From Xanthostigma xanthostigma (taxonomy: Eukaryota > Arthropoda > Insecta > Raphidioptera > Raphidiidae), in contig OY754465.1 of the NCBI GenBank assembly GCA_963575645.1, positions 35,165,501-35,229,500 on the forward strand: a stretch of 64,000 nt of DNA, written 5' to 3'. Shown here in pieces: positions 1 through 64,000 of this stretch (the stretch's first letter is position 1; the number at the start of each line of letters is the position of its first letter). A program made the position numbers and the translations under genes. Under the pieces are notes generated by a model. That model was not told the origin of the DNA, made no database searches, and saw only the letters and a list, made by a program, of their open reading frames with translations.

Positions 1-190
1 TGTGGAAATGAACGAGGCGGCGTGGTCTGCGCAACAGCTGGCGGCCGCCGAAGCTGAAATCGAGGCGCAAAAGCGCGAGTGGGAAGCGAACAGGCTGAAG
101 GCGATGCGGGAGGAAGAGGAGACTCGGAAACAATGGCTGAGGGAAGAAGAGGACGCAATTACATTCTCGCGAGAAGATGCCACAAATCAG
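1..190 (+). CDS. dom: domino exon shared by both isoforms (partial, 5' end outside window)
   Basis: Reading starts at base 2 (phase 0) and gives 63 residues with a strongly charged alpha-helical stretch (AEAEIEAQKREWEANR, then REEEETRKQW), followed by ITFSREDATNQ. The SREDA motif just before the W-x-PPTPP block is characteristic of domino/EP400, the ATPase of SWR1/TIP60-type complexes that exchanges H2A variants. The exon ends CAG|gttaat at 190/191; phase 0 matches the exon at 7237. The same frame stays open past the donor to 1483, so the splice decides the isoform. The Snf2 ATPase and HSA domains would lie upstream of the window. The GTG at the frame start is an internal Val codon, not an initiation site. 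Confidence 0.9.
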
Positions 191-1483
191 GTTAATAACT
201 ATTCCACAGCATCATCTAGTGTTAATAAACAGATCGGTCATCGCAAACAGACGTACAGTAAGTTACGAAGTGGCAAGAGTAAGCAAAGGCCCGCCGCGCC
301 TTCACCGGCGGTTAGACGGAAGAAACACTGGAAACAAAAATTGAAACCGGGCCGCAAGAAAAAACAACCAATTCAACAGAACAACCGAGTGGTGAAGACA
401 AAAGTGAAATCGAACTTGTTTAACAAAAGGACTAAAAAAATAAACAATCAAAACAAAGACGTAGTTAATAACGTAGTGTCTGAGAACGGGAACAATAGTA
501 GTTCTGAAAGTTCAGATATAAGTTGGGACGATCCGGACAGTTTTGCCGAGAATAATGTAAATAGTGTACATAAACCGAAGAAGGTTAATCATCACGTTAA
601 CGAAAACAGTCCTAGGACTAGATCGAGAGGCAAAGTCAAAATTGATCTTTGGACTCTCGATGTCAGTCCAATTTTGCCAGGCCTTAAGCCAATCAGTCGC
701 ACTTCTCCCATAATAAATAAGATAGTAGCTGGCGACTCTCCAGCAAATAAAAATAAAATAAACAATTCTGCCAAGCAGACTCTTAAAAACAAAGGGCTCG
801 GTAAGCGTAAGTTTTTAAGAGTCAGTTTGTGCAAAGTTGACGATATAGTAACTATTAAAGACACTAACAAAATCAATAGAAACGAGTCATCGGATTGCAA
901 CAACGTTCCGAATAAAACGGAGTCGGACGATAAATTGGATTTGGCCGATAAATGCGAAACCGATAAAAATAATGTTTCAGAAGCGTCGAAAACAGACGAA
1001 ATAGCTAACGATGATACTCCGGTGAATACGGCTATTGAATTAAATTCGTCTCTTCGCGTAAAATTGCCCGATCGCATAAAATCAAATCCGGCCATAGAAT
1101 CGACGATCCCAGTTACTGTTGTGTTAAACAATTCCGCGGAAAATGAGGAAAAGAAAAATATTGACGACGATCCGGTTAAGCCGCATAAAAAGTTAGTTAA
1201 TAAAATTTCTAAGCGGGGTTCGGTGAGTTTATTAAAGAAATCGAAATCTAAAAATAATAGCTCGAAATTTAAACGAAAATTCTCCAAGTCTCGCGACAAT
1301 AGGACTTTAGATAATTGGGTTACAAAGACGCCGAGGGCGTTAGATGGGAATACGGTTAGCAAGATAAAAAAGAATTCTATATCGAAAGTTAACAACGCAT
1401 CGGGTGAAATTTTAAAACCAGTTAAAAAATTGCCGCGGATACCAAAAATTAAAAGTAGTGAATCGAACGGCCCTATTTCATGA
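191..1483 (+). CDS. dom: domino alternative 3' coding extension (DOM-B-like C-terminal tail)
   Basis: When the 190/191 donor is not used, translation continues for 430 codons to a TGA at 1481-1483. The tail is low-complexity, rich in Asn, Lys, Ser and Asp, with basic clusters such as KPGRKKKQ and RRKKHWKQK that look like nuclear or DNA/RNA-binding patches; I see no folded domain. An open frame this long in AT-rich intron DNA, followed by AATAAA signals, argues for a real isoform end. Drosophila domino makes a short-C-terminus DOM-B and a SANT-bearing DOM-A, and the exon arrangement here is the same. Calling it the DOM-B equivalent is inference: I see little primary-sequence conservation to lean on. 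Confidence 0.75.
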   Translation, partial: VNNYSTASSSVNKQIGHRKQTYSKLRSGKSKQRPAAPSPAVRRKKHWKQKLKPGRKKKQPIQQNNRVVKTKVKSNLFNKRTKKINNQNKDVVNNVVSENGNNSSSESSDISWDDPDSFAENNVNSVHKPKKVNHHVNENSPRTRSRGKVKIDLWTLDVSPILPGLKPISRTSPIINKIVAGDSPANKNKINNSAKQTLKNKGLGKRKFLRVSLCKVDDIVTIKDTNKINRNESSDCNNVPNKTESDDKLDLADKCETDKNNVSEASKTDEIANDDTPVNTAIELNSSLRVKLPDRIKSNPAIESTIPVTVVLNNSAENEEKKNIDDDPVKPHKKLVNKISKRGSVSLLKKSKSKNNSSKFKRKFSKSRDNRTLDNWVTKTPRALDGNTVSKIKKNSISKVNNASGEILKPVKKLPRIPKIKSSESNGPIS

Positions 1484-1794
1484 GAGTAAAAGGTTTTTCG
1501 GTTTTCGTATTAATTCTGTGATTATTAAAGTTTAAGATTATACAATTTTTTATGCATTTAATGATGAAATTTCAACAGATCTTCATTTTTAAATTGAGAT
1601 CTTAATGTTATACATATTTTTTTAAGAGAAAAGTAATAAGAAAATAATACCCACAGTTATTTGTAAAATACAAAAGTCGATGGCGTTAATTTATATCGGA
1701 AACTTGCGCTGTTTAATACAAAAAGAAATATCTCTGTTATAAAACCCCAGAATACAAATTTCAATAGGGTATTTGACACTATAAAAAACAAATG

Positions 1795-1830
1795 AATAAA
1801 TTATGTGAATACGATAATTTATCAAATAAA
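1795..1830 (+). other. candidate poly(A) signals for the short domino isoform
   Basis: AATAAA hexamers at 1795-1800 and 1825-1830, about 310-350 bases after the tail stop codon. They fit a DOM-B-like mRNA that ends inside the first DOM-A intron. In DNA this AT-rich, hexamers also occur by chance. Confidence 0.35.
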
Positions 1831-4416
1831 TCAATTATCAGTTTGTATTCTCAACAACGCGAGGTTGATGTATTATTTCAATTTTAAAATGGCAATCTTT
1901 TGACATGTCAAAAAACGCTCTGCCTGCCATGATAGTTTGTAGTGTGACGTCAATGTTTGCTTCACTCAGTTGTTTGACGAAAGGATTACATTTCTTTTTT
2001 TATAGCTCTTTAGATGTTACTGTTAAAACAGCAGTTTCCTCGTTTATCTGTTTACCAACGATTCTGCATAATCGTTAATCATCGACATATTGTTTTCTTA
2101 TTGCTGTACGTTAGTAATTTTATTTATTCTTCACGAATTTTTATTTTTCTTCGCAACATCTAAAATATAAAAATGTATTGTTCGATACGAAATAGCAATT
2201 ACGGTACAACCATCAAATTTTGAAACCGGTAGATTGTGGCTTAACCTTTTAACAACATGCAAAAATTTACATATTCTTGTAAATTAGTGACCATAATTGT
2301 AAATGATATGTATAAATTAATTTTGACAAGTATTGTTAATAAAATAATGCGCCAATTTTGAAAATGAATCGATCTCGAAACAAAGAAAAGTAAGTACTTT
2401 GTGATTTATTTTGTTGAGGCATTGACATTTTATTATCGCGCTAAATGAGGGCTACCGATTTTTTAATTCGTCAGATAGCGCTAGTGGCAAGTAACGTGTC
2501 TGTCAAACGTTATAACAGTGGTTTTTGTTTTGTTATTATTCATTATTAAGCATTGAATGAATAAATACAAAACTGCGTTTTAGCTGTTCAAAGGATTGAC
2601 AGATACTTCACTTGTTAATAGCGAAAAATAAACAATACTGACATTTTAATAGATCCACCTTACTTTCTAATAGTGGTGATATCAGGAGGCAGAATTAAGA
2701 TCTTTTTATTAATTTTTTCGTTTTGTGGAAAGTGATATCGGGGCTATTTCAGACATTTTTTTCTATTGTAGCATGGCGGATTGAGATTTTGCGATGACAA
2801 ACCCAGTGCATGCGAACTAAGTTTTTTTTTTTTTTTTTTTCAGAACAAAATCGTTTTATAATCGGTTCTGGTTTGTTCTTCTAAAAATATATTTAGCTCC
2901 CAATTAATCACATAGTCTAAGCAGGGTAATATAAATTTTGGTTTTCGAATGAGCGTCGTCATGTAAGGAATTCACGATACTATTCTTTAAGACCTAAGGC
3001 GTGTTTACAGTTTTAGAAATGTACAATTTTGACTTAGCATAATATGCTTGATTCTATAGTTTCTTAAAAAATTATCACAAGATTTATTCTGCGGAGAAAA
3101 AGACATTGCGTGTGACCTCGCATTAAACAACAAGTTTTCTAGGAAAACGCATTTTCAAGCCAGTGAAATCTTCAGTAATCTGACCTTTTTCTCTATTGTC
3201 CCAAATGCGTTTACGATAATTGCCTAGCAGTTGTTGTAATTCGATCATTTTCCTGTATCCTTCCAATTATCCAACATTACTACAAATCGGGAGAAGCCTG
3301 ATTAGTAAGATTCCACGGTATAAATTTATAATAATTGTTCGTTTGAAAATTCGTTGTCAGACCCCGGACTCTTCAAATATCGCGGGCGTTATGACTTTTG
3401 TTTCCGAGCGTCTATAATTCACAACATTTCCTTTAGGATTACGTTGTTGAATGCCATTAAAGGGGCAGAGATTGGATCTGGCATATCCAGTCATTCTGGA
3501 TCCAGTATTTGACTTTTGATGGAGAACGCGCCAATTAGAGTTGAAGGCTAGATTTTAATACGGTGTCCGGCATAAAATTTTTGCGTGGGTTGAATCTGAG
3601 TGAAGTATCCGGCACAAATTTTTGCTGGAATCTAATTTGATAGAGGCATATGAAATTTTGTAAGTCTACTCAACAAAAATTACCGGTACTAAATTGGTGC
3701 AAAACAATAGAATCGGTTGTCTTGTAGAATAGTGACGAAAGTGTTATGTAAATTTTCTAAGGAAAGTGCCATAAGTTTGTTGCTCTCTGTTGTCAAATCA
3801 CATAAAGAAAAAATTGAAAGCGCTTTAACTTTATTTAACAATACTTCGATGAAACATGTACATAGACGTTAGAATCTAGGAACATTTTTTTTACTGCATT
3901 TTAAACTGTTCTTTCAATGTTATCATTAATTAATTCATGATAAATAACTTTGTAAATAGATTTAATATTTTAAACGTGTCCTGTGATTTATATTTTTTTA
4001 CACGCGAATCTCATATTTATATTCAGTTGTCATTTTATTAAGTATTCATTATTGTTATTTCGTGTAAATTAAAATATATTTCATAAACAAAATAGAAAAA
4101 AATATATATCACAGACACGCTTCTCTCCACATGATTTTTAGTCTGTACTAAAAATGACATTTCCTAAAAAAAGTAATTCGTCTGTTTGTAACTGAAATTA
4201 TTGAGGTTAGTGTCTTCGCATGGTTATTTTGTTTTTATCAAGATGGTTAGTTAATTCATGTACTTAAACAAAATCAAAACAAAAAAAAAATAGTTCTGTT
4301 CAAATCGACTTTTAATAGAATTTTTAGTTCTTTCTTGAGCAAAATAATATCAGGATAAATATTCAATGAAAAACGGACTCGGTCAACACACGTAACAAAT
4401 ACAATTGGATTTTATG
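1831..4416. other. long intron, no gene seen
   Basis: AT-rich intronic DNA between the short-isoform 3' end and the next exon. Only short open frames and a T-run near 2822 were seen. No domain, RNA gene or clear transposon end was recognised. Confidence 0.6.
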
Positions 4417-4662
4417 TGTTCTGAACTGGTACTAAACTCTGAAAGCGTTTGTCGCAATACAGAATTCTTCAGATACAACTGCTCAGACTCTAGAATGTTT
4501 GAACTCGGTTTTAGCTATTCTAGGCTTCTAGAGTTCTAGGAACTAAGAACTTCTAGACCCAAATGCAAATGTTCCAGAGTTTGAGAATTTGACCAATGAA
4601 CACGCAGGTGTGTTGGAAGAGCTCTATATTGCCGACAAACGCTTTAGGAGCTCAGAACTTAC
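4417..4662. mobile_element. MITE-like inverted repeat in domino intron
   Basis: The ends form an imperfect inverted repeat: GTTCTGAAC...AAAGCGTTTGTCG on the left and its complement around 4630-4660 on the right. The internal part repeats TTCTAGA-type words. No target-site duplication was settled. Confidence 0.4.
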
Positions 4663-5331
4663 TAACAATATTTTCATAGTATCCAAATACTTATAATTTT
4701 TTTTATCACCTGATATTCTCGTTATCATCGAACCAACCCAAATTTTGTTTTATTTGAAGATAGATGTTTTTTGAGATTCGTTTTGAGTATTATTGTCTGT
4801 CAAAACGAAGCTATAAAAAACACCTGCATCGATAATTCAGTTCCGAACTGGTGACTTTGTTTTCGTTCGCCTCGCAAATGACAGCTAAGGTTATTAAGCT
4901 GCAAAATTTTAAATTGTCAGTACAAATTTTTTTTTTTTTTTTTCGAAAAAAAAATGTTATTTTCTGTGCAGCTAAACAATTTATCCATTTTATAATTGTG
5001 GACTATGAGTTTTGTGACATGTTGTCACGGTGTAATATAATAATTATCGACAAAAAACAACCAAAATAAAGTGATGAGTCCTTGCTACGCAAATCATGTT
5101 GTTTATTTTGTTTACGGTCGCTGGTAAAGGCACTACGTACAACACTTGGATGATACGAAACCGGTATGCTTGATAATCGGACGGTTAATTTTAATATTGA
5201 AGCTTTTTTGTATTTTTTTTTTTTGCTGATTTAATTTTTTCGGGTATGTTGATTAGCAATTCTTTCTTTTTATAGCTCGCTTACAAACGCTTTTGCCCAA
5301 AGACTTAATTATTATTAACTTATTTTGAGAA

Positions 5332-5402
5332 TAGCCAAGCTCATAGGGATGGCGTCCTGTGACTCGGCTATTTTAAACATGCAGATCCCAGGTTCAAATC
5401 TG
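5332..5402 (+). repeat. tRNA-derived sequence, possible SINE head
   Basis: A box-A-like TAGCCAAGCTCATAGG at 5332 and a box-B-like GGTTCAAATC at 5391-5400 have tRNA-like spacing. No cloverleaf with paired stems could be drawn, so this is a degenerate pol III promoter, probably a SINE remnant. Confidence 0.35.
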
Positions 5403-5551
5403 AAAACTAAAATTGGGAGCTGATTTTGCTGTTCTATTATTAAATATAACGTGGTACTAGGCCTAGATAACTTGGCCGTTAGTAACCTTAGAGAAAATCA
5501 CATTGAGAAAGCATTTATGCTGAGTTTCTAGTACGACTTTGTGATAAATGT

Positions 5552-5617
5552 AGATTTAAAAACGTCGTTTGTTTTCAACTTAATCTAGTTGAAAACAAAC
5601 GACGTTCTTAAATCTAG
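5552..5617. repeat. 30-bp-arm hairpin
   Basis: TAGATTTAAAAACGTCGTTT... on the left is matched by its near-perfect reverse complement on the right, with a loop of only a few bases. It may be the fused ends of a small foldback element inside the domino intron. Confidence 0.6.
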
Positions 5618-7236
5618 ATTTTATGCCAAAAGTTGTGCCAGAAAGCCATCATAATAATGTTTTCCATTTCATCACCAGACTGGGCAAATTCAGTATGTGG
5701 CGTTCATTTTTTTTTTTTTTTTGGTTCTCCCGAGTAAGACACCTTTTTTAAAAAAATATGAATTGCCTTATAAGTTGAAATGTAGAGCTTTTTTCGTTTA
5801 ATTTAGTGCATTCGTAACTTGGTGTAAACCAGTTGAACGTGTGAGCTTCGTTTTGTACGTACTGTATTCGGCGGCCGTAAGTGGGCAACGGGTTCGGAGA
5901 TGGGTTTTGGTGCCACCCTTGCTCTCTGCGCTGCGGTGTGACGAGGCACCGGTGGCGCCAAAACACTGCCCCGCCTCAGAGCAGCCAGCGAGCAAGGATT
6001 TGGCCACTTTAAAAACTGAATTTTGTTAAGGTGATTGTTATTTGAGCGCTTTTATTCTTTTTTGTAACAATGAAAACGATGTGCATCAATAACCTGTCAA
6101 AAAATTTTGACCTTTGACAAAATTCAGTTTTAATTTAGTTCCTCGGTGATCAATTATCATATCAGGTCCAACTGCCAGAAATCTTTGATTAAGATTGGTT
6201 TATTACTTCGATCAAATTTGCGTTGGTATAATAGTAATCTTCACTTTTTTGGTCACGTCCCTATTGAATTAGCAACCAGAGACTCAGTTCCTATCACAGT
6301 GACCTACAATTGGTAGGCCACAGACCAGGGAATTTTTTTTTTGTAGACGGCCATTTTTTTATTTAATTTCAAATTTATAAAATTAACAATATTTAACTTC
6401 GATCATTGTTCAATTGTCTTATTTTATTCATTATTTTCGAGGGTCAGTTGTAAGCCTTCCAAAGGCTTGAGCATATAGCGATGCCAGTATTAATATATCA
6501 TTCCCATGGCTCCTTTTATTGCAAACCCCCAGTTCTCAGATTACTAACCTGAGACCTGGTAAAAGTATCAATTGGATTTTGAATTCATTATAGTAGAACA
6601 ATAAATTGAAAATATGAATGCCCATATAACAGATGTGAAAAATTTTAATAATTTATTTACCAGTTTTTGAATCTCGTTGAATTATTGCATTTTGTGTACA
6701 ACAAAAGAACTGAACGCTAATTGTCGAGCGTCAATAATATGCAAAAAGAACTAGAACACTACGGATCTGGCACTGCTATGCAAAAATAACTCCCGACTAT
6801 TGTATGATAATTGGTCAGTAACCTCGGGTCCTTCCTTACATAACACTTCTATTTCAGATTTTTTTTTTTTTTTCAGTGGCTAAGTATACATGTTTTTTCA
6901 TAATATTTTAGTTAAAAATAGACATAACGCCCATCTAAGTAAATTAAAAAATTGTATTCTTTAATTGAAAAAATAAGAGCGCGAGGTAGGTGAGAACACA
7001 TCATTGCTATTGTCGATATCGACTTTTTGTTTGTGTAAACATAGCCAGTATGTAAAAACACTTTCAAAATTATTTTGTATCAGTCAAATTTAGTAAATGG
7101 CTCTTTATATGTTTGAATACCGATTTACAAATGTGCCATGTTAAAGCGTAAATTGACGCTCAGTTTATGCTAGACTCGTTTGTTAGATAAGTAAAATTTA
7201 GAACGACATTTATGCAAATTCTGTCTTGTTTTGTAG
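5618..7236. other. domino intron, mostly featureless, with one GC-rich island
   Basis: AT-rich intron without recognised coding sequence. A sharply GC-rich stretch of about 190 bases at 5825-6010 stands out. It contains nested inverted repeats (see findings). Confidence 0.5.
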
Positions 7237-7266
7237 GTGTGGATGTCCGGAAACGAACAAATGCCG
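7237..7266 (+). CDS. dom: domino 30-nt microexon
   Basis: TTTTGTAG|GTGTGGATG...CCG|gtgagt encodes exactly ten residues, VWMSGNEQMP, in phase 0 at both ends. EP400 and Drosophila domino carry a similar short linker between SREDA and the W-x-PPTPP block, so joining 190 to 7237 and 7266 to 7343 restores the family order. It is too short to be found by ORF length. Confidence 0.85.
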
Positions 7267-7342
7267 GTGAGTGTTGTTTTTTTGTTTGCGATTTCCAGTA
7301 AGTCGGCAGTTTTGAAAAAAAAATATTTTTATGTTCAAATAG

Positions 7343-7620
7343 ATGTGGTGTCCTCCGACGCCTCCTCAAAACGACAATGACGTGTACATAGATCACGCTT
7401 TGACATTCCTTTACGAACCGAGCGTAATGCTAGAGTCGCAATTACCTCCCGTTTACATTAAAAAAGAGCCGAAACGCACCCGTCACGAAGCCGGCTTAGC
7501 CGACGGACGAAGACCGGTTAAAATTCATCGAAAAGACGAATCTGTCTACGCTCCCAGGTCTCTGTTCGATCGACCGTCACCGGCTTTAATGAAAATGAGA
7601 CGAGACATGATACTTCAAAG
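7343..7620 (+). CDS. dom: domino exon with the PPTPP block
   Basis: Preceded by CAAATAG and followed by gtaaag. It encodes MWCPPTPPQNDNDVYIDHA, then LPPVYIKKEPKRTR and PRSLFDRPSPALMKMRRDM. These are hallmark conserved blocks of EP400/domino between the ATPase and the SANT domain. The exon ends in phase 2 (AG|), completed by the G at 9346 to Arg. It belongs to the SANT-bearing isoform only. Confidence 0.92.
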
Positions 7621-7915
7621 GTAAAGTTTTACAAATACGAATATATTGGTCTGAGAAAAATTGGTCGACAATTTTATTTATTAAAAACCAGTGCTTGAAA
7701 TGGGAATATTTACCAACTGAAATGCTACCAACAAAATTAGCGTTCGTGCAGTGCTTTTGAAATTCCATTAATTTCTTTCATTCATAATAGTAAATACTGG
7801 GTATTCATAGAGTTTACAAACAAAAAACAACAAAAAAAAAAAAACGGTTGATCTGTGAACCAAGTCTAAAATTCCGCTGTGTTAGGTACGTTATAGTAAA
7901 TCGATAGACTTATAA

Positions 7916-8483
7916 TCCAGCAGCCACCGCCTGTTTTTTTCAGTGATTAATAACAGGCTGAATCTTCGTAAGTTCGTTCGGTTTGACGAGACGCCCAAGT
8001 TTTTCCTCTGTGCACATTCTTAAAGAGGTAGATAATGCAGTGCACATGTCGATATAGTATGGTGTCGAAATTGTCAGACTAACAGTAAATTTTTTATTTA
8101 AATTTTAATATAATAAACTCAATTATACTAATATTAACTAAGCTGCATACAGAAAATCAGTTAGTTATTAATAATTTGTATGACCTCGTTATTTCTACAT
8201 ATTCAGCGTGGAGGACGCTCCAACTCAAACCATCGATTTTGTAGGACAATTGTTTTTCCGAGTTTATTATCATATTATATTAAAATTTAAATAAAAAATG
8301 TACTGTTAGTCTGACAATTTCGACACCCTACTATATCGACATGTGCACTACATGCGCACTACATTACCTACCTCTTGAAGAATGTGCACAGAGGAAGAAC
8401 TTGGGCGTCTCGTCAAACCGAACGAACTTACGAAGATTCAGCCTGTTATTAATCACTGAAAAAAATAGGCGGTGGCTGCTGGA
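7916..8483. mobile_element. foldback MITE with about 200-bp arms in domino intron
   Basis: Left end TCCAGCAGCCACCGCC, right end its exact complement. The arms at 7916-8110 and 8275-8483 are nearly identical in inverse orientation, including CAGTGATTAATAACAGGCTG and the TGTCAGACTAACAGTA words. The centre of about 160 bases is unique. It lies between the exons ending at 7620 and starting at 9346. No clear TSD. Confidence 0.8.
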
Positions 8484-9345
8484 CTATTATGTTTATGATA
8501 TATTAAAAAATGTTATAAAAAATACATGTAGATTAAGAGTTACTTGACAAAAACGTGAAAAAATTGTAATTTTTAATTTTATAGTAGTGAATGGGAGTTC
8601 TGGCTCTACCCTCACCCTCATCAGAAGTCCTTTCAACTTCCGGTGAGGGTGAGCCAGAACTTTCATAAACACGCTACTTTTTATTATTCTTCGAATAACT
8701 TTGAAACTGCTTGACCGATTGACTCCAAAATGTAATCAGATCTAAGTCTCAATAAATCCTTTTGAATGTCACAAACCCGATCTCAATCGATTGATTCGTT
8801 TTGGAGATATTGTACGACAAAAATTTGTTTACATACACGCGCCGCGCATACAGACGTCCATCCAAAAATAGTGAGAATACCTTCCTAGAACCCCAAAACG
8901 TCGAGTTCTGACAAAAACTACTCGATATCCGAAAATCTGATATTTTCACAAAACAGAACGACGTTTCGATGTGTTCTAACGAAACAGAACGGCGTTTCAA
9001 TGTGTTCTAACGAAATGGCGGTTCGTTGCGTTTTAATTCATTCTGAGCACTTAAAAACAGGCCAAAATGCAAAAATCCCGCTAATAAAATAATGTACTTA
9101 AATGTAATATGTGCACTTACAATTAGTTTTTTGACAAAAACAATTAACCTTGTAATACCTCCCTTAAAATAAAACCAAACTAACGGGCAGACAAAAATAT
9201 GGTCTAGGTTTCCTATAAACTGTAGACACATCAGTCAATCTTTTATTTTATTTATTTGTTTTGACAATAGTTTCGACAAACTATAAGAAATCTAATCTAA
9301 TGAATACTCTATGAAATTAAATTAAAGATGCCGAGGAATAGTTAG

Positions 9346-9591
9346 GCCTCCCATACATATACCTGGAATGAAGTTACCATCGACTTCAAAATCGCAACAA
9401 GAACAGGAAGGTGTTTTAGAATGGATGATCCATGAAGACATGGCTCTTCTTCAAGCGGTACAAATCTATCAAGGACTGCAGCTCAATCTGGTCGTTATAT
9501 CACCAGGACATACACCTAATTGGGATTTCGTTGCTGACTTTGTTAATAACACGTCCAGGATTTATAGGTCGCCGAAACAATGCAAAAATCG
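9346..9591 (+). CDS. dom: domino SANT-domain exon
   Basis: Acceptor GTTAG|G at 9345/9346 and donor CG|gtaagt at 9591/9592. The frame gives PPIHIPGMKLPSTSK, then the SANT domain: WMIHEDMALLQAVQ, NLVVISPGHTPNWDFVADFV and YRSPKQCKNR. The SANT/Myb-like module in DOM-A/EP400 contacts TIP60-complex partners and nucleosomes. The acceptor is inferred from phase and from continued family-like sequence upstream of the ATG at 9368, which is internal and not a start. The exon ends in phase 2. Confidence 0.92.
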
Positions 9592-9664
9592 GTAAGTAGT
9601 CGGTCATTTCTGTCGCGACCATTAAACCTTTGTTATGGAATAAGGAATTGCCATACTAGCCCAA

Positions 9665-10235
9665 GAGCTCTTGTACCAGTTTTCACGAAGTGTTTGATGC
9701 ACGTAGAAGCTTTGACCAATGGTACAGATAGGATAGATGAACAAGAAAAAATATGTTTGCCTGACTTACCGTGATACTACAGGTACTGCGCATACAAGTA
9801 ATGTGCCCAAAAATTTATGTCAAAAAAAGTGTCTGATTGAAAGAAATCATCTAAATATGCTTTGAATAATTGGAACATATTATATGTAGGTAACCATGTC
9901 AATGAATAGCAATGATTGGATTATTGTTTTTGTATTAAATCGCGTGCGGTGTGCGGGTAATGGCTAGTATTACCTGAATACGATATTTGCTATTCATTGG
10001 CATGGTTACCTACATAATATGTTCCAATTATTCAAAGCACGTTTAGATGATTTCTTTCAATCGGACACTTTTTTTGACATAAATTTTTGGGCGCATTACT
10101 TGTATGCGCAGTACCTGTAGTATCACGGTAAGTCAGGCAAACATATTTTTTCTTGTTCATCTATCCTATGTGTACCATTGGTCAAAATTTCTACGTGCAT
10201 CAAACACTTCGTGAAAAGTGGTACGTGAGCTTCCA
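9665..10235. mobile_element. foldback element with about 250-bp arms, 74 bp after the SANT exon
   Basis: The arms at about 9665-9925 and 9985-10235 are inverted copies, including TTTCACGAAGTGTTTGATGC and GAACAAGAAAAAATATGTTT. The inner part, GGTAACCATG...GAATAGCAA, is shared with elements near 22.7 and 36.1-36.6 kb, so this belongs to the same repeat family. Both arms encode a matching peptide (KCLMHVE, then DEQEKICLPDLP), best explained by the inverted duplication rather than by a gene. Confidence 0.75.
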
Positions 10236-10466
10236 ATGTGGCCAACAAGGACGAAAGAAGGATAGACATAAATTTTTTTTGAATGTATTTGTTGGTTTTT
10301 CTTTTTTGAAGATATCTGTAAAACTGTAAAAATGATAGGCGTGTACGCGCAGAAACTATTTTCAGAATTGCGCGTGCGCCTCCCAACTTTTTGATAGAAA
10401 TCTTCAAAAAGAAAAGAAAGTCAAATATTAAATCAATTGGTTTATAATTCCTTATTTTTTAATTAG

Positions 10467-11200
10467 GTATGAATTTATAATTGTTCCTCGGGAAGAGGGC
10501 AAGCTATTATATGACACTACACCAAAAAAACAAAAGAAATCGAAGAATGTTTACAAGACACCTCAGCAAACAAAAGGCAATCGATCGATGAGAACGTCAC
10601 AACTGTATGCCCAAGACAACAACCAGGGCTTTGTTCAACTTATGACACAGAGGTTTGACGTAATTAGAGGCATATCGAACAAAAAATCCCCGACGACTAA
10701 ACCTCTGCTCATTAATTCAATGGGAAAAAACCCGAAACATGCAGCGATTTTAGCACAATCAGGCGTAAGCTATGATACACCTCCAAATCCTGTAGATGTT
10801 GCGATGAGAAGAGCCGAACGTATAGCCAAAGAACGGTTAAAGAATAGTGCCGCTGCAGTAGCCAATGCCGTGCCGTTGGCCGGTCAACAGGCCACCAAGA
10901 GTGCTACGGTCGTACAACAGCAGGTGGTGGCGGCCACGTCGCAGAGTATGTCCAGTCAAAGTCCTGCAGGATCGAGTCAGTCTTCCCAATCACCGGGTCC
11001 GCAAGTATCAGCGGCAGCATCACCCCCGACCAGCATTCAGTCTCCGGCTTCTGTGGCGTCGGCACTGAGGGCGCAGAGAATCACGTCGGCTTTGACGCAG
11101 GGTTCGAATGTTGTATCTGTTGCTGGATTAACGGCAACACATCTGCAAACTCCGAGACTTATCGTGGCTGGTCAAGCTGTCTCGGGCGTCACTGCCAAAG
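10467..11200 (+). CDS. dom: domino post-SANT exon
   Basis: Acceptor AATTAG|G, donor AAAG|gtaatt. Arg is completed across the splice, then YEFIIVPREEGK finishes the SANT region. RTSQLYAQDNNQGF, KKSPTTKPLLINS, GKNPKHAAILAQSG and RAERIAKERLKN match the conserved post-SANT block of EP400/DOM-A. After about residue 130 of the exon the sequence becomes Ala/Ser/Gln/Val-rich, the start of the disordered tail. The ATG at 10588 is internal. The exon ends in phase 1 (G|GA, Gly). Confidence 0.92.
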
Positions 11201-11380
11201 GTAATTTTATAGTTTGTTAGAAAAATGAGTTCACTGTCGGTTGTTAATCTTTTTTCCAAACTACTGCCATACATGTCTCAAGTATGTGTGTAATTCATGA
11301 CTAAAACTCATTATTTATTTGTATTGTAAGTTACGAGCGCTTTTCTTGTTAAAACAGTTTCTCTTTATAATGTTTTTCAG

Positions 11381-11595
11381 GAATAACGACGGGCACTTTG
11401 ACGACCGGTGCAAACAAACTTGGCTCCACGCAATTCCACTTGTACCGACAAGACTTGTTGAAGCATCCGCACTTGAGACAACTGCAGCAGAACGCAATAT
11501 TACAACAGCAAGGTATTCAAGCGAGTATTGCCGGGGTTAGCAAGGCTGGTGTCACTCAAGTTGGCACTACTGTAGTTTCTACGTCACAGGCTCAA
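11381..11595 (+). CDS. dom: domino tail exon (LGSTQFHLYRQ block)
   Basis: Acceptor TTTTTCAG, donor CAA|gtaagt. It encodes GITTGTLTTGANKLGSTQ, FHLYRQDLLKHPHLRQLQQ and then Gln/Ala/Val-rich sequence. Phase 1 in and phase 0 out are consistent with both neighbours. The RQDLLKHPHLRQLQQ stretch is an amphipathic helix in an otherwise low-complexity tail. Confidence 0.88.
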
Positions 11596-11684
11596 GTAAG
11601 TTTAGAACCAAAAATGTTTTGAGACTGAATAAAAACAAAACAAATGCAGTCTTTTGGATAGTAATTTATTCCTTTTATGCATAG

Positions 11685-11990
11685 ATGGCAACCAATGTGC
11701 AACAGATGTCAGCACGTGCTCAGTTCATTAAACAAGTGACGGCCGCCAACAGCGCTGCTGTGGCGGCGGCTGGAGGTAAACAGACGACAACGCGGCCGGT
11801 CAGTGAGAGCGAGGTAGCTGCCCTTATAAAACGTCAACAACAGTTGCAGCAGCAGAAAGTGTTACAGCAGGCCGCTGCTCAAGCGGCAGCTGCCGCTCAG
11901 CACCAGGGACGCGTTGCAGTGGGCACGTCAGTGCAACAGACCAACACGGCTGCGGTACACGCGCAAATATTTGCTCAAGCCGGACTGCAG
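11685..11990 (+). CDS. dom: domino Q/A-rich tail exon
   Basis: Acceptor GCATAG, donor CAG|gtagga, 102 codons, phase 0. MATNVQQMSARAQFIKQV is followed by VSESEVAALIKRQQQLQQQK and an Ala/Gln tract. The poly-Q/A character fits the DOM-A C-terminus. GC content rises sharply over the flanking introns, as for the other tail exons. Confidence 0.88.
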
Positions 11991-12132
11991 GTAGGAAAAA
12001 AAAATATTTTTTGCTGTACTCCTACTCCCTGTAAAATAGCTACTTTGAGAAGGGGGGTTTTTTACTTTACCAGGCGTGTGCGCTGAAAAGTACAATTTAA
12101 TATGCTATGGAAACCGATTCTAGTGCTCTCTG

Positions 12133-12426
12133 GTGGCAGGAAATAAAAACTGCGTAGGTTTTAATGAATTTCAAAGTAAACGTCATAATTTATTTATAAT
12201 GGATAATAAACAGTTTGAAATAAATATTGCTGATGTTATTAAGTATTTGGGTAATTCTAAAAGACCTCTAGTAGAAAGAGAACGGGTTTTTAAAGCGAAT
12301 CACAATATTGTATGTGGTTTGAAAGAAAAATATTCTGGAATGTATACAAATAGCTGCACTGTCAATCATCGTTTCAAGTGCAATACGTACATCAAATTAA
12401 CTTATCAGTCCTGTTCTTCACATTGA
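12133..12426 (+). pseudogene. possible fragment of a mobile SWIM-finger (YqaJ-type) protein in domino intron
   Basis: A 97-codon frame in the intron between 11990 and 13123. The part DVIKYLGNSKRPLVERERVF and NHNIVCGLKEK resembles, from memory, the N-terminal part of SWIM-finger/YqaJ-type proteins that are scattered as mobile genes in hemipteran genomes. The SWIM cysteines and nuclease part are absent. It does not join the domino frame by consensus splice sites. The family call is weak. Confidence 0.25.
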
Positions 12427-13122
12427 GTAATGTCACTGGAAAATTTGGAGAGGGAATAACTTTTTTTTTCAATTTACTCCGAATAGTGCAATCATCTATT
12501 TATAAATATAAATAATAAAAATATAAAATAAAATATCGTTTATCTAGAAAGATAAAAACTATTCTAGTATGTATATTGAATTCTATAAAAATAATTACTG
12601 GTAGGACAAAAAATTAGATTTTAAAGTGTCGGTGACAGATTCGCATTCTTGAAGTAGCATATTGCATATTTAATGATTTTTAACCATTTTCTCTTCAGTT
12701 TCTCATAACTTGTCTTTTTTTACATTGTGACACATCACATAGTTTAAATTAATTATTTTTCTTTAGTTCACTCATCACAATAAACAAACAATGTCACAGG
12801 AAATATCTAGATAGCTTTTATTTTCTCGCACCAGAAAGCGCTAAAATCAGGCCCCATGGCGAATAGTAAATTAATGTTTTTCAATTATTTTTTTTTTATT
12901 TATACAATATACACGATACGGAGATACACAGTTGTTTTTAACCGCGTGGCCACTGCCGATCAGAAAATGGGTTGAATGCCGTGTTTAGATTTTCAAATTT
13001 CATAACCATTTTCTTTAAAAAAAATAAACGTTAGGACGATCTTTATTCATAGCTAGCTCTAAAGAGCCAGAGCTGAACCAACGGGTTCTTTTAAAAACAA
13101 TTTGCAATTTTTCTGTAACAAG

Positions 13123-13368
13123 GTACAGCAGGCCGGCGCAACGGGGACACAAGTGGCCACTTTAGTAAAAGCGGGTGGAGCGTCGGCAGTGACATTGCCG
13201 GTTTCCAGTGTGGCGCTTGGACCGGGAGGACAGGTCAAAACGGCTGGAGTTAAAGCGACCGCTGTTAGCACAGCGACTCAGCAACAGATTAGACAGTTGC
13301 AAATACATCCTCAAATATTAACTCAACGGAAATTGCCTGCGCACACTAAGGTGGCGCAGCTGGCCCAG
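13123..13368 (+). CDS. dom: domino tail exon
   Basis: Acceptor GTAACAAG, donor CAG|gtagtg, 82 codons in phase 0. It encodes VQQAGATGTQVATLVKAGG and then RQLQIHPQILTQRKLPAHTK, a Gly/Ala/Val/Thr/Gln-rich disordered stretch. The reverse-strand open frame over the same bases is a shadow. Confidence 0.85.
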
Positions 13369-13497
13369 GTAGTGGTTTTTTAACCAGAATTATGTTAGAA
13401 TTCACAGGGGTTTTTTTTTTTGCATATACAGTAGATCTCGTGTATTTTCTACATGTCGGGACTCATTGACTCCTGTATTTTCAACTTCTCCTTCATC

Positions 13498-13666
13498 CAG
13501 GCCCGTAGCCACCTACGGGCGATGCCCGTACTAGCAAGTTGGTTGTATGATATAGTATAGAAGTTTTTTTACAATCACACTTATTGAAACATTTTTTATT
13601 ATATAATCTCGCCCATCCTTCGTACTTATTTGCCCGTACTATGATTTGGACCTGGCTACGGGCCTG
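13498..13666. mobile_element. 169-bp hAT-type MITE in domino intron
   Basis: TIRs CAGGCCCGTAGCCA and TGGCTACGGGCCTG are exact complements. Flanking octamers are CCTTCATC (13490-13497) and CCTTTATC (13667-13674), 7 of 8 identical, as expected for an 8-bp hAT target duplication. Confidence 0.8.
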
Positions 13667-14147
13667 CCTTTATCCTTACTGCGTAGCAGTCATAGATTAA
13701 TCAGAAAAAAACTGAATTTGAGGTTAAACATTATCAAACGTATTGTTTCGTTGACTGAAGTTCATAGGAGACCCTTTGCGTGAGAATAGGAACTAATAAA
13801 ATATTTTTAACAAAAAAAATTGAACTGACTTCAAAATATGCACTAAAATGTAAAAAATAACAATTATTGTTATTTTTGTAGTCGGTGTCACATCGGAATT
13901 TGAAAGTAGCAATTTAAATCTTACATGTCTCTAGTTCTCGGAATAGATTTCATTTTGGCTGACACCGATTCCAAAAATAACAATAATTCAAATCTTTGGT
14001 TAAAAACTTGAAAGTATGTTCGTAAATCAGTTGAAAATACATGAGTCCTGCTGTATTGATATGAAACAAAAATTATATTTAAATTTATTCCATCTTGTAC
14101 AATAAATCGAATAACTTGCGATTTATTATTATTTATATCTTCATTAA

Positions 14148-14655
14148 GGTAGTACGAGCACCAAGACAATTTTAAATAAAAGGCTTGATTTTTTTTTTAA
14201 TTCGGTAGATGGATGATATTAAAAAAAATAATTAAAAAAAAACTATTTAGGTAAATTAAAGTTAAAACCTTAATAAATTATTGAAAACAAAAAAAAAAAC
14301 CCGTTGTGCCCAACTAATTAAAAATATATTTAATCTTTTTAATTAAATATCTTTTTAATTAGTCGGATACAACGGGTTTTTTTGTTTTCAATAATTTATT
14401 AAGGTTTTAACTTTAATTTAAATAGTTTTTTTTTTAATTTCCACCGACTAGTTTTGAAGAAATCAATGAAAACATATCATCCATCTACCGTTTTACCATA
14501 AAGCCAATGTTAAATATGCCTACTTTTGAAGTCATTTATTTATTTAAATATTCGGGCAACCCCCCTAAAATTTTCAGAATTGGTTTAGACTTAGTCCAAC
14601 TTCATATAAAAAAATCAAGCCTTTTATTTAAAATTGCCTTGGTGCTCGTACTACC
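14148..14655. mobile_element. 508-bp foldback MITE with TTAA target duplications
   Basis: Termini GGTAGTACGAGCACCAAG and complement, flanked on both sides by TTAA (14144-14147, 14656-14659). A second inverted repeat (AACCCGTTGTGCCCAACTAA region) forms the core hairpin around 14300-14380. TTAA duplications are typical of piggyBac-like and Kolobok elements; which one cannot be told without the transposase. Confidence 0.8.
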
Positions 14656-14762
14656 TTAAACGCAATAATTTCTACATTAAATTCTAACAAAGCTACACCA
14701 ATAGCTAGTGATGTTCTGAACAAATCAATGCGGAGTTGTGAATGTCATTAATATTTGTGCAG

Positions 14763-15041
14763 GTAACCAATAAAGCGCTCATAGTACAAACACAGAAAAA
14801 TATACCCGCGACTATGACAATGCAACAGTTGCAACAAGTGATGCGAGTCCAAGGTGCAGGGCAGGCTCAGCTGACGACGGCGAGCGGAGCTGCCGGAGCT
14901 CAGGGTCAACACGTGGTGCGACTACAGGGAACTGGTACTGCGCAGGGCACAACTCAACATGTTGTGCTCGCCAAGCCCGGCGTAACCAGAGGCACAGCTT
15001 CTGTACTTCCGGGACAGCATGCGCTCAAACAGACCATACAG
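14763..15041 (+). CDS. dom: domino tail exon
   Basis: Acceptor TTTGTGCAG, donor CAG|gtagaa, 93 codons, phase 0. It encodes VTNKALIVQTQKNIPATMT, MQQLQQVMRVQGAG and Gly/Gln/Thr-rich sequence. Composition and phase continue the DOM-A tail. Confidence 0.86.
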
Positions 15042-15242
15042 GTAGAATTTTATTGTTTTTCATTAACCAATATCACAAGATTCGGCACATCTTTTTTTTA
15101 ACAGTAGGCATTTTGATGTCAAAATCTGTCTTTAATTTTGTTTGTTTATTTTTTATGAGTAAATTTATTTAACATACCTAATATTTTTTTTTGCTTTTTT
15201 CAAATTTTGGTGCTCATTTAGCTTATTCGAATTGTTTTATGT

Positions 15243-15401
15243 AAAAGGATTTGATATAGAAACAACATTTTGCTGTACTTTCATTAGATGTCATACGGGT
15301 GTCATTTTTTTATTAGTTGATTTGACATTAACGAAATCACGTTTTGCTATGCTTTTATTTTCTTCCACCAGATGTCATAATGTCAAACATCAAATCCTTT
15401 T
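15243..15401. mobile_element. small MITE-like inverted repeat in domino intron
   Basis: Ends AAAAGGATTTGATAT and the complement of AAAAGGATTTGATGT. The inner halves share GATGTCATA words. No TSD was identified. Confidence 0.45.
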
Positions 15402-15491
15402 AATACCGGTATCAATCTACGCTTGCAATTCCTATTAGAAAAAATATTAAAATTTGAAACAGCATTTTATGGACAATGTTACTCATAACAG

Positions 15492-15872
15492 GTCGTGACC
15501 GCAACATCTGCAGCTCAAGCTTTAGCGTCGGGAATCCGACCTCAGGTGAGTGCCCAGTCAACGTTGGCTGGCGCCCTAGCCGGAACCATCAAAGTGGCGA
15601 CTTCGTCGCAACAAGCGTTATTATCTCAAGTGTCAGCCGCACTTCAAGGCCAACCTGTATCGGTGTCGGTGCGCCAAAGTGGCAGTCCTGTTCGCATACA
15701 AGCCGCCGGAACCAATGCCCAAGGCACACCGCTAGTGGCGGTGAGCGTTCAACAGCCGGTACAACAGGTAACTGTAACTAGCCAACAGGCCGGCCAACAG
15801 CAAAGCGGCGCTCAAGGAACTATGACGACCGGCGATGGCACACAGCAAGTTTATCGGGTTCTTAAAAAGTAA
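15492..15872 (+). CDS. dom: domino terminal coding exon
   Basis: Acceptor ATAACAG|GTC, 126 codons, stop TAA at 15870-15872. The C-terminus is Gln/Val/Ala/Ser-rich and ends GDGTQQVYRVLKK. With the exons above it gives 967 codons of the DOM-A-like form within the window. The overlapping frame starting at 15476 is a shadow without splice support. Confidence 0.88.
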   Translation, partial: VVTATSAAQALASGIRPQVSAQSTLAGALAGTIKVATSSQQALLSQVSAALQGQPVSVSVRQSGSPVRIQAAGTNAQGTPLVAVSVQQPVQQVTVTSQQAGQQQSGAQGTMTTGDGTQQVYRVLKK

Positions 15873-18110
15873 ACTTGCAGTTTATTAACTGTATAAAATG
15901 GTATTCAATTTTTTAAACGTTAACGTCGTTTAGAATTGGATAAAAAACGATATTATTGAGACATGGATTTTTTATAAAGTTAATTGACAGAGAATGGATT
16001 ATGCAACAGACCAGAAAACGTTTCCTTTCCGAATCAGATTTTGACCAAACTTTAATTGAGATTCAAATTCTTATTAGTAGCGTTCTTGGCGATGGCAGTC
16101 GCTTTAATTTGATTTCGCTCTAGAGAACATTATTTTCAGGACATTGCTGAAAAAAAGGAATGTGCGCAGTTCATTCTCAGTGTCAATGAATTTAATCGAA
16201 TTTTGAGGTTATGAATAGTAATTATTTAAACAAGTGAACAACCAGCTCTAATATGACGAAAGTGTTTTAGCGATAGGTATGTGTAAATAGAAAACAGGAT
16301 TACAATAATTTTTGTGAAAAAACAAAACAAATGAAACATAATCCTCTTAAACATTGGTAAGTCTATATAATCTGAATAATATGTGAGTCGTTAAAAATGC
16401 ATTGGTATACACAGTAATAGAAAACAATAATAAATTAAAAAGTGAAATATAAATGACATGAAATTAGTGAATAATAAAAAAATAGTAATAATGTAAAACA
16501 ATTGTTTTTTCTTTATTGTAATTGTTAATTTCTACAGGGTTTATATAAAAAGCTAGTTTAGTCTCTTTTTTCATCTATATGTTATGTCCAGCTATTTAAT
16601 TAATGATCTTTGTTATATTTTTAATTTATTCTTTAGTTTCTGGTTAACTCTGATGGTAGAAACTAAACTTTAGCTGATTTTTCAGAAGGGATCAAATGTT
16701 TTTGGTTTAAAAAAAACTGCGCGGTTGGTTTCTTGAACAAAATTTTTTTTATTATTCATTGCGAACATTTAAATAAATTTTGTAAGAAAATGATTACGAA
16801 TCTTCAAAGAAAATAATAAAAATGTCTAATCTCAAATAATAGAATAAACCAATAAATTACGCGCATATCAATTTTTTATGTTCTGCTTATTTTAAAAACG
16901 TCTTTAAAATTTATTTTTCTTTATCGGAAGAAGTTCCAATTTATTTTCTATTTATGTATTGTTTTTTTTTTTTTTTTTTTTAATTATGAATTGAAAATGC
17001 AGTTGAATATCGAAAACCATAAAAACTTGTGCAACGTGTTTGTGTAATATATTTTTTATTTTTTTTTTTTTTAATGACAAATCTTTTATTTTATATAAAA
17101 ATACAATAAGAGATGAACACTGAAAACTATTCCTTCTCATTAGCCATTTTTAGTATTCGGATCTATTATACACTAGGCAATTTTTTTTTGTGATGGACCG
17201 GAAATGTGTGGTTCGTAAAACTGTGTTTTTAAAACCAGTTGAATTATGTATTATTATTATTAGTTATCATTTTATAAATATTTTTACAACTTCCCTCGAT
17301 TTTTGTCAATTAATTTATAAAAATAATGTCTCAGAAAGAAATACTTCTTTTTCTACAATTTTTTATTGGTAACATTTTTAATCGCAAATACACAAAAACA
17401 ATATGTAAAGTACCTGATGAACAAAGGTACTGAATTATCTGTTCAAATAATTATGAATTAAATTAAGAGAAAATATAAATCGAATCCATTATCATCATTT
17501 TCTTTTCTACACCAAGAACAGCTTTGACTTACAAGCTCGAGTCTTATTGCTTAAGGTAGCTGTGCCGTGACAGTCTTAGGTAAAAGTATGCCCCCCGCCG
17601 CATGTGCTGTAATGAATGGAAACCCATCTCATGCGGCCTGAATTTTTGGCTTGATACAGTCGCTACGATACAGCATACTGAGATATGTACTTGTACTATC
17701 TCCCTTCTGGAGATTGTGGCAATGCTGCGTGTTTGAATCTGTTATATTATGTAGTTGAGTACATAGCATTGTGTACTATGCTCAGTTTTGGCACTCCGTT
17801 TCATTCTCGCCTGTCCGAGTACTGAATATAACAGAAAATGATGTGAACGAAGACGAATGTCTCGATTTTGAAATGATTGCTATTGTAATTTCAGAGATCT
17901 GTGAAACACTCGTGTTAATTCTACTTCACAATTCTACACAACGCCCTTAATCTTTGCGAAAGAAATAAAAAAAATTATACTGGAACATATTTCTTAGTTG
18001 AATTGTTTTTTATCAAGACGAACAAGTACACATCTTGATAAAAAAATAAGTTAGCAAATAATTTGAAATGTGATTGATATGAAAAAATGCAAGGAGTAAA
18101 AAATAAGCTT
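15873..18110. other. domino 3' UTR and intergenic DNA
   Basis: Candidate AATAAA signals at 16428-16433 and 16473-16478 would give a 3' UTR of about 550-600 bases. Beyond that the DNA is AT-rich with T-runs near 16965, and no gene or clear element is seen up to 18110. Confidence 0.5.
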
Positions 18111-18118
18111 ATTCACTC

Positions 18119-18698
18119 CATAGATATATATATTTAATAGATTGCGGATACCCTAGCGCCTCCTGTACCTTTTAGAAGCCATTTTGTACGTGGAAAACGC
18201 ATAGATAGGAAAACGCCGTAAAAAGCGCGCGAGATTCAAAAATATTAATTATTTTATAATATGATTTTATTGAGAAAAACGACAAAACGCACAGTAAACA
18301 GTGATATTTTTTATACTGAAAAGTTTCAAAAATTACAACATTAAGCATAAATATAATGTAAAAGCTTAGAACATTTTACATTGTTAATTTGGCATCAAGG
18401 TTGACAAGCATTGATGCCAATCTGACAATGTAAAATATTCTAAGCGTTTTTATTATATTTATGCTCGGTTTTGTAATTTTTGAAACGTTTTAATATAAAA
18501 ATAGGTTTTGGAGGGAAATATCACTGTTTACTGCGAGTTTTATTGTTTTTCCATTAACATCATATTATAGAATATTTAATCTTTTTGAATCCCGCGCGCT
18601 TTTTACGGCGTTTTCCACGTACAAAATGGCTTCTAATTTGAACCATTCCGCACAATGCTCAAGGATAGACATCCGCTATCTATTAATATATATCTATG
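18119..18698. mobile_element. 580-bp foldback element, copy 1, 8-bp TSD
   Basis: Termini CATAGATATATATA and TATATATCTATG. The octamer ATTCACTC flanks both sides (18111-18118 and 18699-18706). The arms are long inverted copies (CGCCGTAAAAAGCGCGCGAG, ACAGTAAACAGTGATATTT and others) around a short centre. An 8-bp TSD suggests a hAT-type transposase acting in trans. A second copy lies at 24819-26094. Confidence 0.85.
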
Positions 18699-18706
18699 AT
18701 TCACTC

Positions 18707-19390
18707 TATTGACGGCATAGGAGATACAGTACATGCAGTGCTATCTGTTGTTGGCAAAGAAACCTTACAGACGGTCCTAAAATGTAGCTGTCTTTACTCG
18801 CACTATAATGTGGTTTAGTAAGGACAGTTACCTTTTAATTAAAATATAGTTTGTGTCACTATCCAATTGGTACCAATTTTTATGTACCAGAAATAAATAA
18901 TTATTAAACAAATCTTCAAAACACAAGTTAAAACACACATCTTGTAAACACTCTCATATCCATTTCGTATAATTCTATTGTAAATAAATATTAAAAATCG
19001 ATGTAATTTTTTTATAAAAAATATTTGATTTCAAAAAACCAAATTGTTTTTTTCTTGTACAAATTCCAATTCGAATTAATTGGAATATCCATCCCGAATT
19101 CCGTTTGTTTCAGGAGTATACGGCATAGAATTATAGTACAATTGGTGCAGATACGCAAATGTGTTCACAGATAATATAAAACCATTCTATTAGCTTCAAA
19201 AACTGAAATAGAAATTCTATTTGATTATCTAGATTCTAGAGAAAACCCTTTTCGATGTATGGGCGTCGCGACGTATAGTTCAAACCCATTAATTATTATA
19301 CATGACGCGATAACAGCCGGATCGCGCTAATAGCTGGATTGTTTTTTGGGAATGGTACACCATCCAGGAAATTTATTGTGTAAAATATGC
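18707..19390. other. intergenic, nothing recognised
   Basis: AT-rich DNA with no coding potential and no clear element ends. Confidence 0.5.
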
Positions 19391-20732
19391 TAATAGCGCG
19401 GTCACTTCGGCGAAATAGACGGCACGAAAAACCAATAAAGGAAATCGATTTTTTTTCCAACAGATGGAGTTTGATCCCCCCCTTATTCCCTCAAAATATT
19501 TCAGGTGTTCGGCGGTTGTAGGGGGGGTGGGGGAGCGAATTAAATTTACCTGTAAACGGTTTTTCGAGCATATAGCCGGATCTGATCGTACAAAGAAAAT
19601 GTAAATGGCGAAATTGAAGAGCTTGAAAAAACACGTAAGCTCGTTCAAAGTTGAGCCCGATATTTCAATCCGTTCGCGAAATATCGCGATTTGAAATTGC
19701 GAAAAAAAAAAATCAATCTGGTTTTTTTCGAAAGGGGGTGGAATTGGGGCCTCAAATTTTTTTTAAGAGAAGGGTATCAGGGAGCACTTTAATGGGCCGG
19801 AGGGAGGGGGTAGTGGGACAATTAGAAGGGAAGATATGGGCCTGAAACTAATTCAGCGGAGACGCTTATAGCTCCGAAAGTAATTAAGCTAGAGGGCCCT
19901 ACGAGGGCTCATTTTCTTAGTTTTTCTATGGGCTAAAAGATGGAAATGGCGAAAAAATTTATTTTTTGCAAATGCGCGCTTGACGCGCAAAACAAAAAAA
20001 TGCCAATTTTTCATTTGCACTTTTGGGCATGAAGGAGGGGTGTGGGGGAATTTTTTTTTCTCCATTAAATGACAATTTCTTTTATCTCACGATTATTTTC
20101 GAAGAGAGGCGATTCAGTAATACGTGGAACCGGAGTAATCTGCTGCCGAATCTAGAGTGGACAGATGTAAATAATAATTAAATAATCAGGAGCTGCATGC
20201 CGTGTTTACGCATTTGCAAACTTAAATTTTTTCGCCATTCCCACCTTTTAGCTCATACAAAACGAAGATTATGAGCCCCCGTAGGGCCCTCTAGCTCAAT
20301 TACTTTCGGAGCTCTAAGCGTTTCCGCTGAATTAGTTTCTGGCCCATATTTTCCCTTCTAATTGTACCACCACCCCCTCCCTCCGGCCCATTAAAGTGCT
20401 CCCAGATACCCTTCTTTTAAAAAAAAATTGAGGCCCCAACTCCACCCCCTTCCGAAAAAACCTGATTGAATTTTTTTTTCCCATTTTCGTGTTTTTTCAA
20501 GCTCTTCAATTTCGCCATTTACATTTTCTTTGTAGGATCAGATCGGGCTGAGATATGCTCGAAAAACCGTTTACAGGTAAATTTAATACGCAAGCCCCCC
20601 CCCCCCCCCCCCCTAGAACCGCCGATCACCTGAAATATTTTGAGGGAATAAGGAGGGGATCGAACTCAATGGGTTGGAAAAAAAAATCGATTTCCTTTAT
20701 TGGTTTTCGAAAACCGAAGTGAACAGGCTATA
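19391..20732. mobile_element. 1.34-kb foldback element with arms over 500 bp
   Basis: The left arm (19391 to about 19980) and right arm (about 20215 to 20732) are inverted copies. Shared words include TCACTTCGG, CCAATAAAGGAAATCGATTT, ACCTGTAAACGGTTTTTCGA and GAGGGCCCTACGAGGGCTCA. The right arm has a run of 19 C at 20595-20613 where the left has an interrupted G tract. No TSD was settled and no protein is encoded. Confidence 0.8.
20595..20613 (+). repeat. poly-C tract of 19
   Basis: Uninterrupted C19 in the right arm of the foldback element. Its partner in the left arm, near 19525, is G-rich but interrupted, so this tract probably expanded after the element formed. Confidence 0.9.
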
Positions 20733-22599
20733 AAAAATTTCTGTTTTTGTTACCAGGAGCATAAACTCTTTTGTTCAATTTAAAGAAATGGTAATTCTGT
20801 ATCTAAAAATAAAATTGAAATAAAAATCAAATTTACATTAATAAACAACTCACTTGTAACCGTTCATGTACTACCAAACTATAAATATCGCTACCAATAT
20901 CACTTCGGCCACTGCATGTAGAGTTTTGGAAAGATCAGTTAACCTCTAATTAAACTATGACAGCTTATAATTATATTGTTTAAATATTTTATATAAATTA
21001 GTACAGCTAGTTTTGTTAATTTAAAGTAATTAAATTTCTTTATGACTAAAGTGTAAAATAAACTATATTCGCATAATTAATAACTTATCTACAAAGCGGC
21101 AAATGAATGCAGTTGACAAATCACGTTGTTTCCGTGTTTTCCTTTCCTTCAGCTGAAGTTTTCTAGGGGTTATACAGTACACAACACACATTTGCGTTTG
21201 TTTACGTCAGTTGATTTGTGGAATCGAATGAGAGAAGTAATATGTGCGCGTGCTATTTGTGATTAATATTTTATTGTATTAAATTAATTCGTTATTAATT
21301 TATTTGTGATCATTCCGTCAAATACATGGTCTCGAATTGTATTTAATCTTCATTGACATGTATAGATTTTGGTAAGTTTATTTTTTTCATCTACTGTTCT
21401 TTGAATTATTAATTCTATATTATAATACCTATTATCTCTAATGATAGCCTTTTAACTAGGTAATTTAAAATATTTTTAAACTAATTATTTTTTTGTCGTG
21501 TGTTGCTGACAGCTGATACATACTATTTTTTGACATTTTTTCTTTATTTTTATTATTTTTTTTATTACATATAATATGAATATAATATTCTGGAATTAAA
21601 GTATCTTTAAAGATTTATTTGTTAAAACAGAGTGTCAAAATAAATAACCTAATTCATTGTCAGACCAGAAATGTCTTCAAAAAGTTACATGTAGTAGGTA
21701 TGTTCGGGTATGTTCTTGGAGTAATAAAATTATTATTATTATTATTATTATTATTCGTTGACGCTTTGTCCAGTCTAGGGCTTTGAGAAAAAATAAAATT
21801 ATTCAACTGCCATTCGATTAGTAAAGCGATAGCTTTGTAAATATGAGAAATACGATCTTGATTATTTTGCTTTTGCAACAACAGGCATGGGAGTAATCAC
21901 TAAATTTTGAACAAGAGACGTTGATTCAAATTTCAGGGTATAATGCTTATTAAACAAACGACAGTAGATAAGACTGTTATTTGTGCATTTCCCCAGTTCC
22001 CACGTTTTAATTCGATATCTGGTAGGTAAAAGTGTTGATGAGATTTTAATAAATTTTATTAAACAATAAATTGGAAATCTAATTTGATATTTGGCCCTAT
22101 AGCTGTTGAATGACCTTAAGTAATTCTGCAATTTTTTCAGTATAATTTGTCTTATTCTGTATTCATCTTGTATTGCGGAGCTATTGGTTTTTTTAGTTTT
22201 TCTGTATGGAACCCCGGAGTTCCGCAGAACCCATTTTGGATAACACTGACCAGTTGCAATTAAATGCGTATGTTGAAATATACGACGCACGATTACATGT
22301 CGGCTCCGTGTAACATATAATTTATATCGCTACAAGTTACTAGACGGTTAAAAATTACTAATTGTAAATAATTAATTGTGTATACTGGGTGTCGCAGAAT
22401 TGAGGAGATACTCCTGAAATTTCGATCCTATAGTTCTTAACCGTTTTTGTCATCGAAATACAGCAAAGCTATTAATTCAGCTTAAAACATACGCAATCTT
22501 TTAACTGCCATATCAATTTGTGCGGCAGACAAAGACAACCGACCGCGTTGCGCGATGCATTAGGCAAAATTGAATTTATACAGCTATTTTTCTATTTAA
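20733..22599. other. intergenic DNA with a microsatellite and a TE-like end
   Basis: An ATT/TTA microsatellite lies at 21728-21755. At 22383, TACTGGGTGTCGCAGAATTG resembles the GGGTGT-type starts of many insect transposons. A reverse-strand frame of 142 codons at 21862-22290 has no recognised domain. Confidence 0.45.
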
Positions 22600-22935
22600 A
22601 TCTATATAAAAAATTCCAGCCAATTGGGCGACGGGACCATTCCAACTTCGAAAATGTTGACATTTGATTAAAATAAAGAAAATAAAATTTCTGATATCGC
22701 GTGAGGTGACGCTGGTTATGGCTAGTATTCAATATGATATTAACTATTCGTTGCCATGGTTACCTACATAGTATGTTCCACGTCATGTAAAAATTAATCA
22801 AAGCATGCTAGTTTATTTCTGACAGATCCTTAAAACAAAAGAGCGGATGATTTTTTTTATTTTCAAAATATTTCTGAAACTATAAAGTTTAGAAAAAAAA
22901 AATTTAACAAGACTTTCTTGAAAAAATAAATAGAA
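22600..22935 (-). mobile_element. single arm of the 36-kb palindrome family
   Basis: CCAATTGGGCGACGGGACCA, TTCTGATATCGCGT, GGTTACCTACATA and TTTCTGACAGATC follow in the same order as in the right arm at about 36380-36720, with scattered differences. Only one arm is present, so this is a truncated copy or a linear relative. Confidence 0.7.
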
Positions 22936-22974
22936 TAATAAGCCGTTATGAAAAGTATACCATTATTATATAAA

Positions 22975-23690
22975 AATACCGTTTTAGCATATATCTCTTC
23001 TGCGCATGCGCCGATTACCCCAAAAACAATAGGGCTCTTCATATTTGCATACCAAACATCCTCCCAAAATTTGGTTTCAATCCGCTCATCCGTTTGACCT
23101 GTATCCGTGTTCATAGACAAACAGACTAACAGACGCACAGAGATTTTCCAAAAATATGTTTTTTGGATTCGGGGGACCTCAAAATGGAAAGATATTGTAA
23201 AATTTTTGAAAAGTGATTTTTGACCTAAACTAGTACCATTCCCTACTTGTGGGTTGGAATGGTAAAAACTGTTTGGGAAAATTCTGTTGTACGAAATCTA
23301 TGTAAAATGTTCTCCTCTTTGCGAGAAATAAGCAAAAAACTTTTTTTTTTAATTTTCTCCCCTCTGGGACCAAAATTCAAAAATCGGGCGACGTTAGGAT
23401 TTAAGTTACCCGGAGACGAATCGAACAAAAAAAAGTTTTTTAAAATCGGTTCAGGCGTTTGGACTGTACGCTGGATACAAAAAGCGTGATTGACAGACAA
23501 AGCGAGTACATAGAGGCGCTATTGCTTGGGTCGCGCATAAAAATATAAAAGCAACACTTTAAGTAGCATAATATATTTCATCTGCGCGTGTGCCGGTTTT
23601 CCCTAGAGCTTCTCATATTTGCATTTCAAACATCCTTATAAAATTTGGTTACAATCCGCTCATCCGTTTGACCTGCAGTATCGTGTTCAC
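22975..23690. repeat. direct duplicates of a short interspersed fragment
   Basis: Bases 22985-23120 and 23570-23690 are diverged direct copies (CATATTTGCAT, then CAATCCGCTCATCCGTTTGA). The spacer resembles the 3' non-coding tail of an insect retroposon, but no coding part is left. Confidence 0.5.
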
Positions 23691-23694
23691 ACTA

Positions 23695-24190
23695 GTGATG
23701 TGCCGGATCGTTAAAAATGCATATCCGCGGATACGGATCTGAATACGGATATTTGGTTTCAAGATCCGCGGATACGGATCTTCACTTTCTTAGAGTACGC
23801 GGCGGTAAATATTGCACATCGAACTTTGGAAAGAGACTATCTGTTATGGGAAAAAGTTATTGACTTCTTTAAGTGTTAACTCTCATAACAGATTGTCTCT
23901 TTCCAAAGATCGATGTGAAATATCTCATTATAAAAATAGTTTTTTATTAGTACCTTTGAGTTATGTACTATTGGTATGGTACTCACTACGATAAATTTTT
24001 GAAATATAAAGGTGCCAAATACGATTTTAAGAAATAAAAAATAATCTGAATGGAATTTAACAGTTTTTCATTATTACCTAATCACCTATATATGTATATA
24101 AAATTTCATCTACGAATTGAAAATTAATAAGGTAAAAGATCCGTAAAAGATCCGCCATAAAAATAACGGATACGGATACGGATACAATAT
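23695..24190. mobile_element. hAT-type non-autonomous remnant with internal hairpin
   Basis: It starts TAGTGATGTGCCGGATCG, a hAT-like terminus, and carries repeated ATCCGCGGATACGGATC words at both ends. A hairpin with arms around ACTTTGGAAAGAGACTATC lies at 23818-23917. The matching right terminus was not found, so the right end is probably lost. Confidence 0.5.
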
Positions 24191-24818
24191 TATTGAAACA
24201 ACCTACAGCATTAATAATAATTAGGAGTGCATTGTTATTACAATTTTCGTATCCTTGCGTTAAGGTATACCTCCCATACATATGAAAATGTTTTTCATAA
24301 AAAAACCAACTGATTTTCATTAAAATTCGGTGCACGTATTATGGGATTTCCAATTTCCATATTTAAAGGGTAGAACTTTATTGATCTAATCCGTAAACAT
24401 TCTCAGTGAATTTCGATATGAAACAAGAACAAAATAGAAGTAGTCAAATTAATTGTTATCTATTTAAAATATAGCGCAATGTTTAAGCAAGGCTTCTATA
24501 GTGAAAATCGACGAGGTCCGAGCGAATGTGCAGACAAAATTTTCGTTCACGGGACAAATCTAAAATTTATGTAACACGATCGAAACCGCAGGATCAAGCT
24601 AGTCGATCATATTATTATTGACATGAGAACTTGTGACTTCCTCACAGAGAAACATTCTGAATCACAAATGTCTATTGTCTAATCCAGTATTTGGATATTG
24701 TATAAATTAAAAATCATTACATAATATGTGCATTTTTCATTCAGTCTGATTGTATAAATTAACATACATAGGTATATTATTTATTTTGTTCTGCGCTTTT
24801 TAGTTTATAGGTTTTTAC

Positions 24819-26094
24819 CATAGATATAAACTTAATAGATTGCGGATACACTAGCGCCTTCTGTCCCTATTAGAAGCCATTTTGACTGTGGGAAACGCCG
24901 TAAAAAGTGCGAGATTCAAAAATATTAAATATTTTATAATATGATTTTATTGAGAATAACAACAAAATTTACAGTAAACAGTGATATTTCGCTCTAAAAC
25001 CTATTTTTATATACTGAAACGTTTCAAAAATTACAAAACTGAGCATAAATATCTGGCGTTTTTTATTCAAAAATGCGTTAATACTACTTTTTGTAGCTTC
25101 TACTTTATTTTTATGAAAATTAATATTTGAAAATTATTTTTTGTGTAAAAAAATGCAGTTGTAAACCAAAACACTGCGTATAACAAAATCGACAGTGGAA
25201 TGAACTAATTTTTCACGACTTACCAATAGGTCATATGCATGTGTTTTTTGAATATTTTTAATAGATTATTTATTCAAACATAATACGGGAAAAAATTGAT
25301 AATCATTTAAAAATGTAATATTATCATAAGAAAAAAATATAAAATTTCACATTCAAAACTAGACAGTTTAAACAATCGGCCATGTTGGTGGGCTTATGTG
25401 ACATGTACGATCATATATCTATAATAATTAACTATATGAATCATTGCCTATCTACTTAATGTGCCGTGAGTGAACGCAACAAAGCGTATCGAAAATATAT
25501 CTGCGGACTGCGTCTCTTTCTTCGATGTAATTCCCTGATTTATCCGATGATAGGATTGGTTGATGTACTTGTATTCAATCTGAATAAAGTATCTCTGTTT
25601 CAAATCTTTGTCTTTTTCTATGCCGTTAACATGGGCGTACCCAGCTTTTGGCTCAAATTAGAAATTTCTTAAGCCGTGTCCCCCGTGGTTGTTTTGTCCT
25701 CCTGGATACGCCAGTGCTTACGGCGTAAAAAAAGACAGAAGTATATGTTTGCACCCTAATAGTTCGATTGCGATTTTATTCCTATGGTTAGTATGGAATA
25801 AAAGTATATTATGTGTACGATGCATGTCAACCTTGATGTCAAATTGTTAATGTTCTAAGCTTTTTCATGATATTAATGTTCAGTTTTGTAATTTTTGAAT
25901 CGTTTCAATAAAAAATAGATTTTGGAGCGAAATATCACTGTTTATAGATAACATTATATTATAGAATATTTAATCTTTTTGAATCTCACGCGCTTTTTAC
26001 GGCGTTTCCCACAGTAAAAATGGTTTCTAATTGGTACCAGTCCGCACAATGCTCAAGGATAGGCATTCGCTATCTTGTAGTATATATATCTATG
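24819..26094. mobile_element. foldback element, copy 2 of the 18.1-kb family, 8-bp TSD
   Basis: Termini CATAGATATA and TATATATCTATG are flanked by GTTTTTAC on both sides (24811-24818 and 26095-26102). The outer arms match copy 1 (TTAATAGATTGCGGATAC, CGCCGTAAAAAG, ACAGTAAACAGTGATATTTC). The interior, about 25050-25800, is unrelated to copy 1: either a longer version of the element or an insertion. No transposase frame is evident inside. Confidence 0.85.
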
Positions 26095-27221
26095 GTTTTT
26101 ACACGTGTATAACATCATTTTTCCGTTCTATTTATATGGAATAACTGAATTAATCAGGATAAGTTTGAAGTCACCAGATTGTCGTGAACGCGTATGGCGG
26201 TAAGGCCTAGAGAAAGATTTGCTGCCTGCAATATCTCTACATCTCCGTGCAAGCGTGAACCTGTCTTCCCAGAACATCAAATGGTTCCCCTGCCTGAAAT
26301 ATTTGGTGATTTGGGAAGGCGTTTACATTCAACGCCCGCACCGAGACCTAGATAATATTGCAGTCAGCAGATCTTTCTCTATACTTAGGCCTTCGCCAAT
26401 TGTCATGCAGCATACTCCTTCACGATGATCTGATAGTTTCAGACTAATTCTGGTTTCAATAGAAAACAAAAAACATATGTTTCTACTTCTATTATTTATT
26501 CAACACTAAAAATATGTAAAAACCGAGTAATGCCTTAATTTCGACCTGTAACGATTCAAAACTTTTAGATTATATTGTACTAGTTAGGAGTAATAATTAA
26601 AATTGGTTATTTACTGTACTTGTTTATTTGTTTTGTCACGGCGTGTGTCATTTTTGGTTTGGGCATGTTGAACGACGCCGTGAAATAAAGAGAAAAAAAA
26701 ATATGTTTTTTGTATAAAGGACAGTAAGTTTTAAAAAGATGAAAGGGAATGTATTAAAATAAGCTGTGAAAAAGTGCTGAAATAATTCCTTTAAATCACA
26801 TCAGGGAGAATGTGGAGTACTTGGTGATAATATGCCGATCCAAATTTCTTTTTGCATGTGTTGTTTAGTTGGTTATTTTTCAAATTAGCAATCTGTCACA
26901 TTACGATATCAGTCAATTTCTGTGTGAACAGGTACACTCTAAAATAACTTGTTCACTACAATTTACTAATAAAACATTCAACAGAAATGTTTTAAAATGT
27001 TTATTAATTTTATTAAAATTTATTTATTTAATTGTCTCAATACTTAGCACAAATAGTTTAAATTATATTACGAGACGATTACGTAAGCTTATCCGAAAAA
27101 GTCCAAAGCTAATCGTTTCAGACCAGAGTGTATGTATTTCAGTAAGAAAGTACCAAATTGCGATACAAGACAAAAAAAAACAAGCATGCGTTTATTTTAT
27201 CTAGAATATTTTATGACGATA
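26095..27221. other. intergenic, one small MITE-like repeat
   Basis: Bases 26194-26400 have ends GGCGGTAAGGCCTAGAGAAA and a diverged complement, about 40 bp each. The open frame inside it resembles no family that I know. The rest is AT-rich and empty. Confidence 0.45.
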
Positions 27222-28838
27222 CCGATTCAGGTAAATTGATAAAATGCCGACAAAACATGAGCAGAAGAACGTATGTCTAGTTCTGATGCATTATTTTCAG
27301 GCATTTTATGCTACTGCCACACACTCGACGAGTGGCATGGGAAGTGGCGAGGAAAGGAGGCAGGAACGTAGTGTGGCCGCATTACTCGCCATGCCGCACA
27401 TCATGCTGCTCGTCATGCCCAGTACTCCCTCAATTGTCGGTTTTTTGTGCGCGAGTCAAAGGACCGGCAATAGAGCACAAATAAGCCGGCCACATACTCC
27501 CGCGGCATCAAGCGCACAAACTATCAATGGATGTCATCCACCATCTCCGTTGACGAGGACGACGACTACGACTTTTAATTATAATATCGTTTCGTTTTAT
27601 AACATTTATAAAATTTGCTATGCTATTAGAATTTAGAATTTATTTATCCAAAGACATACAATTATGTATAGGATTTGTCAAAAGAAAGATAAATCGTGTT
27701 TACAACTCATAAAATCGTCTACCTTATACAGACATTGTTTAAAAAGAGCAGTCTTCAATACTCTTTTAAATTTAGAAATTTTAAAATTTTTGAAACTGTG
27801 GCAATTTATTGAACATTTTCAAGGCGTTATATTCGGCGCTCTTATTAAACAACATCAGTGTAAACTTCGGCAAAATAACATTAGAATTATTCCTTGTGTC
27901 ATGTCCATGGATAGCCTGAAACGTATCATAATTATGAATACGTCGTTTTATAAAACATAAAGTAAAATAGACGTGTATAGACGGCACAGTTAAAATACAT
28001 TTTTCTGTATAAAGACATAGTGCGCACACTGCCACAGTATTAACTTCCATTGTCGAAAGGCGAGAGCCAAGTGCGGAGCGTCGCGATTAGTAGCTCGAGT
28101 AGGCAGTGTGTGGCCGCTTAGGGCAAACATCGCGGCAACGCGATGAGCAGAGCGAGGAGCAGTGCGAGGAGCATAGTCTGGCCCTAGGGTTACAATTTGC
28201 CAACAGCGATGTAGTCAAAACGCATAATATTGTTTTCCTGATACAGTTCGCGCCAAACAGCTGCACCACAGGACATGGTGGGACATAGTGAGAGGGATAA
28301 AATGCTATTTGCCTGAAAAAACAAATATAACATTCCCAGAAGAGCGATCGAAATTTTCATTTCACTATGCAAGGAGTGTCAGTTTAAAAAATCGCAACCC
28401 CACAAGGGATTACTTGTGTGTCCAATTCTTTCTAAAGATTTTAATGTTCGTGGGCAAATAGACTTGGTAGATTTTCAATCTGCCCCTGATGATGAGAAAT
28501 ATAAATGGCTTCTCAACTATCATTTTAATTTCAAATGTTTGCATCTACGCCCCTTACAAGCAAACGTGTTGCGGAGGTGGCTTTAGAATAATTGTTTATT
28601 TAGATTTATGTAATAAAGAAGAGTACCTAGGTATTGTTTCTTGTGTTGTGTCATTTTATATTACTTACCTATAGTGCCTCTCCACCTAATTTTATTATTT
28701 TGTTCTTCCGCTCACGTTTTGACTACATCGCTGTTGACAAATTGTAAAATGCTTGAAAGTTGAAAATAATGCGTCAGAACGAGATACATGTTCTTCTGCT
28801 CACGTTTTGCCGGCATTTTATCAATTTGCCTGAATTGG
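27222..28838. mobile_element. inverted-repeat-bounded region of 1.6 kb
   Basis: Arms 27222-27310 and 28750-28838 are inverted copies (AATTGATAAAATGCCG, GAGCAGAAGAACGT). Another word pair, CAACAGCGATGTAGTCAAAA, occurs at 28202 and inverted near 28717. The small frames they create share a peptide because of the inversion. No transposase was seen, and the element type is unknown. Confidence 0.5.
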
Positions 28839-30157
28839 TATATAGTCGCAACGAAAATTGCATTGTTCCCCTCGCGTTTTGCCGGCTTTTTGCTAAAATC
28901 CCTAGACATTTTGTAAAAAGCCCAATTTTGCATTATGCCTACGACACATATACGGGAAATCTTGTGATTGTACGCAAATATTGTGTGGGGAACAAAGTTA
29001 TGAAAGTAAACATGGAAGTACCGTTATCATTCTGCTATTATAGTTCAAACGTTAAGTTCAATTCAGAGTATTTTCGGGCGTCAAAGCTCACGGGAAATAA
29101 AAGGAATTAAGTACGAAGTAAGCTTCATGAATTTTCACATTTAATTCCATTATTGTAAATCCTTTGCCCTCAATGCTTGCGTCCATGGGCACGAGTTTCA
29201 GTGAATATGATACAAAGGAAATTCAATTTTTCACCTTATTTCACCAATTCTGGCCTATTCTGTGTACAGATTATATATAATATACTGTGTATATGTGTGT
29301 AGGTACACAGTGCAGGCAGTGCACATGTTTATTATGCATGAGGCCGTGATTATTCGTCGTCTTTACTCTGTCTCGTCTCGTCTTCTGCTAGTCGGCCTGT
29401 CTGTCGAAAGCTTCTTTACCACAATCATGCGCATTGCGCATATTGTCATGGTTCTTGCTATGTTTACGGTTATACGCGCGCGTGCACAATAATTTGTGTT
29501 GAAATCAACCAAATTGTTACTGCAATTGTTATTTAGATTAGGGTAACTGCCTGGAATTTTTCGTCGCGTTTTTATTAGGCTGAACGAAAATGTACGTCAA
29601 ATTGAACAAACTCTATAATTCAAGAAGCATGAACGGATCGTTGTGGCGCCATAATTTAATAAAAAATTTAATAAAAAAATGCTATTTTTTATCATCTCAT
29701 AATAATAGGTGTACACTATTATTATTATCGAAATAAATTCAATTTATAAGGTTATTTTATTTTTATCTCAGGACATAATAAAAATGTTTCAAATGTACAA
29801 AATGGATTTTAAATAAATAATTTAATTTTAATTTCACACGTCAAATTGCTTGTCAATAAAAAGCAAAACGACGTGCCATATTATCATAGCGAGATAATTT
29901 TGTGAGAAAAACGTATTCAAAATCGTTTATATTTAAAATATAGAGTAACAGCGACTTACAACGTGCGTTAAACGTGACATAATCTGACGAACGTCGTTTG
30001 TTGGTTCATGTTTTACCGTGATGTCGTCATAATACCGCTATTGGCTGAACTGCTCAAATAACTGCGTCACAAGTACAACAGAAAATAGTTATTGTTTCAA
30101 ATAAACATATAATTTTAATCTCACTAAAAATAGTATTTTTTTTCTGCGTATTCCTTA
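28839..30157. other. intergenic, nothing recognised
   Basis: AT-rich DNA with short open frames only. Confidence 0.45.
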
Positions 30158-30771
30158 CTAGCGGTTCCGCCCGGTTTCACCCGGGTGCAAAAGAACAAAT
30201 GGGGAAGGGGGGACATAAGTACGCACTACGCACATTCATCTTAGTTTACCAAGATAAATGTCGTGTCCAAATTTTTTGCAGTTTTCGGAAGTTCCCTGCT
30301 TTGTTACTTATTTTAAACTCAAACCTCCGTTTTTGATGAAAATAGTTACATGTATGTGTCAGTTAGTGTCGAATAGATATAAATCTAAAGAGATGTAGGT
30401 GGTATACTGCAGGCAGAATAAACAACGCAACTTAACCGTCCATAGATGGCTTTAAGTACTTTCACGTTTTGCTAAAAAATACTATGATAAAAAGCTGTAT
30501 TTATCCTTTTTTTAAGTAATAAATTTCTTTTAAATCAATAATTACTGTAATTAATAAAATATAATAAATATGTAATTAGAAACACCGTAGGAAAATTATT
30601 TTTATGTAGGTATGTACTTATAGTTGTAACAGTTTTCAAATGAGCTATTAATTAGATTTATTTAATTTTAATTAGTCGTAAATAAAATTAAAATAAATTT
30701 AAAGAAAGCAATTTATATATAAATTTAGAAGAAAGCAAAGTAGAAAATTAAAAAAAAAATAAAAATATATT

Positions 30772-30844
30772 CGCACAACGTGGGTCTCGAACCCACGACC
30801 TTGAGATTAAGAGTCGCATGCTCTACCGACTGAGCTACCCGGGC
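30772..30844 (-). tRNA. tRNA-Lys(CTT)-like sequence, probably a pseudogene
   Basis: The reverse strand reads GCCCGGGTAGCTCAGTCGGT onward, 73 bases, with anticodon loop CTCTTAA (anticodon CTT). Box A and box B (GGTTCGAGACC) are intact, the T stem pairs fully, and a T-run terminator follows within about 15 bases. However, acceptor pairs 3-70 and 7-66 and one anticodon-stem pair are mismatched. From memory it differs from the standard insect tRNA-Lys(CTT) at about five positions. It could still be transcribed by pol III, but a working tRNA is doubtful. Confidence 0.7.
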
Positions 30845-30965
30845 GTGTGAGTGTACGACGCTAATATTGAAATATTTTGTTCGGGCATTTCACCTGACAA
30901 ATTTTTAGATACATTTTGCAACATTTTTCATTGATGCTCCGCTCCTATTGATCATAGCGTGATAT

Positions 30966-31530
30966 ACAGATTGTATCAAATCAAAACGGTTCATAGAACA
31001 TTCTGTGTGTAAGACAGAGACGATATTATAAAAAGCACTAAAGCAGTAAGTAAGAATGAGATAAATGATCGCTAATAGTTACTGTGGTTACACAATCTGA
31101 TAGTATCATCTTTGTTTTCTACAGTAAAAATCACAATTTTATCAAATGTCAGAATTCACTAGTGAAATTATTGATAAAATGACTATTTATACTTTTCGGG
31201 AAAATATCCAAATAATTAAATTATGGGGATTTGTAAAATCCAAAATATATGGCTTTCAAGAAAATAGAGCTAATAATTTGAACGAATTGAAAATACAGAT
31301 TTCCAATGCATGTCAGTTCGTTGATCATGAGATGCTAGCCAATGTGAGGGAAAATATTTATAATCGATTAGGGTATTGTTTGGCAGAACGTGAACATTTA
31401 ATAAATTAATTATTAAAAGTATTGTTAAAACTTTGCGATCATTTATCTCATTCTTACTTACTGCTTTATATATCGTCTCTGTCTTACACACAGAATGTTC
31501 TATGGACCGTTTTGATTTGATACAATCTGT
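30966..31530 (+). mobile_element. internally deleted DUF4817/DDE transposon, copy 1
   Basis: TIRs start ACAGATTGTATCAAATCAAA and run over 100 bp. The 87-codon frame at 31146-31409 begins MSEFTSEIIDKMTIY and RENIQIIK, the start of a DUF4817-type HTH, then passes in frame to LWGFVKSKIYG, ANVRENIYNRLGYC and EHLI. That is the extreme C-terminus typical of insect DDE_3 (IS630/mariner-type) transposases. The whole catalytic middle is missing, so this is a deletion derivative. ATAT flanks both ends. Confidence 0.85.
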
Positions 31531-31671
31531 ATATATAGCCTATAGACTGCCTCGATAAATGGGCTATCCAAAAAAAAATATTTTTTTTCAATTCGAACCA
31601 GTAGTTTCTGAGATTAGCGCGTTCAACCAACCAAACAAAGAAACTTTTCAGCTTTATATATTAGTATAGAT

Positions 31672-33469
31672 TAGCTGCCCGTCCGGCTTCGCCGGGTATT
31701 TTGGCTGTTAAAAATAAACATTTTGTTATGCGGTCGCGGGCTTTTTTTTATAGAATATAGCCGTAGTAATCCGGTCCTCTGTTATGATAGTATAATGGCC
31801 CTAAAATCATCTCAATAATCGTGAAAGTCAAAAAAGTTCCCCGCTAGGAATACTCGTACATTCCACGTCGTGTGAAGTCATAAGTGAACTGTTTCACGGT
31901 TTATAGATAGTAACATAAAGCAATCGCGGGAGAAAAGTGGATACCGATTGGCCTTGACTGCAGTGGTAGTTATGATTTTATATATTTGTATTGAAGTATG
32001 CCAAAAAATAAATTAAATTAATTAATTACCTTTGCGATAAAATAGTGAAATTAAACAGAGCCTATTGGGTTCCGTTAAATGGGCGGAGCTGTAAAAACAT
32101 GACGACGATGGGGTATAATTCCTCATAGTCCCTATAGTACCTATACAGTGCAATTGTGAATTTTTTGAAATGCAATAAAATGATAAGTATCAGCACAAAA
32201 TCTGATTCGGCTGATACAAATCATCAAAAATGGAATTTTCTCGAAGGGTAACGTGTATTTAATGCCGGTCATATCATAAAATTAGGAAAAAATTCTTCTG
32301 GAACAGAATCTTAAAGTAATGTGAATTTTACTGCTTTCTGTTTACAAACTTCCGTTTAAAGAGTAATCCACATGAAATAAAAGTGGTAAATAGAGATATC
32401 TATTATATCAATGCAGTGTTGATGAACGTTGCAAACATATTATTGAAACATTACTTTGTTGCAACAGGTAAGTTCCTAACCTAAAAATAGTCATCTCACA
32501 TCTGTCATAATGTATTTTCAGTTTGAAGTTAACTTTATTTTTTTCTATCAAAATTCTTAATGATAATTAAAAATAATAACTATTCAATTAATAAATTAAG
32601 TTTTCAATATTAAAATTAAGTATAATATCTACTTACTTGGTAATATTAAAATGACGTGGTACCTACTATATAATATAGCCTTTTAAGTACTGACTACACA
32701 GACTTTTTATTTGTTTTTGCACGAGGTGAAAACTTCGCAGGTTCCATAATAAATCATTTATTAATTTATTAGACGTTTTTTTATTATTATAATAAAAAAA
32801 CTCACGATTTACAGTACTGATTCACAGTACGATTCATAGTCATGTTTACCACATGTTAGTTATAAGTTTCGCCGCCAGATAGAAGTAGTCCATATGAAGG
32901 ATCCCAATAGCATTTCTGAACTTATACGAAACGCTCAAAGAAAGTTTAATTTAAATTTGTCAAATAGTTCAAACATTCATACATACGAAACATGCATGCA
33001 AATAATGTAGGTATATAATTAATATAGATATAGATAATGCATGCTAAACATGTTATGTAAATCGGTAAAAATCAGAAATACGAAGTTTAGTTTAGCGAAG
33101 CGAAATGAAATTTGATGAAAAGTGATTACGGAAAGTGATTGTTATGGAGTACTGTTTCAGAATAATGTGAATAAAACAAATAATACTGCGTACATAAATA
33201 TGTTCACGCACGGAAATTGTTATTCAAAAGAGCGTGCAGTGAACGTAAATGGTTATTGACAGGATAAAAGAAAATAATAATTAGATTCGACACTGTTTTA
33301 AAATTATGTATTGACAGGCAAATTAAATCCCATGAATAAATTTATAAACTGCGTAGAAAATGTAATTATCGATATACCTAGGTATTCAGAAAACAAAATG
33401 TTTTGCTGTAGGTTTTTAAATTGATTTTTTTACCCGAGTTTCATTCAACTGAAGGTGACATGACACTAT
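31672..33469. other. intergenic, fragments of CCCGG-type repeats
   Basis: A second repeat start (GCTGCCCGTCCGGCTTCGCC) follows copy A directly at 31674. After that there is only AT-rich DNA with no frame worth reporting. Confidence 0.45.
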
Positions 33470-34455
33470 CCCCGAACCATTATCACAGACTACAATATCC
33501 CCGATTTTAATCCCCGAACGACAATATCCCCGATTTTAATCCCCGAACGACATTATCCCCGATTTTAATCCTCGAACGACATTATCCACGATATCGATAT
33601 CCTCGCAACAATATCCTCGATTTTCCGGGTTATATTACGATTTTATCTGGTTTTTCGGAATTAAAAAGCCTGGTTTTAGTAACGTGATGCGGTTGGTAAT
33701 TATTCTGTCGGTAATCTATAGGATTTGGTTATTTTTGACGTGATAACGTCTTATAAATTGATGAATCACCAATCTTATAAATTGATGAAACACCGGCTGC
33801 ATGCACGAAAAAGTGTAACGTTCGTAACGTTCCGCCTGACCCTGTGCGTGCTTTTCTCGAAAACGGCCCTAACGATTTGGATGAAATTTACTGAAAAGGG
33901 ATTTTGGGGGGCAAAAAATCGTTTTAGCTAGGTCTCATCTCTCGAAAAAATCGTTTTCATACAAATTTTATCATTATAAAAATCAATTTTTTGACGTATG
34001 AAAATACTTAAATATTGTAAGTAGGTTTTGGAATTTTATATAAACAGTGAAACAATTGTTTTCAAAATATTATGACAATTAATCTTTGAGACTTAAAATA
34101 AATACGAAAGTAAGAAAGTTAAAAAAAACAATTATTATTATATGTGGTGAGTATTTTAATACATAAAATTAACCTAAATTTGAAGCGAAAGATGGAATAT
34201 CATAGATTCGAATTATTATAATTATTATATGTAGAATTTAGGTTATGTATTACGGAATACGTTATCACGTAAAACTATCGTCCGTAAACCGACTTTACAG
34301 ACAACCAATTTTTTTTACTATAGGGTTATTTCTCTCAACTCGAGCGAGCGAAGCGAGCGGCCATTGCCTTATAAAAAATGATGCCGTCGTGGATATTGTC
34401 ATCGGGGATATTGTCGTTCGAGGATAATGACGCGGGGGTAATGTCGTCGGGGATC
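33470..34455. mobile_element. foldback-type element with 30-bp tandem units in its arms
   Basis: The left arm has tandem 30-bp units (ATATCCCCGATTTTAATCCC, then CGAACGACA) at 33488-33620. The right arm at 34378-34455 has the inverted form (CGGGGATATTGTCGTTCGAG). FB-type elements are built this way. Between them lies another repeat (33732-34307) that also occurs inverted and shorter at 35219-35432. Confidence 0.6.
33732..34307 (+). repeat. repeat with GACGTGATAACGTCTTATAA start, longer copy
   Basis: It begins TTGACGTGATAACGTCTTAT and ends CCGACTTTACAGACAACCAA. An inverted copy at 35219-35432 shares both ends and the GTAACGTTCCGCCTGACCCT part but lacks much of the middle. Both ends carry ACGTGATAACG/CGTTATCACGT, so they form an inverted repeat. 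Confidence 0.65.
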
Positions 34456-34945
34456 CAACTGAACGCTAATCGCAGTACCTATACCTCGAAAATTATAGAC
34501 TCAGGATGACTCAAGCACTCATTGAGGAGTTTATAAGCCATAGTGTTGGGCGTTGATTCAACAAACTAGTTAAATTAACAATGTTAATTGTTCGTCAACG
34601 AATCAACTGTTTCTGTTTTTACCCGACTGCTCCAGAAGGAGGGTAATGTTTTTCGAGCATATGTATGTGTGTAATGTGTATGTATGCATGCCTCTTTCTT
34701 TGGCACTTATATGGCACACTGTAAATTGTAATCTAAGCGGCTTGATGGATTTTAATATGTGAGGTGTTGTTAGATTCGTCTTAATTGTGGGAGTGACATA
34801 GGATATAATATTTAAATATGGTGGCTGCGAATAAAAAAAGAGAGGGAGAATAAAAAATATTTTGTTATGATAACAACGTATGGGTATCAAATAAAAGATA
34901 GTAAATAGCCTATTCCATGTAGTATATTATGTATTATGTATATTA

Positions 34946-35509
34946 TTAGCGGTCCTGTCCGGTTTCACCCGTGTGCAAAAAAACGAATGGGGGGAGGGAC
35001 ATGAGTACGTACGTTCATCTCAGTTTACCGAGATGAATTATGTTGTGTCCAAATTTCATGATGATCGGAGTTACCGTTCAAAAGTTTTTGTCGGACGGAC
35101 AAATTTTGAGTAATGTTTTGCAACATTTTTCATTGATGCTCCGCTCCTATTGGTCGTAGCGTGATATTATATAGCATAGAGCCTTCCTCGATAAATGGGC
35201 TATCCAACAAAAAAAAAATTGGTTGTCTGTAAAGTCGGTTTACGGACGACAGTTTTACGTGATAACGTATTCCGTAATACATAACCTAAATTTTAGTAGC
35301 TGTCAAACTTGGGCCGAAGCCTAGTGCGCTCTCGCTTGCACGCACAGGGTCAGGCGGAACGCTAGGAACGTTACACTTTTTCGTGCGTGCAGCTGGTGTT
35401 TCATCAATTTATAAGACGTTATCACGTCAAAAAAGATTTCAATTCGAACCAGTAGTTCGCGTTCAATCAAACAAACAAACTCTTCAGCTTTATATATATT
35501 AGCATAGAT
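34946..35509. mobile_element. interspersed repeat copy B (empty site for the DUF4817 element)
   Basis: Same ends as copy A (TTAGCGGTCCTGTCCGG and CAGCTTTATATATATTAGCA). GCTCCGCTCCTATTGG, GCGTGATATTATATAGC and CCTCGATAAATGGGCTATCC run on without the insert found in copy A. It is itself interrupted at 35219-35432 by an inverted copy of the ACGTGATAACG repeat. Confidence 0.65.
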
Positions 35510-35642
35510 AACACTTTTATGCTACCATTTGGACACAAACTACAACCGAATATAAAAAAAATAAAAAATTGAGGACGTAAAAATGACTAGTAGCTAAAAT
35601 AGTATAAGAGCCAGTGATCGGCTACCAGTATGTATTTGACCA

Positions 35643-37012
35643 GACCTGAATTTTTACACAGTGAGTCTCCTATATCTACCATACATGGAGTGGGGACTCA
35701 CTAAGCCCGGAGTGGCCGCCGCGGCCCGTACTCAGGTGCGGCAGGTACAAAATTTGACTAATTTTCAAAGTATTTGACCACGTCTGCCATTTGGAAATTT
35801 AATAATATATTATTATTGCTATTGAAAAATAACAATGGCAGACCATTATCGCGCGACAATCATCGTGGAAGACAATTTTTTAAGTACTAAAAAATATGAA
35901 ATTTTGAAAGGTATATTTTTCATCACGGATTATTATTTTATTTATTATTTCAAGCAAGTTTCGTAAAAAAAATTTTTTTCTAAACTTTATAGTTCCGGAA
36001 ATATTTAGAAAATTAAAAAAAAATCAGCTGCTCTTTTGTCTTGTAGATCTGTCAAAAATAAACTAGTTAAGCAAGCTTTGACTAGTTTTTACATGACGTG
36101 GAACATATTTTGTAGGTAACCGTGGCAACGAATAGCAAATATCATATGGAATACTAGCCATTACCCGCGTCACCTGACGCGATATCAGAAATGTTATTTT
36201 CTTCAAATGTCAATATTTTTGAAGTTGGAATGGTCCCGTCGCTCAATTGGTTGGAATTTTTTATTTGTTCCGAAACAAAATTAAAAAGTGTCAAGTGAGA
36301 ATAAGAATATTGTTTATAGGTATAGGCATAAATAATTTTTTATATTCTCTTGACATTTTTTATTTTTGTTTTGGAACAAATAAAAAATTACAACCAATTG
36401 GGCGACGAGACCATTCCAACTTCAAAAATATTGACATTTGATATAGTAAAATAAAGAAAATAACATTTCTGATATCGCGTCAGGTGACGCGGGTAATGGC
36501 TAGTATTCAATATGATATTTGCTATTCGTTGCCACGGTTACCTACAAAATATGTTCCACGTCATGTAAAAACTAGTCAAAGCTTGCTAACTAGTTTATTT
36601 CTGACAGATCTACAAGACAAAAGAGCAGCTGATTTTTTTTAATTTTCTAAATATTTCCGGAACTATAAAGTTTAGAAAAAAATTTTATTTACGAAACTTG
36701 CTTGAAATAATAAATAAAATAATAATCCGTGATGAAAAATATACCTTTCAAAATTTCATATTTTTTAGTACTTAAAAAATTGTCTTCCACGATGATTGTC
36801 GCGCGATAATGGTCTGCCATTGTTATTTTTCAATAGCAATAATAATATATTATTAAATTTCCAAATGGCAGACGTGGTCAAATACTTTGAAAATTAGTCA
36901 AATTTTGTACCTGTCGCACCTGAGTACGGGCCGCGGCGGCCACTCCGGGCTTAGTGAGTCCCCACTCCATGTATGGTAGGTATAGGAGACTCACTGTGTA
37001 AAAATTCAGGTC
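35643..37012. mobile_element. 1.37-kb near-perfect palindromic element
   Basis: GACCTGAATTTTTACACAGT opens the left arm and its complement closes the right. Arms of about 650 bp (35643-36295 and 36350-37012) are almost identical over every stretch compared, separated by about 55 bases. No protein is encoded. Related sequence: one arm at 22.6 kb and the core of the domino intron hairpin at 9.7-10.2 kb. No TSD was seen. Confidence 0.85.
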
Positions 37013-39480
37013 ATTCAAAAACATGAGATGGCCAATTCATAAATCCATCCTCTTAGCGGTGGATTGGGGAGAGTGCAATTGGCCAAAAATGTCTGCCCCT
37101 GGTATTTCCCAGTCATTTGGCTCTTACAAAATCTAAAGAAGCGACAGAATTTTTTTTTAAATTTAATAATTTTTTTACCATCTTTGACATTTTTTATCTA
37201 ATTTTCGACATTTTGACATCAAATTACGAAAAAATGGCCTCACAAAAATGTCTGCCACTATTTTTCGTCGATGTGCACATCGAAAAGAAAATGTTCCATT
37301 TTGTTAGATCCGGTTATAGGGTTCACTTTTTTTCCATTCACGCACGGAAAAATGACCCACGAATTTTTTCTGCCACTATTTTGCAGGGAATGTGAAGCAC
37401 TGAAAGTAAATTATAGGTACCGTCAAAACCAAGCGGTTAGGCCGACATTTTTTTCGATCCCCCCATCTTAAACTGGGTCTAGATTCCGTCTATATATCAT
37501 AATATAAGAAAAAAAATGCTCTAAATTACTTAAATAGCTTACCTATATATCAGACGGCAGAAAGTTGGGAAGTATGGTTTTTTTTGCGCATCAGCTCACT
37601 AACTATTATGTTACACGTCAAGATGTAGACTTTTTTCTAATCGATTCACTGTTTCTAAGTTTAGAAGTAACATCAATACTTAATCGTTTATGTATATTAT
37701 TTCAGATATATAGAAGAAACGTTTTTACATTATGTTACATAGAATGTAATAAGAAAATTTTATAATATAGGAAAAATTAAGGGAAAAAAACGACATGAGC
37801 GGCTTTGTATTTGGGTCACAGATATATATGTTGGCGTTGCAGAAGATAGCGGAGTACATATTATTATAGTCATACATAATATTATGTAAAGTACATAGCT
37901 CATATAAATAAATTCGTTATGTAATGAAATACGCACAGAAATATAATCCATCAGAGAAACTATTTTGGGCGTGTGCAAAATATAGTATTATATCGTAGCT
38001 ATTAAAACGAAAAGGCGTATCTCAATATTTGACTGAATTTTTATTTATCTATAGTCTAATCATTTTCAAGATGAAGTAGACAAGCGGCGCGCTCAGAACT
38101 CGAAACTTTTACTATTTGTATTTTTCCAACAGTGTCACTTGCGTAAAACTGACAACAGAATAAAAAAATACGGTCCGGTGTAGTGTACATACATTTGCAA
38201 AATTTGAAATACTCCTGACGGATCAATGACAAATGACAATTCAACAAACAAAGGAACACGTGCTGATCACGCACACGCATTACTTTATCGTGAAAATGAG
38301 TAGACTATACTATGGGGGGCAATTTTTGAAGATAAGGTTGGTCTGTACAGACTTTATACGAAAACAGATAGACCGTTTTGGAGGCATATGATTCATTTAA
38401 AATATATAAAATATAATATGTTCAAAAATAAATGTCGCTGCGGGGTCGATCTGGAACCTAAAATATTACCGGGAAAATTGTCAAACGTCTCTACGCGACC
38501 ATTTACTAAGAAGAAAAAAATCCGGCCCGGACTGGATCGGCCCACCAGCTAAAGTCCCGCGGGTATTCCCTGAGGCCAGACCGACGCTGCACTGTGTCGC
38601 TGACAGATAATTAATTAATCATTTTCATATTGCGTTACCCAAATTATACTGATTTAAAATTTTGTAAATTTTATTCATTTTCTGTCAGTCAGCCATCTTG
38701 GGTCGATTTCATTGTTATCTCTCTATAGCACATGTGTACAATGGATTTCGGTAGGTACTTGGTTATAAATCTAGAGACTTAACATTCACAAGGGGGCGCT
38801 AGGAATCCTAGATACGATTCATGTCTTAAATTTACTCGAATATATTCGTACCCTTTCTTAGAATTACTTGGAATTTCAATATTTGTGCCCCCGGCCCTGT
38901 TTTACGAAGTTCACATTTTGTCACCAAAATGTCGTATGATCAGATCCCAACAGTTTATTCTGTTTAAATTAGTCCACATTGTTATCGTTGAAACTTGAAG
39001 CACTTTTCAGCAAAGAAAACAAACACTGGTTGTACAGTTAACTTCTTGATTTTATTCCAGTTTCTTATATCAGAAATTGCTGTATACTTGTTATAACATT
39101 CGGTACGTGAGTTTCTTCGTACATATTGCAATGGCGAAGAGATAATGATCAATTAATATAATAACAGTTATATTTTGGAACTGGTACCGGGTTACTAAAA
39201 AACATACAATCTCAAAAAATTTCCATTCTGTCTGTTATCAGTTCTATATTAAATTCAACGATTCCCTGATGCTGCGCCGCTTAGCAGTGTTTGTTGTTAC
39301 TGGCGTTGTCAGGTGTTCTGATTTGCGCGGGAGATCCCGATTTTTTTGGGGGTTTGGGGACACGATTCAACCTTGATAGGGATGCCGTATGTCCCGATTT
39401 TTTAATGAAAGCAAATTAGAATGCTCTAGACACTTTCTCTTACGCATCAATTGTTAATGTAACTAAATAACTTTGTTGAC
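37013..39480. other. intergenic, nothing recognised
   Basis: Short frames only. A stretch at 38510-38600 is locally GC-rich (CCGGCCCGGACTGGATCGGC) and may be a MITE end, but no partner was found. Confidence 0.4.
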
Positions 39481-39499
39481 ATATTTTTTCCAATTGACG

Positions 39500-40069
39500 A
39501 TCTTTATGGGGAAGTTTCTAACGTAAGAATGGCACAACTTATTTGAAAAGCAAAGATACTGATCAATTGGTCAATATGTATTATGCACTAGTGTATCCTT
39601 ATTTACAGTATAACATAATAATTTGGGGTCAATCAGTTGACATAAATAGAGCATTTATACTACAAAAACGAATTGTACGTTTAATCTTTAATATACCGTT
39701 CAGAGGTACTTGTAGAGAAAAATTTAAAAGCTACAAAATATTAACACTCACAATCTCACATCTATATATATATATATCTATAAGATATTGGTAAATGTTA
39801 AAAAGAATATATCCCGCTATAAGACAGTTTCTGATATTAATCCCTATAATTCCAGGCAGTCATCACAAATATATATAGCTAAGCACCATACAACATCTTA
39901 TGAAAAATCTCCAATCTATGCGGGATCTTATCTTTTTAATAATTTACCAAGCCATATAAGCCAAAGTTCTAACATTAGACAATTTGAAACTGAGCTCAAA
40001 AAGTACCTCACTACAAATTGTTTTTATAGTATAAATGAATATTTAAATTTGATTATATTTGATTTTTGA
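39500..40069 (+). mobile_element. LINE fragment: C-terminal end of a reverse transcriptase ORF
   Basis: The frame at 39543-39794 reads NMYYALVYPYLQYNIIIWG, LQKRIVRLIFN and FKSYKILTL. A second frame at 39788-40069 reads KNISRYKTVSDINPYNSRQS, AGSYLFNNLPSHI and FETELKKYLTTNCFYS. Together these are the thumb/C-terminal region common to CR1/Jockey-group LINEs. The frame shifts near a TATATA run at about 39770-39795, so the copy is dead. The 5' part (endonuclease, RT palm) is missing, as usual for 5'-truncated insertions. The exact clade is uncertain. Confidence 0.8.
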
Positions 40070-42470
40070 CTATTCACATCTATACTTAGTATAGCTAGGT
40101 GAAATATTAATATTATTTATTTATTTATCATAATCAGCGATTGTTTATTTAGTTATCAAGTACTGCCAATTGTACTACCCTACCATTATTTTCACCACCA
40201 ATAGGACTTATCATTTCGGAATACGGCGGTAGAGGCCCTGGCGCTATAAGACTAGAAGAAGAGGAGATTTAAATATTGTTTCCTTTTTTAAAATAGAAAA
40301 AAACTGAATTATAAAATAATCGATCAGGTTAACTGACAGTAATACCGTGTTGCCTTGGATTCATTTATATAATCAGGGAGACTGGCTCCATGCAGAAGGG
40401 TGCACCTGACTCGGATCTGTCCAAAACCTCCATGATGCGACCATGTTACATAAATTTGCCATTCCCGAACAAAGTCGAGTAAGAATGGCTAGTTTCAAAT
40501 AAATCTAGTAAAAGTGGGTTTTATTAAGCCGAAATTAATGTTCATTACGGAACCCCCTACACAATGACGCTGAGAATTGAGATGCTGATTGTTTATGTGT
40601 TGCGAGCGCTGAAGGCTTGAGGGGACAAGGCGACGTAAAAAATATTGTCATCTGTGACGCAACATGTAAATTTCGGCAGTGGCTGCTTGTGGGTTCCATG
40701 TTTGGTGAAGTGCTAGGAGATGATTTGTTCTTATACCCAGAGACATGGGCGAAATCAAATTACATACGACACACTGGTGAATGTGTACGACATGTGACCT
40801 TCTAGCTATCTACATATATAATTACCTATTGTATGTCTGTCTTTCCAGAGCCTCCAGAAGGTCCCAGTAGACATAGAAAGTTGAAATTTGGCACACGGGA
40901 CAGATTCTAACGGAGTCAGATTTTCGATTTTCTCCCCGGGGACTGAAATAGGGTTTTTTTTTTGATAAAAACTTCGTACAACATAACAGGCCATGGAATG
41001 AATAGTTGCCTTTGGTTACGTATGTAAACAATGTAGTAAAATGTGAAAAACAAAATCGTCTGGCAAAGCTCTTCATTGTAGTGTGTATATCACTGTATGT
41101 TACACTTCATGCGTGTTGCGGTTTCTCTGAAGTTGTGAGATGTAAAATTGCATCTGATTGCGCAGTGAACCCAATACTACTTTACTAGAGTTTGAATTAA
41201 TTACAAAATTTGTTTATTATAGATGTACAAAATTATATTTTTTTGTGGGAAACGATCTAAAAGAAAGGTGAAGGTGCACTTCACCTGAATAGCCGTCACT
41301 GAATTTAATCATTGCTCATCCCCATTTTGTCGTAGTATAATAATATAATAGGTATAGTCTAAGATAATTATTGGGAAGATGTAGGGCGTAGGCTTTGAAC
41401 AGTGAACAAAAAAAAAAAAAACTTTGCCACTTTATGTACCTACTAGTATTGCAATTTGACGTATGGACGGAGCTTAGGTCAAATGTAACGTCAAATCCGC
41501 CATTTTTCATATAGGCTATAGCTATACGTAATGTGTTCATGTCTTAAATTTTTGTTACCAGACATCATATCGTTTTATGTCAAATCCCAATAGATAGTTT
41601 GATATTTTTGAAATAAAACTTTTTTAGGTGCGCTAGGAGGGTAAATTGGTTTGGATCAGATGAAAAGAGAAAAATTTACCCTTCTCCGACTTCAATCGGC
41701 AGTTGCGAGGAAAGAGTGAGAAAATCGCTTCTATTCTCTCTGTCAAAGCGTCAGACGCACTCTATACAAGCATGCGCGGTGCGTACTGTGTGTATACGTA
41801 GCATTTTCTTTAGCCACGGTAACAAATTCCATATAACCATTTCCTAATCCTGGAATAATAAAGTGTTAGAATGCTAGAACCTAAGAAGTTTCACTTTTAC
41901 GCATACTTTTTTTTATACTGGGCGTAGTCAACTCTAAGTATCGGACAATTGCTCGTTCTTATCCTCTGGTTCTAACGATACTGTCTTGGATAGTTCCAGA
42001 CATGTATAGTTTCTGGACCTGGAACTATGTCCTCTTTCGAAGATGTTTCTTTCTTTAGAACTCATCTAAACACATCCATACGCTGACATAGTTCTATTTC
42101 ATCTGTCGCCATTCTTCAAGTCCAACAACGGCCACTTTCCCGAATGAGGGTGCATATTATGTAGTAATAACGGCGTTTTACATTACGAAGCATATAATTC
42201 TGTCCGTCCAGACTGTGGACGGGATCGATTCGCAACCCGCACTTCTCATAATATTTATACTGCAAAGTACTAAAAAATAAAGAATTTTTATTATTATTTT
42301 ACCCACCACGGAACGGAGAAGGTATATGCGTTTAGGGTGAGAGATTGTTTGTTTGTGCACTCGAATATCTCCATTTATCTCGAAAACGGTTTGATCAATT
42401 CAGATGCGATTTTCTGTAACGGGTTTGTAATTCATCTGCGATGGTTCTTAGTGCGAGAAATCTAAAAAGT
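40070..42470. other. intergenic, retroposon-like scraps
   Basis: Bases 40806-40995 (CCAGAGCCTCCAGAAGG, TTGAAATTTGGCACACGGGA) and 42300-42440 (CACCACGGAACGGAGAAGG, TCTCGAAAACGGTTTGATCA) look like non-coding 3' parts of insect interspersed repeats. Nothing codes. Confidence 0.4.
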
Positions 42471-42878
42471 TTAAAATAAAATAAAAATTTTGAAAAACCC
42501 ACGACGGTCGTAAACGTTGCAATTGAAAAAGGACTAAATAAAATTTTAAAACCCCTCGACTAAAAGGAGGTAAGTAACAAAAAAAAATCAGTGGGAGGCT
42601 GCCATTCGCTGCCCTGAAATGAACTAAAATTTTGAAATTTTAGAGTATGTGACTGATTCAAATCACACTGGGTAAATAAATAATTAATTGTAGTCTTCTG
42701 TTGATATTTTCCTATTCTTAATTCAGGGCAGCGAATGGCAGCCCCCGACGGATTTTCTTTGATTACTTACCTCCTTTTAGTCGGGGTTTTAAAATATTTA
42801 GGTAATCCTTTTTTCAATTACAATGTTTACATCCGTCGTGGATTTTTTCAAAAATTTTAATTTTGTTTTTCATTTTAT
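42471..42878. mobile_element. 0.4-kb foldback element
   Basis: Inverted arms of about 150 bp: CCACGACGG(T/A)(C/T)GTAAAC, TTTTAAAACCCC(TC)GACT, AAAGGAGGTAAGTAA and GGCTGCCATTCGCTGCCCTG occur on the left and inverted on the right. The AT-rich centre is near 42640-42700. Confidence 0.7.
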
Positions 42879-44390
42879 CTATTCAAAGCTGCTAGTGAAA
42901 CAGTGGGACGAGATTGTTTTTATAGTACATGTTTCTCGGAAACAAATCTATTCAGCAAAAGAAACGTGCTCCATGTTCGTTGTTCCGTCTTTGAAACTGT
43001 TTTGTGCAACCCACAACCTATCTTCATCTCTGAGATTTGGCACCAGTAGAATTTTGCCAACATTGCCACCCTGTATGTTATACGCCACTGATTATTATTA
43101 TTATTATATTTGTGTGCATATCGAGTAAGTATATAACCTACCTACACGCTTACTCTCGACTGAAATCTTGTGTTTCTGCTGGCGGAAACGGGACTACATC
43201 TTCCGTTAAACTTCGCGCTCTATACTTATATTATATCATCATATACGTGTACTTATGCTACCTATATATAGGTATAGTTTGTATACCACCCAGGGATTGG
43301 AGAAAGATGAAAATAAGCGTGATTTAGCAATATCCGTGTTTGATTTCCACGGGAAATTAACCTTGAGATTCCCGCCAAGAATTGCATTTCTCGTCGCCTA
43401 CTGGTTTAGATAAGTTTGTTACAAGGTGTAACTGTTTCAGGGAGTAAAATAATCCCGTTTGAGAAATAATATTATTTGTTGCTTGTTTTTGTTTGTGATT
43501 TTACTCGCGCGTACGTCCATATTTCTCGCATATTAACTCAGATGGATCGAGAACCCAAACAAGATCGCGCAAAAAGCGTCTACACTTTAAGTTTGGTCGC
43601 ATGAATTGATAATGTACCAAGCTTCATCAAAACCACTGTAGCCGTTTTTCAAGCGATGCTGGCACAAACAGAATAGACAGACACAATTTATGACAGCGCA
43701 TTCTTTCGTCTAACTCTGGGTATCTTACAAAATATCTGAAAAATGTGCAACCTTATAAAATTTGCGCAATATTATACTACTCTATAGACCTTATGTGGAC
43801 TGCGTGTGTGTACTCCGTGCGTTGTACGAAACCAGAAGTCGAATGACTTGCAGGTGGCTGCGAAAAGAGGGAGATTGCATTTATAATAGCGTTATGACAC
43901 ATAACATATTTTTCCCGTTACATTTTGGTATACCCATTTTTCGGGTACTCATTCTTTGTTTAGTTTAATTCTTTCAAATAGTCTGGACAGTGACTTCGCA
44001 TAAAACGTTTCACTTCACGGTAGAATTCGGTAAGATTAATGCAGTGATTATTTGCGCATTAACTACTTTTCAAAGATGTCGTCATTGCAATTTGTTGCGA
44101 ACAGTAAATTCAATTGTCGCGTGTCGTCTGTCCAACCTTATAAAAATTGCGACTTGCGAGCAACTTGTTACGGTCGTTTATAGTAGATAATTCAGCGGTG
44201 TCGTTATTTCGCTGCTATTTCTACAGTTCAGATAATGACAGTTACACGAGCATTCTGCTTGTAATTTAATTACAACGTGAAACCTCAGAAATTTAAAAAA
44301 GGCAATTGGTGGAAAGTTTGAGGTTAAATTAGTTAGTTATAGACTATTTTAGCCTCAAAATTTCCACCAATTATTTTAAGTTAGTTATAG
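42879..44390. other. intergenic, nothing recognised
   Basis: Open frames up to about 100 codons overlap one another in different frames, are low in information and show no domain. Confidence 0.45.
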
Positions 44391-44780
44391 GCTACGACAA
44401 AGCGGAAAAAAATTACGCTTAAGGAAAACTGAGCTCAGAATTATTTCCGGACTCTTCTCAGGTCACTGCCCATTGAGGTATCACAATAACAAAATTGGTG
44501 TAACGGACACCATGTCATGCCGCTTCTGTTTGGAGGCTCCTGAAACATCGGAGCATTTGCTTAGCAAATGAGAAGCAGTCATGATACGAAGACTCCATCA
44601 TTTCAACAATCCATTCTTAACGCCTGATCAGGTTTGTGATGCAGATACCAGAACCATCCTAGGCTTTATAAAAAGCCTTAACCTCGCTCAGGAACAAACA
44701 AGTCAGGGCTACACAATAGATCTACCAAGGCTGCGGTGTTGACGAGGCGTGCGGTGCCTCAGATCCTCTGTCTAACCTAA
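44391..44780 (+). mobile_element. LINE fragment: ORF2 C-terminus with CCHC-like end and 3' tail
   Basis: The frame reads LRKTELRIISGLFSGHCPLR, YHNNKIGVTDTMSCRFC and ETSEHLLSK. A TGA then stands where the family usually has the next Cys; the frame continues with LTPDQVCDADTRTILGFIKS and ends at TGA 44740-44742. HCPL-x-YH and CRFC-x-ETSEHLL are typical of the end of Jockey/I/R1-group ORF2 after RNase H. A TAATC-type tail follows. It is short, 5'-truncated and inactive. Confidence 0.8.
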
Positions 44781-45157
44781 TCTAATCTAGTTATAACTTA
44801 TAGACTGGCATTATATACTATCGATCTTTTATAAAATATTACAATATTACAGAGCAAAGATCTTTTATAAAATTGGCAAATCCTTTTTACAACACATACT
44901 AGCTGTTTGGTCTTGCCGGATGCGAATCAAATGTATCATTTTTGGTTTGCGTCTGGTGAAGGCAGACTAGTGTTTAACAAGGTCTGCAAGGGATTTGACG
45001 ATTTTATAAAAGGTCTGTGACGCTGTAATACCGCCTCTTTTGTTGTCCAAGAGCTTATGGCAAAATTTTTTTGAGATTTTTGTAAAGACGTATATCATAT
45101 TTCATATTATTATAATATTATAATATTAATATTATTATTATCATATTAATTAATTAA

Positions 45158-45736
45158 TAATATTATAAATGCGAATGTAAGTTTGTTTGTTACGCTTTCA
45201 CGCAAAAACTACTTAACCGATCATCATGAAACTTTGCACATACACTCTTGAAGGTATTAGAAGTAACATAGGATACTTTTTATTAAAAAAAAATAAAAAT
45301 TTTTTACGAAAAATAAGAAAGGGTTGAAAACATTTTTTGGGCCCAAAAATACCGAAAAATTTCTCCGAATCATTTCAAAATTGAAATTTAACCCTTTAGT
45401 AATGATTAAAATGTGCTATTAAAATTTCATTAAAATCGGCCCGACAGGACCGGACTTACAAATTTTATGAAAACGAAATATTATAAATGCGAATGTAAGT
45501 TTGTTTGTTACGCTTTCACGCAAAAACTACTTAACCGATCATCATGAAACTTTGCACATACACTCTTGAAGGTATTAGAAGTAACATAGGATACTTTTTA
45601 TTAAAAAAAAATAAAAATTTTTTACGAAAAATAAGAAAATTGTTTGTCAAAATATGTACAATACCTCAACCCCTGATATGCATGTCAAAAGTCGATTTCC
45701 ATCTCAATCGCGGGCGTAGCCGCGGGTAGCGGCTAG
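45158..45736 (+). mobile_element. Helitron-like non-autonomous repeat with a 318-bp partial tandem duplication
   Basis: AATATTATAAATGCGAATGT starts at 45158 and again at 45476, and about 150 bases are identical in both. The 3' end has the CGCGGGCGTAGCCGCGG hairpin a few bases before CTAG, followed by T, as in Helitrons. This consensus is widespread in insects. The class call rests on the 3' end only. Confidence 0.6.
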
Positions 45737-46533
45737 TATATTATATATATTGAGATTATCAAGTATTTTCTGGACGTAAACCAAATATACTGCAGTCAAC
45801 TGACGGACCGTATATAGTCAAACTATAAAGACAATATCAAAAATTACATTTATATTTTTACTTGAACTATCTAAATCTCTTACCTTAAAAATTTAAAGCA
45901 ATACTACCATTTTATAAACAACAGCCGTTGCCATGCAATAAATTGACAGGTCCGCTGAGTGACGTCATCCCCCCACTACTATCCAACGAAACGAAGCAGC
46001 CTCTGTAATCTGATAATCACGCTCCCGCGCTAGATGAGACCAACCCTGATCATTAGGTGCTCTAATGTATTCTATACCTACAGTCACATAGAAATAATAT
46101 TATATGTTTATTATTAATTGTATCGTTTTCTCGTAACACCACGGGCATTGTAAGTCACCATAATGGCGTTTCTACAGTCATCCATCCCTGTCGTGCGGCA
46201 CAATAGGCAACAAACAAAAGCTTTCTCATCCGAGCACATAATATACAGACACTCACATAAATTATCGAAGGTGCGCGTGTATTCTTCTATGCAAATAATA
46301 TACACAAAAGTTACGGGAAACAAGTACAATATGTCTTTTAAACAAAAACTTAATATACGATAAATAATGTTGAAATCGGAGTATAGTAGGATATCGTCGT
46401 TTTTTTTTTTAATTAGAAACTGCAGGAAATTTAACTCTGAAACATCGCACTTAAAAATTACCCTCAAACTTCACACGATCTGTTATTTCTTCCTGTTTGA
46501 CCAGAACAATCTAATGTTATGAAACTCCCTGTC
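45737..46533. other. intergenic, nothing recognised
   Basis: A 117-codon reverse frame and a forward frame overlap at 46114-46467. Neither has a domain or family-like motif. Confidence 0.45.
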
Positions 46534-47160
46534 ATGTAGAACAGTGATTCCAAAAGTGGACGCTGCAGGGATCCAGGGGGGCGGTGATGGCCACAGGTGC
46601 ATTTGTGGGCGTTGAATTCTGAGTTCAGTAAATAGTTTCATAATTGCAGACTTCAATGTTTCTAATTTACACTTTTTTTTACTATATTTTACGAAAAGGG
46701 TAGAAACATTAATAGCCCGGTCAAATTAGCATAAAAAATAGGGGTACCCTTGCATAAATTCACAACAAGCTGAAAATTTACAGGCACGTAAGGGATACCA
46801 CTCTAATGAAATCCTGAAAAGTCCCCATTGATCCCGTGTGTGCAAAAAAATTTATTCAAGGTCAAAGGTCGCAAAAATGGGTTTTTTGATTTATTTGGCC
46901 AAACGGTTAGTTTTACGATAAAAATAGCTCAGACTAAAATTGTAGAACAGGTTATTATCTACTAAAATTGTCCTTATACTTTTTTCTTTAAGATTTACCA
47001 TTTCTGAGAAAAAGTCATTCGAAAGTTAGCTGGAGCTGTATTCTCCATAAAATGCACAATTTTTCACGCCACCTATAAGGTAGTGTACGAGCTACGTTTT
47101 TTGTAACGAAGTTTCCCCGGTAGGCATACTCCACGATCTGTTTTAGTGGTAAATCAGGTC

Positions 47161-47660
47161 TTATTGAGCTTCTTCTGCTTCTTCATTTCTACTTCCATAA
47201 TTATCTTCTTCTCCTTCTTTTTCCTCTGCATCCTCCTGAGTCGATGTAAATTGTTGTAGCAGCGATACATCATCTGTTTCGTCGTTGATGTTGGTATCTT
47301 CTTCTGTTGAAAGTTCGACGTTTGAACACGACTGGCCTTGACAACTGATGCATGTTGTTGAACAAAATAAGCCCACTTTTTTGCAGCTGCATTTTGAACT
47401 ACACCCCTTCTTACAATTGCAAAAAATGGTGTTAAGGAGCTTCTCTGGTGCAGGCGGAAGTAGAGTATGGATTGGCTCCAGTACATTGTCAATTAGCTTC
47501 CAACCCCATTCTTCTGGATCCAGTGCATTGCCAAGCCACACTTGAAGCTGGTAATACACTCGATAGAAATGTTGCTGAGCAGAAGCTGAAGTTGGAGGAA
47601 GACAATCTAATTGCACACGTTTTTTATTACGATTTTGTTCTGTACACTTTTTTCAAATAC
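47161..47660 (-). CDS. C-terminal part of an element-encoded Cys-rich (CXC-like) protein
   Basis: The reverse-strand frame opens after a stop near 47660 and runs to TTATTG at 47161. KCTEQNRNKKRVQLDCLPPT is followed by FYRVYYQLQVWLGN, LDPEEWGWKL and PPAPEKLL, then a Cys cluster (CNCKKGC, CSCKK, GLFCSTTC, CQGQSC). Counted from the VQLDCLPPT valine, these are Cys 66, 68, 72, 76, 78, 85, 89, 92 and 97. The spacing resembles tesmin/TSO1 CXC zinc-binding motifs. An acidic Glu/Asp tail ends it. I recall similar WLGN-LDP-EWGW plus CXC ends on uncharacterised insect proteins. No complete start is present, so this is the 3' remnant of a longer gene. Confidence 0.55.
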
Positions 47661-48059
47661 TCAACCGTTTTTTAGCTACACGCCCCAGAAAAGTGAGTTT
47701 TCGAAAAAAAACTTTTACCTTCTATTTTTCATCAAACATTCCTTCATGTCGTCTAAACTATTCATCTGAGAAAGAAATTTATTGAGAGGGAGTTGTAGAG
47801 AATTCAATTACCTTCCACAATATATATAATTTAATATATTCAGTGGGTTGCGTCGTAGCTGGGACCTACTTGTTCCAAAACCTGCATTTGGGAAGAAAGA
47901 CAAACAAACAAATATCAAAATTGACAGAGCTTAATTTATTGTTAATTGATGGGCCCATTTAACGAATATAGAGGGAATATCCACCCAAAGATTGCGGCAA
48001 CGTTGATATGCTAGAAAAGAAATGAAAACAACCACTACAAAGTATAAAACAAAGTCCCT

Positions 48060-48720
48060 GTTTTCGTCTGCCTGTTTCTCCGCTTACTTCTTCTAAACCA
48101 CGTTCCGGATTTTGAAACGGTTTTCACTAATAGAAAGAGCGCTAACCGAGGAAGACTTGTGTATAGAATTTGTAAATATTTTTTATAAATTTGTTGAACT
48201 ACGGCGGTGTTTTGTCAAAGACTACATAGTAAAAAACAGAGTCGCTGTCTACATCTGTCTTTTTCTTCGCTTACTTCTTCTAAACCACGTTCCGTATTTT
48301 GAAACGGTTTTCACTAATAGAAAGAGATGTAAACGAGAATGATTTGTGTATATAATTTGTAAATATTTTTCACAAAATGGTCTATCTATATATATATATA
48401 TATTACATATATAGTTTAGCCATTATGTACAAAATAAAAAACTACAGAGGCAAAATGCGACTTTGTTTTATACTATGTAGTGACGTTGATGATGGCAAAT
48501 TATATACACAAACATTCCTCTTTTATCGCTTTTTCTATTAGTAAGAACCGTTTCAAAATCCGAAACGTAGTTTAGAAGAAGCAAGTGGAGAAAAAGCGAA
48601 AGGCAGAGAGCGACTCTGTTTTTTACTATGTAGTCTTTGACAAAACACCGTCGTAGCTCAGCCATTTTGTAAAAAATATTTACAAATTATATACACAAAC
48701 CTTCCTCGTTTATTATAAAT
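48060..48720. repeat. direct and inverted copies of a 190-bp unit inside the nested element
   Basis: TTTTGAAACGGTTTTCACTA with its surroundings occurs at about 48110 and 48297 in the same orientation, and inverted near 48540-48560. The small frames they create share a peptide (FVKDYIVKNRVA) for this reason. A TA microsatellite lies near 48387-48405. Confidence 0.65.
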
Positions 48721-49257
48721 ATATTAGTCACGCAAACTTAAAATTTTACTATATTACGCGTCCAGTAATGTTCAGAGACAGCGTAGTCATGCATATTATG
48801 GAGAATACAGCTCCAGCTAACTTTCGAATGGCCTTTTTTCTCAGAAATGGTAGATCTTAGAGAAAAAATTATAAGGACAATTTTAGTAGCTAATGACCTG
48901 ATTTACAATTTTAGTCTGAGCTATTTTTATCGTAAAACTAACCGTTTGACTAAAAAAAACAAAAAACCCATTTTTGTGACCTTTGACCTTGAATAAAAAT
49001 TTTTGCACACACGGGATCAATGGGGACTTTTCAGGATTTCATTAGAGTGGTATCCCTTACGTGCCTGTAAATTTTCAGCTTGTTGTGAATTTATGCAAGG
49101 CTCAATGTCTATTTTGACCGGGCTATAATACCTAAGTATATCTTTCTTTTTATTTAAACTAAAAAAAAAAAAATATGGGGGCGCTGAGTAATATTTTTTC
49201 TGTAAAGGGAACGATAGGCCAAATAAGTTTGGGACTTTGGGAACGACTGATGTAGAA

Positions 49258-50904
49258 CATCAGATTTTACTAACACAAAAACAATTGATTGTTGAACATA
49301 GAAAAAGACCTCTTTCAAGCTAAATTTTGATCAGTATGGTAGAAAATGTTGTTTCAAAGTGGAAATTGTAATCGATTAAAAATTTTACATTGCTTTTCTA
49401 ATAGAGAAATATCAAACCAGAATTTTTAACTCTATATGTTTTCTGCAATCCAGCATAATACATTTTACTAAACGCAAGTTTCAGAAGATGAATAAAATCG
49501 GTTTGCCACATCTCTTGACGAAGTGTTAGTGCGTTTAGTATTTGTGGTTACTTTTTTAGTTCATTCAATGTCTTCACACCAATGGTTGCATCCCTAAAGA
49601 GATTAATTGCTAATTTGTATTAATTATGAGAAAACTGTTTTTGTAATGTTGCTGCTGGATCACGGTCATTTCAGGGTAGAATTGTGTAATTTGCGAACGA
49701 ACTAGTTCGAAAGTGCGCTCTTATGTGTGAATTAGTTCGCAGCCAATCAAAAGATCAGTTCGTTAGTTGAATTATCTACCACGCAGTGAAGATAAGGGAT
49801 GACATACGTCTAAACTGAAAGAACGAAAATTCATTGACAGTATTGCTTGTTTTACCGACTGTGCAGTTTTTGAATGTATGTAAGTTTTTATTCTGCTTTT
49901 TCTCTTCTTTCTTTGAACCTGAGCGAACTAGTTTGCGGAAGAATGATGAACTAAATTGAGCGCTCTTTTTAGTGATCTAAATTACCCTGACTACTTCAGA
50001 ATGGATGCTCGTAGTTTGCGTTTAATTTATAGAATTTCCTTGTTTAATTAGATATTCAAAAGAAAGTTGTGTATTATATTTGAAGTATAATTACTATCGG
50101 TAACTAATTATGATGTTATTTGAATAATAATAAAAGATGCTAATTAGTGTGGACTCCGATAATTATGATTTTCTTACTTTTTGAAAGCTATGAGAATTTC
50201 AATCAGTATTGTAATTTAAAAAAGATAGAAACACAGGAAATGAGAAGATTGGTAGTTTGGTACATTGTTTACCGTTACTTAATTGATATTCTGAAAATTT
50301 TGTTCTCTTCTTTGTTCGGTAAACATCAAATAAGAGCAATATTTAGTATAGTAGAGAACCAGTTATCCGATTCTCTGTCATCAATATTTTGGTTTATTCG
50401 AGATCCCCACGAAAGCAATCGTCAATAGAATTTCTAATTATGATTTAATCATCTAACCACTAGCAAAAATAATTAAACTAGTTATTTAAAAATACGTAGT
50501 TGTTAATATTTTTATCAAATAAATAGTTGACATCTGAAATTTTCGATGTTTGTCTAGAAAGGGAAACCTACTTCTAGATAAACAAGAAATTTAGCATACT
50601 TACGTATAAATTGATTCTTAAAAGAAACGAAAATCCGAGACATTTGATGATGATTGTTTTTGTTATTTACTCTGAAACTCGCAGACATAGAACAATGACA
50701 TTTGAGATGAGTGTGCTTTGTTAAATTTGAAGAGATTCGTGTGCAACTAATTTTCGATACTCACGTTTCTTGACGAATCCTTCAGTTCCACATAATCTGA
50801 CATATATGTTTATCCAACTGCCTCTCAATTCTTTTTGTCAGATATTCGAGATTTCACTGCATATTTTTATTGATATCGGAAGTCTAAGAAAACAACTTTA
50901 TTTA
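49258..50904. other. intergenic, nothing recognised
   Basis: AT-rich DNA with short frames. A 93-codon frame at 50147-50428 lacks any recognisable motif. Confidence 0.45.
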
Positions 50905-51792
50905 TAGTACAATCAATCTGGCGAAAAAAAAATCATTTCGTATCAAAACCACCCAAAAAGGTGAAACTTGGTGAGTCGTTAGAGAATGATGAAAAAAAGG
51001 TTACCTGGCAATGGCCACCTGGTACCTGTTCAAATAGTCAAAAAAAAACTCAAAAATATTTTGAAATGCATTTTTCTCAAAAACTATGCATTTTACAGAA
51101 AAATTTATTGAACAAAAAATGTAGAGGGCATCGTTATCTACAATTAATGTCATTGGTGCTATGTTGTACAACAAAAAATGTGCGCAGTAGGTGGCGCTAA
51201 AGTGCCAAAAAAAGTGTTTTTCCACTTTTTGCCCTGAAATTTTCATTTTTCAGTTACGATTCAAATGGAAAAATTGGTCCTTTTTATTTTATAAACAACT
51301 TTTATTTCAACATTTTTTTCATACAACTTATTTTCACTTCAACAAGCTGCAGCTCTGAAACGGTAAGTTGTATGAAAAAAATGTTGAAATAAAAGTTGTT
51401 TTTAAAATAAAATGGAACAATTTTTCCATTTGAATCGTAACTGAAAAATGAAAATTTCAGGGCAAAAAAGTGGAAAAACACTTTTTTGGCACTTAAGCGC
51501 CACCTACTGCGCACATTTTTTGTTGTACAACATAGCACCAATGACATTAATTGTAGATAACGATGCCCTCTACATTTTTTGTTCAATAAATTTTTCTGTA
51601 AAATGGATAGTTTTCGAGAAAAATGCATTTCAAAATATTTTTGAGTTTTTTTTTGACTATTTAAACAGGTATTTGAACAGGTACCAGGTGGCCATTGCCA
51701 GGTAACCTTTTTTTTCATCATTCTCTAACGACTCACCAAGTTTCACCTTTTTGGGTGGTTTTGTTGAGGTTTTTGCCAGATTGACTGTACTA
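50905..51792. mobile_element. 0.9-kb foldback element with possible TTA target duplication
   Basis: Ends TAGTACAATCAATCTGGC and the complement of TAGTACAGTCAATCTGGC, flanked by TTA on both sides. Arms of about 390 bp (for example AAAGGTGAAACTTGGTGAGT, GCATCGTTATCTACAATTAA) are nearly identical. A 3-bp TTA duplication would fit PIF/Harbinger, but three AT bases are weak evidence. The mirrored open frames are products of the inverted arms. Confidence 0.75.
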
Positions 51793-52565
51793 TTAATGGA
51801 AATTTATAAATTTGTTCTGCATGAAAAATCTGTCATAACTATCAAAGATTGTTTGTACATACTTTTTGAACATGCAATCATCAGTCGAATCGAGGACTAT
51901 TATACATCTTTCATTAAAACACCTCCTTTATCACTTCCACCATGACTTTCAAAAATGTCTGCTTTCTATGATTAAATTGGCGTTGCGTCCCATTTTCAGA
52001 AAAAATGTAACCTATGTTTGCTCCACGGCTTTACTCTCAAAATATATCAATTTTGATCTTAGTGAGTTTTTTGTTTGTTTCGCGATATCTCCGCCAGTTG
52101 TAAACCAATTAGGAAAAAATTGACGCTTCTTTGTTCAGAATGTAATCGGATTGGTTCCGTATAGTTTTTCTTAGATTCGATTCAGTCGTTTTTAATTAAC
52201 TTCAAAAATGGGGATTTTTTATATAATGTTACTTCATCTGTCCAGCATTTGTGAACCGAGTCTAATGATTCTTTTTCTATTTAATTGGGCGGGTTCAGTA
52301 CGATAACACTATGCACTCAAATTTTGAAATTTTTTTTTTAAGTCATAGAAAATGCTAAATTTTGACGTTCAAAAAAAAAAAAACTTTGCGGATTATTCAC
52401 AAATTTCCTCAAAAATACGTGAAAAAAATGGAACTACTTTTCGTCTTTCACTGTCATTTTTTTAATCTAACCAATCAAAAATCACAAATACACGTCATAG
52501 CAGCTGGTGTAGAATTATTGTATAACTATCTCACTCTGTATGCAGCTTTCGATTGTGTTATGGAA
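51793..52565. other. intergenic, nothing recognised
   Basis: No coding or repeat structure recognised apart from A/T runs. Confidence 0.4.
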
Positions 52566-53019
52566 GCAGGGTCGTATTTAGATTCGCATACCCGGTTATC
52601 GTTCACCCCGGAATTGTTTTTTTAAAAACTCAACATTTGCCCCTTCCCGTTTCACTGCGAGACAATTCGCATACCCCTTTATCGTTCACCCCAGAATTAC
52701 AATTCGCATACCCGTTTATCGTTCACCCCGGAATTGTTTTTTTAAAAACTCCACATTTGCCCCTTCCCGTTTCACTGCGAGACAATTCGCATACCCCTTT
52801 ATCGTTCACCCCAGAATTACAATTCGCATACCCGTTTATCGTTCACCCCGGAATTGTTTTTTTAAAAACTCCACATTTGCCTCTTCCCGTTTCACTGCGA
52901 GACAATTCGCATACCCCTTTATCAAAAAAAGCGGTGGTTTTCAATCTTCATGAAAATGTGAGTTTTAAATTTAAAATTCGTTTTATAAATTAAAATTTCC
53001 AAATACGACTCTGCCCTGA
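52566..53019. mobile_element. MITE filled by a 120-bp tandem repeat
   Basis: Ends GCAGGGTCGTATTT and the complement of TCAGGGCAGAGTCGTATTT suggest a hAT-like MITE, though no 8-bp TSD was found. Nearly all of the interior is the tandem array listed next. Confidence 0.55.
52583..52925 (+). repeat. 120-bp tandem repeat, about 2.9 units
   Basis: Units start TTCGCATACCC at 52583, 52703 and 52823; units 2 and 3 differ at about one base. Each unit contains two half-repeats of TTCGCATACCC-x-TTTATCGTTCACCCC. Because 120 is a multiple of three, a 146-codon frame stays open across it (SFTPELQFAYPFIVHPGIVF repeating). That frame is a by-product of the array; nothing suggests a real protein. Confidence 0.9.
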
Positions 53020-54682
53020 ACGTTCAATTGTATTTCATTCCAACCAATTGATATTTCTATCTTTGTTTATCATAGATACAGGTATATATAACTTTCTCTT
53101 TTCTTATCACTATATGAGACAAGATAGCGATCGCTATAGTAAATAATCAACTTACTATACCATATTTAATTTTTTTAAATTAATTTTCCGCACTTAAAAC
53201 GACCAATAACGCTGTTATATGTTATATAAAACAATATTTGTGAATTTTTAAGTTTAGTAATCAAATATCCAAAAAAGTCCTATTTCAAATCCATTAAAAA
53301 AGTAAAAAATAAAAAAAACTTAAAAATTTAATCTCCTTCAAAAAAGCCATACTAAAAGGTGGAAAATAATGACATTATGAGGTCGGGGCCAATTTTATAA
53401 AAGTAGATATGTAAACAGTTTTTGTGTTTAAATTGACTTCGACCTCAAAATTTTATTATTTTCCTCCTTTTAGTGGCTTTTTTAAAGGAGGTTATTTTTT
53501 TTTTGTTTTTTTTTTTGCGTGAACTGTATATGCCCTAAAAATCTTCTTTACCTCAGCTGTCAAACATCTATAATCTACAATAAATTTGCATACCTAATTT
53601 AAGTTCAGGTACCAATAGTGGAGAATTGTTTAATAAAAGACCGTTTTCGACGACTGGACAGGCAAACTTTTGAAAAGTATCCTTCCATTTTGGATCGTAT
53701 AGTCGTACAAAATGTCCACAAAAAAGTCCGCACCAAAATGACATTGCAGACTGAGGTTCCGTTGTTATTTTCTGGCCCGGCTTTGCCCGGGTATATTTTA
53801 ATCTCTCATTTATCATTTTACTCTATATCTGTTGTAGTTTAGCCAATCCACTCCAGTTTAACTCAGAAATTGCATGCGGCATCCCCGACTTGCTACACAT
53901 AATCGCTCACTGCATTTTGGCTTAGTGTAATAATATATAGCCTGTGGCACTGTGCTACTCCAGAAGAGATAGCCTTCTGAACAGTAAAATGATTAATTAA
54001 TTTATCAAATCAGACAAATCGGACTAGTAAAAAAAAATTCAAATTGTGAGTTTAGGGTAAGGCGCGGCCTCTATATGTCGTGTGTATAGGAAAAGCGAGA
54101 TTGTTTTTTCTCCGTCATTTACAGCGCCACCTACTCAGAATTCGCAAAAATGTTTCAGACAAAAGTGACTTATTTTTCAACGTAGAATACAAATGTGTAA
54201 TTTAAAATTCCAAAGTTACCATCGCTTCCGCCCCCAGGAGGGGGGCGGGGGGACAAGTTTAGTGTCACTGAATAGATCTTTTAAAAATACTGGACATCTG
54301 TTTTTTTAATTCAACGTGCATTATTCAAAATAATTGACCGCCCCGGTATTTATGACACATCCTGTACATATAAAATTCTCGTGTCACAATATTGGACGCA
54401 CTAATCTCCGAAACCACTGAATTGATTTTAATGAAATTTTGTAAATATGTCTTGCCTGGTGCAACTTACGCTCTAAGATAGTTTTTATTAAATATTTTGT
54501 ACAAAATTACGGTGTTTTCTCAAAGTAACTGTTTTAGTAACATGTAACGACATCTGATAGAGTTTACTCAAAGCTATTAGTTCAGAAGCAAGTACCAACT
54601 AGCGACATCTATTAGAATTCGTTCAAAGCCAATAGTTCAGACGTCGGGCCGCAAAAGAAATACATTTTGCAGAATTATATAT
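53020..54682. other. intergenic with a small MITE and short duplications
   Basis: A small inverted-repeat element at 53329-53494 has ends around AAAAAAGCCA(TA)CTAAAAGG and GGAAAATAATGACATTATGA. Near 54545-54650, two diverged direct copies carry CGACATCT-x-ATAGA and GTTCAAAGCCAATAGTTCAG. The stretch at 54050-54370 ends GACACATCCTGTACA and looks like the tail of an interspersed repeat. Confidence 0.5.
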
Positions 54683-55174
54683 ACAGATTGTATCAAATCA
54701 AAACGGTCCATAGAACTTATGTGTGTAAGACAGAGACGATATTATATAAAGCACTAAAGCAGTAAGTAAGAATGAGATAAATGATCGCTAATAGCTAGTT
54801 ACTGTGGTTATACAATCTGATAGTATCGTCTTTGTTTTCTACAGTAAAAATCACAATTTTATCAAATGTCAGTATTTACTAGTGAAATTATTGATAAAAT
54901 GGCTATTTATACTGTTCGGGAAAAAATCCAAATAATTAAATGGTTTTATGGTGGTAATTCAACCGCCAACATAATTTTATTTGTAGTTGTTTTAATTATT
55001 GATAAATTGGTAAAAAGATTTACAGTGTACGTAATTATTTATTTACGTAACTACAGTAACTATATTAGCGATCATTTATCTCATTCTTACTTACTGCTTT
55101 AGATCTTTATATAATATCGTCTCTGTCTTACACACCGAATGTCCTATGGACCGTTTTGATTTGATACAATCTGT
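54683..55174 (+). mobile_element. internally deleted DUF4817/DDE transposon, copy 2
   Basis: Same TIRs as the 31-kb copy (ACAGATTGTATCAAATCAAA at both ends). The frame at 54866-55102 reads MSVFTSEIIDKMAIYTVREK, IQIIKWFYGGNSTANI. That is the DUF4817 helix-turn-helix start (E-x-x-x-I-I-K-x-F-Y-x-G-N-S), after which the coding sequence is lost. It keeps more of the N-terminus than copy 1 but none of the C-terminus, so the two arose by different deletions. Confidence 0.85.
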
Positions 55175-57132
55175 ACATATATCTCAGCCGGGTGAAACCA
55201 GGACGGACCAAAATATATGAGTTCAGATCAGCCCACATTTGAAACCGACCCAAGCCGGCTATGCCCGTACTATGTCCGTCCGGGTTTGATTAGCGCTGTA
55301 GTAGGTTGAATAAAAACATTAATGAAATAGATGTAATGTATTCGTTAAGATACTAACTGGATCCATAAAAATTTACGGAGGAAAAAACTGTTCTAGTGAC
55401 ATTTTGTTGCAGAGAAGGTAAATTGTAACAACGTAAAGGTGCTGTGACTGACTTTTGCACGATTTTAGTTACATTCCAATCTAAATCAAATATCACTGAA
55501 GCGTACACAAATAATTTTTTTTATGAATTGTCAAATGGCCGTGGCTCTAGAAAAATGCTGTCTAAAAAAATTTTGGTACCTTTTTTTATTTCAATTTTTT
55601 TACAAAACTACTGGTATATAATTAATACATACAAAAAATCGAAAAAATTTCCGTGTACATTAAAAAATTCTTATAAAATCGTTGCTCGTTAAGTCAGCTT
55701 TTCCACCCTTTCGATTAACAATTTTCACCCTTTACTTGAGTTAGGTTTTGCAGTAGTTTGTTCCCTTTTTTTGCAGAGGAGAAAATCCACTTTACGGACA
55801 CCTAGGGGTACACCCTTGGTAGTGAGGGACACGGACTGTGACTCCATACCCACTAAAACCCCCTCATTCATGCTCCTTGTATCCCTCCCGCGGCACTGCA
55901 GTAGTTTGTTCCTAAAAAAAATCAAAACTGTTCGTATAGCCGTCAGAAATTTGTTCAATAGTCGTCTCACCCAAATCCCTGATTACTAGACAGTTGTTCC
56001 AACAGACTTGCTCTGTTTGCTGACAATCCACGTGACCGGTTCCAATAGACAAGCTTGCGTATAGTTTCTAGGCGTAAGCGACTAAAGAACTCTTCAAACC
56101 TGCTAACGACAACTCCGTGGCTGTCTATGAAAAGTTTAGTGTTTTGTTGGGATTAAGAAAAAATAAAAAAAGGAGTTTCCATATAAAGTTAGCGTTTTTA
56201 CCCCAACCACCTTATGTAAGGTGCGCACTCAACAGTCTGCTGTATTTTAGAGATAAGAGATTTCGACTCAAAGCCGATTTGCTCTCTTATGCTGGATTTC
56301 TGATAGAACTTTCAATTTTAAAAGTACTTTTACCATTAACACGGTTGATACACCAGGAAAATTGGGAAAACTTCGTCAGGTCAGGAAATTTCAGAAACCC
56401 TGGAGAAGTCAGGGAATTCAGCAATATACTCTGAATAATTATATTTGTAGAATTCTCCAAATATAATCACATTTAAATAAAACAGTTATTATAGGCTATG
56501 AATTGAATTCTCAAATTTCAATTGATTAGTATACGCCACTGGTTCACGTGGTTATCACTTTCGTTTTGTAGTTCTCTGCCTATTTTCAGAGCAGAGATTC
56601 AAGGTCAACGCGGGGGAAAGAATTAAATAGTAGACCACAATAATTAGGCCTAGTTTATATGAGAGGCGTTCAACGCGCGTTGAACGCCTCTCATATAAAC
56701 TAGGCCTTATTAGAACTCATGTATTTTCAACCCGTCGTGACTAATTGACCTATGCATTTTCAACATCACATTCATCCTCACTGTGGCTATCATTAATAAA
56801 TAAGAAAAAAAAACCTTTATTAATTTTAGGTTAAATATTGTCTAGCGTATTTTTCCAATGACTAGCAGCATAGGATGATAGGAGGAAAAAGTAGGAACTA
56901 AAAACTTAAAAATACGTCAGTAAAATCAGATGGTTTGAAAATAGATGGGTCCGACTTTACACGCCGCTTGCTGAGTGGTTAAAACTTGATCGACTTGCAC
57001 TAATAAAGTCGATCTGCAAATCGACTTGCGGTGATGAAATCGATCTGCAAGTCGACTTGCACCAAAGGTCCACGTCGCCCATCTCTGTATACTGTATTTT
57101 GATGGCGGGAATGCTAGTTGGTGACGAGGATG
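55175..57132. other. intergenic, one perfect palindrome
   Basis: GCAGTAGTTTGTTCC is repeated directly at 55751 and 55899. No gene is recognised. The 62-bp palindrome is listed separately. Confidence 0.45.
56646..56707. repeat. perfect 62-bp palindrome without spacer
   Basis: AGGCCTAGTTTATATGAGAG followed by GCGTTCAACGC is directly joined to its exact reverse complement. All 31 pairs match. It may be two MITE ends fused head to head. Confidence 0.95.
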
Positions 57133-57140
57133 GTGTGATT

Positions 57141-58024
57141 TAGAGATGACACAAACGGGTCTTTTTAGTGATCTGCATCTTTGCATCTGGATCCCGTATG
57201 TGAGCCGGCTCCCTGAACCGGTTCAAAAAGAGCCGAGTTCTGAATATGTTATTCGAGTCAACTGAGCCACTGAGCCAACTGAGTTAGTTGAGTCAAGTCA
57301 ATCATATCACCTAATATCATGCCCATGTATGTTCTGTGATCATGCCAGTGACTGACTCACATATTATAAGGCGGGGTTTTACAGATTCCCACGCATTTGC
57401 TCAACCAATCACATGCTAATAGCTAAATATATTATTTATTGAATTTGAATTCAAGTTCAACCATATACTTACACACAAAGTATTGTTTGGGTATCATATG
57501 CGTTCATAATAATATTTTGTGATCCGTGGTTGTTAATAATACATTATTTAAAAAATGAGCAGCCGAAAATATAGTGAAGTGTGGAACCATTTTGAAGATT
57601 TAGGCGAAAGTACTGCAAAATGTAAATATTGTTCCATTGTGTGCAAAATTTCAAAAGGATCAACAGGAAATTTAGCTCAACACATGAAAAATAAGCATCC
57701 CTTAATTATATTACGATATGCAATACAATACTTTAAATAGTTGTGATATAATTAAGTGAGACACTGTCGTATTGGACCGCCAAGTGCATAGTGAGTACAC
57801 TGTATAGTTGTATTTGTATAATGTATACCTATATAGAATGCATAGCCAAACATATGCATGAGTCATTTGAGCTGACAGATACTTCTGGTTCCGTGTGTTA
57901 AGTGTTTCACTGAGTTATGCGGATCCGTTGAGCCGTCGGCTCATAAAAACGTGAGCCGGCTCTCACGGATCTTCTGTCAGAGTGGGCTCTTTGAACCGGT
58001 TCAGATCTGAGTTACCCAAGCCTA
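57141..58024 (+). mobile_element. BED-finger hAT remnant with 8-bp TSD
   Basis: Termini TAGAGATGACAC and the complement of TAGGCTTGGGTAAC, flanked by GTGTGATT on both sides (57133-57140 and 58025-58032). Both ends carry GAACCGGTTC and GAGCCGGCTC words. Only the first part of the transposase gene remains inside. The 884-bp length marks it as a deletion derivative. Confidence 0.85.
57555..57740 (+). pseudogene. zf-BED N-terminus of a hAT transposase
   Basis: The 61-codon frame starts MSSRKYSEVWNHFEDLGEST and has a BED finger: Cys23, Cys26, His43 and His48 (AKCKYCSIVC then NLAQHMKNKHP). BED fingers bind the transposon ends in hAT transposases. The dimerisation and DDE parts are missing, so it cannot transpose, though a DNA-binding peptide could in principle be made. 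Confidence 0.8.
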
Positions 58025-58032
58025 GTGTGATT

Positions 58033-58510
58033 CATATCGACACCTTTCACTTGCACTTGGTTTTGTTTGTAGGTACGTGTGCTGTGTTTAATCTATTGCG
58101 TAATGTTTCACTTATAGAGCGGCGGGAGCTGCTTCACAACTTAGTTATGGTTATACTTATAAATAGAAAAGTTAAGAACCGTAACAAATCACTTACATGT
58201 GTTTACCGTGTGATAATACCTAATTATTTATAATATACTGTTCTTTATTCTGCCGCGCATTCGTCTGTCGGCCTTGGAACAGAAGGATTATCGTTGCTAA
58301 TTAGTACACTAAGACCCCGGTTATACGACGGACTGCAGACCACCCCCTAAAAGTGAAAAATATAGTTTTTTTACCGGCGTGACGTTGCCATCAACTGAGG
58401 GCGATCAATTAATGGCGCCGATGAAATGAGGTCGTCTCACGTATTTAAATTTGATAATTTTGAACAGTGATGTGATTTCTCATATATAAACCAAATTTTA
58501 CGTTCTTATA
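58033..58510. other. intergenic spacer
   Basis: No feature recognised between the hAT remnant and the next element. Confidence 0.4.
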
Positions 58511-58841
58511 TCTGTGGCTTAGTTCACTAAGGTCCGAAGTCACAAATTTAAAACTTTACAGGAGAGCTAAATTACCGATTTTTGACCTTTTGAGATCATT
58601 TTTTAGTGGTACCATTAGTTTAAAAAAAAATAAATAAAAATAAATTAGAAAGATCTTTATTAATTTAATAAGCTAACATAAATATTTTCGACCTTATTAT
58701 ACCAGCAATTAAAAAAAAAAATATTAATGGACAACAGTCTTCTGTGAATATATTTTTAATTGAATCATGTTAGACGGGTGTCCATTTTTTTATAACAAAA
58801 TAACTGAAATTTATTCTTAAACAGCGGTCAAGAACGTTCAT

Positions 58842-58847
58842 TTTATT
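58842..58847 (-). other. AATAAA directly after the transposase stop codon
   Basis: The reverse strand reads AATAAA at once after the TAA at 58848-58850. It is a possible poly(A) signal giving a very short 3' UTR. Confidence 0.4.
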
Positions 58848-61027
58848 TTAAAATATTTCTTCTTCACTTTCTTCCTGACGATTGTAGGATAAATTAATAA
58901 AAAATTGCTTACAATCGTCAGGAATCCATGGTAATAACGACATTAAATCGTTATACTTCAATCGATTTATAGGTTTCAATTGGTTTGAAACGGCAGGCAG
59001 CTCATCAGGCAAGATTAGTTGTTTTCGAATATGACGTATTAAATTGACTTCCTTAAAATCCGTATCCTCGAAACTGGTTTTATATCTTAACATACCGACG
59101 TAACCTGATATACATTGTAAATGAACAATTTTGGAAATTTGATAGTTTTCAGATAAAGTATTCCTTTTTCGGTTAACAAAAGGAGAGTTACTGTTAGATC
59201 CTAAAACATTAATATTTAAAAAATCTTCTATGTTCATCTCGTGTACAATCAGAGGATTTCTTTCGCTTACCATGCGAATCATTTGCGCCCAGTCATGGGT
59301 TGTACAAATTTGCATGGTTTTCAGAAATTTTCTTTTCCTTTCTGTAATAGAGTGGATTACATCCACTTCCATGTGAGTATGCCCCTTAAGCAAATATTTA
59401 TGATTAATTGTGTGAATGTGGGGAAATTTGTGTAGTGCCCACATGTACATAAAAATCAAATTGATATTTCTGTTTTGTCCAGAGCAATTATCTGACCAAA
59501 TAGTAATTTCATGTACGTCGTTTGGCAATGTTGAAATCCACTTTAAAAGACAAGATGAAATTTCAATGCTTCCTCTGCCAGACATTGCTTCATTCCATAT
59601 CATGCAATGTGATTGATTGGTAGTCATATCACATATTGTTAAATTTAGTGTCCACAATTTTCGCAAATAGAAGGACTTAGCGTTGGTTAAACAAGGCGTT
59701 GGCAAACATTTCTGTAAATCCACTGTAACAACCCTTTCATTGGAGTTTGGTAGCTTTGATCGCATCTTATCCTCTTTTTTTAATTGATATCTTTTAGCCG
59801 ATTCATCGTGATGTTTGTTTTTTTCATCGATGTAAATTGTTTTTTCTAAATCGTTAGTAGAATCGTTTATCAGTCGCTCAAATCGATCACATTCATCACA
59901 GGTATCAAGTTTAGGTAATTTGAAACTATAATTGAATTGTGTATTAAAAATATTTCGGTAAAAAGATACCTTTGCTACATCGTTTTTTTCAACTCCTTTT
60001 TCTCTACAGTATTCTAAATACATGGAATACATAGTATTTATATTGAGGCCTGGTTCCAAATACTTTCTGGCAGATGAAGCCCTGCAGTAATGGCTCTCAA
60101 TGACAGGGAATTTTAAAATATGATCCCTAACCGTTTGGATACATACTTCCGACTTTTTGTTTGTAGGATAATGCCTTTGTCTTTTATCAGGTGTGGTAAT
60201 TAAGTTTCGGGAACCGTTTTCATTTACAACGTGCTTTATAGAATTTCTCACAAATTTTTCGGTAACACTTAAAGTGTTAAGGTACATTTTTTTGCATACA
60301 GCAGTGTTTTCGCCGATCTTAAAATTCAATGAGTAACTGTATGAAAACTGCCTTCTATTGTTTTGATTGTTATTTCTAGGCCGTTTTCGCGCAATCGTGT
60401 TGACTTTTACAGAAGAACGAACAAATTGTTTTCGTTGGTCCCAACTTAACGTAGACCAGAACTTTTTATGTATTTCTTTTCTTTCATCTGCACTTATTTT
60501 TTCTGCACAATTTAATACCTTACAATTGCATGGGTCTTTCATTTCTCTTTTTTTAACAATTTTCCCCCCTCTGCCTACATATTCCTCTCCTTTTAATCGT
60601 TTTTCTTTCGGTACATTCTTAGCCCAATTTTTAGAATCTCGTTTTCTTTTTCGTGTTTTTGTTTTAATGTTGGACTTTTCTTCGCTTAAATCAATTCTAT
60701 TTTCTGTATTATTATTACTTTTAGATGAGTTATTACTGTTCACATCGAAATCTTTATTTAAATTTCTAATTACATTTTTACGCGTCAATATAAAACTGTT
60801 TTCGCTACCGGAACTGTCTATGTCTGAAGGTTTGTAGTTTGGGTCGAGATCACTGACAGGACTATATGGTTCAAAATCAGAAAGCTGTTCACAATTCAAA
60901 TTTTTTTCACTATCGTTTAAAATTTCATTGGCGTCGACACCAAGACTTTCCAAATCTTGAATAATATTATTTTGATCTTCATTCAATTGCGATGTTTCAG
61001 AAGAACAATCAATATTAGATTCAAATC
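58848..61027 (-). CDS. exon 2 of putative DDE-type transposase (residues 32-757)
   Basis: The open frame runs unbroken to TAA at 58848. The acceptor GTTATAG|GA at 61028/61027 joins exon 1 in phase (Gly32), giving 757 residues. Order: acidic Ser/Asn-rich N-terminus; basic KTKTRKRKR (likely nuclear signal); CNCKVLNC (Cys198, 200, 205) with DERKEIHKKFW; CDEC (Cys408, 411); VDLQKCLPTP (Asp468); TIWSDNCSGQNRN (Asp544); LLKGHTHMEVDVIHS (Glu585); acidic end EESEEEIF. D-x75-D-x40-E and the surrounding hydrophobic strands suggest an RNase H-fold DDE enzyme. I recall similar DLQ-x-LPTP / SDN-x-x-QN / GHTHME proteins as uncharacterised, multi-copy insect genes. The TIRs around it support a transposase; the activity itself is inferred. 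Confidence 0.8.
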
Positions 61028-61217
61028 CTATAACAACGATATTAAAAATATAAACAGTGAATTTGAATTCCAATTGTAGCTAAATTACTAACATTATAAT
61101 CTACTACGAATTGCTTAAAATTTGTCTATTTGTACCTATATTATTCAATAATACTCGCTATTTCTAGCACCATGTTTCTTTATTTAAAATAGAAATTATA
61201 AATTACAATATACATAC

Positions 61218-61311
61218 CATTTTCCTGTTCGATATCATCAGCGGTTTCGGCAGTTATTTCAGCAAAAGAATCTCGCACTTTTTGCATAATTAATTTCGCT
61301 CTGAATGACAT
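61218..61311 (-). CDS. exon 1 of putative DDE-type transposase (residues 1-31)
   Basis: ATG at 61311-61309, then MSFRAKLIMQKVRDSFAEIT and AETADDIEQEN. Donor GAAAATG|GTATGT at 61218/61217 leaves one base, completed by GA of exon 2. The 190-base intron is typical in size for insects. Without this exon the long frame would start within intron sequence (MEFKFTVYIFNIVVI), an unlikely hydrophobic start, so the spliced start is preferred. Confidence 0.75.
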
Positions 61312-61487
61312 AATTAATTGTTATAGACAGATACCTACACACGGCACAAACGTTTTAAATAATGAAATTGCTCCTCTGTTGTCCGTTACCACGAGGTAAA
61401 TAATATAAAGCCGTTAAACATAACCTCAAGAAACAAATCACAGAAGGCGGAAGTCCAAACATTTAGTTTTATATGCTGTATTTTTTA

Positions 61488-61568
61488 TTCACTAAAGGCG
61501 AAAATGGACAACCGCCATTCGTTATAAACGCAAGCTAAAGACGGTTGTCCTTGAGCGTCTTTAGTGAA
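61488..61568. repeat. 81-bp subterminal hairpin repeating the TIR word
   Basis: TTCACTAAAGGCG, then GGACAACCG, is followed by CGGTTGTCC and CGTCTTTAGTGAA in mirror order. The outer word TTCACTAA is the same as in the element's TIRs. It lies between the right TIR and the gene's start. It could be a transposase-binding site or a small nested element. Confidence 0.75.
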
Positions 61569-61774
61569 ATAACAGGAGGTGTACTACCGCCCATGTAGAA
61601 TTTTGTATTTTCGGTAAAATTGATTTCTAAACATTCGGCGTAAGTCCATTTAATAGCAAATTTTTCACTGATAGATAATCTACAATAAAGTGATTTTAAA
61701 AAAAAAATGGACTTCGGCCCTTAGTGAATTGACACACAGATATTCTATATAGCCTTCCACTTAATCGCTAACGA

Positions 61775-62201
61775 AAATAGATAGTAATAATAATGCGTTT
61801 AACGTCCGTTTCTTGACTTTATGTCATAACAAACGCCATTCGCACCATTACTATTTTCCATCTATCACACTTCCCGTTATTTTCTACATTTTTCAACTTC
61901 AACTAATTGATTGCAACAGGCGAATGAAGGAATTTTAGGACATTAGGATAAGGTAGGCAAATTTTGAGCATAGGAGTTTGACAGGTAATAATCGGCCATG
62001 GCCTTGAATAAGGATATTTATCTCTAATTATTGAGGGAAACCATGGAAAACCTCACAAGATGGCCGGTACAGAAATTACCGTTTTTCGGCAAGAGACACC
62101 AGGAAAAAGTCCCAGCCGGATCTGCCCCCGCCGGGATTTCCCACCCGATACCTCCAGAATACGAATCTAGTGCTCTCACCACTACGCCACCCCGCTCGGT
62201 C
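61775..62201 (-). mobile_element. tRNA-derived SINE with a likely 9-bp TSD
   Basis: Read on the reverse strand, the head is GAGCGGGGTGGCGTAGTGGT onward, with box A TGGCGTAGTGG and a degenerate box B near GGTATCGGGTGGGAAATCCC. The body follows (TTTTTCCTGGTGTCTCTTGC, GAGGTTTTCCATGGTTTCCC). CGCTAACGA flanks both sides (61766-61774 and 62202-62210). The body wording is typical of a SINE family common in insects. Confidence 0.7.
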
Positions 62202-62210
62202 CGCTAACGA

Positions 62211-63050
62211 GACTTTATAGCACGAGAGGACACAAAAGATTAAAACAAAATAAGTATTTAGTCTAGATTCTAGAATTTAGAAGGTTTAACTATAAATGAG
62301 TATATTACTGTGATTTTTTTTAGAATAATTGTATAAATGCGGATATTGAGCAGTGCATCGGTAAATTACTTAGGAATCTATACTTCTTACATGTAGCCCA
62401 GCGGTTTCAACTGAACACACTATAAAAATGTCTAGTGAAAACGTGTGAACTGGATGAGTTGTTACTGTATTATGTAGCAGTGTAGCACCGGAAATTAATG
62501 TTGCGAAAAAAAGTGTACAACACGCAGAAAGTAAAAATAAATACAATGCATTTTTTTCATTGATAACGTCTGTAGGAAATAAAAAAAAACGCTTTTATAT
62601 TAATTGTCACTGCTATACATATATTATGCATATTAAGAAATTATTATAAAATGGAAAAGTTTGAATGCTTGTTTGTTGCGGGTAAAATAAGCTAGTGGTG
62701 AGCAATATCGGTCTTCGTCTTGCACTTCTTGCAAGAGCAACATCAGAGTTGGGCTGCTAAGCACCGAAATCCTTGGGTGGGTCATTGAAGATTTTTATTA
62801 TCCGACCGAAACTAGTTTTTACGACCGAAACCGAATTTCGGCTTTAGTCTCAGTTTCGGCCGAAACCGAAATTTCATGTTTTCGTGGGAAAAATAAAGTA
62901 AACATTATCATAATCAGTCTTTTTTTATTTTTAAATCAATCACATATTAATGATTCAACCTCTGATATTTAAACTAATCATTAATTTATCATACCATATT
63001 ATTATCACCCCTGTTTAAAAAAGCACGGTCTCTTAAGCAATTTTACCAAA
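62211..63050. other. intergenic with CCGAAACCGAA-rich repeat
   Basis: Bases 62790-62880 are rich in CCGAAACCGAA/TTTCGG words, as in some hAT-type MITEs. Full ends could not be paired. Confidence 0.4.
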
Positions 63051-64000
63051 CAGCACCGATTAGCACCAAAATTTGACTGTAGGTTCTACTTACCCTCTAC
63101 TTCAAAGTCGTCAATGTGCCGAGGGTTGCTTTTACCCTAGGGGTGGACGCCACCCTTTCTCGGGGATGAAAGTTTTTTTATTAAATTAAAAATAAGTATG
63201 AGAATGGATAGATTGACTAATTCTAAGCGACTTTTGTTCTATAAAGTTTTTACTTAAAGTCAATACTTTTCGACTTATTCGAGAGTGGAAACATCAATTT
63301 TTCAACAACAAAAAACAAGTTTTCAAACGGTTTTGCATGAATAACTCTGAAAATAAGTATTTTATGAAAATGATCATTCGTTGTAAAAATGTAGCTTATA
63401 AAAAAACAAAAAAAAAAAAAATACTAGGTATAAAATATCACTAGCCCCAATAGGTTGTTAAAGGTTGGTTCTTCTTCGTCAAACACCAAAATCGAAAGAT
63501 TCAATATGAAATATCAAAAAAAAAAAAAACAATGCATTTTTTAGGGAAAATTCATAGAACTTTTTTTGAAGTGCTTGAAAAACCTTTATTTTTATGGAAG
63601 TTCCTAGTATCAAAATTAAGCGAGATATGACAAAAACAAAATTGGTCTCTATTTTTTTGGCGGCAAAAAAATGTGAAAATCACCCCCTAATTACCACCCC
63701 AATTGAAAATGATCGTTACCACTTTACAATTTACTTTTTTATGTACTTGTAATATGCCGTATAAGTTTGACCGATTTAAATTGCTTTATTTTGAAAAAAA
63801 TTGAGTTTGAAGTGAAGAAAGCTTTTTGCAAGTTTGCAAAAAATTGCCTTTCTTTAAAAATAACTCAAAAACTGAAAGATACGCAAAATTTTGAAGCGTT
63901 AAATATTGTAGGTTTTTTTTTCTAAAAATTTCGTTTTTTTTTCTTTTTCTGTACGATAAAAATTGAGTAAGATATGGCCGATTCAAGTTTGCATTTGTTC
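63050..64000. mobile_element. non-coding repeat, possibly the terminal region of a large fossil element
   Basis: The run of words GAAAGTTTTTTTATTAAATT, TTGACTAATTCTAAGCGACT, TTTTGTTCTATAAAG and CACCCCCTAATTACCACCCC is familiar from very common long non-coding insect repeats, possibly Polinton/Maverick-type termini. No coding part is in the window and the sequence runs off its end. Only the presence of the repeat is well supported. Confidence 0.3.

What the first reader, a model, noticed from the sequence alone, without database searches (positions are those of the whole stretch)
58511..61740. Candidate new DNA transposon: intact 757-residue DDE-like gene inside imperfect TIRs
An uninterrupted two-exon gene sits between 31-bp TIRs matching at 26 positions. 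Its DLQ-LPTP / SDN-QN / GHTHME motifs give a D-x75-D-x40-E layout, with separate CxC-x4-C and CxxC motifs. I know such proteins only as uncharacterised multi-copy insect genes. Tying one to transposon ends would give the family a function. The open frame and clean splice sites suggest recent activity.
Basis: partly seen in the sequence, partly recalled or inferred. Interest (0 to 1): 0.85.

Follow-up and report, generated by a model that had tools for sequence, protein, structure and literature searches.

The report
Recently active Sola2-like DNA transposon
This stretch is a complete, recently mobile "jumping gene" that carries its own probable transposase, most likely of the known Sola group, and it suggests that a protein family still catalogued as of unknown function (DUF7869) is the enzyme that moves such elements.

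Summary
A 3,228-bp element (58512-61739) has 30-bp imperfect inverted ends, a two-exon 757-aa gene on the minus strand and a 4-bp target duplication (ATAT). It is a real DNA transposon: the end pattern (up to 2 mismatches) occurs eight times in the 623-Mb genome, pairing into four copies on four contigs. Two other copies also encode an intact 757-aa protein. The C8 copy sits in a high-copy repeat; two uninterrupted repeat copies read base by base carry a single AAAT, which shows insertion and duplication directly. The protein's only Pfam match is DUF7869. Six more DUF7869 end-families in this genome have inverted ends; 22 of 24 insertions have perfect 4-bp duplications, 19 of them AWWT. Published Sola2 elements share this duplication, and Sola transposases are DDD. 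Best reading: a new family of a known kind, Sola2-like. No Sola transposase was available for comparison and the structure models were uninformative, so Sola membership and the RNase H fold remain inferred.

The parts
58512..61739 (.). Whole transposon, 3,228 bp (window copy of family F1)
   Evidence: Same boundaries in all four genome copies; the 30 bp of flank printed differ between copies
58508..58511 (.). Left target-site duplication ATAT
61740..61743 (.). Right target-site duplication ATAT
58512..58541 (+). Left terminal inverted repeat CTGTGGCTTAGTTCACTAAGGTCCGAAGTC
61710..61739 (-). Right terminal inverted repeat
61488..61497 (+). Subterminal copy of the TIR core TTCACTAARG (putative transposase-binding site)
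   Evidence: 4 matches in the 64-kb window, all inside the element; 0.36 expected
61559..61568 (-). Second subterminal copy of the TIR core, opposite orientation
61218..61311 (-). Exon 1 of the transposase gene (starts MSFRAK)
   Evidence: similar starts in L030, L034, L037, L062 of 15 loci scanned
61028..61217 (-). 190-bp intron, GT..AG (predicted)
58848..61027 (-). Exon 2 of the transposase gene, to the stop codon
59253..59552 (-). DUF7869 (PF25273) match
   Evidence: E = 6.2e-9, residues 508-607 of the 741-aa ORF
59718..59720 (-). D468, first conserved acid
   Evidence: D in 25 of 25 aligned proteins
59490..59492 (-). D544, second conserved acid
   Evidence: D in 25 of 25
59361..59363 (-).
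   Evidence: D in 24 of 25; E585 is E in 11 of 25
59889..59900 (-). CxxC (C408, C411), possible zinc site with H437
   Evidence: C408 and C411 in 24 of 25 (1 gap), H437 in 25 of 25

Best explanation
An autonomous cut-and-paste DNA transposon of the Sola superfamily, Sola2-like group. It encodes one large protein, a DUF7869 transposase. Inferred mechanism: the transposase binds the inverted ends and the subterminal TTCACTAARG copies, uses a D468-D544-D587 metal site to cut the element out, and inserts it at AT-rich 4-bp targets, mostly AWWT, with a 4-bp stagger. Host repair fills the gaps and leaves the 4-bp duplication. Shown: the ends, the copies, the 4-bp duplication, the empty sites, the intact gene and its conservation. 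Inferred: that DUF7869 is the catalytic transposase, which residues are catalytic, binding to the subterminal repeats, the RNase H fold and the Sola assignment.
For: Four copies on C1, C2, C5 and C8, each with both ends: the end pattern (up to 2 mismatches) gives 4 forward and 4 reverse hits in 623 Mb, control 0. Window versus C1: 7 differences in 3,230; versus C8: 39. Three copies encode an intact 757-aa protein. Window versus C8 coding: 11 synonymous changes over 438.5 sites, 10 non-synonymous over 1,832.5 (Fisher p = 0.0007), so the protein was under selection. Empty sites: the joined flanks of the C8 copy match 40 of 40 scored places (334 first-look candidates) as one piece (38 span 1-400, 2 span 2-400), and the two read base by base have a single AAAT. 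For family F2 (L020) two of the scored places match at 100% over 400 bases with a single AATT. Perfect 4-bp duplications: 22 of 24 distinct insertions with both ends, in 7 end-families (23, the C5 copy): ATAT 7, AATT 7, AAAT 3, ATTT 2, TTAT, ACTT, AAGT one each. Pfam: DUF7869 in 25 of 25 aligned proteins (window plus 24 relatives), no known DDE transposase family at E <= 0.1. Published Sola2: 4-bp AWWT duplications (ATAT, AAAT, ATTT) and TIRs of 12-21 bp (PMC3627910, passages). Sola: DDD transposase, 4-bp duplications, most 2-9 kb, TIRs 11-1124 bp (PMC10741241, passage).
Against: No Sola transposase sequence was available for a direct comparison. Both structure models were low-confidence, and the Foldseek search had no match at E <= 0.001 and no RNase H fold named among the 50 listed of 446. 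Two of 24 insertions (L022, L028) have unequal flanks, and three of 22 duplications are not AWWT. Five of the 24 (L025, L037, L046, L052, L053) came from a scan that required equal 4-mers; without them the count is 17 of 19. L030 lies in an AT repeat, so its ATAT says little. In that scan 16 of 37 loci gave no pair of ends and 5 gave only pairs at 17 of 24, the level of shuffled loci; some of these stretches may be too short to hold both ends, but ends were not shown for those copies, the closest relative L013 among them. E594 is also well conserved (21 of 25) and could be the third acid.
Confidence: 0.78

Rival explanations
1. The DUF7869 elements form their own, still unnamed transposon superfamily that shares a 4-bp AT-rich target with Sola2 by convergence.
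For: No sequence link to a named Sola transposase was made. No Pfam DDE transposase family matches at E <= 0.1 and no solved structure matches by sequence at E <= 10. DUF7869 appears in 0 papers of the library.
Against: Length and sequence of the target duplication, DDD pattern, size and TIR length fit published Sola/Sola2 descriptions.
Confidence: 0.17
2. The element is moved by another element's transposase and the DUF7869 gene is a passenger.
For: Catalytic activity is not demonstrated; the fold is unresolved.
Against: Seven end-families with different termini each enclose a DUF7869 coding stretch. In the window element the only other ORF of 150 aa or more is a 156-aa frame antisense to the gene. 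The gene shows selection between copies.
Confidence: 0.03
3. A host gene family in segmental duplications, with chance inverted ends.
For: L031 and L032 are one insertion inside a duplicated segment of C11, so segmental duplication does occur here.
Against: Different flanks in the 30 bp printed, exact ends, target duplications and empty sites.
Confidence: 0.01

Closest known systems
Sola2 DNA transposons (e.g. Dictyostelium fasciculatum DFa-1 to -3 and Polysphondylium pallidum PPa-1, -4, -5; PMC3627910, passages)
   Same: 4-bp AWWT target duplications (ATAT, AAAT, ATTT), short TIRs, one large transposase
   Different: 757 aa here versus an 888-aa transposase in DFa-2; those elements carry Fanzor1, which I did not look for here; direct sequence relation not tested
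Sola superfamily in general (PMC10741241, passage)
   Same: DDD-type conserved acids, 4-bp duplications, size within 2-9 kb, TIR length within 11-1124 bp
   Different: Nothing tested differs; Sola1 and Sola3 were not compared
piggyBac (TTAA target, PMC5199201 passage) and Kolobok (TTAA, recalled)
   Same: 4-bp duplication, one transposase
   Different: None of the 22 duplications is TTAA; no DDE_Tnp_1_7 match at E <= 0.1
Pfam PF25273 DUF7869
   Same: Every one of 25 aligned proteins matches
   Different: Pfam gives it no function; here it is the coding content of a mobile element

Membership tests
Sola2 | 4-bp AT-rich (AWWT) target-site duplication | tested here: met
   22 of 24 insertions with equal 4-mers, 19 AWWT; window copy ATAT. 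Definition from PMC3627910 passages
Sola2 | Transposase similar in sequence to known Sola2 transposases | not testable with these tools
   I found no Sola reference sequence; the 2009 Sola paper is not held; no look-ups in supplements are allowed
Sola | DDD catalytic residues | tested here: inconclusive
   D468 25/25, D544 25/25, D587 24/25 conserved, but no structure shows that they meet
Sola | Mostly 2-9 kb long, TIRs of 11-1124 bp | tested here: met
   3,228 bp, 30-bp TIR; the six other end-families 2.4-4.3 kb
piggyBac | TTAA target duplication and DDE_Tnp_1_7 domain | tested here: not met
   No TTAA among 22 duplications; no such domain at E <= 0.1 in 25 proteins
Tc1/mariner | TA target duplication (PMC5199201 passage) | tested here: not met
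   Empty sites show a 4-bp duplication, AAAT in F1 and AATT in F2
DUF7869 (PF25273) | Match above Pfam's curated cut-off | tested here: met
   36.1 bits against a cut-off of 26

The most novel reading that the evidence does not exclude
DUF7869 defines an unclassified superfamily of DNA transposons with a DDD transposase and AWWT targets, distinct from Sola, abundant in this genome and until now hidden among 'uncharacterised' genes.
Probability: 0.17. Interest if true: 0.6.

Novelty: new member of a known kind. Interest (0 to 1): 0.36.

Why it matters
It points to a concrete function, transposase, for a Pfam domain of unknown function. If confirmed, annotators could take such 'uncharacterised' genes out of host gene sets. 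It also supplies a recently mobile element with defined ends, target and empty sites, ready for a transposition assay.

Tried and rejected
A 2-bp duplication with ends TCTGTG..CACAGA fitted the F1 copies alone; rejected because F2 copy L023 is flanked by TTAT and its right-hand base is not A. Viral contigs (1 and 7 stretches matched a pattern, none confirmed) and prokaryote genomes (45 stretches, none confirmed). PDB by sequence: none at E <= 10. Structure prediction from the single sequence, two jobs: pLDDT 34.6 and 40.5, not usable; the fold search on the second gave no match at E <= 0.001 and is not interpreted. A propensity-based secondary-structure sketch has an order of strands and helices compatible with RNase H but is too weak to count. 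A first end pattern was mistyped and matched nothing; corrected. One search compared the C1 copy without reversing it; corrected. Paper searches for Sola/DUF7869 links; passages of PMC5753468, PMC10294476 and PMC4455052 gave no Sola reference sequence or Sola target sequence.

Full report
What is in the window. Lines 58301-61980 were read directly. The minus strand holds one long frame, 58848-61073 (741 aa). With a short first exon it gives a 757-aa protein: exon 1 61311-61218, a 190-bp GT..AG intron, exon 2 61027-58848. The first 15 residues of the 741-aa frame, and part of the codon of the 16th, are intron sequence. A similar exon-1 start occurs in 4 of the 15 related loci scanned, L030, L034, L037 and L062. 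The inverted ends match at 26 of 31 positions; of one million position pairs around the ends four reach 26 and none exceeds it.

It is a mobile element. A DNA search of the whole genome (623 Mb, 28 contigs, unnamed; I did not establish the species) gives 13 matching places: full-length copies on C2 (the window), C1 and C8, a copy on C5 in two pieces, and eight shorter or diverged pieces on C10 and C4. The C1 copy differs from the window at 7 of 3,230 bases and the C8 copy at 39. The C5 copy shows 11 differences in the two pieces compared, has in-frame stops and is split by a 2,209-bp insert. The 30-base end pattern, with up to two mismatches, is found four times forward and four times reverse in the genome, making four complete elements; the control pattern gives none. 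No short non-autonomous copies with these ends were seen at that stringency.

Target duplication. Flanks of the F1 copies are ATAT (C2, C1, C5) and AAAT (C8). F1 alone would also fit a 2-bp duplication. A second family, F2, decides for four bases: its duplications are ATAT, AATT, AAAT and TTAT. Empty sites prove it. The C8 copy lies in a high-copy repeat. Its joined flanks, with one AAAT, match all 40 scored places (334 first-look candidates) as one piece (38 over 1-400, two over 2-400). The two of these read base by base, L069 and L070, have a single AAAT at the junction. For F2 copy L020 the best two places are 100% identical over 400 bases with a single AATT.

Other families. A protein search gave 61 matches (60 of 712 candidates scored), and the Pfam domain search 150 places (150 of 363 candidates scored), all above Pfam's cut-off. 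Both are lower bounds. From loci already held, ends were defined for seven end-families. F1, F2 and F3 were defined by aligning copies, the others by a scan for inverted ends with equal flanking 4-mers over 37 loci. In that scan 16 of 37 loci gave nothing and 5 gave only pairs at 17 of 24; of 17 loci with base-shuffled flanks, 15 gave nothing and two reached 17 and 18. The best pairs for L003 and L020 belonged to other elements around them. So ends are shown for part of the DUF7869 copies, not for all. Of 24 distinct insertions with both ends, 22 have perfect 4-bp duplications: ATAT 7, AATT 7, AAAT 3, ATTT 2, TTAT 1, ACTT 1, AAGT 1 (23 insertions, the C5 copy). L022 and L028 do not. L033 could not be judged because its locus ends at the border, and L031 and L032 are one insertion in a duplicated segment and count once. 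L030 lies in an AT repeat, so its ATAT is weak evidence. Five of the 24 (L025, L037, L046, L052, L053) came from the scan that demands equal 4-mers; without them the count is 17 of 19.

The protein. The only Pfam match at E <= 1 is DUF7869 (E = 6.2e-9). Twenty-five proteins were aligned: the window's and 24 with long stop-free frames from the 60 loci listed; a few rows are near-identical pairs (L026/L029, L030/L034, L055/L061). All 25 match DUF7869, and no known DDE transposase family appears at E <= 0.1; weak hits in one or two members to 13 other families, among them the DNA-binding domain THAP at 0.057, are treated as noise. Column counts (757-aa numbering): D468 25/25, D544 25/25, D587 24/25 (one N), E594 21/25 (2 D), E585 only 11/25 (plus 3 D). 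C408 and C411 (24/25, one gap) with H437 (25/25) could hold zinc. Between the window and C8 copies there are 11 synonymous changes over 438.5 sites and 10 non-synonymous over 1,832.5, a difference with Fisher p = 0.0007, as expected for a protein kept functional between jumps.

Possible binding sites. The TIR core TTCACTAARG occurs four times in the 64-kb window, all inside the element: once in each TIR and twice just inside the right end in opposite orientations (0.36 expected). I read these as likely transposase-binding sites; this is inference.

What was not shown. Only window sequence was sent to structure prediction, without an alignment; the models (pLDDT 34.6; 40.5) are not usable. A Foldseek search with the second gave no match at E <= 0.001, and none of the 50 titles listed (of 446 matches) names an RNase H fold, a transposase or an integrase.

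What it is. Published Sola2 elements in slime moulds have 12-21 bp TIRs and 4-bp AWWT duplications (ATAT, AAAT, ATTT) (PMC3627910, passages). A review states that Sola transposons encode a DDD transposase, have 4-bp duplications, are mostly 2-9 kb long and have TIRs of 11-1124 bp (PMC10741241, passage). The element here fits those of these features that could be tested; the DDD site is supported by conservation only. The original Sola paper is not held. I recall, from no call, that it describes three groups with different termini and targets. The direct test, sequence similarity to a Sola transposase, could not be made. I therefore call it Sola2-like with moderate confidence and leave about one in six for a separate superfamily. 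The word DUF7869 is in none of the 5.39 million papers of the library, so the link from this Pfam entry to transposon ends was not found in print there; Repbase itself was not searched.

Verdict. The transposon is real, recently mobile and well delimited. Its kind is most likely already known. The useful new point is that DUF7869 is the coding content, and most likely the transposase, of AWWT-target elements.

Noticed in passing
G000 contig C10, about 8.7-18.8 Mb: 97 of 150 scored DUF7869 places (counted by hand) and 79 of 119 scored piggyBac-domain matches (by hand) lie on C10, which is 40.9 of 623 Mb; all but 3 and all but 8 of these fall in this block. It looks like a transposon-accumulating region (perhaps a non-recombining sex-linked block, pericentromere or large piRNA cluster; not tested).
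   Followed up: partly
L005/L004, G000:C5:52031762-52033970: The C5 copy of the element is split by a 2,209-bp insert without a frame over 90 aa, with inverted ends (AGATAAACGTATTATACTTAGGAAGAT) and a short flanking repeat (query positions 437-446 occur on both sides): probably a non-autonomous DNA transposon of another family.
   Followed up: partly
L003 (C8 copy), flanks: The C8 copy sits inside a high-copy repeat with 23/24 inverted ends flanked by TTAA, so it is probably nested in another TTAA-target transposon.
   Followed up: partly
L020, flanks: F2 copy L020 lies inside a pair of 24/24 inverted ends (CTTCTCACACGGAGC), and the interrupted reading frame looks like a MADF-domain protein (recognised by eye, not tested).
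   Followed up: no
window 47161-47616 (-): A 151-aa cysteine-rich ORF (CNCKKGCSSKCSCKK) of a type I recall as multi-copy in insect genomes; no Pfam match at E <= 0.01.
   Followed up: partly
L031 and L032, G000:C11:8.28 and 8.57 Mb: Two 4.8-kb stretches 290 kb apart are 99.96% identical over their whole length, flanks included: a recent segmental duplication or an assembly duplicate.
   Followed up: no
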